Positions 1 to 42,480 of a DNA stretch of 42,480 nt are shown here, one piece after another. The notes below the pieces were generated by a model. It made no database searches. It was not told the DNA's origin and saw nothing but the letters and a program-made list of their open reading frames with translations. The stretch lies in assembly GCF_009711975.1 (NCBI RefSeq), contig NZ_VIKW01000035.1, positions 1 to 42,480 on the forward strand. Reading direction: 5' to 3'. How positions within the stretch are numbered: position 1 is the stretch's first letter; every line of letters starts with the position of its first letter. This stretch comes from Anabaena sp. UHCC 0204. Lineage in GTDB: Bacteria > Cyanobacteriota > Cyanobacteriia > Cyanobacteriales > Nostocaceae. The position numbers were made by a program, and so were the translations under genes.

Positions 1-251
1 TTTACTCAAAGAATTAATAGAGTTAAAAATTATGCCAGATCCTCGTGCTAAAGAAATGGCAGATGTAGCTTTAGCAGTGATTAAATTAATTCTACTCCTG
101 AAGATATAGTGAAAATTACAGGAGAAAATAATTATTAAGAATTGGATTTTGGAAGGAGAAAGAGAAATCTAAAACTAAAAAAGATACTCAGAATGATCAA
201 CAAACTAGAAATAAAAATCAAAATTCAGTAGGTGATAATAAAGACTATTGA
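1..251 (+). pseudogene. Possible decayed 3' end of an unidentified gene
   Basis: An open frame runs in from the window edge and stops at 107-109. A second frame then continues protein-like sequence (reading NSTPEDIVKITGENNY) to a stop at 136-138, and a third, Lys/Asn/Gln-rich frame runs on to 249-251. The switch near position 90 lies in an ATTAATT tract and would fit a small slippage deletion. I do not recognise the product. It may instead be ordinary intergenic sequence, since the fragments are short and the region is AT-rich. Confidence 0.25.
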
Positions 252-297
252 AGCTCCCTTTTTTATCTAAAACTAATTTTTCATCCTCAAACTAAAA

Positions 298-870
298 ATG
301 CTATCAGAACGCTTTACCCAAGCCCTTACCTACGCCCACGAACTCCACGCCACCCAAAAACGCAAAGCTAGTGAGATTCCCTATGTCACCCATTTACTAG
401 GAGTAGCCAGCATTGCCTTAGAATATGGTGCAAATGAAGATGAAGCGATCGCTGCCCTCTTACATGATGCCATAGAAGACCAAGGCGGAGCAGCCACTAG
501 AGAAGAAATTCGCCGTCGCTTTGGGAATGCCGTTACAGCCATTGTTGATGGTTGTACAGACTCAGACGCTACACCCAAACCCCCTTGGCAACAACGAAAA
601 GAAGCCTATATTGCCCATATTCTTACCGCTTCCCCGGAAGTATTGCTAGTTTCGGCTGCTGATAAACTCCATAATGTTCGGTCAATTATTAAAGATTATC
701 GCATTATCGGTGACGTAGTTTGGGAACGATTTCAAGGCGGTAAAGAAGGCACACTTTGGTATTATCGTTCCCTAGCAAATGCTTTTCAGAAAAATCAAAT
801 TACTCCCTTAGTAGCAGAATTAGAAAGAGTAGTTTCAGAACTAGAAATGTTAGCTGCATACAAAAAATGA
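298..870 (+). CDS. HD-domain phosphohydrolase, MESH1/SpoT-hydrolase-like
   Basis: The 190-residue protein is a stand-alone HD-domain hydrolase. It shows the RelA/SpoT hydrolase pattern: His32 in a THLLGVA context, the His56-Asp57 pair followed by Glu60-Asp61 (HDAIED), and Asp122 in SAADKLHN. These are the expected metal ligands and catalytic acids. There is no synthetase, TGS or ACT domain, so by family knowledge it would resemble small alarmone hydrolases that remove pyrophosphate from (p)ppGpp or related nucleotides in the cytosol. The substrate is inferred. It starts with ATG and stands alone; the next gene, prs, converges on it from the right with about 65 bp between the stops. Other HD nucleotide hydrolases remain possible. 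Confidence 0.8.
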   Translation: MLSERFTQALTYAHELHATQKRKASEIPYVTHLLGVASIALEYGANEDEAIAALLHDAIEDQGGAATREEIRRRFGNAVTAIVDGCTDSDATPKPPWQQRKEAYIAHILTASPEVLLVSAADKLHNVRSIIKDYRIIGDVVWERFQGGKEGTLWYYRSLANAFQKNQITPLVAELERVVSELEMLAAYKK

Positions 871-934
871 AGAACGAAAATTTTCATCCTTCACAATTTA
901 TATCTCATCCTTTTGGATGATAGTTATTCGTTAC

Positions 935-1957
935 TTAACGGAATAAACTACTAAGTGAGCTATCTTCGTGAATTCGCCAAATCGCTTCTCCGAGTAAATT
1001 AGCAACTGAAAGCGTCACTAATTGAGGAAACTGGCTGCTCTGTGGGATAGGAATAGTATTAGTGACTATAACTTCCTCAAACACTCCACTGGATAATCTC
1101 TCAATTGCCGGTGGAGAAAATACAGCATGAGTAGCACAGGCATATACCTGACTTGCTCCTTCTTGACGCAGTAGCCTCGCGCCTTCAGCAATAGTACCGC
1201 CTGTATCAATCATATCATCTACCAATACAGCGGTTTTGCCTTTCACATCACCAATCACATTTAAAACTTCAGCGACATTATGAGCCTGACGACGTTTATC
1301 AATAATTGCTAGAGGTGCATCATTCAACTTCTTCGCAAATGCCCTTGCTCTTGCTACCCCACCCACATCAGGGGAAACAACAACAATATCCTGTAATCCT
1401 TTAGTAATGAGATAATCCAGAATAACTGGTGAACCATATACATGATCAAAGGGGATATCGAAATAGCCTTGAATTTGCGCTGCGTGCAAATCCATTGCCA
1501 GAATTCGGTTAGCACCTGCTTGAGTGATCAAATTCGCAACTAACTTAGCAGTGATTGACTCTCTTCCTGCTGTTTTTCGGTCAGCACGAGCATAACCATA
1601 ATAAGGAATTACTGCTGTGATCTGTCGTGCAGAAGCCCGACGACAGGCATCAATCATAATTAGCAATTCCATTAAATGATCGTTGACGGGTTGGCAACAA
1701 GGCTGAACTAAATAGACATCACAACCCCGAATTGATTCTTGGATTTGAACATAAAGTTCTCCATCCGCAAATCTTTTCCGAATCATCGGACCTAGATCCA
1801 TTCCCAGGTAACGAGCGACTTCTTGGGACAGTGTTATATTGGCAGAACCAGAAAACAGCCGCAGGCGATTATTATCAGATAGTCCCGTTGCCACTGACTG
1901 GAGTGGTAAAGTTGCAGAACCCAGCACAGCAGATTCTCGAAGTGCATTCATAGCCAT
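935..1957 (-). CDS. prs: Ribose-phosphate pyrophosphokinase (PRPP synthetase)
   Basis: This makes PRPP from ribose 5-phosphate and ATP in the cytosol, for purine, pyrimidine, histidine, tryptophan and NAD synthesis. The 340-residue product is a full-length class I enzyme. It has RKRFADGELYVQI near the N-terminus, the metal/ATP segment MDLHAAQIQGYFDIPFDHVY in the middle, and the PRPP-binding loop VLVDDMIDTGGTI near the C-terminus. An N-terminal extension of about 28 residues precedes the usual LRLFSGSAN start of the core, as in other cyanobacterial homologues. ATG at 1957 is used here; ATG at 1951 is equally possible. The gene is monocistronic, with a long upstream gap shared with the divergent kinase gene. 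Confidence 0.95.
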   Translation of the reverse strand: MAMNALRESAVLGSATLPLQSVATGLSDNNRLRLFSGSANITLSQEVARYLGMDLGPMIRKRFADGELYVQIQESIRGCDVYLVQPCCQPVNDHLMELLIMIDACRRASARQITAVIPYYGYARADRKTAGRESITAKLVANLITQAGANRILAMDLHAAQIQGYFDIPFDHVYGSPVILDYLITKGLQDIVVVSPDVGGVARARAFAKKLNDAPLAIIDKRRQAHNVAEVLNVIGDVKGKTAVLVDDMIDTGGTIAEGARLLRQEGASQVYACATHAVFSPPAIERLSSGVFEEVIVTNTIPIPQSSQFPQLVTLSVANLLGEAIWRIHEDSSLSSLFR

Positions 1958-2650
1958 ATCATCAGAAATTGAGCAGATTTAACCGAAATGGAGGAAACAA
2001 AACATCTGTAAGTTTTGTTGAATTTTAAATTAACAGTTCCTAATTTTTAGTCTTTCTGGGAAATAGATCACTATCTAGTTGAACTGACATCTAGGTTGTC
2101 AAATAGTTTCAGAGTTCCAAATTTTTGGTTTAGGGTAATATGCCCAACTCTACTTATGCTATCTGGTTTTTTCGACCTAGAGTAAATAACTCACAGATAA
2201 TAGTAATCTTCAAGTTAGCTCTGGTGTGGTAAAACACCTATGATTAAAGCACTGAATGTGCAAACAATTATTCTAGGATACTAGTGACCAATTTATAAAC
2301 GATTAAATATTTACGTAATAAATCAAAAACCTGAACCAAATCAACAATACACCAAACTCCCGCATATATTAAGTCTGTAAGCATTAAAAAGTAACATTGA
2401 CATTGCCAGTGATGCCGCTTTATTTACCTATTCTGGATTATAGCTGCTACCATGTTGGACATATCCTGACTAAAGGCAGAATGTGAGAATAGAATAATGT
2501 AAAACTTAATTCTAGTATACACTTCCTTTTAGGCAGGGTGACTGAGAAAAATTACGGAAGTCACAATTAAAACATTTGAATTCATGTTGTGGATGAATGA
2601 TGCTTTTGCTAAGTTCTAGCTCAGTCGCTATTATATTTAATCAATAGACC
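1958..2650. other. Long divergent intergenic region (prs / kinase)
   Basis: This 693-bp AT-rich gap between divergent genes has no convincing ORF or RNA gene. A weak promoter-like pair on the + strand is TTGACA (2397-2402) with TATTTA 18 bp downstream, about 225 bp before the kinase start. At 2070-2080 lies ACTATCTAGTT, identical to an 11-mer in the sqr promoter at 10578-10588. This matters when judging whether that motif is specific to the sulfide locus. Confidence 0.4.
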
Positions 2651-4327
2651 ATGCAATCACCGATTACAGTTGGTACTATCCTGCAAAATCGCTACCATAT
2701 AATCCACATTATTGGACAAGGGGGTTTTGGTAGAACTTATCTTGCAGAAGACCAAAGACGCTTTAATGAGCTTTGTGTTCTCAAGGAATTAATTGCTTTA
2801 GTCACGGGAACATCTAGTGGGGGGAAGGAACAAGAATTATTTGAGCGAGAGGCGGCTACCTTATATCAGATTGAACATCCACAAGTTCCTAAGTTCCGCG
2901 AAAAATTTACCCAAAACGAAAGATTATTTTTGGTACAAGATTTTGTGGCAGGTAAGACTTACCGCAATTTGCTGAAAGAACGCCAAGAAGTGGGAACGAC
3001 TTTCACTGAAGCAGAAGTATTATATTTTTTACGGGCTTTATTACCTGTTTTAACGTATATTCACGGTTTAGGAATTGTTCACCGAGATATATCCCCAGAA
3101 AATATAATTTTACGAGAAAGGGATGCTCTACCTGTATTGATTGATTTTGGGGTGGTGAAGGAATTAGCTACAAAATTACAATCCTCAAGTCCCACACCAG
3201 TCACTACTGTTGGTAAATTGGGTTATGCGCCTAGTGAACAAATGCAAACAGGCAGAGTTTATCCTAGTAGTGATTTGTATGCTCTGGCTGTGACGGCGAT
3301 CGTTTTGTTGACAGGAAAAGAACCAGCAGATTTATTTGATGAACAGCAACTAACTTGGAATTGGCAAAACTGGGCTAAAGTTAATCCACAATTTGCTGGA
3401 GTTTTGCAGCGAATGTTGAGTTATATACCGGGGGAAAGATATCAAACGGCTGTTGATGTTACTCAAGCATTATTAAATATTAATCAACTGAATCAACCCA
3501 ATGTATCTACGTCTCATGTATCTTATCTGCAAACTGTTGCTGTCGGTCATCGTCCTGAATCCATATTAAAGGAATCGGAAAAGTCTCAACCTTCAGCTTC
3601 TCCTCACCAAAGTAATTCTATTTTAGATAATCCTTTAGCGTTAGGGGCAATTGGTGGGGCTGTGGTAATTTTAGCAGGATTTGGGTCTTGGACATTGGTG
3701 AGTTCACTGAAAAGTCAGTCCCGTCAACCAGCAGAAGAAATAATTACAACTCCACAATCATTTCCTTCTCCAGTTATTCCCAGTGTGACAACAACTCCGA
3801 CACCAACTCCGACTCCTACAGTTAGTGAACCTGTTGTTAATCGTAAACGTCTCAGATTGGATGCGACTAATACAGGGAATGTGTCAGGAACACTCAGGGA
3901 AAACGAATTAGTTCAATATAGTTTGCGAGCTAATGAAGGGCAAAAATTAACTGTATCTGTAAATGAAGGTAGTGGGGTTGTACTGACGATTTTAAATGAT
4001 GATGGTGAAATCATTAATACTCAAGATCAACAATCTCTATCTTACGAGGGAATATTACAGAATAATGGCAGATATATTATTCAGTTAGGTCTGTCTGGGG
4101 GTATATTGGCTGCTGATTATAGTTTGAATGTGGTTTTAGAAGCGCCCACACCAACGGAAACTCCCACACCAACGGAAACTCCCACACCGACGGAAACTCC
4201 TACACCAACGGAAACTCCCACACCGACGGAAACTCCCACACCAACGGAAACTCCAATTCCAAATCTAGAAGATAATATTCCTACACCTGAAGTTACACCA
4301 ACATCAGGGTTCACTGGCACTAATTAA
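2651..4327 (+). CDS. Membrane Ser/Thr protein kinase with extracytoplasmic PPC domain
   Basis: The 558-residue protein is a Hanks-type kinase. The glycine loop GQGGFGRTY is at about 22-30, the likely ATP-binding Lys45 is in VLKEL, the catalytic loop HRDISPEN starts at His144, DFG is at 165-167 and GYAPSEQ marks the activation segment. A single hydrophobic segment at about 329-350 predicts membrane anchoring. Beyond it is a Pro/Thr linker, then a beta-rich region (about 395-495) resembling a bacterial pre-peptidase C-terminal (PPC) domain. The last ~60 residues contain six perfect TPTETP hexapeptides. The layout suggests an outer sensor or binding part and a cytosolic kinase; ligand and targets are unknown. 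The gene stands alone. Confidence 0.85.
   Translation: MQSPITVGTILQNRYHIIHIIGQGGFGRTYLAEDQRRFNELCVLKELIALVTGTSSGGKEQELFEREAATLYQIEHPQVPKFREKFTQNERLFLVQDFVAGKTYRNLLKERQEVGTTFTEAEVLYFLRALLPVLTYIHGLGIVHRDISPENIILRERDALPVLIDFGVVKELATKLQSSSPTPVTTVGKLGYAPSEQMQTGRVYPSSDLYALAVTAIVLLTGKEPADLFDEQQLTWNWQNWAKVNPQFAGVLQRMLSYIPGERYQTAVDVTQALLNINQLNQPNVSTSHVSYLQTVAVGHRPESILKESEKSQPSASPHQSNSILDNPLALGAIGGAVVILAGFGSWTLVSSLKSQSRQPAEEIITTPQSFPSPVIPSVTTTPTPTPTPTVSEPVVNRKRLRLDATNTGNVSGTLRENELVQYSLRANEGQKLTVSVNEGSGVVLTILNDDGEIINTQDQQSLSYEGILQNNGRYIIQLGLSGGILAADYSLNVVLEAPTPTETPTPTETPTPTETPTPTETPTPTETPTPTETPIPNLEDNIPTPEVTPTSGFTGTN
4145..4252 (+). repeat. Six-copy 18-bp coding minisatellite
   Basis: Six consecutive units of consensus CCCACACCAACGGAAACT encode Pro-Thr-Pro-Thr-Glu-Thr in the kinase tail. 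Units differ only by single substitutions (for example CCGACG for CCAACG), so recent expansion or contraction by slippage is likely. Confidence 0.9.
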
Positions 4328-4375
4328 GGCTAAATTAGTTAATAATACTTTGTCCAAATCAAAAAAAGTCTTGAT

Positions 4376-4445
4376 TTGTAGGTTGGGTTGACGTATGTTA
4401 CCCAACAAATGCGTCGGGTTTCACTTCGTTCTACCCAACCTACAA
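4376..4445. repeat. 70-bp interspersed palindromic repeat
   Basis: The arms TTGTAGGTTGGGT (left) and ACCCAACCTACAA (right) are complementary and enclose a second ACCCAACAAA-type motif. This matches a short repeat dispersed in many cyanobacterial genomes. A solo half copy (GTAGGTTGGGTT) occurs near 42352. In RNA it would fold into a hairpin and could end kinase transcription, but no T-run follows. Confidence 0.7.
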
Positions 4446-4504
4446 AAAATGGATAAGGTGCTGAGTTAAAGAACTCAATTAGTTGTCATTTTTAGCAAAA
4501 AACG

Positions 4505-5182
4505 TTGTTGAACACTTTACTGATTACGGGAACTGATACGGAAGCTGGTAAAACGGTTGTCACGACAGCATTAGCAGCTTATTGGCAAAAATATTATCCC
4601 CAGCGCAGTTTGGGGATTATGAAGCCAATTCAATCGGGAGTAGGGGATAGGGAACTGTATCAAACTCTGTTTAATCTGGAACAGTCCCCAGAGGAAATTA
4701 CACCTGTGTATTTTCAAGCACCTTTAGCCCCTCCCATAGCCGCTGCTAAGGAAAATCGTCAGGTTGATTTAGCGATAGTTTGGAAAACTCTGTTAGCGTT
4801 GCAAAAACAACGTGATTTTGTGTTGGTGGAATCTTTGGGGGGTTTAGGTTCACCTGTTACTGATGAGTTGACGGTGGCTGATTTGGCTGGTGAATGGCGA
4901 TTACCGACAGTTTTGGTTGTACCGGTGAGATTGGGAGCGATCGCTCATGCTGTGGCTAATGTAGCATTAGCTAGGCAAACTAAAATCAATCTCCGGGGAA
5001 TTATTCTTAATTGTACTCAACCCCGTACAGAAGCAGAAATCGCTGATTTAACTCCAGCGGATTTAATTCAATCACTAACAAATATACCCGTTTTAGGTTG
5101 TCTACCCTATCTAGAAAATCCCCATGATTTAGAACAACTGGCTAAAGTTGCTGCGGCTTTAGATTTAATTGATGATTGGTAA
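4505..5182 (+). CDS. bioD: Dethiobiotin synthetase
   Basis: BioD closes the ureido ring of dethiobiotin from diaminopelargonic acid, CO2 and ATP in biotin synthesis. The 225-residue length fits the family. The P-loop GTDTEAGKT is at residues 9-17, MKPIQSG carries the conserved substrate Lys, and [10 protein letters not shown] takes the place of the usual EGAGG loop. No ATG is available before the P-loop; the start is TTG at 4505, or the adjacent TTG at 4508. No other bio genes are nearby, which is common in cyanobacteria where bio genes are scattered. Confidence 0.92.
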
Positions 5183-5236
5183 TGGGTGATTGGGAAGAGT
5201 TTTTTAATTTTCAATTTTTAATTTTTAATTGATAAT

Positions 5237-6454
5237 ATGGTTTCTACTTTTCCTCATGCTTCAACAGTAAGTCTCAAAAATGTGCGGTTAGAAATTCGGG
5301 CGCTACAGCCGCAATTAGTAGAATGGAGACGACAAATTCACCAAAAACCAGAATTAGGTTTTCAGGAAAAAATTACCGCTGAGTTTATTTCCCAAAAGTT
5401 ACAAAATTGGGGAATTGAACATCAAACAGGTATAGCTAAAACCGGAATTGTGGCTATTATCAAAGGAACAAAACCTGGTAATGGCAAAGTATTAGCAATT
5501 CGGGCTGATATGGATGCTTTACCAATTCAAGAAGAGAATGAAGTTACTTATTGTTCTCAATATGATGGGGTGATGCACGCTTGTGGACATGATGGACATA
5601 CAGCGATCGCTCTCGGTACAGCATATTATCTCCATCAACATCGTCAAGACTTTAGGGGTACTGTAAAAATTATTTTCCAACCCGCGGAAGAAGGTCCCGG
5701 TGGTGCAGAACCCATGATAGCCGCAGGTGTCCTTAATAACCCTGATGTTGATGCTATTATCGGTTTACACTTATGGAATAATCTGCCTTTGGGGACAGTG
5801 GGAGTCCGCGCAGGGGCATTAATGGCCGCTGTAGAATTGTTCCGTTGTACCATTTTTGGTAAAGGTGGACATGGGGCAATTCCCCATCAAACAGTAGATT
5901 CTGTGGTTGTAGCTGCCCAAATAGTCACTGCTTTACAAACCATTGTCTCCCGCAACGTTAACCCCATTGATTCGGCTGTGGTGACAGTAGGAGAACTCCA
6001 TGCAGGAACAACGGTTAATGTAATTGCTGATACAGCCAGAATGGGCGGAACTGTCAGATATTTTAATCCTGATTTAGCCAACTTTTTTAAAGAACGCATT
6101 CAACAAATTATTGCGGGAATTTGTCAAAGTCATGGTGCAAAATATGACTTAGATTATATCCATCTTTATCCACCAGTGATTAATGATGCCGAAATAGCCG
6201 CATTAGTCCGTTCCGTAGCTGAAGATGTCATAGAAACTCCCATTGGTATAGTTCCCGAATGTCAAACAATGGGTGGGGAAGATATGTCATTTTTCCTAGA
6301 AAAAGTTCCCGGTTGTTACTTTTTTCTCGGTTCTGCAAATCCAGAAAAAAAATTAGATTATCCTCATCATCATCCCCGATTTGATTTTGATGAAACTGCT
6401 TTACCAATGGGTGTGGAAATATTTGTGCGTTGTACAGAAAAGTTTTTTGAATGA
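5237..6454 (+). CDS. M20 family metallo-amidohydrolase (N-acyl amino acid amidohydrolase type)
   Basis: The 405-residue protein belongs to the M20D hippuricase / IAA-amino-acid hydrolase group. Visible metal and catalytic motifs are HACGHDGH at about 114-121 (Cys116 and His118 typical ligands), FQPAEEGPGG with Glu151-Glu152, GLHLWN with His178, and a C-terminal HHHPRFDFDE. A dimerisation domain occupies roughly 190-310. The family removes acyl groups from N-acyl amino acids or related amides; the substrate cannot be read from sequence. It has no signal peptide and should be cytosolic. It follows bioD by 54 bp on the same strand and may be cotranscribed, though a biotin role is not implied. 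Confidence 0.9.
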   Translation: MVSTFPHASTVSLKNVRLEIRALQPQLVEWRRQIHQKPELGFQEKITAEFISQKLQNWGIEHQTGIAKTGIVAIIKGTKPGNGKVLAIRADMDALPIQEENEVTYCSQYDGVMHACGHDGHTAIALGTAYYLHQHRQDFRGTVKIIFQPAEEGPGGAEPMIAAGVLNNPDVDAIIGLHLWNNLPLGTVGVRAGALMAAVELFRCTIFGKGGHGAIPHQTVDSVVVAAQIVTALQTIVSRNVNPIDSAVVTVGELHAGTTVNVIADTARMGGTVRYFNPDLANFFKERIQQIIAGICQSHGAKYDLDYIHLYPPVINDAEIAALVRSVAEDVIETPIGIVPECQTMGGEDMSFFLEKVPGCYFFLGSANPEKKLDYPHHHPRFDFDETALPMGVEIFVRCTEKFFE

Positions 6455-6465
6455 AGGAGTATTAG

Positions 6466-6530
6466 GGGCGAAGCATTCGGAAAATGGCCTTGGACAAAAA
6501 TGGATAATTTATCACCCGAATGCTTCGCCC
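6466..6530. repeat. Interspersed inverted repeat with 15-bp perfect arms
   Basis: GGGCGAAGCATTCGG (6466-6480) is perfectly complementary to CCGAATGCTTCGCCC (6516-6530). This is a familiar cyanobacterial dispersed element. It lies between the convergent amidohydrolase and gatD-like genes, next to a tandem CAATTGT/CAATTAT tract at about 6583-6616. Confidence 0.75.
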
Positions 6531-6610
6531 GTACAGGAGAAAGAAGGAGATCAGAATAGTCTTGAATCTGGGTTATTAAACATTGTCAATTATCAATTGT
6601 CAATTGTCAA

Positions 6611-7411
6611 TTATTTAACCCTAGCAGCATTTGGTAAATTCACTTTCAGCCGTTTAAACATAGCTTCTCTTCCTTCCATTGCTAAAGTATCATCTAAAGG
6701 CGAAAGTTCAATTTCCTGTTGATATTTCAACCTTAACGCCGTTTGAATTAACCAATCAGCAACGAAAGGATTTTTGGGTAATAATGGACCGTGGGAATAG
6801 GTAGCGATCGCATTTTGATAAAACGCTCCTTCTGTCCCATCTTCTCCATTATTCCCCAATCCATACACCACACGCCCCAAAGCTTCCACCTTCCCCAATG
6901 TCGTCCGGCCACCGTGATTTTCAAACCCAACTAAATAAGGCTTTGTCCCTGTCAATGCTTCTAGTTCTTGCGCTAACCGGGAAGCGGTAACTTCTATAAC
7001 CAAATTACCAATACACCTTTTAGTATTTTCACCAGGATGAATAGAAACTAAATCTAATATTCCTAAACCTTCAATTCTTTGTCCAAAGGCTGGTTCATAA
7101 TAATTTCCTAACAGTTGGGGAGAACCACAAGTAAAAACTCCAGGTGTGCCATGTTCGATTTTATCCCGCATTGCCTCAGCTTTTGCCCCCTGTAAATCGC
7201 GCATGACAATTTCTTGCTGACGGTCTTGTGCGCCCCCACCAACGATTACATCAACTGATTTGATATCCTCCGCGGTGGAGTCTTGGTCTAAGGGTAATAC
7301 TATGACATTATATCCCCGCCATTGGGCGCGACGTTGGATAGTGATCACATTGCCGCGATCGCCGTATGTACTCATCAACTTAGGATATAACCAACCGATA
7401 ATAATTTCCAT
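6611..7411 (-). CDS. gatD: GatD-like type 1 glutamine amidotransferase (lipid II amidation family)
   Basis: The 266-residue protein is a CobB/CobQ-type glutamine amidotransferase. The N-terminal YPKLMSTYGDRGNVITI is the signature of the GatD/CobQ-like group. The likely nucleophile is Cys95 in FTCGSPQLLG and the likely catalytic His is His166 in GFENHGGRTTLG. In Gram-positive bacteria GatD supplies ammonia to MurT, which amidates D-glutamate of lipid II. The murT partner is usually adjacent, but no Mur-ligase-like gene lies nearby here, so the partner must be elsewhere or the role differs. ATG at 7411 is the start. The gene appears monocistronic. Confidence 0.8.
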   Translation of the reverse strand: MEIIIGWLYPKLMSTYGDRGNVITIQRRAQWRGYNVIVLPLDQDSTAEDIKSVDVIVGGGAQDRQQEIVMRDLQGAKAEAMRDKIEHGTPGVFTCGSPQLLGNYYEPAFGQRIEGLGILDLVSIHPGENTKRCIGNLVIEVTASRLAQELEALTGTKPYLVGFENHGGRTTLGKVEALGRVVYGLGNNGEDGTEGAFYQNAIATYSHGPLLPKNPFVADWLIQTALRLKYQQEIELSPLDDTLAMEGREAMFKRLKVNLPNAARVK

Positions 7412-7618
7412 TGCTGTAAAACTCGTATATATAGGAAATGTGTAACAGCTAATACCAATTTTATATGAGGCTACATAGAATAATTATCATCTGTATTGAT
7501 CTGCGTTTATCTGCGGTCAATTTTCATTGATATCTTACTTCTATGCAACTACATATTAATTTGGTTTCAACCAATATCACTTAACAACTGTACAAATTTA
7601 CCATCATTACCAATTATT

Positions 7619-8107
7619 TTAACTAGCTGCTTTCCAACCATTCATACTGGGAGGAAAACCTCGCACATTATCATAACCCAACAAGTGTAAAGACATAACC
7701 GCCATTGCAGAACGATAACCAGAAGAACAATAAACTACTACAGGCTGTTCTTTCGGAATCTGGTCGAGGTTTTGAACCAATGTCCGTAGAGGAATATTGA
7801 TAGCATCACCAATATGACCGGAAGCATACTCAGAAGGCTCTCTGACATCCACCAGAAAAATATTATCTTGTTTTAACAACTGTTTCAACTCTTCCACTTT
7901 CCCTACAGTGTAATAGTTTCCAGGTATGGATTTAAGATAATTATCCACTGTTGTTTGCAGGTCAGTATTAGTAGATGCTACTAAGATATTCTGCTGTGGT
8001 GATAAGGGGGATGCTATAGCTGATGAGTTATAGCTAACACCAAAAAAGGCATAAATAAATATGCACAAACTCGATAGAATTACAGTTAAACAAAGTCGAA
8101 TTTTCAT
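7619..8107 (-). CDS. Exported single-domain rhodanese
   Basis: The 162-residue protein starts with a positively charged, hydrophobic segment (about residues 3-32, ending near SSAIAS) that looks like a signal peptide or anchor, so export to the periplasm or lumen is likely. The rhodanese fold follows at about 65-160. It has the FLVDVREPSEYASGHI motif and the active-site loop CSSGYRS with the persulfide-forming Cys127. Rhodaneses move sulfane sulfur between donors and thiols or cyanide. It is the last gene of a leftward sulfur-related group and is separated from the dsrE-like gene by about 196 bp holding a hairpin repeat, so it may be transcribed separately. Confidence 0.85.
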   Translation of the reverse strand: MKIRLCLTVILSSLCIFIYAFFGVSYNSSAIASPLSPQQNILVASTNTDLQTTVDNYLKSIPGNYYTVGKVEELKQLLKQDNIFLVDVREPSEYASGHIGDAINIPLRTLVQNLDQIPKEQPVVVYCSSGYRSAMAVMSLHLLGYDNVRGFPPSMNGWKAAS

Positions 8108-8216
8108 GAGTTATTATTTCTTGAAAGTAATCTACAAAAATACTGAGCGAATAGTTAAAATGAATTGACGCACTTATATCAACAGACAAGGCAGTTAGGA
8201 CAATTCAAAGGCTGTC

Positions 8217-8236
8217 ATTCCCGCGACGGCGGGAAT
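8217..8236. repeat. ATTCCC-N8-GGGAAT short palindrome
   Basis: ATTCCCGC (8217-8224) and GCGGGAAT (8229-8236) form a perfect 8-bp stem with a GACG loop. The pattern equals the dRS3-type consensus known from Neisseria and occurs in other genomes as a small dispersed repeat. It sits between the exported rhodanese and the dsrE-like gene. Confidence 0.7.
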
Positions 8237-8303
8237 CCATGTCCTAAGCGTTGTCACTGTTGCTGTATATCATTAATTACAAATTAGCAATTATTCGTTT
8301 GTG

Positions 8304-8672
8304 TTAATAGTTCAAAGACAAAATGCGTCCTTGAGTAAAATTAAAGAAAGCTTCTTTTTGAGCTAACTTTGCCCCTTCAATCAAATCTTCTGGTTGATGA
8401 TTAGCTGCTTTTAAACACATCGGACAGACGTAGATTGAAATCCCTTTTTTAATCAGCTTGTTTAACAAAACTTGTGCTGATTCAAACTCCCTAAATTCAA
8501 TTATCTTCTCATTTTTAAGAGCAACTTCTACACCTTGAATATCAAAAAACACTAGCACATCTTTATCTTCAGACATTTTTTCAGCTAGGGTCAATGCCAT
8601 CAATACCCGGTGAGGGTCTTCTGTTCCTCGACTAATGTGAATAAAGACTCCATCCTTAACTGTAGTTTCCAT
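8304..8672 (-). CDS. DsrE/DsrF-like sulfur-relay family protein
   Basis: The 122-residue cytosolic protein has the DsrE fold pattern: an N-terminal beta strand with HISRGTEDPHRVLMAL, a central strand VLVFFDIQGV, and YVCPMCLKAA with Cys83 and Cys86 at the position where DsrE/TusD-type proteins carry their sulfur-accepting cysteine. Such proteins bind persulfide sulfur or act as peroxiredoxin-like partners. It lies 33 bp after the methyltransferase gene in the leftward Rieske-rhodanese-methyltransferase operon, consistent with handling sulfane sulfur made by the neighbouring SQR. The family is well supported; the exact role is inferred. Confidence 0.8.
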   Translation of the reverse strand: METTVKDGVFIHISRGTEDPHRVLMALTLAEKMSEDKDVLVFFDIQGVEVALKNEKIIEFREFESAQVLLNKLIKKGISIYVCPMCLKAANHQPEDLIEGAKLAQKEAFFNFTQGRILSLNY

Positions 8673-8705
8673 TTTTTCTCTCCTGCAAGTCTGAACTTTT
8701 CAGTA

Positions 8706-9404
8706 TTAATTAAACTGTTTGATTGCAACAGTTGTCTTCCTAGCTGCTCCGGCAATATGAGGACTGACAATAGGAAAAGAAAGATCAAACTGTTGATAAT
8801 CAATGCTCTCAAAACCGACATTTTCTAAAATTTCCCCAGTTTCACGGTTGGGGTGACAATTATCAAAGATTGTCTTCCAGACTGGTTCAATTCCATCTTG
8901 AATTCTGCGTGTCCAAGTACCGCATTCAGCCGCAACGTGTTCAATAAATAGGAAACGACCATCAGGTTTGAGTACCCGCACGATTTCTTGTAAAGTAGTG
9001 GCAACGTCCGTTACAGAACAAAGGACATGGGTACTGACAACAACATCAATACTGTTATCTTCAACATCTAACTTTTCCGCTGAACCTAACCGTAATTCAA
9101 TATTATCCAAACCGAGGCGTTCAGCTTCTTCCCGGAGATAAGAATGCATGAAAGGATTTGGTTCAATACCAATCCAGTGGATATCAGGGGGATAATAACA
9201 GAGATTTGCCCCTGCCCCCGGTCCAATTTCTAAAACTCGTCCGTCTAAATCTGTAAAGAAAGCCTGTTTGAGTTGTGCCATAGTTTCATAGCTGCTGTCA
9301 CCATGCAACTTGATGGCACTGTTATCTGTGGTATTTGCTTTAGCCATTCCCCAAGCAAACAGACTTTTTAACCAGTCTGGAGTTGTTTGTCTGTCTGATG
9401 TCAT
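8706..9404 (-). CDS. METTL7/TMT1-like class I SAM methyltransferase, candidate thiol/H2S methyltransferase
   Basis: The 232-residue protein has a class I methyltransferase core: VLEIGPGAGANLCYYP (motif I, about 57-72), GIEPNP for the acidic ribose-binding strand, STHVLCSV, and RVLKPDGRFLFIEHVAAE. The combination of EIGxGxGAN-YPP, EPNP, VLCSV, EHVAAE-TW, EPxWxxxFDxC and a terminal PHIxGxA closely matches animal METTL7A/B (TMT1A/B), which methylate H2S and small thiols. That comparison is from memory. In a leftward operon, 28 bp after a rhodanese and 33 bp before a DsrE-like gene, a role in methylating sulfide or thiols is plausible. A quinone or lipid methyltransferase remains the main alternative. 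Confidence 0.8.
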   Translation of the reverse strand: MTSDRQTTPDWLKSLFAWGMAKANTTDNSAIKLHGDSSYETMAQLKQAFFTDLDGRVLEIGPGAGANLCYYPPDIHWIGIEPNPFMHSYLREEAERLGLDNIELRLGSAEKLDVEDNSIDVVVSTHVLCSVTDVATTLQEIVRVLKPDGRFLFIEHVAAECGTWTRRIQDGIEPVWKTIFDNCHPNRETGEILENVGFESIDYQQFDLSFPIVSPHIAGAARKTTVAIKQFN

Positions 9405-9432
9405 GAAAAAACTCCTGGGAAAATCTAAATTA

Positions 9433-9810
9433 TTATTTACCCTCGCAAGTTGCTAGTCCTAATTGTCGCCACTCCATCATTCCACCACTAATATTGAAGA
9501 CTTTGGTAAAACCTGCTTTGACCAAATATTCAGCAGCAATGGGGCTGCGGTGGGAAGTTAAACAAATCACAACAACAGCTTCATCCTTGGGTAAATCCCG
9601 AAACCATTGAGGATAAAGCCAGCGACGAAAACCTGGTATCATCCCTATCAGCAGCCGTGGCAAACTCAGGTTTATTGCCCCTGGGGCGTGAAACATCCCA
9701 TACTCAAAGTTGCTACGGACATCTATCAGTAAGGGAGGTTCAGGTAAGTTAGCAAATTCAGAAGGAGAAATATTAATCACCAATGGTTGAATAGAAGATG
9801 TAGATGCCAT
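9433..9810 (-). CDS. Cytosolic single-domain rhodanese
   Basis: The 125-residue protein lacks a signal peptide and is nearly all rhodanese domain: LLIDVRSNFEYGMFHAPGAI near residues 27-46 and the active-site loop CLTSHRSP with Cys83. GLIGMIPGF-like hydrophobic sequence in the middle (about 54-70) may form a lid. It would transfer sulfane sulfur, for example from SQR-generated persulfide. It is 31 bp downstream of the Rieske gene and 28 bp upstream of the methyltransferase gene, so a single transcript is likely. With the exported rhodanese at 7619-8107 the locus encodes sulfurtransferases for two compartments. Confidence 0.88.
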   Translation of the reverse strand: MASTSSIQPLVINISPSEFANLPEPPLLIDVRSNFEYGMFHAPGAINLSLPRLLIGMIPGFRRWLYPQWFRDLPKDEAVVVICLTSHRSPIAAEYLVKAGFTKVFNISGGMMEWRQLGLATCEGK

Positions 9811-9841
9811 ATTAATTGCAACCTGTTATAAAATTAAGTTA

Positions 9842-10375
9842 CTAAACCCACCAAGGTTTTTCACCAGTCCGGGGGTCTATTTCTGTCCAGGGAGAAATGC
9901 GGATATACTCACCTTCCAAGTTAACGCCAACAAGCTTGAGAGGAAGAGGTGCAGGACCACGTATTACTTTGCCATCAGGATCATAGCGAGAACCATGACA
10001 GGGACATTGAAATTGGCTGTCATTGGGATTCCAAGGAAATGTACAACCCAAATGGGTACAGATATCAACAATTCCCCAAGGGTGCAGAGTCCCATCTGAT
10101 TGGATTGTGAGGTAAGTAGGTTCTGCTGCTAAACCTGCAACTAAGGCACGAGTGCCAACGGGTTCAGCTAAAATCTGGCTAGAAGGAATGAGATTTCCAT
10201 GAATATCCTTGGCGAGGACAGAACCATCTTCACCCACTTCTGTGGGGGCAACAAAGAATTTAGCCGCAGGATAAAGTAAGCTGCTGGCTGTAGTGGCGAC
10301 AACTGCACCTGTAAGAAAGTTGAGTAATTGTCGTCTCGACATTGAGGGGCTTTCTAAAGGAAGACTCTCTGACAT
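9842..10375 (-). CDS. petC: Rieske iron-sulfur protein, divergent PetC paralogue
   Basis: The 177-residue protein has a Tat-like SRRQLLNF motif, one membrane helix (about 21-42) and a Rieske domain. The [2Fe-2S] ligands Cys106-His108 (CTHLGC) and Cys124-His127 (CPCH) and the disulfide pair Cys111/Cys126 are present, and the C-terminus GEKPWWV is typical of cytochrome b6f PetC. It would carry electrons from plastoquinol to the lumenal acceptors. Compared with remembered main PetC1 sequences, the glycine-rich hinge after the helix is replaced by TEVGEDGSVL. Position as first gene of a sulfur operon divergent from sqr argues for a specialised isoform used under sulfide or low oxygen. Confidence 0.9.
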   Translation of the reverse strand: MSESLPLESPSMSRRQLLNFLTGAVVATTASSLLYPAAKFFVAPTEVGEDGSVLAKDIHGNLIPSSQILAEPVGTRALVAGLAAEPTYLTIQSDGTLHPWGIVDICTHLGCTFPWNPNDSQFQCPCHGSRYDPDGKVIRGPAPLPLKLVGVNLEGEYIRISPWTEIDPRTGEKPWWV

Positions 10376-10696
10376 AAATTTACACTAAGTATTGAGTGCG
10401 TTGGTTAATATTTTGATTGAGTAACCATTGTTTACATTTTCATTATACTACTATTTCGTTATATAATCATTAATCCAAATAAATATTTTTTCTTTAACCG
10501 TGATGGGTATAAATACACTCACGCTATCTGGGGCGATCGCTTTTGGAAATTCCTTGAACTAAAAACATGATTGTCTTACTATCTAGTTAAGTAGTGTCAT
10601 GGCGAATTTCTAAAAAAGCGTAGGAATAGAAAGCAGTTTTGTCTTGGCACTTTTCCATCGTTTCTGCGCCAATTTGTAGCAATCGGAGCATTTAAC
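10376..10696. promoter_or_regulatory. Divergent control region between the Rieske operon and sqr
   Basis: For sqr (+), TTGAAC (10554-10559) and TACTAT (10577-10582) with a 17-bp spacer form a good sigma70-type promoter, and GGAG (10685-10688) is an RBS 8 bp before the ATG. Overlapping the -10, ACTATCTAGTTAAGTAG (10578-10594) matches 14 of 17 positions of a sequence in the downstream psbA promoter. For the Rieske operon (-), TATAAT is read at 10447-10442; a weaker 12/17 match to the same motif lies at 10451-10467 on the minus strand. A HIP1 site is at about 10531. Confidence 0.55.
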
Positions 10697-11998
10697 ATGG
10701 TTCACGTTGTCATACTGGGTGCAGGAATAGGAGGTTTACCAACAGCTTACGAACTGCGGCATTTGTTGCCAAAATGTCATCGCATCACACTTATTTCTGA
10801 CCACCCAAAATTTACTTTTATTCCGTCCCTACCCTGGGTAGCCTTCGATTTAACCCCACTCGAAAATATTCAATTAGATATAGAAAATTTGCTTTTAGGA
10901 CGAGGTATTGATTGGATAGAAGGAAAAGTTACAGCCCTTGATCCTCAAGCACAAACCCTAAATATTGCCGGAAAAACCATTAATTACGACTACGCGGTAA
11001 TTGCGACGGGGGCATCCTTAGCACTGGATGCCGTACCGGGATTAGGTCCAGAGCAAGGTTATACCCAATCTGTATGTAATCCCCATCACGCTTTATTGGC
11101 GCGGGAAGCTTGGCAAAAGTTTCTGGATCATCCAGGACCCCTAGTAGTGGGAGCAGTTCCCGGAGTCAGTTGTTTTGGTCCGCTGTATGAGTTTGCTTTA
11201 CTGGCAGATTATGTTTTGCGACAACGGGGTTTGCGTGATCAAGTACCCATTACTCTAGTTACACCAGAACCTTATGCAGGTCATTTAGGGATTGGCGGAA
11301 TGGCAAACTCTTCCGAGTTGGTGACTCAACTGCTACAGCAACGAGATATTGAATTAATTGAAAATACGGAAATTACTGGGATTAATCCGGAAAAGATGAC
11401 CTTAGCAGATGGTCGTATTTTACCTTTTCAATACTCAATGGTATTGCCACCTTTTCAAGGAGCAGAATTTTTGCAGTTAGCAAAGGGATTAACTGATGAG
11501 AAGGGGTTTGTGCCAATTTTACCGACATATCAACATCCAGACTTTCCCTCAATTTATAGTTTGGGTGTGGTGGTACAGTTAACTCTTCCAGAACAGACAT
11601 CTATCCCAATTGGTGTACCGAAAACTGGACAAATGACAGAAGCTATGGGAATGGCTGTTGCTCATAATATTGCTAGGGAATTGGGAGTGATCAAAACAGC
11701 AGCAGTAACACCAACCCTAGAAGCAATTTGTATGGCAGATTTTGGCGATACGGGGATTATTTTTATTGCTGCTCCGGTATTACCTGATTGCGTAACGGGA
11801 AAACGCCGGAGTTCTGTCGCTAAAAGAGGTTTTTGGGTGAGTTGGATGAAGGTAGCTTTTGAGAAATTTTTCTTAATGAAGATGCGGTTGGGGATGTCTG
11901 TTCCCTGGTTTGAGCGTTGGGGTTTACGGATTTTGGGTTTATCTTTAGTCGCACCAATTCCAGATTCACAATTACCGACAACTGCCAGTAAGAATTAG
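10697..11998 (+). CDS. sqr: Sulfide:quinone oxidoreductase
   Basis: SQR is a membrane-bound flavoprotein that oxidises H2S to sulfane sulfur and reduces plastoquinone. The 433-residue protein has an N-terminal FAD dinucleotide fold (VVILGAGIGGLPTAYEL), a second ATGAS flavin motif near 103-107, and all three cysteines of the catalytic type: Cys127 (SVCNPHHA), Cys159 (GVSCFGPLYEF) and Cys345 (EAICMADFGDTG). The C-terminal stretch about 378-415 is amphipathic, with FEKFFLMKMRLGMS as in membrane-attached SQRs. The SQR subtype cannot be assigned without alignment. It has its own promoter and RBS, diverges from the Rieske operon and is followed by a D1' psbA gene, implying joint function under sulfide. 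Confidence 0.9.
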   Translation: MVHVVILGAGIGGLPTAYELRHLLPKCHRITLISDHPKFTFIPSLPWVAFDLTPLENIQLDIENLLLGRGIDWIEGKVTALDPQAQTLNIAGKTINYDYAVIATGASLALDAVPGLGPEQGYTQSVCNPHHALLAREAWQKFLDHPGPLVVGAVPGVSCFGPLYEFALLADYVLRQRGLRDQVPITLVTPEPYAGHLGIGGMANSSELVTQLLQQRDIELIENTEITGINPEKMTLADGRILPFQYSMVLPPFQGAEFLQLAKGLTDEKGFVPILPTYQHPDFPSIYSLGVVVQLTLPEQTSIPIGVPKTGQMTEAMGMAVAHNIARELGVIKTAAVTPTLEAICMADFGDTGIIFIAAPVLPDCVTGKRRSSVAKRGFWVSWMKVAFEKFFLMKMRLGMSVPWFERWGLRILGLSLVAPIPDSQLPTTASKN

Positions 11999-12080
11999 CA
12001 CAAAAATTAACTTATATACCCAAGAACTCACTTTAGCATTTTGGCGATCGCTAAAATTAAATCCTTTTTTTTCAGGAGTC

Positions 12081-12149
12081 ATGAAACTGGAAATCCAGTC
12101 ACACCAAGGTTGTCCTCACTGTCAGAAAAATAATTACAAAATAATATGA
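12081..12149 (+). CDS. Possible 22-residue CxxC micropeptide
   Basis: A short ORF between sqr and psbA starts with ATG and is preceded by AGGAG two bases upstream (closer than ideal). It encodes 22 residues including HQGCPHCQK, a thioredoxin/glutaredoxin-like CPHC motif. It ends 8 bp before the psbA -35 element. It could be a real redox or metal-binding peptide, the remnant of a glutaredoxin-like gene, or chance. Confidence 0.25.
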   Translation: MKLEIQSHQGCPHCQKNNYKII

Positions 12150-12157
12150 GAATTTAC

Positions 12158-12189
12158 TTGACAGAATATATAACTATATAGTTAAATAA
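12158..12189 (+). promoter_or_regulatory. psbA (D1') promoter with embedded palindrome
   Basis: TTGACA (12158-12163) is a perfect -35. TTAAAT (12182-12187, 18-bp spacer) is the best -10 match. Between and overlapping them lies the perfect 12-bp palindrome AACTATATAGTT (12172-12183), a natural operator position. The ATG follows about 55 bp later with only weak Shine-Dalgarno similarity. Confidence 0.55.
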
Positions 12190-12241
12190 AGGAATAAGGT
12201 TAACTTGCCTTGAACAACGATTAACCTCGGAATTAAAAATT

Positions 12242-13324
12242 ATGGCTATTTCTCTGCAACAACGCCAAAGTAACAATCTTTGGGATAACTTCTGCAATTG
12301 GATTACCAGCACTAACAACCGGATGTACATTGGTTGGTTTGGTGTACTAATGATTCCTACACTTTTAACAGCAATTATTTGTTTCACCATCGCTTTTATT
12401 GCCGCACCACCTGTAGATATAGATGGTATTCGTGAACCTGTGAGTGGTTCTTTACTCTATGGCAATAACATCATTTCTGCTGCGGTTGTGCCTAGTTCCA
12501 ATGCTATTGGTTTACACTTTTATCCCATTTGGGAAGCCGCTACTTTAGATGAGTGGCTATATAATGGTGGTCCTTACCAATTAATTATTTTCCACTTCCT
12601 GATAGGTATTTTCTGCTATATGGGTCGTCAGTGGGAATTATCCTACCGCTTAGGGATGCGTCCTTGGATTGCGATCGCCTACAGCGCACCTGTTTCTGCT
12701 GCCACTGCGGTACTATTAGTCTACTCTGTCGGTCAAGGTTCTTTCTCCGACGGGCTACCTTTAGGGATTAGTGGTACTTTCAACTTCATGATTGTACTGC
12801 AAGCAGAACACAACGTTCTCATGCACCCATTCCATATGTTGGGAGTAGCTGGTGTCTTTGGTGGTGCTTTATTTTCTGCTATGCACGGTTCTCTCGTCAC
12901 TTCGTCTTTAATTCGAGAAACCACTGAAATTGAATCCCAAAACCACGGTTACAAATTCGGTCAAGAAGAAGAAACCTATAATATTGTTGCGGCTCACGGT
13001 TATTTCGGTAGATTAATCTTTCAATACGCATCTTTTAACAATAGTCGCGCTTTACACTTCCTTTTAGGTGCTTGGCCAGTAATTGGTATCTGGTTTGCAG
13101 CTTTGGGTGTATCCTCTTTTGCTTTTAACCTCAACGGTTTGAATTTTAATAATTCTGTTCTTGATGCTCAAGGTCATGTAATTAATACTTGGGCTGATGT
13201 AATAAATCGCGCTAACTTGGGAATTGAAACAATGCACGAACGCAACGTTCACAACTTCCCCTTAGATTTAGCTTCTGGGGATATTCAACCCATAGCTTTA
13301 GCTGCTCCTGCTATTAACGGTTAA
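12242..13324 (+). CDS. psbA: Photosystem II D1 protein, low-oxygen D1' variant
   Basis: The 360-residue protein is a complete D1. Mn4CaO5 ligands Asp170, Glu189, His332, Glu333, His337, Asp342 and Ala344, TyrZ Tyr161 with His190, P680 ligand His198, iron ligands His215 and His272, and QB residue Ser264 are all present. A 16-residue tail follows Ala344 for CtpA processing. It carries Ala80, Leu158 and Ala286 in place of Gly, Phe and Thr, the signature of D1' made under microaerobic conditions. Ser162 beside TyrZ and Ala144 also differ from standard D1; residue 130 is Gln. It should be oxygen-evolving but tuned. Placement after sqr links it to sulfide or anoxia. Confidence 0.96.
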
Positions 13325-13329
13325 TTAAC

Positions 13330-13420
13330 AGGACTTACGCACAAGTCACGAAGAAACGAACCACGAAGGAACGAAGAACACGAAGAAAAGAGGGTTTCAG
13401 AGATATTTTGCGTAAGTCCT
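13330..13420. repeat. 91-bp MITE-like element with 12-bp terminal inverted repeats
   Basis: AGGACTTACGCA (13330-13341) and TGCGTAAGTCCT (13409-13420) are perfect inverted ends. The interior holds direct ACGAAGAA/ACCACGAAGGA repeats. Similar TAATTAA-type sequence occurs on both sides. It lies 5 bp after the psbA stop and before its terminator, so it would be transcribed in the psbA 3' UTR. Confidence 0.7.
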
Positions 13421-13463
13421 AATTAATTCTGAATTCATTTCTCCTACCCTCAAAAACAGTCTC

Positions 13464-13502
13464 AGCAACCCAAGTTAAAAATGCTTCGGGTTGCTTCTTT
13501 TT
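13464..13502 (+). terminator. Rho-independent terminator of psbA
   Basis: AGCAACCC (13464-13471) pairs with GGGTTGCT (13488-13495), followed by TCTTTTTT. It is about 140 bp past the psbA stop, beyond the inserted repeat. Confidence 0.8.
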
Positions 13503-13568
13503 GATAATTGACAATTGACAACGCTTAATCAAGTGAAAACCTCGATAAATCAAGGACACTTCCTCGGT

Positions 13569-13595
13569 GACTGGGCGCAAGCCCTGCGCCCCTAC
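13569..13595. repeat. 27-bp GC-rich hairpin repeat, copy 1
   Basis: GACTGGGCGCA(A)GCCCTGCGCCCCTAC occurs here and again at 39777-39803 with one difference (G for the bracketed A). GGGCGCA and TGCGCCC can pair. It is a dispersed repeat. Confidence 0.7.
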
Positions 13596-14157
13596 CTTCT
13601 CCTAGCCCTGACAAAAAGACTTTTCCACAAACCCTAATTATTGCAATATATTAATGAATTTCAAGTTTAGTAAATATACAACACAGATGAAAAAACTCAT
13701 GCTAGATTAAGGGCATGGTACAAAAAGGTTAAAAGTTCAACCTTAAATCAAAACTTTCTCATTAGAGTTTGTACCTCCGGCTCTAGTGTATTGGCAATCA
13801 ATGTTAGGTTTTTGCTTCCTGTTAAAGTGTTTTCGCCTGAATCTCACCAAGTTGTTATTGGAGGTGTTGAAATTAACAGCCAGAAGTGCCTGCCGTTTGG
13901 AAATTGGGAAGCGCAATTTAGATCGGATTTATATTGATTGCCTGTCAAGTTCACCTTAGTTTGGATTTTCTAGTTTTTGCTGAATTACAATCTAATCAAG
14001 AAACCGCTGTAAGCTGCTGATGTATCCTTCGTAGCTTGTGGCGGTTTCTGCTATGGATACGAAAACCCAAAAAATATGTTTTTTCATGAATCAAAAACAT
14101 ATATTCTCCGTCAATAGATATATCAGTTATCTACCTGTCTCCAGCGGGGATTATATT
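13596..14157. other. Intergenic region upstream of the COP23-domain gene
   Basis: No convincing gene. An open frame enters the COP23 gene from 14038 but its added 40 residues are hydrophilic and precede the signal peptide, so they are taken as untranslated. The region between 13630 and 13990 is AT-rich with no recognised element; the hairpin at 13999-14049 is listed separately. Confidence 0.4.
13999..14049 (+). promoter_or_regulatory. Long interrupted hairpin in the likely 5' leader of the COP23 gene
   Basis: AGAAACCGC (13999-14007) pairs with GCGGTTTCT (14041-14049), and inside it AAGCT (14011-14015) with AGCTT (14033-14037). No T-run follows, so a simple terminator is unlikely. It ends about 108 bp before the chosen ATG and could be a leader structure, a small RNA part or a protein-binding site. 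Confidence 0.45.
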
Positions 14158-14919
14158 ATGTCATTACAATCGCTTCGGTTTTTATTGTTGAGTAGTCTTG
14201 GTTGTTCTTTATTTTTTGGTAATGCTGTAGCTGTTGCTCAAGTTGTTGTTCCTACAGTCCCATCTGGTTCATCAACTCCAGTTCCAACTGGTTCATCAAC
14301 CAATATACCAACTTCTACTCCAGTAGACAGTAGTACAAGATTTAGTTGTCAATTCTACAATGGGCTACATACAGTCATGTATCAGCCCCAAAGTCAACCA
14401 GGACAGTATTTTGCTTGGGCTGCACCTCAAAATTTAGGAGGGGGTTGGGATGCTCAAAAACGTTGTCAAGCGATCGCCAGCCGCTTAGAATTATATCGCC
14501 CCGATGGTTTACAAGAACTACAAATAGCTGTAGAAAACAACGAAAATATTATTTGTGTCACTACTGAAGCCCAACCCAGTTGTCGAATTGTCTTAACAGT
14601 ACCTCGCGGCAAAGATCCCTATGCTATTCGTAATAGTGTATTTCAAAACCTAGCTACCGCTGATAGTGGACAACAAACTATTGCCGTTAATACTTACGCT
14701 AATCGTAACAGAAGTAATGGAGATAGCTTATACAATTTAGGAAGAACGCTTCTAGGTGGTAATAATCAAGTTAATTCTTCTAAAAACGGTATTAATTTGA
14801 AACCATATCTTGATCCCAGAGATGGTGGAACTGGCAGCAATTTGACAAATGGAGTAGGAATTGGACGCAATACCCAACCCAAATCTCCTGTTCGTCTAAA
14901 TCCTGGTAGATTTCGTTGA
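14158..14919 (+). CDS. COP23-domain secreted protein
   Basis: With the ATG at 14158 the 253-residue protein begins with a classic signal peptide (MSLQSLRFLLLSSLG, cleavage likely near AVAVAQ). A Pro/Ser/Thr linker (about 29-58) follows, then a domain with FSCQFYNGLHTVMY, WDAQKRCQAIASRLE, IICVTT and PSCRIVLTVP. The four cysteines and this order match the cyanobacterial COP23 family, named after a circadian-oscillating membrane protein of unknown function. The C-terminal ~70 residues are Asn/Gly-rich and low in complexity. The family fit is good; no biochemical role can be given. It stands alone with a long structured leader. Confidence 0.75.
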   Translation: MSLQSLRFLLLSSLGCSLFFGNAVAVAQVVVPTVPSGSSTPVPTGSSTNIPTSTPVDSSTRFSCQFYNGLHTVMYQPQSQPGQYFAWAAPQNLGGGWDAQKRCQAIASRLELYRPDGLQELQIAVENNENIICVTTEAQPSCRIVLTVPRGKDPYAIRNSVFQNLATADSGQQTIAVNTYANRNRSNGDSLYNLGRTLLGGNNQVNSSKNGINLKPYLDPRDGGTGSNLTNGVGIGRNTQPKSPVRLNPGRFR

Positions 14920-15588
14920 TTAAGCTGATTTTAGGAGTTAGGGGATTAAGAGAATAAGTCCAGAAATTGTCTTTTTTCCTTTTTCTGATCGCGTAGCGTC
15001 ATAGAAGCTATGCTGCTAACTCCTCAACTCGGCTGTATTTTTGTGACTATATTTACTTTTTTAGGGAAATTAAATTTACCCTTGATATAATTTTTGTCCT
15101 GTATTTAGCTATTAGGTGTTGTAAATATTTCTCAGGTTAGATTGACTTTTCCAGATCAGTTATTACATCAATAATATGCAATAACCTCAGTTTTTGGTTA
15201 TCTATTTCCTGGTGGTAATTCGTAATTCCGCCCGATTTCCTGTGATCTATTCCCTCACAAGTAACTTAGCTGATGGATAAATATGCAATAGTTAAGCTTG
15301 ATAAAGCTTTTCAGATTAATAGTAAGTTTGATATTACAAAATTAGCAATTCATGGTATTTTGGTACGATAATATCCAAAATACCGACACACTCACTACTT
15401 ACAGCTATTTTCAGGGAAATGAACCACATCTTGATTTCTGCATTAAATATGAGAAACCGTGTAATTCCCAGGATATTTACAAAATCAGGGTTTTGGACAA
15501 ACCGTGAACTCACCTCAGATAAGTAACCTTAACCAAAAGATAACTTGGCTAAAATCTGAGTCTACTATTTTATAGAAAGAAGTTAACA
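14920..15588. other. Long intergenic region before the secretion operon
   Basis: No gene seen in 669 bp. It contains a GATCGCGTAGCGTCATAGAAGC-type cyanobacterial repeat fragment near 14988 and the inverted repeat at 15354-15384. The remainder is AT-rich with no recognised element. Confidence 0.4.
15354..15384. promoter_or_regulatory. Perfect 10-bp inverted repeat upstream of the secretion operon
   Basis: GGTATTTTGG (15354-15363) and CCAAAATACC (15375-15384) with an 11-bp spacer. No T-run follows on either strand, so an operator is more likely than a terminator. It is about 205 bp upstream of the parvulin gene. Confidence 0.45.
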
Positions 15589-16326
15589 ATGGTGACAAAT
15601 CAGATCACAAGCAAAATGAATCAATTTTTACAATTGGGCGATCGCATCCTAGAGTCTGGAGAGGTTTTATCATTATTGTCGGAATACCAGATATTACCGC
15701 TACTGATCAAAGAAATTATCATTGATCAAGCGATCGCCGCAGCCGAAATTGTCTGTACCCCAGAAGAAGAAAAACTAGTCTGTGAACAATTAGCCCAACA
15801 ATATCAAGGACTAGAACCACAACAAGAAAGTTTCCAGAAATTAAAACTCATGGGTATACGCTCTTGGAAATTAGAAAAGTTCAAAGATGCAACCTGGGGA
15901 GGGGATTTAAACTCTTACTTCTTTCAACGTAAAACCAACTTGGATAGGGTGATCTATTCCCTCATTACTACCCCAGAAATTGGTATCGCTCAAGAAATTT
16001 ACTTTCGTATCCAAGAGGGTGAACAGTCTTTTGCTGAATTAGCACGAGAATACGCTCAAGGACCAGAAGCCCAAACGGATGGTTTAGTAGGACCCATAGA
16101 CTTACAATCCCTCCATCCCACATTGGCGAATATCCTATCTAAAAGCCAACCACAGCAACTATCACCACCAATTCAAATTGGGAATTTAATTTTAATTGTC
16201 AGATTAGAAAAATTACTACCAGCCCAACTAGATCGCCCTATGCGACAACGGTTATTAAATGAAAAATTTAATCAGTGGTTACAAGCACAAATGACAGAAC
16301 AGAAATGGCAAATTCAGACATCATAA
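15589..16326 (+). CDS. Parvulin-type peptidylprolyl isomerase of a secretion operon
   Basis: The 245-residue protein has a SurA-like helical N-terminal part (about 1-120) and a rotamase domain at about 120-215 with the QEGEQSFAELAREYAQGP motif, then DGLVGPIDLQSLHP. It has no signal peptide, so it should act in the cytosol, presumably on the export substrate. It lies 55 bp before an ABC exporter gene, an arrangement common in cyanobacteria. Isomerase activity is inferred; some residues of the parvulin active site could not be confirmed by eye. Confidence 0.8.
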   Translation: MVTNQITSKMNQFLQLGDRILESGEVLSLLSEYQILPLLIKEIIIDQAIAAAEIVCTPEEEKLVCEQLAQQYQGLEPQQESFQKLKLMGIRSWKLEKFKDATWGGDLNSYFFQRKTNLDRVIYSLITTPEIGIAQEIYFRIQEGEQSFAELAREYAQGPEAQTDGLVGPIDLQSLHPTLANILSKSQPQQLSPPIQIGNLILIVRLEKLLPAQLDRPMRQRLLNEKFNQWLQAQMTEQKWQIQTS

Positions 16327-16381
16327 ATCATCAAATTGAGACATTAGCAAAAATCAATTGAAATAACTCACCTCAATAAAT

Positions 16382-19375
16382 ATGACTTATATTAAGAATA
16401 CCTTTGAAGACTTCATCACCACTATTGAAGGGTTTGAGCAACTATCAACTGAAGAAATTACCAAACTTTCATCACCACAACTATTACAGCCTTTACGCTA
16501 TCGTATTGGTCAAAAAATTATCAGCAAAGAACAATTACCAGAAAGGATAGCAATTCTTTATCAAGGTAATGTCAGACTATTGGGATATCATCCCCAAACC
16601 CAATTACCCATAACTTTAAAACTACTCAAACCAGGGGCGATAATTGGCGAAATTTCCTGGTTACGTCAGATTCCTTGCGAAACTGCGATCGCTTCTACAG
16701 AAGTAGTCTGTTTAACCTGGAATGCAGCCGATTATTTACAATTATTGTCTCAAAATTCAGCCTTTACTAACACTCGTCAAAACCAAAGTCAACTAATTGA
16801 AGTATTTGATGTTTTGAGTTTCCAGATAGCACAACGAGCCTTAATTAATCACAACCTCAAAGACATAGCTCAACAAGCTATATCAGATGCAAAAATTCAT
16901 TATTTATCACCAGGAAAAACTCCCTTACAGACATTAGAAAGTAATCGGATCTGGTTTGTAAGTGGTGGTAATTCTCACCCTGATTTAACCCCTGGAACTC
17001 GCTTAGAAAAAGAAGTAATTGAAGTTTCCGGAAACCTTCCTCTCCGGTTGTTGGGAATTAATCCTACAGATTTATCATTACTTGATCAATTTCCCACAGA
17101 ATCAGAAATATTAGAAAATATATCAGATAGCACAGTAGCTGGAGAAATTCCCTATGCAGAAGAACCGGAATTTATTCCTCCAGATACATCAAAAAATCCA
17201 CCCAAAAATCAAAAATATCCATTTTTCCGGGGACAAGGAGAACTAGATTCCAGTCTTGCTTGTTTTCAAATGCTATGCAAGCATTTAGAAATTCCCTTTC
17301 GTAAAGAAGTAGTCCGACGCATTTTAAATGATCAAATTAAGCGTCAAGGAAATGTATCTTTTCAACTTTGCGCTTATTTATCAGAATTAATTGGTCTGAA
17401 ATCCCAACTAGTTGATATTCCCGTTGTTTCCATTAACCGTATTCCTACCCCAGCATTAATTCGTTATCGTGACAGTTTTGCAGTCCTCTATGCAGTAGAT
17501 GGGAAAAAAGTAGTTTTAGGTTTGCCATCTCAAGGTATTATCAACTGTCAAATTAATCAATTTGTAGAAGAATTAGAAACCGATGAAACTAACTTACAAC
17601 CACAAGTTAGATTATTATTACTAAGTCCCACAAAAGAAACCCCTAAAGAACGCTTTGGTTTAGCTTGGTTTGTTCCTTATTTATCGCGTTATCGCCGCGT
17701 TTTAATAGAAGTCTTTATAGCTTCCTTTTTTGTGCAATTAGCGGCTCTAGCTAATCCCCTAGTAATTCAGCTAATTATTGATAAAGTCATAGTTCAAAAT
17801 AGTATTAGCACCTTAAATATTTTAGGGGTATTACTATTAGCAGTTGGCATATTTGAAGCAGTATTAACCACATTGCGGACATACTTATTTGTAGATACCA
17901 CCAACCGCATTGATATGAGTTTAGGGTCACAAATTATTGACCACTTACTCCGCTTACCACTCCGCTATTTTGATAAAAGACCAGTCGGGGAACTATCAAC
18001 AAGAATTAACGAATTAGAAAATATTCGCCAGTTCCTCACCGGGACGGCTTTAACAGTAGTCTTAGATGCCCTATTTTCAGTAGTTTATATAGTTGTGATG
18101 CTGTTCTACAGTTGGCAACTAACTCTAGTCGGTTTAGGGACAATTCCTCTGTTTGTGTTGGTGACATTAATTGCTGCCCCCACGGTGAGCAGACAATTAC
18201 GAAGCAAAGCTGAACGTAACGCCGAAACTCAATCTTATTTAGTTGAGGTGATGTCAGGTATTCAAACAGTAAAAGCCCAAAACATTGAATTAAGATCCCG
18301 TTTTTCTTGGCAAAAGAAATATTCTAAGTTTGTAGCCGCAGGGTTTAAAACCGTTCTTACTTCCACATTAGCTAATTCTACTAGTCAGTTTCTGAGCAAA
18401 CTTAGCAGCTTATTAGTTTTGTGGGTGGGAGCTTATTTAGTATTACAAGGAGACTTAACATTAGGGGAATTAATCGCCTTTCGGATTATTTCTAGTTACG
18501 TGACTACCCCTATCTTACGTTTGGCACAAATCTGGCAAAACTTCCAAGAAACTGGCTTATCTTTAGAACGATTAAGTGATATTGTTGATACCCCCCAAGA
18601 AGCAGAAATAGATCGGAATAATATACCACTTCCGGCCATTAAGGGTGCAATCAAATATGAAAATGTTTCTTTCCGATTTGCAGCCAGTGGACCACTACAA
18701 CTCAGCAATGTTAGCGTCGAATTTCCCGCAGGTAAATTTGTGGGCATTGTCGGACAAAGTGGTTCTGGAAAAAGTACAATGATGAAATTACTGCTCAGAC
18801 TGTATGATACAGAATCTGGCAGAATTTTAGTTGATGGTTACGACATTGCTAAAGTCGAACTTTATTCTCTACGGCGACAAATTGGCGTAGTTCCTCAAGA
18901 TACTCTTTTATTTGATGGTACAGTTCAGGAAAACATTGCTTTAACGAATCCTGATGCCACAACTGAGGAAATTATTGAAGCTGCACAAATTGCCGTCGCT
19001 CATGAATTTATTATGACTTTACCTAATGGTTATAATACGCGAGTTGGGGAACGAGGATCATCCCTTTCTGGTGGACAAAGACAGAGAATTGCGATCGCTC
19101 GTTCTGTCTTACAAAGACCTCAATTATTAGTTCTAGATGAAGCCACCAGCGCCCTAGATTATCCTACAGAAAGACAAATTTGTCTGAACTTAGCTCGCGC
19201 TTTTAAAGGTAGTACAGTCTTCTTTATTACCCATCGTTTGAATACAGTTAGTAATGCCGATACTATCGTTGTTATGGACAACAGTAGGGTAATAGAACAA
19301 GGTAGTCATCAAGAACTCATGGCGACTAAAGGCCATTATTTCTATCTTTATCAACAACAAGAAGTTAATTTGTAA
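16382..19375 (+). CDS. Type I secretion ABC exporter with cNMP-like and C39-like N-terminal domains
   Basis: The 997-residue protein combines a cyclic-nucleotide-binding-like fold (about 35-130), a C39-like domain (about 278-420), an ABC membrane domain (about 435-710) and an ATPase domain (about 755-990). Walker A GQSGSGKST is near 790, LSGGQRQR near 894, LLVLDEATSALD near 915 and FITHRL near 948. In the C39-like part the usual catalytic Cys is replaced (DSSLACFQML for ECGxAC) and the catalytic His is missing (DSFAVLYAV), so it should bind substrate without cutting, as in HlyB. The cNMP-like cassette lacks the normal Arg (IPCETAIAS), so cAMP binding is doubtful. It pairs with the HlyD gene downstream. 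Confidence 0.92.
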   Translation: MTYIKNTFEDFITTIEGFEQLSTEEITKLSSPQLLQPLRYRIGQKIISKEQLPERIAILYQGNVRLLGYHPQTQLPITLKLLKPGAIIGEISWLRQIPCETAIASTEVVCLTWNAADYLQLLSQNSAFTNTRQNQSQLIEVFDVLSFQIAQRALINHNLKDIAQQAISDAKIHYLSPGKTPLQTLESNRIWFVSGGNSHPDLTPGTRLEKEVIEVSGNLPLRLLGINPTDLSLLDQFPTESEILENISDSTVAGEIPYAEEPEFIPPDTSKNPPKNQKYPFFRGQGELDSSLACFQMLCKHLEIPFRKEVVRRILNDQIKRQGNVSFQLCAYLSELIGLKSQLVDIPVVSINRIPTPALIRYRDSFAVLYAVDGKKVVLGLPSQGIINCQINQFVEELETDETNLQPQVRLLLLSPTKETPKERFGLAWFVPYLSRYRRVLIEVFIASFFVQLAALANPLVIQLIIDKVIVQNSISTLNILGVLLLAVGIFEAVLTTLRTYLFVDTTNRIDMSLGSQIIDHLLRLPLRYFDKRPVGELSTRINELENIRQFLTGTALTVVLDALFSVVYIVVMLFYSWQLTLVGLGTIPLFVLVTLIAAPTVSRQLRSKAERNAETQSYLVEVMSGIQTVKAQNIELRSRFSWQKKYSKFVAAGFKTVLTSTLANSTSQFLSKLSSLLVLWVGAYLVLQGDLTLGELIAFRIISSYVTTPILRLAQIWQNFQETGLSLERLSDIVDTPQEAEIDRNNIPLPAIKGAIKYENVSFRFAASGPLQLSNVSVEFPAGKFVGIVGQSGSGKSTMMKLLLRLYDTESGRILVDGYDIAKVELYSLRRQIGVVPQDTLLFDGTVQENIALTNPDATTEEIIEAAQIAVAHEFIMTLPNGYNTRVGERGSSLSGGQRQRIAIARSVLQRPQLLVLDEATSALDYPTERQICLNLARAFKGSTVFFITHRLNTVSNADTIVVMDNSRVIEQGSHQELMATKGHYFYLYQQQEVNL

Positions 19376-19460
19376 TTCGTCGGTTGTTAGTTGTCAGTTG
19401 TTTCCATAAAATTCAACTGATAACTAAATTAAAGATAAAATTAGACCCCACTAAATATTC

Positions 19461-19484
19461 AATCTAAAATCCAAAATCCAAAAT
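19461..19484. repeat. Heptanucleotide short tandem repeat
   Basis: AATCTAAAATCCAAAATCCAAAAT, 7-bp units typical of Nostocales STRR sequences, immediately before the hlyD-like start codon. Confidence 0.7.
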
Positions 19485-19488
19485 TATT

Positions 19489-21078
19489 ATGACTCAACTT
19501 AATGGTAATCACACCAACGGTAATGGAAATGGCAACGGTAATGGTAAAGCATTGTCCAGAGATACACAAGTATTAACATCTCCTAAACCCAAACCAAAAC
19601 AGCCAAACAATGATTTCAATTTCGATAACTTTGAGCAATCTGTAGTTTTACGACAATCCCCAATTTGGTCAAGAACCATCATGATTACCCTGATGGGATT
19701 AGCTTGTTTTGGGATTATTTGGGCTTGTTTAGCAAAAATTGAACAAGTAGTACCTGCAACAGGTCAATTAAAACCAGAAGGAACAGTTAAAGACGTGCAA
19801 GCTCCCATTAATGGAGTTGTGAAATCAGTTTATGTCAAAGATGGACAAGAGGTAAAAACAGGGGATTTATTATTAACATTTGATTCTATCGCTACCCTAG
19901 CAGAATTAAATTCATTAAATAAAATCCGTGTAGCTTTAATTCAAGAAAATAACATCTATCGCCGCTTAATGGGAGCTAGTACAGGCATAGATTCGGAAAT
20001 AGAATTTTTACGCAGTAGACTACCAGGAGAATCAGCTTTCTTGCTGAAAAGTCGCGCTTCTTTAGTAGCAGACAATAATTTATTACGTTCTCAATTAAGA
20101 AATTTACCGGGAACAGCAGGGATAGGAATTGATGAAAAACAACTACTGGACGTTGCTAGAACAGAATTAGCATCTCGTTCCAAAGCCGCAGATTTAGAAG
20201 TTGAAAAAACTAGAAAACAACTTTCTCAAACTAAATTTAGATTACAAGATACTCGCAATGGGTTAGCAATTCAAAGTCAGATTTTAGCTAGTCTCAAAAC
20301 CTTAGCTGAAGAAGGTGGTATTTCTAAACTGCAATATCTTAATCAACAACAACAGGTACAAACTCTCCAAGCCGAAATATCACAATTGCAAGAAGAAATA
20401 AAACGTCTCCAATTCGATATTGATAAAAGAAAAGAAGAATCAATCAATACAGTTGCTAGTTCTGATAAAGGGATTTTAGAAAAAATAGGTAATAACAAAC
20501 AACGCATTGCTGACATTGATAGTCAATTTATGAAGATTATCTTAGACAATGAACAGCGTTTAGCAGATATCAATAGCAAAATATCCCAAACACAATTAAA
20601 CGTTAAATATCAAGAACTCCGCGCACCTGTCGCCGGTGTAGTTTTTGATCTCCAGGCTAAAAATGCTGGTTTTGTTGCTAACACTACACAAAAATTACTA
20701 CAAATCGTTCCCAAAGAAAACCTCACAGCAGAAGTTTTTATCACTAATAAAGACATTGGTTTTGTTAAAAAAGATATGAACGTAGATGTGAGAATTGATT
20801 CCTTTCCTTTTAGTCAATTTGGTGATATTAAAGGTAAGGTAATTGATATTGGTTCAGATGCGTTACCTCCAGATCAAAACTATCAATTTTATAGATTTCC
20901 AGCCAGAATCAAGTTAGATAGTCAATATCTAAATCTTGTTAATCAAGATCAAAAGATATCTTTACAGTCTGGGATGTCTATTACTGCTAATATTAAAGTT
21001 CGTGAAGAACGCACGGTTATGAGTTTGTTTACAGAGATGTTTACGAAGCAAATTGAGAGTTTAAATGAGGTGCGTTAA
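19489..21078 (+). CDS. HlyD-family membrane fusion protein
   Basis: The 529-residue protein is the periplasmic adaptor of a type I secretion system. The N-terminus is an Asn/Gly low-complexity stretch (about 4-20), one membrane helix lies at about 64-83, and the lipoyl half (VPATGQLKPEGTVKDVQAP, about 90-140) is followed by a long coiled-coil hairpin (about 200-345). The second lipoyl half (YQELRAPVAGVVFDL) and a C-terminal beta-barrel domain ending in IKVREERTVMSLF complete it. It follows the ABC exporter by 113 bp and would bridge it to an outer-membrane TolC, not encoded here. No exported substrate gene is recognisable nearby. Confidence 0.92.
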   Translation: MTQLNGNHTNGNGNGNGNGKALSRDTQVLTSPKPKPKQPNNDFNFDNFEQSVVLRQSPIWSRTIMITLMGLACFGIIWACLAKIEQVVPATGQLKPEGTVKDVQAPINGVVKSVYVKDGQEVKTGDLLLTFDSIATLAELNSLNKIRVALIQENNIYRRLMGASTGIDSEIEFLRSRLPGESAFLLKSRASLVADNNLLRSQLRNLPGTAGIGIDEKQLLDVARTELASRSKAADLEVEKTRKQLSQTKFRLQDTRNGLAIQSQILASLKTLAEEGGISKLQYLNQQQQVQTLQAEISQLQEEIKRLQFDIDKRKEESINTVASSDKGILEKIGNNKQRIADIDSQFMKIILDNEQRLADINSKISQTQLNVKYQELRAPVAGVVFDLQAKNAGFVANTTQKLLQIVPKENLTAEVFITNKDIGFVKKDMNVDVRIDSFPFSQFGDIKGKVIDIGSDALPPDQNYQFYRFPARIKLDSQYLNLVNQDQKISLQSGMSITANIKVREERTVMSLFTEMFTKQIESLNEVR

Positions 21079-21135
21079 GGATTGTTAAAATCTAGTATTT
21101 AGTACCTATATTTTGCATATTAGGTACTGAAAAAC

Positions 21136-21246
21136 GGCGTTGCTGATTAAGGGTATGAATTTTAGTCTCACGCAAAGGCGCAAAGGTAAGAGTTTTAACG
21201 GTTCAATTTGGGAATTTCATACCTCAATATGGCTATCAGCAACGCC
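21136..21246. repeat. 111-bp MITE-like element
   Basis: Perfect 12-bp terminal inverted repeats GGCGTTGCTGAT (21136-21147) and ATCAGCAACGCC (21235-21246), with a nested pair GGTATGAA / TTCATACC and an internal CACGCAAAGGCGCAAAGG motif. It has no coding capacity and lies between convergent hlyD and dnaN. Confidence 0.75.
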
Positions 21247-21315
21247 TGAAAAACCAAACAACTGAAGTTAGGGAACGCACCTATAGTGAGAATGCGTCCC
21301 TGGTTGCATCAAAAA

Positions 21316-22464
21316 TTAATTTCTCAGTTGTACAGGCATTGCTAAATAAGTCATTTTTAAACCACCCAAGGGAGTAAAAATGACTGGAGTTAAACTTTGA
21401 TTTAGGTGCATTTGAATTTCTGAAGATGGTAATTCTTTTAAACCTTCCATGAGATATTTGACATTAAAAGCAATGTCTATATCTTCTCCAGATATTTGCG
21501 CGGGCATTGATTCTGTACCACTACCAACATCTTGCGCTTCACAAGATAGAGTAATTTCTTGATTGGCGTTATCAATGCTAACTTTGACAATATTATTTTT
21601 CTGATCTGCTAATACAGCAATTCTTTCTAAAGTGCTGATAAATTGCTTTCTTTCTAATGTGACTTGGCGTTCAAATTGCCGAGGAATTAATTGCCGATAA
21701 GCGGGATATTGTCCTTCTAAAGTGCGGCTGGTTAACCGTTGATTTTGCCAAGCAAAGACAACTTGACCTTGATCAAGATATACGGCTACAGTTTCTTCTG
21801 AAGTGGCATTATGCCCTAACATCCGTTGTAGTTCTCGTAATGCTCTGGCGGGTACTGTCACCTCTACTTGTTCACTACCTTCAACAGGACGCTCATTAGT
21901 GGTTTCTAGGACTGCTAAACGGTGTCCGTCGGTAGCTGCAAATTCTAATGTGTCTTGTTTTAGAGTCAAATGTACACCTGTGAGAACTTGCTTCGTTTCA
22001 TCTGAACTAGTAGCAAACAAAGAACCTTTCAGTCCTTCAATTAGTGCCGCTGTGGTGAGATGAATGGCTTCGGCGTTTTCAATAACTGGTAATTCGGGAA
22101 ATTCTTCTGCTCCCATGGCGCGAACTTGGTAACGTCCGCTTTTGGGTTTGAGAGTAACGATTATACCTTCTCCACCTGCATCTACTGAATCATCGAGGGT
22201 GATTTCCCCTTCTGGTAGGCGAGAAGTGATATCTACAAGGAGTTTGGCAGGGAGAGCGATCGCCCCACTTTCTAATACCTCAGCACTAAAACTAGTACGG
22301 ATACCTAGACTGAGGTCAAAGGCGGTTAAACTCACTTGATTAGTTTCGGCATCTGCTTGTAATAAGATGTTAGCAAGTACAGGGTGAGTTGGTCTAGATG
22401 GGACTGCACGACTGACGAGGGAAAGATTGCTGCTGAGATCACCTTGAGAACAAATTAATTTCAT
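21316..22464 (-). CDS. dnaN: DNA polymerase III beta sliding clamp
   Basis: The 382-residue product is a full-length clamp of three similar domains. Recognisable are MKLICSQGDLSSNLSLVSRA at the start, RPTHPVLANILLQA, a central ATDGHRLAVLET, and the C-terminal ending LGGLKMTYLAMPVQLRN. It encircles DNA as a dimer and tethers the replicative polymerase. A TTG at 22476 could add four residues, but the ATG at 22464 gives the usual cyanobacterial N-terminus and is preferred. It is not linked to dnaA here, as usual in cyanobacteria. The DUF1995 gene upstream is on the same strand, 86 bp away. Confidence 0.97.
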   Translation of the reverse strand: MKLICSQGDLSSNLSLVSRAVPSRPTHPVLANILLQADAETNQVSLTAFDLSLGIRTSFSAEVLESGAIALPAKLLVDITSRLPEGEITLDDSVDAGGEGIIVTLKPKSGRYQVRAMGAEEFPELPVIENAEAIHLTTAALIEGLKGSLFATSSDETKQVLTGVHLTLKQDTLEFAATDGHRLAVLETTNERPVEGSEQVEVTVPARALRELQRMLGHNATSEETVAVYLDQGQVVFAWQNQRLTSRTLEGQYPAYRQLIPRQFERQVTLERKQFISTLERIAVLADQKNNIVKVSIDNANQEITLSCEAQDVGSGTESMPAQISGEDIDIAFNVKYLMEGLKELPSSEIQMHLNQSLTPVIFTPLGGLKMTYLAMPVQLRN

Positions 22465-22550
22465 CTTTAAAATCAAAAATGGGGGAATTGGTAATTGTAA
22501 TTGGTAATGGGTAATTAGGTATTTACCGATTTCCCCATTACTGTGTGATT

Positions 22551-23285
22551 CTAACTGCTCAAAGCTTTGATAAATCGTTGTAAACTCTTAAATACACCGG
22601 GTTTTCTGGCGGGTGTAGCGTCGGTAGTATTTTCCGTTTGTCCCCCCATAAGAATCCCATCTAATTCGTCACCTGATGGTTTTTTGGGGAGTTCGGCAAC
22701 TTTTTGATATTCGCCTGCTGTTTCTAACCATACTTCCCATAGTCCAGGGTAGCAACGGAAAAGGGCAGATTCATCATCTACGGGACGGATATAGTAACAA
22801 GATTCGATGGTGCTGATAAAGCGACGACGGGTTTCTCTGGCTGTGTAACCGATACCGACTACACTGGAATCTTCTAGCCGGGGTGTGAGCATAATTACGG
22901 GGCGTTCCCCGATGATTTCACACAACTTTTCTAATTGTGGTACTTCTACGGATGTGGGAGCGATAAATAGGAAAATTTCATCTTCTGGTTGAATTTTTGC
23001 TTCTAAAGATGCAGCCCTACCTGTACCAATATCTAAAATTTTGAATTGTGTGTCTTGCCAGTCACGACGGGCTAAAGCAGCCGCACCAGCATCAGCAAAG
23101 AAGACTTTGAGACGGGATTCATATTCAGTAAACTGGGGAAGAAACTGTTCTGCAACTGTCATGAATTTGAGTTCTGGGAATAATAACTCAACTTGAATGC
23201 GACTCACACCATCAGCTAAAGCTGATTTTACCGCTTCACAAGATTGAGCGATCGCATCTTCTAGGGTTTTTGGTAGTTCAGCCAT
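22551..23285 (-). CDS. DUF1995 family protein (LPA3-like)
   Basis: The 244-residue soluble protein matches the DUF1995 family: an N-terminal LPKTLEDAIAQSCEAVKSAL, then GVSRIQVELLFPELK, a central FLFIAPTSVEVPQLEKL and a C-terminal WEVWLETAGEYQKVAELP. Plant LPA3, needed for photosystem II accumulation, carries this domain; the bacterial role is not established. The last ~40 residues are a variable linker. It is upstream of dnaN on the same strand and may be cotranscribed. Assignment is by motif memory. Confidence 0.75.
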   Translation of the reverse strand: MAELPKTLEDAIAQSCEAVKSALADGVSRIQVELLFPELKFMTVAEQFLPQFTEYESRLKVFFADAGAAALARRDWQDTQFKILDIGTGRAASLEAKIQPEDEIFLFIAPTSVEVPQLEKLCEIIGERPVIMLTPRLEDSSVVGIGYTARETRRRFISTIESCYYIRPVDDESALFRCYPGLWEVWLETAGEYQKVAELPKKPSGDELDGILMGGQTENTTDATPARKPGVFKSLQRFIKALSS

Positions 23286-23690
23286 AGTTTACAAAGTCTC
23301 TATATCAATCTTTAATCTTTAATTATCGCCAATAACGTCATTTATGACCAATTTTCCGAATAAGTGTCAGTTCTAGTTGCTTAAACATGAATTTTTGTAA
23401 ATTCTTAATGAGTAGTATTATCTTTTTTGCTAATAATTTGTATCCTGGTTTTATTATAGATATTTTTTTGTTTTGTTATTGGCACTCGAAAACAATCAGT
23501 GTTTGACTTTGTGACCTGGACAATAGTATTATATGCCAGTATTAGTGTATACATAAAACCCTAAAATCGCTAAATACTCAACTTTCCCTTCTTCTGTTTT
23601 TGTAATCCAAAAATTTAGACCTCACCCGATAGAGGTATGGGATATTACGGTGTTTAAGATAAAAACCCTACTTTTGAATTACTGAAAATT
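23286..23690. other. Divergent intergenic region (DUF1995 gene / ruvB)
   Basis: 405 AT-rich bases holding the promoters of both genes. No ORF or RNA gene seen. A small ACCTC / GAGGT inverted repeat (23619-23636) lies about 55 bp before ruvB; its meaning is unclear. Confidence 0.35.
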
Positions 23691-24791
23691 ATGGCGATTA
23701 TCTCCTCAAAAAAACAGCCTCCAGAACCCAACGGAGAACCAAAACAGCAACAGAAATCAGTCAAAGTCCCCCCTGCTGAAAATATTTTGCAGTCTGAAGC
23801 GGCTCTTAATGAACAAGGTAAACCAGAGGAGAGTATTCGTCCCCAGCGATTTGCTGATTATATAGGACAAAAGGATTTAAAGGATGTTTTAGATATCGCT
23901 ATTAAGGCGGCTAAATCTAGAGAGGAAGTGCTGGATCATTTGTTGTTGTATGGACCACCAGGTTTAGGGAAAACCACAATGGCGATGATTTTAGCATCAG
24001 AAATGGGAGTAAGTTGTAAAATTACCAGCGCCCCAGCTTTAGAACGTCCACGAGATATCGTAGGTTTATTGGTAAACCTGAAACCAGGAGATGTACTATT
24101 CATAGATGAAATCCATCGGTTATCACGGATGACAGAGGAGATCCTGTATCCAGCGATGGAGGATTACCGCTTAGATATTACGGTGGGGAAAGGTTCTAGT
24201 GCCAGAATTAGAAGTATACCTTTGTCTAAGTTCACCTTAGTCGGGGCGACAACTCGCGTCGGAGCTTTAACTTCTCCATTGCGCGATCGCTTCGGTTTAA
24301 TTCAAAAGTTGCGTTTTTATGAAATTGAAGAACTAACTAAGATTGTTCTTCGTACCGCTGAATTATTGCAAACTCCAGTTAACCCAGATGGAGCGACAGA
24401 AATAGCCAAACGTTCACGGGGAACACCCAGAATTGCGAATAGATTACTAAAGCGAGTCCGTGATTATGCGGAAGTGAAATCTTTTACAGAAATTACGGCA
24501 ATTGTTGCAGCGGAAGCATTACAACTATTCCAGGTTGATCCTTGCGGTTTAGATTGGACTGATAGAAAAATGCTCAGTGTGATAATTGAAAACTTTAATG
24601 GTGGTCCAGTGGGGTTAGAAACTATCGCTGCTACCACTGGGGAAGATACTCAAACCATTGAAGAAGTTTATGAACCGTATTTAATGCAAATAGGTTATCT
24701 GAGTCGGACACCCAGAGGAAGAATAGCAACTAAAGCGGCATATCAACACATGGGTTTTAAACCACCTAATGAACAGTTATCCTTGCTGTGA
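23691..24791 (+). CDS. ruvB: Holliday junction branch migration helicase RuvB
   Basis: The 366-residue AAA+ motor drives branch migration with RuvA. Walker [14 protein letters not shown], Walker [11 protein letters not shown], the sensor region [19 protein letters not shown] and the C-terminal winged-helix motif [10 protein letters not shown] are all intact. An N-terminal extension of about 45 charged, Gln/Pro-rich residues precedes the core [12 protein letters not shown] and is usual in cyanobacteria. The start ATG at 23691 fits. No ruvA or ruvC is adjacent. A hairpin repeat follows the stop within 7 bp. Confidence 0.97.
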
Positions 24792-24797
24792 ATATAG

Positions 24798-24839
24798 CCC
24801 CCTGACTTCTTAGAGAAGTCGGGGATCTATGTTCATGAG
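24798..24839. repeat. Dispersed hairpin repeat, copy 1
   Basis: CCCCTGACTTCT (24798-24809 region) pairs with AGAAGTCGGGG (ending 24824), followed by ATCTATGTTCATGAG. The same element with a longer perfect stem is at 33912-33955. Here it directly follows ruvB. Confidence 0.7.
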
Positions 24840-24966
24840 CGATTCCTCTGGTAAGCTATCTCTTTTCTTTGATACACGAGAGCGATTCCTACGGAGCGCT
24901 TCGCTATCGCACTTCCTTCACCATTAATAAGAAGCGATACCTTCGATAAACTACCGCTAACGCACT
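24838..24966. repeat. Cluster of GAGCGAT / GCTTCGCTATCGC interspersed repeats
   Basis: Short motifs such as GAGCGATTCCT, GGAGCGCTTCGCTATCGCACTTCC and AAGCGATACC recur, forming overlapping small hairpins. Similar sequence recurs at 26440-26700. These are typical non-coding cyanobacterial repeat mosaics. Confidence 0.5.
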
Positions 24967-24983
24967 TAATAAAAACCATTTAA

Positions 24984-25349
24984 CTATAACTCTTCAATTG
25001 TCACTAAACCACCTTCTGTAAATTGGATAGATAACTCATATCCATCAAGTAAACCAGTGCCTAATAATGGCAGTCTTCCTGTAGCTAAAACATTAACTTC
25101 TCTTTCCTCACCATTCCAAATAATAGTCGCTTGATGTACTGGTAAAAGCACACGACTATTATCTGCTAAATTTGCATACATATCATAAACGAAAGGAAAC
25201 CCCAGAAGATTAACTGCTGCTGGCGGTAAGGAAAGAAACTCTGTAAAACCTGTATCAACTACAAATTCAATGGTAAAATCTGGTTGCTCTGGCAATCGAA
25301 ATATGACATTTACAGTTGCACGTCCATTTTTAATAATACCAGTTATCAC
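24984..25349 (-). CDS. Clan AA retropepsin-like aspartic protease
   Basis: The 121-residue single-domain protein has VDTGFTEFLSLP with the catalytic Asp32-Thr33-Gly34 triad of retropepsin-like proteases, and a later ILGxG-like LLGTGLLDGYELSI. Like retroviral enzymes it should work as a dimer. It begins with GTG inside the stop of the 90-residue gene (GTGA overlap), so the two are translationally coupled, as in many small cyanobacterial gene pairs. The target is unknown; the partner is the obvious candidate for cleavage or control, which is inference. Confidence 0.78.
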   Translation of the reverse strand: MITGIIKNGRATVNVIFRLPEQPDFTIEFVVDTGFTEFLSLPPAAVNLLGFPFVYDMYANLADNSRVLLPVHQATIIWNGEEREVNVLATGRLPLLGTGLLDGYELSIQFTEGGLVTIEEL

Positions 25350-25618
25350 CGATAATCACGCTCCATTTCTCCACTAAAGGATGCAGCGACTTTGTAACCA
25401 ATGCGAATCCCAAAAAGTCGAGCAAATCTGTTTTTATTCCGTAAATAATGCGCTGATTCTATGCCTGTTTTATCAACAGCATATTCACCCGTTTCTATAT
25501 CAATAATGATCATTTTACCGATATTTTCTTCGGTTTCGACTTGTTGACGAATACCATTGTCATATAATTCTTTTGCACGTTTAGCAACTTCTTCGCTGCT
25601 GAGTAGAATGGCTTGCAT
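25346..25618 (-). CDS. Small conserved-looking partner of the aspartic protease
   Basis: The 90-residue hydrophilic protein starts with ATG. The N-terminal half is helical and rich in Glu/Lys (SSEEVAKRAKELYDNG), followed by MIIIDIETGEYAVDKTG, a beta-like segment, and a basic C-terminus with RFARLFGIRIGYKVAASF. I do not recognise a named domain. Its stop overlaps the protease start by 4 bp. The pairing and sizes resemble toxin-antitoxin-style modules, but no toxin fold is evident. Confidence 0.65.
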   Translation of the reverse strand: MQAILLSSEEVAKRAKELYDNGIRQQVETEENIGKMIIIDIETGEYAVDKTGIESAHYLRNKNRFARLFGIRIGYKVAASFSGEMERDYR

Positions 25619-25673
25619 TTTGTTAATCCTTTTTCGTGATTATGTATTTATTGTACTTGATTAGCAGTACAGT

Positions 25674-25967
25674 TTATCCTTCTTCAAGCCACTGTTCATA
25701 ACCACATAGCAGTAATCTTTCCTTTAAATGAGCGATCGCTTCTGGTGCGGGTATATCAATTGACTGTACCCGATATACATCATTAAGGACAACACTATAA
25801 TCTTTACCGCTATAGTAAGCTACAACTTCAGCTAAATTTCTATCTGACATTTCTTCACTAAGTAATGCTAAAAGCGGTAAATAAGATTGTGATTCTATTC
25901 CCTTGGGGAAAGCATTTTGAATTAATTTATATGTACTTTGTAGATGTGGTGAAATAGTGATTTGCAT
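25674..25967 (-). CDS. Small protein partnered with a PIN-domain gene
   Basis: The 97-residue acidic protein is mostly helical (QSYLPLLALLSEEMSDRNLAEVVAYYSG) and unrecognised. It starts with ATG 2 bp after the stop of the PIN-domain gene, so the two are coupled, with the PIN gene first. It could be the cognate antitoxin placed second, or a regulatory subunit. No DNA-binding motif is evident. Confidence 0.6.
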   Translation of the reverse strand: MQITISPHLQSTYKLIQNAFPKGIESQSYLPLLALLSEEMSDRNLAEVVAYYSGKDYSVVLNDVYRVQSIDIPAPEAIAHLKERLLLCGYEQWLEEG

Positions 25968-25969
25968 GA

Positions 25970-26374
25970 TTAATTACCAGTTAAAGGAAAAGGTGGATGA
26001 ATATATACATGAAAATCCACACCTTGAGCAGAAGCGGCTCTCACAGCTTTTGCATCTGCTGTGGTGGTGACAATATTTAGTTGATCACCTGTGCCTAATA
26101 TAATAATATCGTTTATTCCTAATTTTCGTGTTGGTTGCAGGTTTAAAGCTCTAGGTGATGGGTTATCCGGGATGATAGTTACTCTTTGTAAAAAGCGATT
26201 AGCTCTAGTTTGTTCTGATAGTCTAGCAATAGTTTTCACTATGTTAGTGAACTCAGCAAAAGCAGTTTGAGTCATTACCATTTTTTGTCCATTTACATAT
26301 TGTAGCAATCCATAACGAATAGAGGAATTTTCGGCTATAAAAGCTATAGCAGTGCCAGTATCTAAATTAATCAT
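25970..26374 (-). CDS. PIN-like domain protein (probable RNase toxin type)
   Basis: The 134-residue protein shows the acidic residues of a PIN nuclease in correct order: Asp5 (NLDTGTAI), Glu41 (FAEFTNI), Asp89 (LGINDIIIL) and Asp107 (TTTADAKAV). PIN proteins of this size are usually VapC-type toxins or housekeeping RNases. The partner gene follows by 2 bp rather than preceding it, unlike standard vapBC. Residue spacing is somewhat unlike VapC; a DUF1308-type PIN is possible. It lies in an accessory region full of small coupled genes. Confidence 0.7.
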   Translation of the reverse strand: MINLDTGTAIAFIAENSSIRYGLLQYVNGQKMVMTQTAFAEFTNIVKTIARLSEQTRANRFLQRVTIIPDNPSPRALNLQPTRKLGINDIIILGTGDQLNIVTTTADAKAVRAASAQGVDFHVYIHPPFPLTGN

Positions 26375-26884
26375 TCAAACATTTTTCTAAAAATAATCGT
26401 AAATAGGTTGCACCTCTCCACTATTATCTAACAAAGAGCGATCGCACGCTGTAGTAATTCTGTCATGATTGAAGAATGTGAATGGCTTTTTACTATTTAT
26501 GATATCAAGTCTTTGAGTTAATCACGCCATCGCTACGGTAAGCTTTACTAACGCATTACCTTCACCGTTAACTAGGAGTGATCGCACTCCCTCCACTATG
26601 ATCTAACTCAGAGCGATACCTTTCCTACGGAACACTACGTGAACGGTTAGCTTCGCTAAATAACCATCTCATCTCCACCATAAGCAATACTTTTAGTAAG
26701 CTTCACTAAAAAATGTTAACTTTTTTCAGGAAAAATAATATACTAAACCCCATCCATCTTGAAAACTTGAGTTTTCGCCATAGAAAAAACTATAGATTTC
26801 TACTTGGAAGGGGTTTATATTTGTTTGGGCAGATGATTTAAGTTTGTTATATAATCACAATACACTATTTTTTAACTCACAAAA
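26375..26884. other. Repeat-rich intergenic region
   Basis: No gene in 510 bp. At 26437-26700 are GAGCGATCGCACG, GGTAAGCTTTACTAACGCATTACC and related repeat motifs like those at 24838-24966. Further right is a structured stretch: TAAACCCC (26744-26751) pairs with GGGGTTTA (26810-26817), enclosing the palindrome GAAAACTTGAGTTTTC (26761-26776). This ends about 67 bp before the AlbA_2 gene and may be a leader or the end of a small mobile repeat. Confidence 0.45.
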
Positions 26885-28270
26885 ATGTCAGCCATGAAAA
26901 AAGAAGTTTTAGAAATTTTAAAACATCCCGAAAAAGAAAATTTAAAATATGAGCTAAAACAGTCAGATATATTGAAAACATCGGAAGGACAAAGAAAGTT
27001 AACTTTTGCGATTGTAGCATTTGCTAATAGACAAGGTGGAAGAATAATAATAGGTGTTAAAAACGATGGAGAACTTGAAGGTAAAAATATTTTTAATATT
27101 GATAAAGATAAGGGCATAATAGATAATATCTGTCATGCTAAGATTAGCCCTATTATTGACTATAATATCAATCTTTTAGAATTAGAAGAAGCAGATTTAT
27201 TAATCATTGATATTCCTAAAAGAGGAAAAATACCTCATGCTTACATAGATTCAAAAAATGGAGCAGAGATTAAAACTAGAATTTATTATATTAGAACTAG
27301 ACATGGTAAAAGACTTGTGGGTGATTATCAATTACAATGGTTATTTACTCATCAAGAAGATGCAGATTTTACTTATAATTGTAGGACTATTATTACCTAT
27401 GATAAAGTTTCTCTGAATGTATCTGCGCCAATAGAACAACCGCTGTGCCATTACAACTATAATGCAGTAACAAGTCCTCTTTCATCAAAAATTTTTCAAA
27501 CACCAAGTTTTACTAACGATATGTTTAATAAATCAAGACAATCTTTCTTTTTAGGAATCACTCCCTATGTGTTGATACACAACTTATCTTTTTATTTTCA
27601 GAACTATTGGTTAATAAATATTCAAAGAAGACCTCCTGTTTATCAAAAAAATGTTTCTGTTAAATCTAACTATCAAGAAACTACTTTTAAAGAAAATCTT
27701 AAAAAAATCTCTATAAATGATATACCAAGTTTATATGGAAATGTAATTTTATATGGAAATTTGCGAGAAGAAGTGAAGAATTTAGCAATTGATGGTATTG
27801 ACCGAGATGGCAATCCATCTTTCACTGTACCGTTAGATACAGAGTTGCTGATTCGATATGAAGATAATCTTTTTCCAAAAGCAAAACTCATATTAAGTCA
27901 TAAAGATTTTAAATTCGAGTTTATTTTTACTTGTTCACCTTCAGCAGTACAACCAGGTATTTCACATGGTCATCCAGCTTGGTCAATAATTGAAAATAGA
28001 TTAAAAACAGGCGCAGCCATTTACGAAGATAAATTATATAAGTCATTTCAATCTATAGAAATAGACTGTACATTTAATGCTTCATTCACGTTCCCAGAAG
28101 AAGATATTAAATTATTTGAAAAATATTATTCTTATGCAGAAACAATAAGAGAGATTTTAGATAATGATTGGAACTATGACCAATTTATAAGCAAGCTTCC
28201 TCCTAATAAACTATATTCTATTGAGAATAAAATAGATACGTTATTAAATACTCTTAAAAGCACAGATTAA
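26885..28270 (+). CDS. AlbA_2 (Schlafen-type) domain protein
   Basis: The 461-residue protein has an N-terminal AlbA_2 domain (about 10-130). ENLKYELKQSD, IVAFANRQGGRIIIGVKNDG and the IDIPKRGKIPHAYI strand match the putative nucleic-acid-binding or nuclease-like fold shared with Schlafen proteins. The C-terminal ~330 residues are unrecognised and rich in Asn, Lys, Ile and Tyr. AT-rich codons and absence of HIP1 suggest recent transfer. It could be a defence or transcription-related protein; no function is claimed. ATG at 26885 is used, with ATG at 26894 as an alternative. Confidence 0.8.
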   Translation: MSAMKKEVLEILKHPEKENLKYELKQSDILKTSEGQRKLTFAIVAFANRQGGRIIIGVKNDGELEGKNIFNIDKDKGIIDNICHAKISPIIDYNINLLELEEADLLIIDIPKRGKIPHAYIDSKNGAEIKTRIYYIRTRHGKRLVGDYQLQWLFTHQEDADFTYNCRTIITYDKVSLNVSAPIEQPLCHYNYNAVTSPLSSKIFQTPSFTNDMFNKSRQSFFLGITPYVLIHNLSFYFQNYWLINIQRRPPVYQKNVSVKSNYQETTFKENLKKISINDIPSLYGNVILYGNLREEVKNLAIDGIDRDGNPSFTVPLDTELLIRYEDNLFPKAKLILSHKDFKFEFIFTCSPSAVQPGISHGHPAWSIIENRLKTGAAIYEDKLYKSFQSIEIDCTFNASFTFPEEDIKLFEKYYSYAETIREILDNDWNYDQFISKLPPNKLYSIENKIDTLLNTLKSTD

Positions 28271-28417
28271 TAACAACTGTATTTGCATCTTACAGCAAAT
28301 TGTTATCAACCGTGCCACAGACAAAAATAATCGAACTCAGTTCTAGACTTAATTCTGCAACTTATTTGTGTGGCGGGTTTGATCGCAAACTGCTGTAATT
28401 AAATAATTCATTTTCCC

Positions 28418-28451
28418 TCTTTGCGCCTTTGCTCCTTAGCGTCTTTGCGCG
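28418..28451. repeat. CTTTGCGCCTTTGC dispersed repeat
   Basis: CTCTTTGCGCCTTTGCTCC...GTCTTTGCGCG is a repeat found repeatedly in cyanobacterial spacers. Related copies lie at about 21168-21187 (inside the MITE), 29793-29814 and, diverged, near 42422. Confidence 0.6.
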
Positions 28452-28454
28452 AAA

Positions 28455-28709
28455 TTAAAAATTTACTAATTCCCCAACTAAAAGCCTACCTTCAACGCGT
28501 TTATACTCATCTTCCAATAACCATAACTGAGCAGTTTCATAACTATTACTAGAAAAAACAACCTTATCACCCTGTTTAGGATCATAAATTTGACAATTTT
28601 CCTCACCATCACAAAGTAATAACAAAATATATGGAGGTGATAGCATCGGATCTATCCATACTTCTGCAAATTTCCAGTTATTCTTGATTTTCAAGTAAAC
28701 CCTTCCCAT
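28455..28709 (-). CDS. Small unrecognised protein, third gene of the Panacea operon
   Basis: With ATG at 28709 the protein has 84 residues. A TTG at 28730 would overlap the upstream gene but has AGGAG directly abutting it. The sequence has a mixed alpha/beta look (GRVYLKIKNNWKFAEVWIDP, YILLLLCDGEENCQIYDP) and an acidic C-terminal helix. I recognise no family. Close spacing (13 bp) and strand place it in a three-gene operon with the 130-residue and Panacea-domain proteins. Confidence 0.65.
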   Translation of the reverse strand: MGRVYLKIKNNWKFAEVWIDPMLSPPYILLLLCDGEENCQIYDPKQGDKVVFSSNSYETAQLWLLEDEYKRVEGRLLVGELVNF

Positions 28710-28722
28710 TACTAAGTTGAAT

Positions 28723-29115
28723 TTAATCAACTCCTAAAAATTTCTTCAATGCAGTTTTATATTTATTCTTCAACTTCTTAGAAATTAATCCTCCCTGTTG
28801 AATTTGTGATACAAGATCAGCAGATAAACAATCTTTGGGAATAGGACTACCAGAAGTTATACAAATAGCAAGATCATTTGCATCCATTTCACGAGCAAAA
28901 TAGTAAGCTATAACAGATTCCTTTTTAATAAAACTTGGTAAACTCGGATCTGGTGCTAAAACACAAACTCTTTCAGAGTTATTTTTCTTGTCGGTTAAAT
29001 TAACAAATAAATATTTATTACCAGAAGTTTTTGCAATTGCGACGTAAAAATGTTGGCCATTAGGAGGTGTATCAATTAAAAATACATCTCCTATGTTAAT
29101 AGGAACACTAGACAC
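28723..29115 (-). CDS. Candidate toxin partner of a Panacea-domain protein
   Basis: The 130-residue protein begins with GTG at 29115, overlapping the Panacea gene stop by 8 bp, with GAGG six bases upstream. Its N-terminal part (INIGDVFLIDTPPNGQHFYV, KYLFVNLTDKK) recalls the SH3-like barrel of PemK/MazF-type proteins (GDIxxxDxxPxxGxE-HxxVV), but the match is loose. The C-terminus is Lys-rich. In PanA-linked loci the gene next to the Panacea domain is usually the toxin, which is the best guess here. Confidence 0.65.
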   Translation of the reverse strand: MSSVPINIGDVFLIDTPPNGQHFYVAIAKTSGNKYLFVNLTDKKNNSERVCVLAPDPSLPSFIKKESVIAYYFAREMDANDLAICITSGSPIPKDCLSADLVSQIQQGGLISKKLKNKYKTALKKFLGVD

Positions 29116-29665
29116 TTAGCACCTCATCTAAATATGCTTCCCTCAGTGCTATTTGTCTAATTTCCTCAATTTCTTCCTCACTTTTACCAACATTTTTCAG
29201 AATATCTTCTACTAAAATGGGAATAGCAGAACCATGAGGATCTTTCCACTCTGGTAAATCATGAGTCCATTCAGCAACATGAAATGGATCAAGATGTCCA
29301 AAGCTTTGATATACCTCTTGAAGAATCTCCTCTTCTTCTTCGCATAGTTCATCATTTCCTGGATCTTTGACTAAGTAAATAAAGTTCTTATCACCAGGAG
29401 AAATGTACTCAGACCACAAAGGTAGAGCATCATCAATAGGTTTACCTTTAATTAGATCATAAACACCACTAAGAACAGGACCATATTTCATTGATACATA
29501 ATGATCACCTGTAATTGGTTGTTCTATTCTTTCTAAGGCAATACGATCAGCTATATAGAGCATTTTTAGCAAGCCTAAATACTTCATAGGCTTACCATGC
29601 AGCTTTATCAGTATAGCTGCTGCTTCTACAGCTTTTTCTGGGTGAAACCGAAACTGGATAGACAT
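29108..29665 (-). CDS. Panacea/SocA-like (DUF4065) antitoxin-type protein
   Basis: With ATG at 29665, preceded by CAAGGA at good spacing, the protein has 185 residues. It shows the Panacea domain pattern: a first helix pair AAAILIKLHGKPMKYLGLLKMLYIADR, then ITGDHYVSMKYGPVLSGVYDLI, and WSEYI, HLDPFHVAEWTHDLPEW. Panacea proteins (SocA, PanA) act as antitoxins or chaperone-like neutralisers of diverse toxins. A longer reading frame to 29740 is open but unsupported. It leads a tight three-gene operon whose second gene is the likely toxin. Confidence 0.85.
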   Translation of the reverse strand: MSIQFRFHPEKAVEAAAILIKLHGKPMKYLGLLKMLYIADRIALERIEQPITGDHYVSMKYGPVLSGVYDLIKGKPIDDALPLWSEYISPGDKNFIYLVKDPGNDELCEEEEEILQEVYQSFGHLDPFHVAEWTHDLPEWKDPHGSAIPILVEDILKNVGKSEEEIEEIRQIALREAYLDEVLSV

Positions 29666-29823
29666 AATTATCCTTGAGAAGCAGTGTAGTACATCTATAT
29701 TATAAATCTTGATCTGAAAACGCGAAAATTTATTATACAAATCTCAGACTATATCATTACTCAGTTTATTTCAACTTTGATCTTTTCCCTTCCCCTCTCT
29801 GCGCCTCTGCGTGAGAAAAAAAC

Positions 29824-29858
29824 AAAAAAAACGGCAGAGAAACAAAGTCCTCCACCGT
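29824..29858 (-). terminator. Rho-independent terminator of clpC
   Basis: On the minus strand ACGGTGGAG pairs with CTCTGCCGT (two G-U wobbles), followed by eight Ts. It lies 26 bp after the clpC stop. Confidence 0.8.
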
Positions 29859-29883
29859 TCAATTAACAATTAAAAAATCCTAA

Positions 29884-32355
29884 TTACAACTCAACACCAG
29901 GGGTTGATAACTCCCGTGTTTGTTGAGAACTAACTTGAACAATGCCATTTTCATCAACATCAACAAGAGCAGTATCGCCATCTTTGATGCGTCCAGACAG
30001 AATTTCTTCCGCTAAACTATCTTCCAACAAGCGCATAATTGCCCGACGTAACGGCCTTGCACCGTAGCTAGGACTGTAACCCTCCGTGATCAAGCGATCC
30101 TTGAAGCGGTCTGTGACTTCTAAGACAATGCCTTTTTCCGTCAACCTACCAAACACTTCCTTGAGCATGATTTCGGCGATTTGGGTAACTTCCAGCTTGT
30201 TCAATTGACGGAAGACGATGATTTCATCTAACCGGTTCAGGAACTCAGGACGGAAGTATTGTTTCAGTTCCTCATTCACCAAAGAGCGAATTCTGTTGTA
30301 TTGTGTCTCAGTCGCATCTTCAGAGAACTCAAAGCCGATACCGCTACCACCTTTTTCAATTACCTTAGAACCAATGTTGGAAGTCAAAATCAGCAAGGTG
30401 TTCTTAAAGTCCACCGTGCGACCTTTTGCGTCGGTTAACCGACCATCTTCCAAAATTTGCAATAGCATATTGAACACATCGGGGTGTGCTTTTTCGATTT
30501 CGTCAAACAGCACCACAGTGTAAGGACGACGACGGACAGCTTCTGTTAACTGACCACCTTCGTTGTAGCCGACATAACCAGGAGGTGAACCAATCAGTTT
30601 ACTGACGGTGTGACGCTCCATGTATTCGGACATATCCAAGCGAATCATTGCTTCTTCTGAACCGAAGAAGTAGGAAGCCAAAGATTTCGCTAATTCAGTT
30701 TTACCTACCCCAGTCGGACCTGAGAAGACAAAACTAGCGATCGGCCGATTAGGATTTTTCAATCCCACACGAGCGCGACGAATAGCACGGGAAACAGCCT
30801 TCACAGCGTCTTCTTGTCCAATCAGGCGCTGATGTAAGGTGTCCTCCATGTGCAGCAATTTCTCGGACTCAGATTCGGTGAGTTTGTTCACCGGTACACC
30901 AGTCCAGGAAGCGACAATGTGAGCGATGTCTTCTTCTGTAACTACAGGTTCAATACCGTCACCACTAGCACCGTTACTCTTAGTTTGAGCAATAGTGCGG
31001 ATTTCGGCTTTGATTTCCATTTCCCGATCGCGCAATTCTCCAGCCCGATCAAAGTCCTGGGAACGCACTGCATCATCTTTTTCTTTTAAGATTTGCCGTA
31101 GTTCCTTGTCTAATTCCTTCGCTGCTGGGGGCAGTTGGGAGTTAATCAAGCGCACCCGTGAGCCGGCTTCATCAACCAAGTCAATGGCTTTATCTGGCAA
31201 ATAGCGATCGCTAATGTAACGATCAGACAACTTGGCCGCTGCCACCAATGCTTCATCGGATATCTTCAGCTTGTGGTGTGCTTCGTAGCGATCGCGCAAA
31301 CCATATAAAATTTCTATTGTTTCATCAACAGAAGGTTCACCCACCATCACAGGCTGAAAGCGTCTTTCCAACGCTGCATCCCGTTCAATGTGCTTCCGGT
31401 ACTCATCTAAAGTAGTCGCACCAATACATTGCAATTCACCCCGCGCCAAAGCTGGCTTGAGGATATTTGCCGCATCAATTGCCCCTTCAGCCGCACCTGC
31501 ACCAATTAAGGTGTGAACTTCGTCAATGACGAGGATGACATTACCCGCAGAGCGGATTTCATCCATAATTTTTTTCAGGCGTTCTTCAAATTCACCTCGA
31601 TATTTAGTTCCTGCTACCAGCAACCCAATATCCAAAGTCACTACACGCTTATCTTCCAAGATATCGGGGATATCCTTGTTAGCAATACGTGAAGCTAAAC
31701 CTTCAGCAATGGCTGTTTTACCAACACCTGGTTCACCAATCAACACGGGATTGTTTTTAGTCCGGCGACCCAAAATTTGAATCACTCGCTCAATTTCCTT
31801 GGCGCGTCCCACCACAGGATCGAGCTTATTATCCATCGCCATTTGGGTCAGGTTTGAACCAAACTCATCTAGAGTTGGGGTTTTAGTGCGACCAGAGGGG
31901 CCACCCGGCGTAACTTCCGCCGTTTCTCCCAACATCCGAATCACTTGGGTTCGCACCTTGGTCAAATCTACACCGAGGTTTTCTAGCACTCTGGCTGCGA
32001 CACCTTCCCCTTCGCGGATCAGTCCCAACAGCAGATGCTCGGTACCAATGTAGTTATGCCCCAATTGGCGTGCTTCTTCCAAGGATAGTTCTAAAACCCG
32101 CTTTGCCCGTGGCGTAAACGGAATTTCCACAGCAACAAAGCCAGAACCCCGTCCTATGATTTTCTCAACTTCAATGCGAGCATCTTTAAGATTAACTCCC
32201 ATTGATTTCAGCACCTTGGCGGCTACTCCTGTGCCTTCGCCAATCAGACCCAAGAGGATCTGCTCAGTTCCGACAAAGTTGTGACCTAAACGGCGGGCCT
32301 CTTCTTGGGCCAGCATGATTACCTTAATGGCTTTTTCTGTGAAGCGTTCAAACAT
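29884..32355 (-). CDS. clpC: Clp protease ATP-binding subunit ClpC
   Basis: ClpC is the AAA+ unfoldase that feeds proteins to ClpP; in cyanobacteria it is the essential housekeeping Hsp100. The 823-residue product has two Clp_N repeats ([20 protein letters not shown] and [20 protein letters not shown]), AAA-1 with GEPGVGKT, a central UVR-type coiled coil ([20 protein letters not shown]), and AAA-2 with GPTGVGKT and [12 protein letters not shown]. The C-terminus ends in a short tail. A frame open to 32403 adds 16 residues, but ATG at 32355 gives the conserved [11 protein letters not shown] start. An 11-bp inverted repeat lies 60-93 bp upstream and a terminator follows. Confidence 0.97.
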
Positions 32356-32403
32356 GGCATTTTTCCCATCACCTGCGTCGTGCCGGTATGCTGATTTTAG
32401 CAC

Positions 32404-32895
32404 AGGCTAAAATTTTGGATATCTATATAAACAATTTTAGATATCCAATTACGATGACACAAGTTAATGGGTTAATGAGTAGCTATTAGTTGATTTCTAT
32501 GTGGTTAGTGTACTGAGGAGAGTGATATTACTAGCATTTTGGGGACTAAATCCAAACTATAGACTATTGATGTAGAGATTTTGGTTAGTCTTCCCAAATA
32601 CACCTTAGTATCATAAAATGTGTATTAATGTCAATCAATTTTCACAAAAGATAAGATATCCTTATTAGGAAGAATAAGAACAAAGAATATTCTGATATAA
32701 GATCAGGATAAAAACTTTATTTTATATTCACAACTATGATTTAGAGTCAGTCAAATTTGCGAAATTTTGTCTTGAATTGTACAGAAGTTGGAGACAAACT
32801 TCTGTACAGACTCCTTGAAATTTTAACTATTACGCTGTCGTTCTAAGCGAAGCTATGCCCGCAAAGGCTTTATACATCCTACTGAATATGAGGTT
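32404..32895. other. Intergenic region upstream of clpC
   Basis: 492 bp, AT-rich, holding the clpC control region (inverted repeat listed separately). The left part of the region near 32840-32875 carries a GCGAAGCTATGCCCGCAAAGGC-like repeat fragment. No gene seen. Confidence 0.4.
32415..32448 (-). promoter_or_regulatory. Perfect 11-bp inverted repeat upstream of clpC
   Basis: TTGGATATCTA (32415-32425) and TAGATATCCAA (32438-32448), 12-bp spacer. It sits 60-93 bp before the clpC ATG, so it may be an operator or an RNA leader hairpin. No T-run fits a terminator. Confidence 0.5.
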
Positions 32896-33798
32896 TTAGG
32901 TTGACTTTAATAAATCATCACCGGGAATGATGGTGGTATAAAAGGTGTAACTGTTGTTCTGAAGATAGCGCCGATCTTTCTTAATGATAGCCATGAACTC
33001 ACGGTGTCCATCCGTGAGACGACCGACTAAACAACCTGCACTAGCCCCTTTGATGTCGTTGGTGGGGAAATCATAGCCCCAATGTTGATTAACGGCAAAA
33101 TAATCACCTGTATCCAATTCATCACCAGTTCGTTTGAAATCTTTGTTAAAATCTCGACAAACAGTGATGTTTCCACATTGAACTAATGCTTCATGGGGAT
33201 TGGAAGTACCGTGTCTTCCCACTCTCCAAGCTTTGTATTGTCCAAATTGGATTCTTGCTGCTCCTTTGGGATTCATGGGATTATGAGTATATTTACTACC
33301 TGGTTCAGTAGTTGCTTGCCAATGATCAACGATTTTGGGGACACCATCTATGATTTCGATCACAATACGGCGGTCATTAAAGGCGTTAGCAGCATCACTA
33401 TTGAGTGTCCAGTCTCCATTCATACCCTCAACATAAACAATGTTGTATTCTTTGGGATTGGTGAATACTTCATAATTTTTTGCCAACATATATTTAATAA
33501 TTTTGCTGGCAATATCAGTTCCTAGATTTAAAGGTGGTTTTGGCAGGTCTTCTGTTTTAGTTTCAATCAATTTTTTGGCTGTGACTGCACCTAAAAAGTC
33601 GGTTTCTTCTGCATTTGTTAAGGTTTGAAATGTTTTCAGTGCGGCTGTGGAAACTGGTCCAAATAGTCCGTCTGCGGGGGGTTCTAGGAGTTTTAAATCA
33701 ATTAATCTGACTTGGATTTGCCGAGACAATTCCCGATCTTCAGCGATCGCTTCGTAACCCCATTTTAGCTCTGTATTTAGGAAATTTTGCAGTTTCAT
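32896..33798 (-). CDS. Peptidoglycan-binding-domain protein with SxGC catalytic-like motif
   Basis: The 300-residue protein has a PG_binding_1-like domain at about 25-95 (DGLFGPVSTAALKTFQTLT). The C-terminal part, about 110-295, contains NQHWGYDFPTNDIKGASAGC followed by LVGRLTDGHREFM. A Ser/Ala-Gly-Cys near a preceding His recalls L,D-transpeptidase (YkuD) active sites, but the rest does not obviously match. No signal peptide is visible, so an enzyme released by lysis or by non-classical export, or a phage-derived protein, is possible. Function is uncertain beyond cell-wall binding. Confidence 0.65.
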   Translation of the reverse strand: MKLQNFLNTELKWGYEAIAEDRELSRQIQVRLIDLKLLEPPADGLFGPVSTAALKTFQTLTNAEETDFLGAVTAKKLIETKTEDLPKPPLNLGTDIASKIIKYMLAKNYEVFTNPKEYNIVYVEGMNGDWTLNSDAANAFNDRRIVIEIIDGVPKIVDHWQATTEPGSKYTHNPMNPKGAARIQFGQYKAWRVGRHGTSNPHEALVQCGNITVCRDFNKDFKRTGDELDTGDYFAVNQHWGYDFPTNDIKGASAGCLVGRLTDGHREFMAIIKKDRRYLQNNSYTFYTTIIPGDDLLKST

Positions 33799-33911
33799 GT
33801 TATACGCCTATTAACTCAAGTGTTTTGTTTGCACTACGTTAAATAAGCTACCTTAAATTTTCAATCTATAAATAACCTTTATTATTTTTTAACAAGGAAT
33901 AGGCGAAATGC

Positions 33912-33955
33912 AGATCCCCGACTTCTTTGAGAAGTCGGGGATCTATGTCCTGAGC
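33912..33955. repeat. Dispersed hairpin repeat, copy 2
   Basis: AGATCCCCGACTTCT (33912-33926) and AGAAGTCGGGGATCT (33930-33944) form a perfect 15-bp stem with a 3-base loop, followed by ATGTCCTGAGC. It matches the element after ruvB (24798-24839). It abuts the stop of the DUF4276-like gene. Confidence 0.85.
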
Positions 33956-33959
33956 ATGA

Positions 33960-34667
33960 TTACAAGTTGATAAGATAATTGTACATTTCCCGAAATAAAG
34001 GGCATTTTTTTTGCACTTCATCACACCTTATTGCTAATAGGAGTAAAGGAGTGTGTGAACCTTTAGAAAATCGTGCATCACTACTATCAAATTCTTTCAG
34101 GATACTTGACTCGATTAACGCTTCTGATAGCTTTTCTTGACAACAATCTCTTGTTGGGTCATATTCACTAAATGATTCAGGACTATCAAAAGGAATATTC
34201 CTTTGTGTACTTAACCACCAACGCATCCGTTCATGTCTACTACGAAAATCTGGATGTTTAGCTATGGTATTATTCCAATCTGCAATAATCCATGATTCAA
34301 TTTCAGGTGCAGCAAAACCAATAAATTTTTCTATATCAGCACATTCAGGTACTTTTGATATAACTGCTAAAAATTTTTCTCTTTCTGCAATTGGATCTCG
34401 ACAATCTAAATCGTCAAACACTAAAATTAAGCCACATTTATTTGGTTCATTTTTTAAAGCAATAGGTAGTTCTTTACTAATTTGATTAATTAAACTTTTA
34501 CCTGTTTTACCATAACCACTTGCTTTCCCAGGTTTGGGTCCTGGTTTTTGAAGCACAGGTGTTTTGCGTTCAAATTTGCAACTGGGAAAATTCTTTTCTA
34601 AAAAAGGAATTAGTCCTCTAACTTCAGCTTCACCACCACCGGCAAAAACCCATACTACCAAGGCCAT
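33960..34667 (-). CDS. DUF4276-like (Toprim/RloB-like) protein
   Basis: The 235-residue protein starts with VWVFAGGGEAEVRGL (Glu13), has a VFDDLDCRD segment (Asp85, Asp86, Asp88) and then FAAPEIESWIIAD (Glu122, Glu124). This order of acidic residues and the PEIExW motif fit the DUF4276/RloB group, thought to be Toprim-related nucleases. It overlaps the upstream ATPase gene by 13 bp, so both are made together. ATPase plus RloB/DUF4276 pairs occur in phage-defence loci such as AbiL and RloAB. The defence role is inference. Confidence 0.72.
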   Translation of the reverse strand: MALVVWVFAGGGEAEVRGLIPFLEKNFPSCKFERKTPVLQKPGPKPGKASGYGKTGKSLINQISKELPIALKNEPNKCGLILVFDDLDCRDPIAEREKFLAVISKVPECADIEKFIGFAAPEIESWIIADWNNTIAKHPDFRSRHERMRWWLSTQRNIPFDSPESFSEYDPTRDCCQEKLSEALIESSILKEFDSSDARFSKGSHTPLLLLAIRCDEVQKKCPLFREMYNYLINL

Positions 34668-35965
34668 CCTCCAATAGTAGGATCACCAACGCGGTACAAA
34701 TCACCTAATTGCCATCCTTCTTTTAGTTTTTCATCCAGCATTTCTTGAGAAAGTGTTTTCATGGAGAAATGGGTTTTATCTTCCGAGTAAAAACAATAAA
34801 CATTCTGTAAACAATCTGTAAAATGATCTAATAAATCAGGACTATGTGTAGTAATAATTATTTGGGTTTTTCTTGATGCTTGTTTTATCCATGCTGCTAA
34901 AATTGGCATCCATGAGACGTGCAACCCTAATTCTGGTTCATCAATGACTAATAATGAAGGTAATAAAGGTGAATGTAATATAGTTGCCCAACATAACATT
35001 CTTACAGTTCCATCTGACATTTCACTTAAATAAAATGGTTCTTTAGTATCTTCAAAATACCACTCTACAGTTAATGATAAGCGACCTGAACGGATAGGAC
35101 GAAGACGACGAGTTTTAGGTAAAATAGATTTCATCGCTTGGTTAATGCTATCTTCAAAATCTATATCTTCCTGAATTAAATTTTCTAAAACTAAAGGTAA
35201 GTTATCTCCTGATGTAGATAAATAAACATCACTTCCGCCTATTTTAGGTTCTGAGTTTCTAATTTGATTTAATTCCATATTATTGGCATTATAAAATTGC
35301 CACTTGGAAATAAATTCTACTAAATCTCTTCTCGTTCTGTAAGCAGGTGTATTTTCAGGTGAATATTTGCTATCTTCTAGTAACCTGGGCAGTATAGTCA
35401 AACCTAAAGCATTAGTGGGTATATTATTTACTCCTTGATATTGTATATCTGTCTCTTGTTCAGGTGTATTATAAACTGATGATACAAACCCTTTGCCAAC
35501 TTCTTTAGAGTGAAATTTATAATAGTAAAAAGGTGGTGATTCCAATTCATTTAAATCTTGTCCACTAAATAAAAACTCCTGAGAAATAATTACTTTATTT
35601 TTCTTCCTATCAACAAATAGGCTTAAAGTCAGCATTGTGCTAAATTTTTCGGGAAATTGTTCATGTGATAATAGTTGGGAAAAACAATATGAAAAATTGA
35701 GAAAAGCAGGACTTTCTACAGTATTATCTAAAATTCTATCAGCCCCCATTTTACTAACTGCATCTTCAAAACTACTTATTCCACGACTTTCATCAGGGAT
35801 TGTAGTTAAACAGTCTTTCAAGAATTTCAAACAACTGATAAAGTTGCTTTTGCCTGAACCATTAGAACCGATAAAGATATTGAGTTTTTCTAACTCTACT
35901 GGCTCAGATAAAGATAAGTTTTTATAATTTCGACTTTCTATAAATTGCAAAATAGGTTGATTCAT
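34655..35965 (-). CDS. AAA/SMC-type ATPase of a two-gene module
   Basis: The 436-residue protein is a RecF/SMC-like AAA_21 ATPase. Walker A is GSNGSGKS (33-40), a signature-like LSEMSDGTVRML precedes Walker B LLVIDEPELGLH (about 338-349), and ITTHSPDLLDHF is the H-loop/D-loop region. The N-terminal beta strands ILQFIESRNYKNLSLSEPV are typical. No Toprim domain is fused, unlike OLD nucleases; the nuclease-like part is the overlapping downstream gene. Orphan pairs like this are often defence systems. ATG at 35965 is the start. Confidence 0.88.
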   Translation of the reverse strand: MNQPILQFIESRNYKNLSLSEPVELEKLNIFIGSNGSGKSNFISCLKFLKDCLTTIPDESRGISSFEDAVSKMGADRILDNTVESPAFLNFSYCFSQLLSHEQFPEKFSTMLTLSLFVDRKKNKVIISQEFLFSGQDLNELESPPFYYYKFHSKEVGKGFVSSVYNTPEQETDIQYQGVNNIPTNALGLTILPRLLEDSKYSPENTPAYRTRRDLVEFISKWQFYNANNMELNQIRNSEPKIGGSDVYLSTSGDNLPLVLENLIQEDIDFEDSINQAMKSILPKTRRLRPIRSGRLSLTVEWYFEDTKEPFYLSEMSDGTVRMLCWATILHSPLLPSLLVIDEPELGLHVSWMPILAAWIKQASRKTQIIITTHSPDLLDHFTDCLQNVYCFYSEDKTHFSMKTLSQEMLDEKLKEGWQLGDLYRVGDPTIGGWPW

Positions 35966-35988
35966 ATTTTTTCAAAAATATAATTTCT

Positions 35989-36014
35989 TAGGGGTAATTA
36001 ATGAATTACCCCTA
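35989..36014. terminator. Inverted repeat, possible terminator
   Basis: TAGGGGTAATT (35989-35999) pairs with AATTACCCCTA (36004-36014). TTTT follows on the + strand, and an AT-rich but not pure T sequence on the - strand. It separates ctaB from the ATPase gene and may end ctaB transcripts. Confidence 0.5.
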
Positions 36015-36076
36015 TTTTGGTCATGTTCTCAGTTTTGACCATAGCACACTTGTAAACAAGTTTAGATCAAATGTCT

Positions 36077-37027
36077 CTACAAGTGTAAGTAATGCAGCAC
36101 TGTAGTTAGCAAACGATGAGTGATGGGTAAACTGTCCACTACCATTGCTAAACACAACAGCATCATGTAGGAAATGGAGTATAAAAACAACTCCCGCGCG
36201 ATGGTTTTGTCTTCAGGATTTGCCAATAAGCGCCAAGATTTATGGACAAATACACCGCCTAAAGTCAAGGCAACAACAGCATAAACAATGCCACTGGCGT
36301 GTAGGGGATAGAATAGCAAGATGGTAGCCGTGACGGTAATTACGGTATAAAACCAAATTTGTCGTACTGTTGCTTCATCACCTGCTACTACGGGTAACAT
36401 TGGTATGCCGACCTTAGCGTAATCATCACGAATCATTAAAGCCAAAGCCCAGAAATGGGGCGGAGTCCAGAGGAAGACAATGGCAAAAATCAGCCAAGCA
36501 GCCCAGCTTAAAGTATCTGTTACCGCCGCCCAACCAACTAAAGCGGGAATTGCCCCGGCTGCACCACCAATGACGATATTTTGAGTGCTATGACGTTTAA
36601 GCCAGTGAGTATAGACTAAAATATAGAAGATGATGCCAGAAAAGGCTAAAAATGCGGCTAGGAGATTGGCGAAGACGGTGAGGAGAGTGAAAGAAAGGAT
36701 AGCTAGAGCGATCGCAAAAATTAGGGCATCACGGGTTTGTACCTTACCCGAAGGCATAGGACGGTGGCGGGTTCGCTCCATTTCATAATCTATATCTCGG
36801 TCATAGATACAGTTAATAGTTTGGGCGCTGGCTGCTGCTAAAGTTCCGCCAATCATCGTAATAATTAATAACCAGGGATCTACCTCACCCTTAGCGGCTA
36901 TCCACATACTTCCAGCCGTAGTAATTAAAAGTAGGGGAATAATCCGGGGTTTGGTTAGCTGGTAGTAACTTTGAACGACTTGGAGAAATGTGTCGTGGTG
37001 ACGACGAGAGACATTAGTCTCAATCAT
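36077..37027 (-). CDS. ctaB: Protoheme IX farnesyltransferase (heme O synthase)
   Basis: CtaB adds a farnesyl group to heme b to make heme O for the oxidase. The 316-residue UbiA-family membrane protein has about nine hydrophobic segments, the Asp-rich prenyl-binding motif [20 protein letters not shown] and the second motif region [20 protein letters not shown]. It follows ctaA on the same strand across a 190-bp gap with short repeats. The product goes to CtaA, and both serve the oxidase encoded on the other side. Confidence 0.96.
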
Positions 37028-37198
37028 GTTAGGTCTTTTTCCTTATTTTTCAAGAACTGGTCAATGGATTTTGGATTTTGGATTTACAATTTTGGATTGT
37101 GAGGATTGTAGATTGGCATTAACGAAGCGTACGCAGCGAGTATTTTGGATTAGTTCCACCGTGAAGGGGCGGGGCTTGTACCAAAAATTCTAGAGTCC

Positions 37199-37224
37199 AA
37201 AATCTAAAATCTAAAATCTAAAAT
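37199..37224. repeat. Heptanucleotide short tandem repeat
   Basis: AAAATCTAAAATCTAAAATC, 7-bp units, overlapping the ctaA stop; similar to the one before the hlyD-like gene. A GGATTTTGGATTT tract at about 37068-37098 is a related copy on the other strand. Confidence 0.65.
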
Positions 37225-38162
37225 TTTTCGGTCAAAGAAGACTGTACTTCCCGACTAGTTAAGCCATCTCGCAGTGATAAAACTGTAAATACCACCAAAG
37301 TACCGAGTAAAGTCGCACCAATAGCTTGGTGAGAAACGGTGAGGGGTTCAACTTGTAGATGTAAACGGAAGGTAGCGACACCCAAAAGGAGTTGTAAAAT
37401 CAACAAGCCACCAGCCAGATTTGCTAGTTTCCGCAAAGCCGGATGTAGTGCTGGTGTGCGCCAAGAAATCAAGACTACTGCTAGAGTAGCGATGGTTGGC
37501 GGTACTAAGCCAAAAATATGGCTGTACATAACATTACATAATTGATTACCTGAGAAGCATTGGTGCAAAGCCCAACGAGAACCAACTAAAGCACCCAGTA
37601 AACTTTGTAGGTAGACGAAAATGGCCGCAGTCAAACCCACCCAAGGCAACTTTCCGACTGTTCCTGTGCCTTGATAGGGGATAAGACTCGTACCGATAAT
37701 TAACAATGTGGTGAAAAATAGTAAAGCCATGCCTAAATGGGCTGTAACGATATCAAACCGCAACAATTGAGTTACAGTCAGTCCTCCCAAAATACCTTGG
37801 AAGACAATTAAAAACAGCGCAAATGTAGATGCCCAAGGCAGCCATTTGGGTAAGGAACGACGATACCACCAAGATGAACCGCAAAGAGCGATCGCACTAA
37901 AGCCTATTAAAGCTGCATCTAGGCGATGAAACCACTCCAAAAACACTTGGAGATTCATTTGCTTGGCTGGAACTAACTCCCCATAGCACAAAGGCCAATC
38001 AGGGCAAGCTAGTCCAGCATTCATCACCCTGGTGGCACTGCCTATAGCCATCAAAATTAAGGTGGCTACGCATATTTTCCACACTAAGCGACGAATCATA
38101 TCCTTTGGCTGTAGTGCAACTGAAGCCGCTTCATTTTGTTGTTCTAGGACAAATTCGCTCAT
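37218..38162 (-). CDS. ctaA: Heme A synthase (CtaA/COX15)
   Basis: The 314-residue multi-pass membrane protein oxidises the C8 methyl of heme O to make heme A. It has about eight hydrophobic segments and conserved histidines in MNLQVFLEWFHRLDAALIGF, TAHLGMALLFF, ALHQCFSGNQLCNVMYSHIF and VSHQAIGATLLG. The cysteine pair ACPDWPLCYG is in the first loop. ATG at 38162 gives MSEFVLEQQ; an upstream TTG would add two residues. The divergent ctaC gene is across about 510 bp. Confidence 0.95.
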   Translation of the reverse strand: MSEFVLEQQNEAASVALQPKDMIRRLVWKICVATLILMAIGSATRVMNAGLACPDWPLCYGELVPAKQMNLQVFLEWFHRLDAALIGFSAIALCGSSWWYRRSLPKWLPWASTFALFLIVFQGILGGLTVTQLLRFDIVTAHLGMALLFFTTLLIIGTSLIPYQGTGTVGKLPWVGLTAAIFVYLQSLLGALVGSRWALHQCFSGNQLCNVMYSHIFGLVPPTIATLAVVLISWRTPALHPALRKLANLAGGLLILQLLLGVATFRLHLQVEPLTVSHQAIGATLLGTLVVFTVLSLRDGLTSREVQSSLTEKF

Positions 38163-38679
38163 TAACAATACCTTCTTGCCCGCTTGTGCTTGAACTTGAA
38201 AATTTTCTATTTTGATTCAGCGTCAACCTATCATCACCCTAACGTATCCGTCAGAATGTAGAAATTAGCTTTCCCCTATACTTTGGATCACTTTAGCTAG
38301 TTTTAGCTGTAAGATTTTGTGCTTTTTGCAGATGGGAATAATTGATAAATGGCAATTCATGGGAATTTCCGCAAATTTCCCGGAAATTTTTTTACTAATT
38401 GTCATCTGCTCACTCGCAATACAACTTATCTCTCTTGTACTCAAAATTGTGATCTTAATCAAAAAAATTAATAAAGATTTCAGACCAACGGATACTATAT
38501 CCTATAGCCTGCACTACCTTAGTAAGTGGAGTCACTTTAGTAATTAGACCTCTTTCACAAGTAATTTTTGTCAGAATAGGGAAAGGCTAACAGAAAAATA
38601 CTCCCCCTTTGCCCAACTTCTACAAGAAGTCTAGTGAAGTAACTTTAAGATCAAGTAGTCAATTCATAAGAAAAAAGCC
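38163..38679. other. Divergent region between ctaA and ctaC
   Basis: About 517 bp holding the promoters for both oxidase gene groups. An open frame at 38332-38547 (71 residues) has one hydrophobic stretch, IFLLIVICSLAIQLISLV, but no RBS and unusual codons, so it is not called as a gene. No clear operator seen. Confidence 0.4.
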
Positions 38680-39657
38680 GTGAAAATTCCAAGTGCAATC
38701 TGGACATTACTCATTGGCATTGTCCTCACCCTCACCAGTCTCTGGTATGGTCAAAATCACGGTCTGTTACCTGTAGCGGCTTCTGATGAAGCCTCCTTGG
38801 TAGATGGTTTATTCAACACAATGATGACTGTTTCTACAGGCATATTTTTGATTGTTGAATGTGTTTTGATTTACTCTGTTGTCAAATATCGTCGCCGGGC
38901 TGGTGACAACGAAGATGGACCACCAATTGAAGGTAATATACCTCTAGAGATACTCTGGACGGCGATCCCCGCAATTATCGTGATCGGTATTTCTGTCTAC
39001 AGTTTTGATGTATACAACAACATGGGCGGCTTTGATCCCCATTCTGCTCATGCTGCTCCGATGATGGAAGATGCTATGAGTATGCCAGGAACGGCAATGG
39101 CTGCCACTCTAGATGATGCACCTGCTACTCAGCGATCGCCTATACAAATATCACAGTTAGATCCTGGTTCTGAAGCAGTTGTCAATCCCAACGAATTAAT
39201 CATCAATGTCGCTGGACTCCAATATGCTTGGTTATTCACTTATCCAGACACAGGCGTAACCACTGGTGAACTTCATCTCCCCATTGGGAAAACAGTAGAA
39301 ATCAACTTGACAGCCAACGATGTCATCCACGCCTTTTGGATACCCGAATTTCGGCTGAAACAGGATGCCATTCCTGGTAGAGAAACCAGTCTACGTTTCA
39401 CCCCCAGAAAACCGGGTGATTATCAACTAATTTGTGCTGAATTGTGTGGACCCTATCATGGGGTGATGAAAAGTCAAGTAGTTGTAGAGACGCAGGAAGC
39501 TTTTGATCAATGGATGCAAGAACAACTAGTTGCTAGTAAAGATGTTCCAAATCAAGCGGTGGCAATGAATTCTCAGGAAATGACTGCCGATGAATTTCTC
39601 GCTCCTTACACCAAGGATATGGGAATTCACTCAGAAATTCTGCATCAAATTAAGTAA
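38680..39657 (+). CDS. ctaC: Cytochrome c oxidase subunit II
   Basis: Subunit II receives electrons from cytochrome c6 or plastocyanin at its CuA site. The 325-residue protein has two membrane helices (about 6-22 and 47-66, plus a third at about 87-105). A Met/Ala-rich linker (about 120-155) follows, then a cupredoxin domain. CuA ligands are seen in VIHAFWIPEF and in CAELCGPYHGVM (two Cys, His, Met). The start is GTG at 38680, and no ATG is in frame near it. It leads the ctaCDE operon. Confidence 0.96.
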   Translation: MKIPSAIWTLLIGIVLTLTSLWYGQNHGLLPVAASDEASLVDGLFNTMMTVSTGIFLIVECVLIYSVVKYRRRAGDNEDGPPIEGNIPLEILWTAIPAIIVIGISVYSFDVYNNMGGFDPHSAHAAPMMEDAMSMPGTAMAATLDDAPATQRSPIQISQLDPGSEAVVNPNELIINVAGLQYAWLFTYPDTGVTTGELHLPIGKTVEINLTANDVIHAFWIPEFRLKQDAIPGRETSLRFTPRKPGDYQLICAELCGPYHGVMKSQVVVETQEAFDQWMQEQLVASKDVPNQAVAMNSQEMTADEFLAPYTKDMGIHSEILHQIK

Positions 39658-39776
39658 TTTAGGAATTGCAGAAGTTACAGCAGTTACAAAATAAACTGTT
39701 AAACCTTTTAGTTACACATTCAAGCAGGAGCAAGAGGAGCAGCGGCAGCAGGGGAATAATTTTCCTTGTTGATCCT

Positions 39777-39803
39777 GACTGGGCGCAGGCCCTGCGCCCC
39801 TAC
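39777..39803. repeat. 27-bp GC-rich hairpin repeat, copy 2
   Basis: Same element as 13569-13595 with one base change. It lies in the ctaC-ctaD spacer next to a purine-rich AGGAGCAGCGGCAGCAGGGG tract (about 39726-39755). Confidence 0.7.
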
Positions 39804-39833
39804 TTCCTGACTCGATGACTCCTTTTTTAAAAT

Positions 39834-41507
39834 ATGACACAAACACAGTTACAAGAAACTGCTAATCTTCCCAACCCTGTGGAAGAACATGGGGAAAGGC
39901 ATTGGCGAGACTTTTTTGGTTTTAGTACCGACCATAAGGTGATTGGGATTCAATACCTCGTCACTTCGTTTATTTTCTACTGCATTGGCGGCGTAATGGC
40001 TGATTTGGTGCGAACAGAATTACGCACTCCTGAAGTGGATTTTGTCACGCCAGAAGTCTACAACAGCCTATTTACACTCCATGCCACAATCATGATTTTC
40101 CTCTGGATTGTGCCAACAGGGGCGGGATTTGCCAACTATTTGATCCCGCTGATGATTGGGGCGAGAGATATGGCATTTCCGCGCCTGAATGCAGTGGCAT
40201 TTTGGATGGTTCCCCCAGCAGGTGTATTACTGGTTGCTAGTTTAGCTGTAGGTGATGCCCCCGATGCTGGTTGGACTTCTTACCCTCCTCTGAGTTTGGT
40301 GACAGGCCAGGTGGGAGAGGGGATTTGGATTATGAGTGTGCTGCTATTGGGGACTTCTTCGATTTTGGGGGGGATTAATTTTATCGTCACCATTTTGAAG
40401 ATGCGTGTTCCTAGTATGGGCATCTATCAAATGCCGTTGTTTTGTTGGGCAATGTTGGCAACTTCGGCTTTGGTACTGGTATCTACACCTGTATTAGCTG
40501 CGGCTTTGATTCTGCTGGGTTTTGATTTGTTGGCAGGAACAACATTTTTTAATCCGACTGGTGGAGGAGATCCGGTGGTGTACCAGCATATGTTCTGGTT
40601 CTATTCCCACCCAGCGGTTTACATCATGATTTTGCCTTTCTTTGGGGCAATTTCAGAAATTCTGCCAGTTCATGCCCGCAAACCGATTTTTGGCTATAAA
40701 GCGATCGCCTATTCATCTCTAGCTATCAGCTTTTTAGGTTTAATCGTCTGGGCGCACCATATGTTTACTAGCGGTGTCCCCGGTTGGTTGCGGATGTTTT
40801 TCATGATCACTACTATGATCATTGCTGTCCCTACGGGCATTAAAATTTTTGGTTGGTTGGCAACTATTTGGGGTGGTAAAATCCGCCTTAATAGTCCCAT
40901 GTTGTTTGCAATGGGCTTTTTAGCAACTTTTGTGATTGGTGGGATTAGTGGCGTAATGTTGGCCGCAGTTCCTTTTGATATTCACGTTCACGATACTTAC
41001 TTTGTGGTGGCACATCTCCACTACGTTTTATTTGGTGGTAGTGTGTTAGGGATTTTTGCCGCTATTTACCACTGGTTTCCGAAAATGACGGGACGGAAAA
41101 TGAACGAGTTTTGGGGTCAGGTGCATTTTGCTTTGACTATGGTTGGTCTAAATATGACCTTCTTGCCCATGCACAAACTCGGACTCATGGGTATGAACCG
41201 CCGGATTGCTGAATATGATCCTAAATTCACTTCTCTGAATGAAATCTGTACCTACGGATCTTATATATTGGCGGTTTCTACATTACCCTTTATGATCAAT
41301 GCCATTTGGTCTTGGTTCTATGGGGAAAAAGCCGGCAATAATCCTTGGCAAGCACTGACTTTGGAATGGATAACTACTTCTCCACCAAGTATTGAGAATT
41401 TTGAACAACTCCCAGTTTTGACTCATGGACCTTATGATTACGGCGTAAGTAAGGAACAAATTGAAACTGAACCTGTATTAACTCCCCAAACGGAATCAGC
41501 ACTTTAG
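39834..41507 (+). CDS. ctaD: Cytochrome c oxidase subunit I (A2-type)
   Basis: The 557-residue catalytic subunit has twelve membrane helices. Heme a ligand His83 is in TLHATIMIFLW, CuB ligand His259 and cross-linked Tyr263 are in FWFYSHPAVYI, CuB ligands His308-His309 are in VWAHHMFTSG, and the final heme ligands lie in HDTYFVVAHLHYVLFGG. Instead of the Glu of A1 oxidases (GHPEVY) it has Tyr-Ser (YSHPAVY), which marks the A2 group. It is 176 bp after ctaC in the same operon. ATG at 39834 is the start. Confidence 0.97.
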   Translation: MTQTQLQETANLPNPVEEHGERHWRDFFGFSTDHKVIGIQYLVTSFIFYCIGGVMADLVRTELRTPEVDFVTPEVYNSLFTLHATIMIFLWIVPTGAGFANYLIPLMIGARDMAFPRLNAVAFWMVPPAGVLLVASLAVGDAPDAGWTSYPPLSLVTGQVGEGIWIMSVLLLGTSSILGGINFIVTILKMRVPSMGIYQMPLFCWAMLATSALVLVSTPVLAAALILLGFDLLAGTTFFNPTGGGDPVVYQHMFWFYSHPAVYIMILPFFGAISEILPVHARKPIFGYKAIAYSSLAISFLGLIVWAHHMFTSGVPGWLRMFFMITTMIIAVPTGIKIFGWLATIWGGKIRLNSPMLFAMGFLATFVIGGISGVMLAAVPFDIHVHDTYFVVAHLHYVLFGGSVLGIFAAIYHWFPKMTGRKMNEFWGQVHFALTMVGLNMTFLPMHKLGLMGMNRRIAEYDPKFTSLNEICTYGSYILAVSTLPFMINAIWSWFYGEKAGNNPWQALTLEWITTSPPSIENFEQLPVLTHGPYDYGVSKEQIETEPVLTPQTESAL

Positions 41508-41510
41508 AAG

Positions 41511-41560
41511 AGGCAGGGGGAAAGGAGGCAGGGGAGCCGAGGGGCAGAGGAGCAGGGGAG
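41511..41560 (+). other. G-rich purine tract in the ctaD-ctaE spacer
   Basis: Four G-tracts of four or five Gs (GGGGG, then GGGG three times) separated by 6 to 10 bases on the coding strand. It could form an RNA G-quadruplex with long loops. A weaker purine tract is in the ctaC-ctaD spacer. Confidence 0.5.
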
Positions 41561-41613
41561 AAATATATTATTCTTTTGCCTCTTATCAATCACCAATCAC
41601 CAATTACCAATTT

Positions 41614-42231
41614 ATGCAAAGTCAAACTATTGACACCGCGAATACTGAATTAGATCATAGCCACACAGCCATTTCTCATCACGAAGCACATCCAGATCAT
41701 CGTTTGTTTGGTCTATTTATGTTCTTGGTGGCTGAAGGAATGATTTTTATGGGTTTGTTTGGTGCATACCTAACTTACCGTTCTAGTATTCCTGTATGGC
41801 CACCAGCCGGAACACCAGATTTAGAATTGTTGTTACCTACTGTGAATACATCTATTTTGATAGCCAGCAGTTTTGTCATGCACAATGCTGATACTGCTAT
41901 TAAAAAAAATGATGCCAAGGGAATGCGGATTTGGTTAGCAATTACCGCAGTTATGGGGGCGATTTTTTTGGTAGGTCAGGTTTATGAATATACTCATTTA
42001 GAGTTCGGTCTGACTACCAATTTATTCGCTAGTGCATTTTACGTTTTGACTGGATTTCACGGTTTGCACGTTACTATCGGTGTTTTAGCGATTTTAGCAG
42101 TTTTGTGGCGATCGCGTACTCCCGGACACTACAGCAATGAACAGCGTTTCGGTATTGAAGCTGCGGAAATTTACTGGCACTTTGTAGACGTAATTTGGAT
42201 TATTTTGTTCGGATTACTCTATTTACTCTAG
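41614..42231 (+). CDS. ctaE: Cytochrome c oxidase subunit III
   Basis: The 205-residue protein has five predicted helices (about 30-52, 65-90, 100-118, 135-155 and 180-203). The motif FLVAEGMIFMGLFGAYLTYR, a conserved GFHGLHV and the C-terminal EIYWHFVDVIWIILF are those of the short bacterial subunit III. It stabilises subunit I and its proton uptake. The N-terminal His-rich stretch (HSHTAISHHEAHPDH) is of unknown use. It ends the ctaCDE operon, 45 bp before a strong terminator. Confidence 0.96.
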   Translation: MQSQTIDTANTELDHSHTAISHHEAHPDHRLFGLFMFLVAEGMIFMGLFGAYLTYRSSIPVWPPAGTPDLELLLPTVNTSILIASSFVMHNADTAIKKNDAKGMRIWLAITAVMGAIFLVGQVYEYTHLEFGLTTNLFASAFYVLTGFHGLHVTIGVLAILAVLWRSRTPGHYSNEQRFGIEAAEIYWHFVDVIWIILFGLLYLL

Positions 42232-42275
42232 GTATTTATTACTTAGTTGTTCACTCCACTCGAATAACCTTCAGT

Positions 42276-42297
42276 CCCCCTCTTGGGGGTTTTTTTT
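42276..42297 (+). terminator. Rho-independent terminator of ctaCDE
   Basis: CCCCC-TCTT-GGGGG stem-loop followed by eight Ts. Confidence 0.9.
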
Positions 42298-42480
42298 GTT
42301 TATATTGGTGAATAAAATGTGTTGCATTTATACTACAAGTATGTATATGAGTAGGTTGGGTTAAGCCTAAAACTCTTTTTTTTAAACGATAGCGAAGCGT
42401 GGCGTTAGCTATACCACTCCAGGCACAGAGGACACGGAGGGAAGAAATCTTGGTATATTTATATTAGACATTGTTTCAAT
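42298..42480. other. Right-edge non-coding segment with repeat fragments
   Basis: Holds a half copy of the GTAGGTTGGGTT repeat (about 42352), a GATAGCGAAGCGTGGCGTTAGC-type repeat (about 42389) and a GGCACAGAGGACACGGAGGG tract. No gene starts here. Confidence 0.5.

Follow-up and report, generated by a model that had tools for sequence, protein, structure and literature searches.

Genes and features of the locus

Seven genes are found between positions 7619 and 13324 of the window (the whole analysed stretch of 42,480 nucleotides), and all of them are intact. The open reading frames and the profile searches with Pfam and curated models bear out the families and positions of the original prediction for all seven. 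The minus strand encodes a PetC2-type Rieske subunit of cytochrome b6f (9842..10375; NF045928, 280 bits, cut-off 250), the single-domain rhodanese Rhd2 (9433..9810; Pfam Rhodanese, 2.5e-16), a SAM methyltransferase of TMT1/METTL7-like type (8706..9404; Methyltransf_11, 1.2e-20), a DsrE/DsrF-like protein that is probably a sulfur carrier (8304..8672; Pfam DsrE, 1.5e-9), and a second rhodanese, RhdS (7619..8107; Pfam Rhodanese, 3.1e-21), with an N-terminal stretch that appears signal-like by eye. The plus strand carries sqr, the gene for sulfide:quinone oxidoreductase (SQR; 10697..11998), followed by psbA for a D1' protein of the microaerobic type (12242..13324; TIGR01151, 748 bits versus a cut-off of 596). 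Two operator-like sites are present, namely ACTATCTAGT (10578..10587), which is 119 bases upstream of sqr and 212 upstream of petC2, and ATAACTATATAGTTAAATA (12170..12188), whose core ACTATATAGT (12173-12182) starts 69 bases before psbA. No arsR gene was seen within the cluster.

The SQR matches the solved enzyme 3hyv over nearly its full length (E 1e-96), and its nearest solved relatives, 3hyv and 3sz0, are both presumably type I enzymes. The three cysteines ascribed to it are indeed there: C127, C159, and C345 pair with those of 3hyv and are invariant across eight aligned cyanobacterial SQRs. The protein is type I-like and is predicted to reduce quinone in a sulfide-dependent manner.

The D1 protein has A80, L158, and A286, which we take to be the marker set of D1' (group 3), and its manganese ligands (D170, E189, H332, E333, D342, and A344) are all present in the alignment, which supports its assignment to D1'. 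Since these ligands are kept, photosystem II (PSII) could still evolve oxygen. Among solved D1 matches, the microaerobic PsbA2 of 7yq2 ranks sixth (716 bits, the best being 731 bits), and P173 is not common to PsbA2 and the window D1. L158 and A286 are also reported for T. elongatus PsbA2 in the available part of PMC12107152; A286 alone is not diagnostic of D1', because T. vulcanus PsbA1 has it as well.

The Rieske protein carries the TM_PetC anchor (Pfam) and the [2Fe-2S] ligand motifs CTHLGC and CPCHGS. It is a paralogue, because PetC1, encoded by a second petC adjoining petA, is located on another contig of the same genome. In the PetC tree it falls on the PetC2 side of a 100/100 split between 67 and 18 rows, which were named by identity beforehand. 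A PetC copy with 66-68% identity occurs near a D1 gene in genomes that we take to be Synechocystis-like (L310 included), and Slr1185 is represented only through them.

Linkage in cyanobacteria and losses within the genus

PetC2 is encoded within approximately 10 kb of SQR at 34 of the 80 loci of named genomes and at 20 of the 56 loci of a second, overlapping set, versus 0/80 and 0/56 for PetC1. PetC1 is a fair control since it is present in nearly all genomes (only G272, among 61 genomes searched, had no PetC match at all), and the linkage of PetC2 is therefore more than chance. PetC2 was found in 41 of the 56 genomes with SQR versus 62 of the 332 without it, counts that ignore kinship. The linkage recurs in many cyanobacterial families, so that its absence among relatives, which was to count against the original prediction, is not what is seen for the order at large. 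Gene order and content vary widely between loci, and all other families stand beside SQR at only 2 of the 80 loci of named genomes and at 1/56 of the second set, the latter sharing its contig with one of those 2. Such variability, together with the scarcity of full sets, would be expected if low-oxygen and sulfur genes had been gathered as independent neighbours without co-regulation. We consider this improbable, given that PetC2 occurs in 54 and PetC1 in none of the 136 overlapping locus readings.

In these locus counts a D1 was classed as alternative if it was not seen to be standard, as the pattern for residue 80 mostly failed to match; every different sequence of this class has A/L/A at the aligned residues. 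A low-oxygen type for every D1 neighbour is ruled out, the aligned residues of the D1 proteins of L147 and L187 being of the standard type. The count for Rhd2 takes in distant rhodaneses and was left unused. In Pfam naming, the neighbour genes labelled DUF3365, DUF2892, F7, Acr3, TrxR, and ETHE1 correspond to Tll0287-like, YgaP-like_TM, DUF3122, SBF-family transporter, Pyr_redox_2, and metallo-beta-lactamase fold proteins, respectively.

The locus is a fuller version of arrangements already in print, and its linkage is less new than originally held, because sqr-psbA, sqr-petC2, and psbA-rhodanese-petC neighbourhoods have all been published. First, Grim and Dick (2016, PMC5061849) reported sqr near a group 2/3 psbA in 15 cyanobacterial genomes, and 27 sqr genes with an arsR in their vicinity. 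The closeness of SQR to a low-oxygen psbA is common to the window, whereas arsR, often near sqr in those loci, is not adjacent here; the available part of that paper does not mention petC2, DsrE, or such a methyltransferase, and the words 'Rieske' and 'rhodanese' do not occur in it. Second, a low-oxygen psbA1-rhodanese-petC cluster was described for Acaryochloris (AM1_0449-0451) and Synechocystis (slr1181-slr1185), and microoxic conditions raised expression of AM1_0450, the Acaryochloris petC, and of a rhodanese gene (PMC5295598). It likewise joins a low-oxygen D1, a rhodanese, and a second PetC, but as described in the available text it is devoid of sqr, and the Acaryochloris D1 is assumed there to be non-oxygen-evolving, in contrast to the window D1' with its manganese ligands. 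Third, a type I sqr is flanked by petC2 in Thermostichales (PMC11304991), an adjacency common to the window; psbA and the methyltransferase, both present here, are not described in the accessible portion of that report.

SQR is missing from 15 of the 16 genomes of the window's genus. Among the three same-genus relatives that possess this chromosomal site, RhdS is retained in all three and DsrE in two. In L264, identical pieces of the methyltransferase gene (45 bases) and the Rhd2 gene (22 bases) remain between DsrE and PetC, and L265 has a psbA remnant devoid of codons 49-297; the third relative, L293, has no such remnant, and a scar of SQR was found in none of the three. The scars in two of the three relatives indicate that the methyltransferase, rhodanese, or psbA genes were lost there. 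The idea that the window's lineage acquired the methyltransferase, Rhd2, and D1' only recently is rejected because of the L264 and L265 remnants. These scarred losses are new as far as the open-licence literature searched reaches. The genomes of one genus with and without these genes form a natural comparison.

A common palindrome upstream of some of the genes

The palindrome ACTANNTAGT, which precedes sqr and psbA in the window, is over-represented upstream of sqr, petC2, alternative psbA, arsR, and persulfide-dioxygenase-like genes. In 81 sequences, its density upstream of SQR, DUF302, persulfide-dioxygenase-like, ArsR, PetC, and D1 genes exceeds that in the remainder of those sequences by a factor of approximately 30 to 95, and no site was found there before methyltransferase, DsrE, or rhodanese genes. 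The exact site precedes only 31/104 SQR, 4/23 D1, and 12/63 PetC2 genes, the window's own being included in each count. Anabaena sp. 4-3 (locus L138) combines SQR, PetC2, D1', and ArsR and carries the site upstream of both sqr and petC2. A minority of loci thus have this one common site before sulfur genes, and it is a putative operator. The lack of an exact site in most upstream regions agrees with independent neighbours, whereas its occurrence before several first genes of units argues against them. We found no paper on this palindrome in the open-licence literature, and its location before these genes is new as far as that literature reaches.

Several observations bear on the generality of the site. 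In L124 (Calothrix sp. PCC 7103, the nearest named relative), no exact copy lies in the 350 bases upstream of SQR, D1, or PetC, and the same is true of L126, L127, and L128, a result that weakens our confidence both in a persulfide switch and in the overall explanation given below. Over the whole genome, the 12-base form shows no enrichment (10 versus 27 for the reversed control), and the longer operator pattern was derived from the window's 12170..12188 site itself. A promoter scan gave no excess (11 found versus 15.8 in shuffles), and -35/-10 elements read by eye were set aside.

Elsewhere in the same genome, an ArsR gene and a persulfide-dioxygenase-like gene are divergently oriented, and TACTATATAGCTATATAATAG lies in the interval that separates them; the product of the latter scores below the cut-off and higher with the hydroxyacylglutathione hydrolase model. 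A rhodanese also lies beside them (by eye), as in BigR/SqrR-type ArsR regulons, and the cysteine places of this ArsR presumably agree with those of BigR/SqrR. The box differs, being ACTANNTAGT here and ATTC-N8-GAAT in SqrR-like systems; the latter is not enriched in this set and was rejected (2/104 SQR regions versus 1.06 expected). The two own-genome ArsR proteins (C9:9177-9536 and C2:123352-123648) score 32 and 39.7 bits with the curated BigR model, which requires 155.

The methyltransferase and the proposed sulfide-dependent electron flow

The methyltransferase appears to resemble human METTL7A/TMT1A, a thiol (H2S) methyltransferase; against a provisional reference sequence of the latter it scores 135 bits, with 40% identity across 196 aligned residues. 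This reference scores up to 149 bits with family members and at most 43 bits with any other frame, and 47 of the 90 family-conserved columns are identical in it. The best solved structure reaches only 58.5 bits, and no TMT1 is listed in the PDB search with the window protein. Among the best matches, the gene adjoins another cluster gene at 24 of 29 other loci. The likeness is new as far as the open-licence literature searched reaches, and activity on H2S or thiols is putative. A substrate such as quinone, lipid, or arsenite has an appreciable chance, though not the better one: the SAM fold is generic, the acidic residue presumed to match METTL7B D98 is Glu, and transporters of the SBF family, to which arsenite pumps belong, are encoded in the vicinity of 20 of the 80 SQR loci of named genomes. 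The arsenite (62.1 bits, cut-off 263) and phospholipid (61.8 bits, cut-off 390) methyltransferase models point the same way, both far under their cut-offs, but the METTL7A score well above that of any solved structure, its control, and the matching columns favour a thiol. With TMT1A/TMT1B (METTL7A/B), MddH, and MddM1/2 (PMC7921093, PMC12904073; available parts) the protein has in common the SAM fold and an apparent METTL7A similarity, and it is through METTL7A that its likeness to H2S S-methyltransferases is seen.

The observed genes and their linkage, the classes of D1 and PetC, the sites, and the losses are probably best explained if the locus as a whole is one module for sulfide and low oxygen, which would let the organism photosynthesise where sulfide is present and oxygen scarce; its enzyme activities, regulator, and electron flow are predicted from sequence. 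SQR would oxidise H2S and pass the electrons to plastoquinone; under sulfide and low oxygen, PetC2 would replace PetC1 in b6f and D1' would replace D1 in PSII. The rhodaneses and DsrE would move sulfane sulfur off SQR, and the methyltransferase would convert leftover H2S to methanethiol. The ACTANNTAGT sites before sqr and psbA would be bound by a regulator of the ArsR family, with its gene at another place in the genome, and this regulator would be released on persulfide build-up. The original claim of a single programme gains from the recurring linkage and from a palindrome common to several unit starts; its novelty is reduced by the linkage already partly in print, and its completeness by the rarity of full sets. 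It is possible, although rather doubtful, that a persulfide-sensing ArsR regulon with the operator ACTANNTAGT covers D1', PetC2, sqr, and persulfide-dioxygenase in many cyanobacteria, rebuilding the electron chain for sulfide itself while a methyltransferase of the TMT1 type releases the surplus as methanethiol. If true, this would be a biological source of methylated sulfur, none of which was met in the open-licence literature. The common site offers a direct and cheap test.

SQR and the sulfur genes may instead serve detoxification only, guarding an oxygenic organism against pulses of sulfide. D1' and PetC2 would then be an independent response to low oxygen, and the linkage would reflect a common niche rather than a supply of electrons for carbon fixation, a credible reading if somewhat short of probable. 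At L310, L311, L313, and L316, the sequence read (at most 20 kb) contains a D1-PetC2 block and no SQR (presumably Synechocystis-like L310 having PEMT-like and TehB-like methyltransferases instead of the window's type), and L265 has such a block with a broken psbA; the kept water-oxidation ligands of D1' fit this reading too. The same site before sqr, D1, and petC2 genes speaks for the joint module. The available parts of the published reports fall on both sides: the SQR of Synechococcus PCC 7002 detoxifies sulfide, and its loss raised psbA and petC transcripts (PMC7042703), but the window SQR appears to resemble enzymes of cyanobacterial anoxygenic photosynthesis as described in PMC5061849. 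Whether cyanobacteria rebuild PSII and b6f for sulfide or for low oxygen alone bears on the alternation of oxygenic and anoxygenic photosynthesis in early sulfidic oceans. As a point against the proposed module, Leptolyngbya hensonii performs anoxygenic photosynthesis with no need for induction (PMC5776472); in its favour, PCC 7002 itself is reported to perform such photosynthesis, its psbA and petC transcripts (isoforms unspecified) being raised by polysulfide (PMC12466478).

Organization and history of the gene cluster

The studied locus is a real, recurring, and patchily distributed sulfide/low-oxygen module with putative function and regulation. All seven genes of the original prediction are intact. 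The minus strand encodes a signal-bearing rhodanese (7619-8107), DsrE (8304-8672), a methyltransferase (8706-9404), the rhodanese Rhd2 (9433-9810), and the Rieske paralog PetC2 (9842-10375), whereas the plus strand encodes the sulfide:quinone oxidoreductase SQR (10697-11998) and a D1 protein (psbA, 12242-13324). The minus-strand genes from petC2 to DsrE are separated by only 28 to 33 bases, which suggests a single transcription unit. The signal-bearing rhodanese gene lies 196 bases beyond DsrE, and a GC-rich inverted repeat in this gap (8218-8235), resembling a dispersed repeat, may uncouple this last gene. The sqr and petC2 genes are divergent, with 321 bases between them, and psbA follows sqr on the same strand after 243 bases. 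The next large open frame past psbA (14038-14919) encodes a member of the COP23 (circadian oscillating protein) family and is retained at the same site in three same-genus relatives.

Pairs of these genes and their low-oxygen induction are already described in three papers (PMC5061849, PMC11304991, PMC5295598); compared with the pairs reported there, the window joins those pieces in one locus. The shared upstream site, the resemblance of the methyltransferase to the METTL7 thiol methyltransferase family (TMT1), and the decay in relatives, all described below, were not found in the literature searched.

Among 16 genomes of the genus, PetC2 is present in four and SQR in the window's genome alone. 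The three PetC2-bearing relatives share the site, which comprises GatD, rhodanese, DsrE (2/3), and PetC2, followed by the genes found after psbA in the window. One relative (L264) retains scars identical to the window, namely 45 bases of the methyltransferase gene and 22 bases of Rhd2, and another (L265) has a psbA remnant without codons 49-297; relatives have thus lost these genes. No SQR scar was found at the site in the relatives. An assembly error is unlikely for L264, since its genome consists of two contigs; L265 and the third relative, L293, are draft genomes.

Linkage across cyanobacteria

An SQR match (E up to 1e-60) was found in 56 of 388 genomes of the order. SQR loci were examined in two overlapping sets, one of 56 loci (from 55 other genomes) and one of 80 (some sharing a genome), many of them cut by contig ends. 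PetC2 occurs at 20/56 and 34/80 of these loci, respectively, versus none for the ordinary copy PetC1 (0/56 and 0/80). Alternative D1 proteins are found at 11/56 and 17/80 loci, standard D1 at 1/56 and 2/80, D1 fragments at 3/56 and 1/80, the methyltransferase at 7/56 and 9/80, DsrE at 3/56 and 3/80, and ArsR at 29/56 and 53/80. Alternative D1, PetC2, rhodanese, and methyltransferase occur jointly at 3/56 and 4/80 loci. Sub-blocks are thus common, but full sets that also contain DsrE and the signal-bearing rhodanese are rare: 1/56 (L092) and 2/80 (L154 from Leptolyngbya sp. Heron Island J, in which the signal-bearing rhodanese matches only weakly, at 30%, and L202 from Pleurocapsales LEGE 10410, with a ligand-poor D1 and probably the same contig as L092). 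At the genome level, PetC2 is present in 41/56 genomes with SQR versus 62/332 without it (odds ratio 11.9; 388 genomes, uncorrected for kinship). The methyltransferase was found in 74/388 genomes (E up to 1e-30, a few matches being distant), and of the 29 other loci that rank best among 80 matches, 24 carry a cluster gene no more than 1.5 kb away from it. Locus L313 combines an alternative D1 (A80, L158, A286 by pattern), PetC2, rhodaneses, a persulfide-dioxygenase-like protein, TauE, and ArsR, with no SQR within the 20 kb read.

Proteins of the cluster

Solved SQRs align with the window SQR along almost its entire length, and all three expected cysteines are present. In cyanobacteria, SQR is also adjoined by heterodisulfide-reductase-like gene sets encoding CCG and 4Fe-4S domain proteins and, in some loci, a flavoprotein (L055, L061-L063, L074, L079, L080, L087, L125, L146, L147, L187, L190), a possible further sulfur-oxidation route.

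The window Rieske protein is indeed a second copy, as PetC1 of the same genome adjoins petA. PetC copies from 61 searched genomes form two groups by identity to it (61-100% and 43-50%). A tree of 85 different rows separates groups of 67 and 18 with 100/100 support; the rows had been labelled by identity beforehand, so the split is confirmed by the tree, not revealed by it. Beside the [2Fe-2S] cluster, the PetC2 consensus departs from that of PetC1 (CTHLGCTF vs. CTHLGCVV; CHGSRY vs. CHGSQY). PetC2 is made under low oxygen or high light, according to PMC9958174.

The window D1 carries A80, L158, and A286, the marker residues of the microaerobic D1' type, and all manganese ligands checked. However, the microaerobic PsbA2 of T. 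elongatus ranks only sixth among solved D1s by match to it, and residue 173 is P versus Met in PsbA2, which speaks against a simple D1' reading. Linked D1s at other loci are either of the window kind or have A80/L158/A286 but lack most manganese ligands, consistent with the 'rogue' group 2; L154 holds both kinds. The sole other PF00124 gene in the assembly (rated 99.99% complete) encodes a standard D1 (G80, F158, T286); psbD is absent from these matches, perhaps as a collapsed repeat. In L315, the psbA near PetC2 is split into two separate open frames (11593 and 14275) with starts about 2.7 kb apart.

The methyltransferase (METHYLTRANSFERASE) has only generic matches in Pfam and NCBIfam and scores 58.5 bits against the best solved structure. 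A provisional reference sequence of human METTL7A matches it with 135 bits (40% over 196 residues); among the reading frames compared, this reference scores up to 149 bits with the methyltransferase family and at most 43 with all others. At what we take, by our own positioning, to be the place of METTL7B D98, the window enzyme has Glu. METTL7B methylates H2S, and D98A abolishes its activity (PMC7921093). A methyltransferase recurs in the D1-PetC2 block of a genome taken as Synechocystis-like (L310, 7557-8686), where PEMT-like and TehB-like types replace the TMT1-like one.

A shared operator-like palindrome

ACTAT-N-TAGT-like stretches were first spotted in both cluster intergenic regions of the window, and several versions were tested afterwards. 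The palindrome ACTANNTAGT precedes 31/104 SQR genes versus 0.62 expected from Markov resamplings, 4/23 D1 genes, and 12/63 PetC2 genes; each count includes the window itself, and since sqr and petC2 are frequently transcribed divergently, some upstream regions are counted for both. The window and the 80-locus set total 1.50 Mb and contain 70 sites, 26 of which fall outside the 300-base stretches upstream of the tested families (0.019 per kb). Upstream of SQR, DUF302, persulfide-dioxygenase-like, ArsR, PetC, and D1 genes, by contrast, the density is 0.57 to 1.83 per kb. In the same sequences, no site precedes methyltransferase, DsrE, or rhodanese genes, most of which occupy internal positions in their units. 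The window has three sites in 42,480 bases, a number reached by 6/100 shuffles; two lie in the cluster intergenic regions (10578 and 12173) and the third at 2070. Two observations speak against a shared site. The exact sequence is absent before SQR in the nearest named relatives (L124 from Calothrix sp. PCC 7103, L126, L127, and L128), and the 12-base form AACTANNTAGTT is not enriched in the genome (10 copies vs. 27 for the reversed control); one copy is the psbA site, and six fall within open reading frames.

The window's genome encodes two close ArsR homologs and one weak one. One close homolog is divergent from a metallo-beta-lactamase-fold gene (Blh model, 94 bits; hydroxyacylglutathione hydrolase, 111 bits; both below cut-off), and TACTATATAGCTATATAATAG, one base from the site, lies between them. 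We infer that this ArsR binds the candidate sites. Elsewhere in this genome (L299, about 1497-1516), a long inverted repeat with arms TATAACTA and TAGTTATA surrounds ACTATCTAGT; it lies outside genes, upstream of those for a small protein and an apparent (by eye) metal-transport ATPase.
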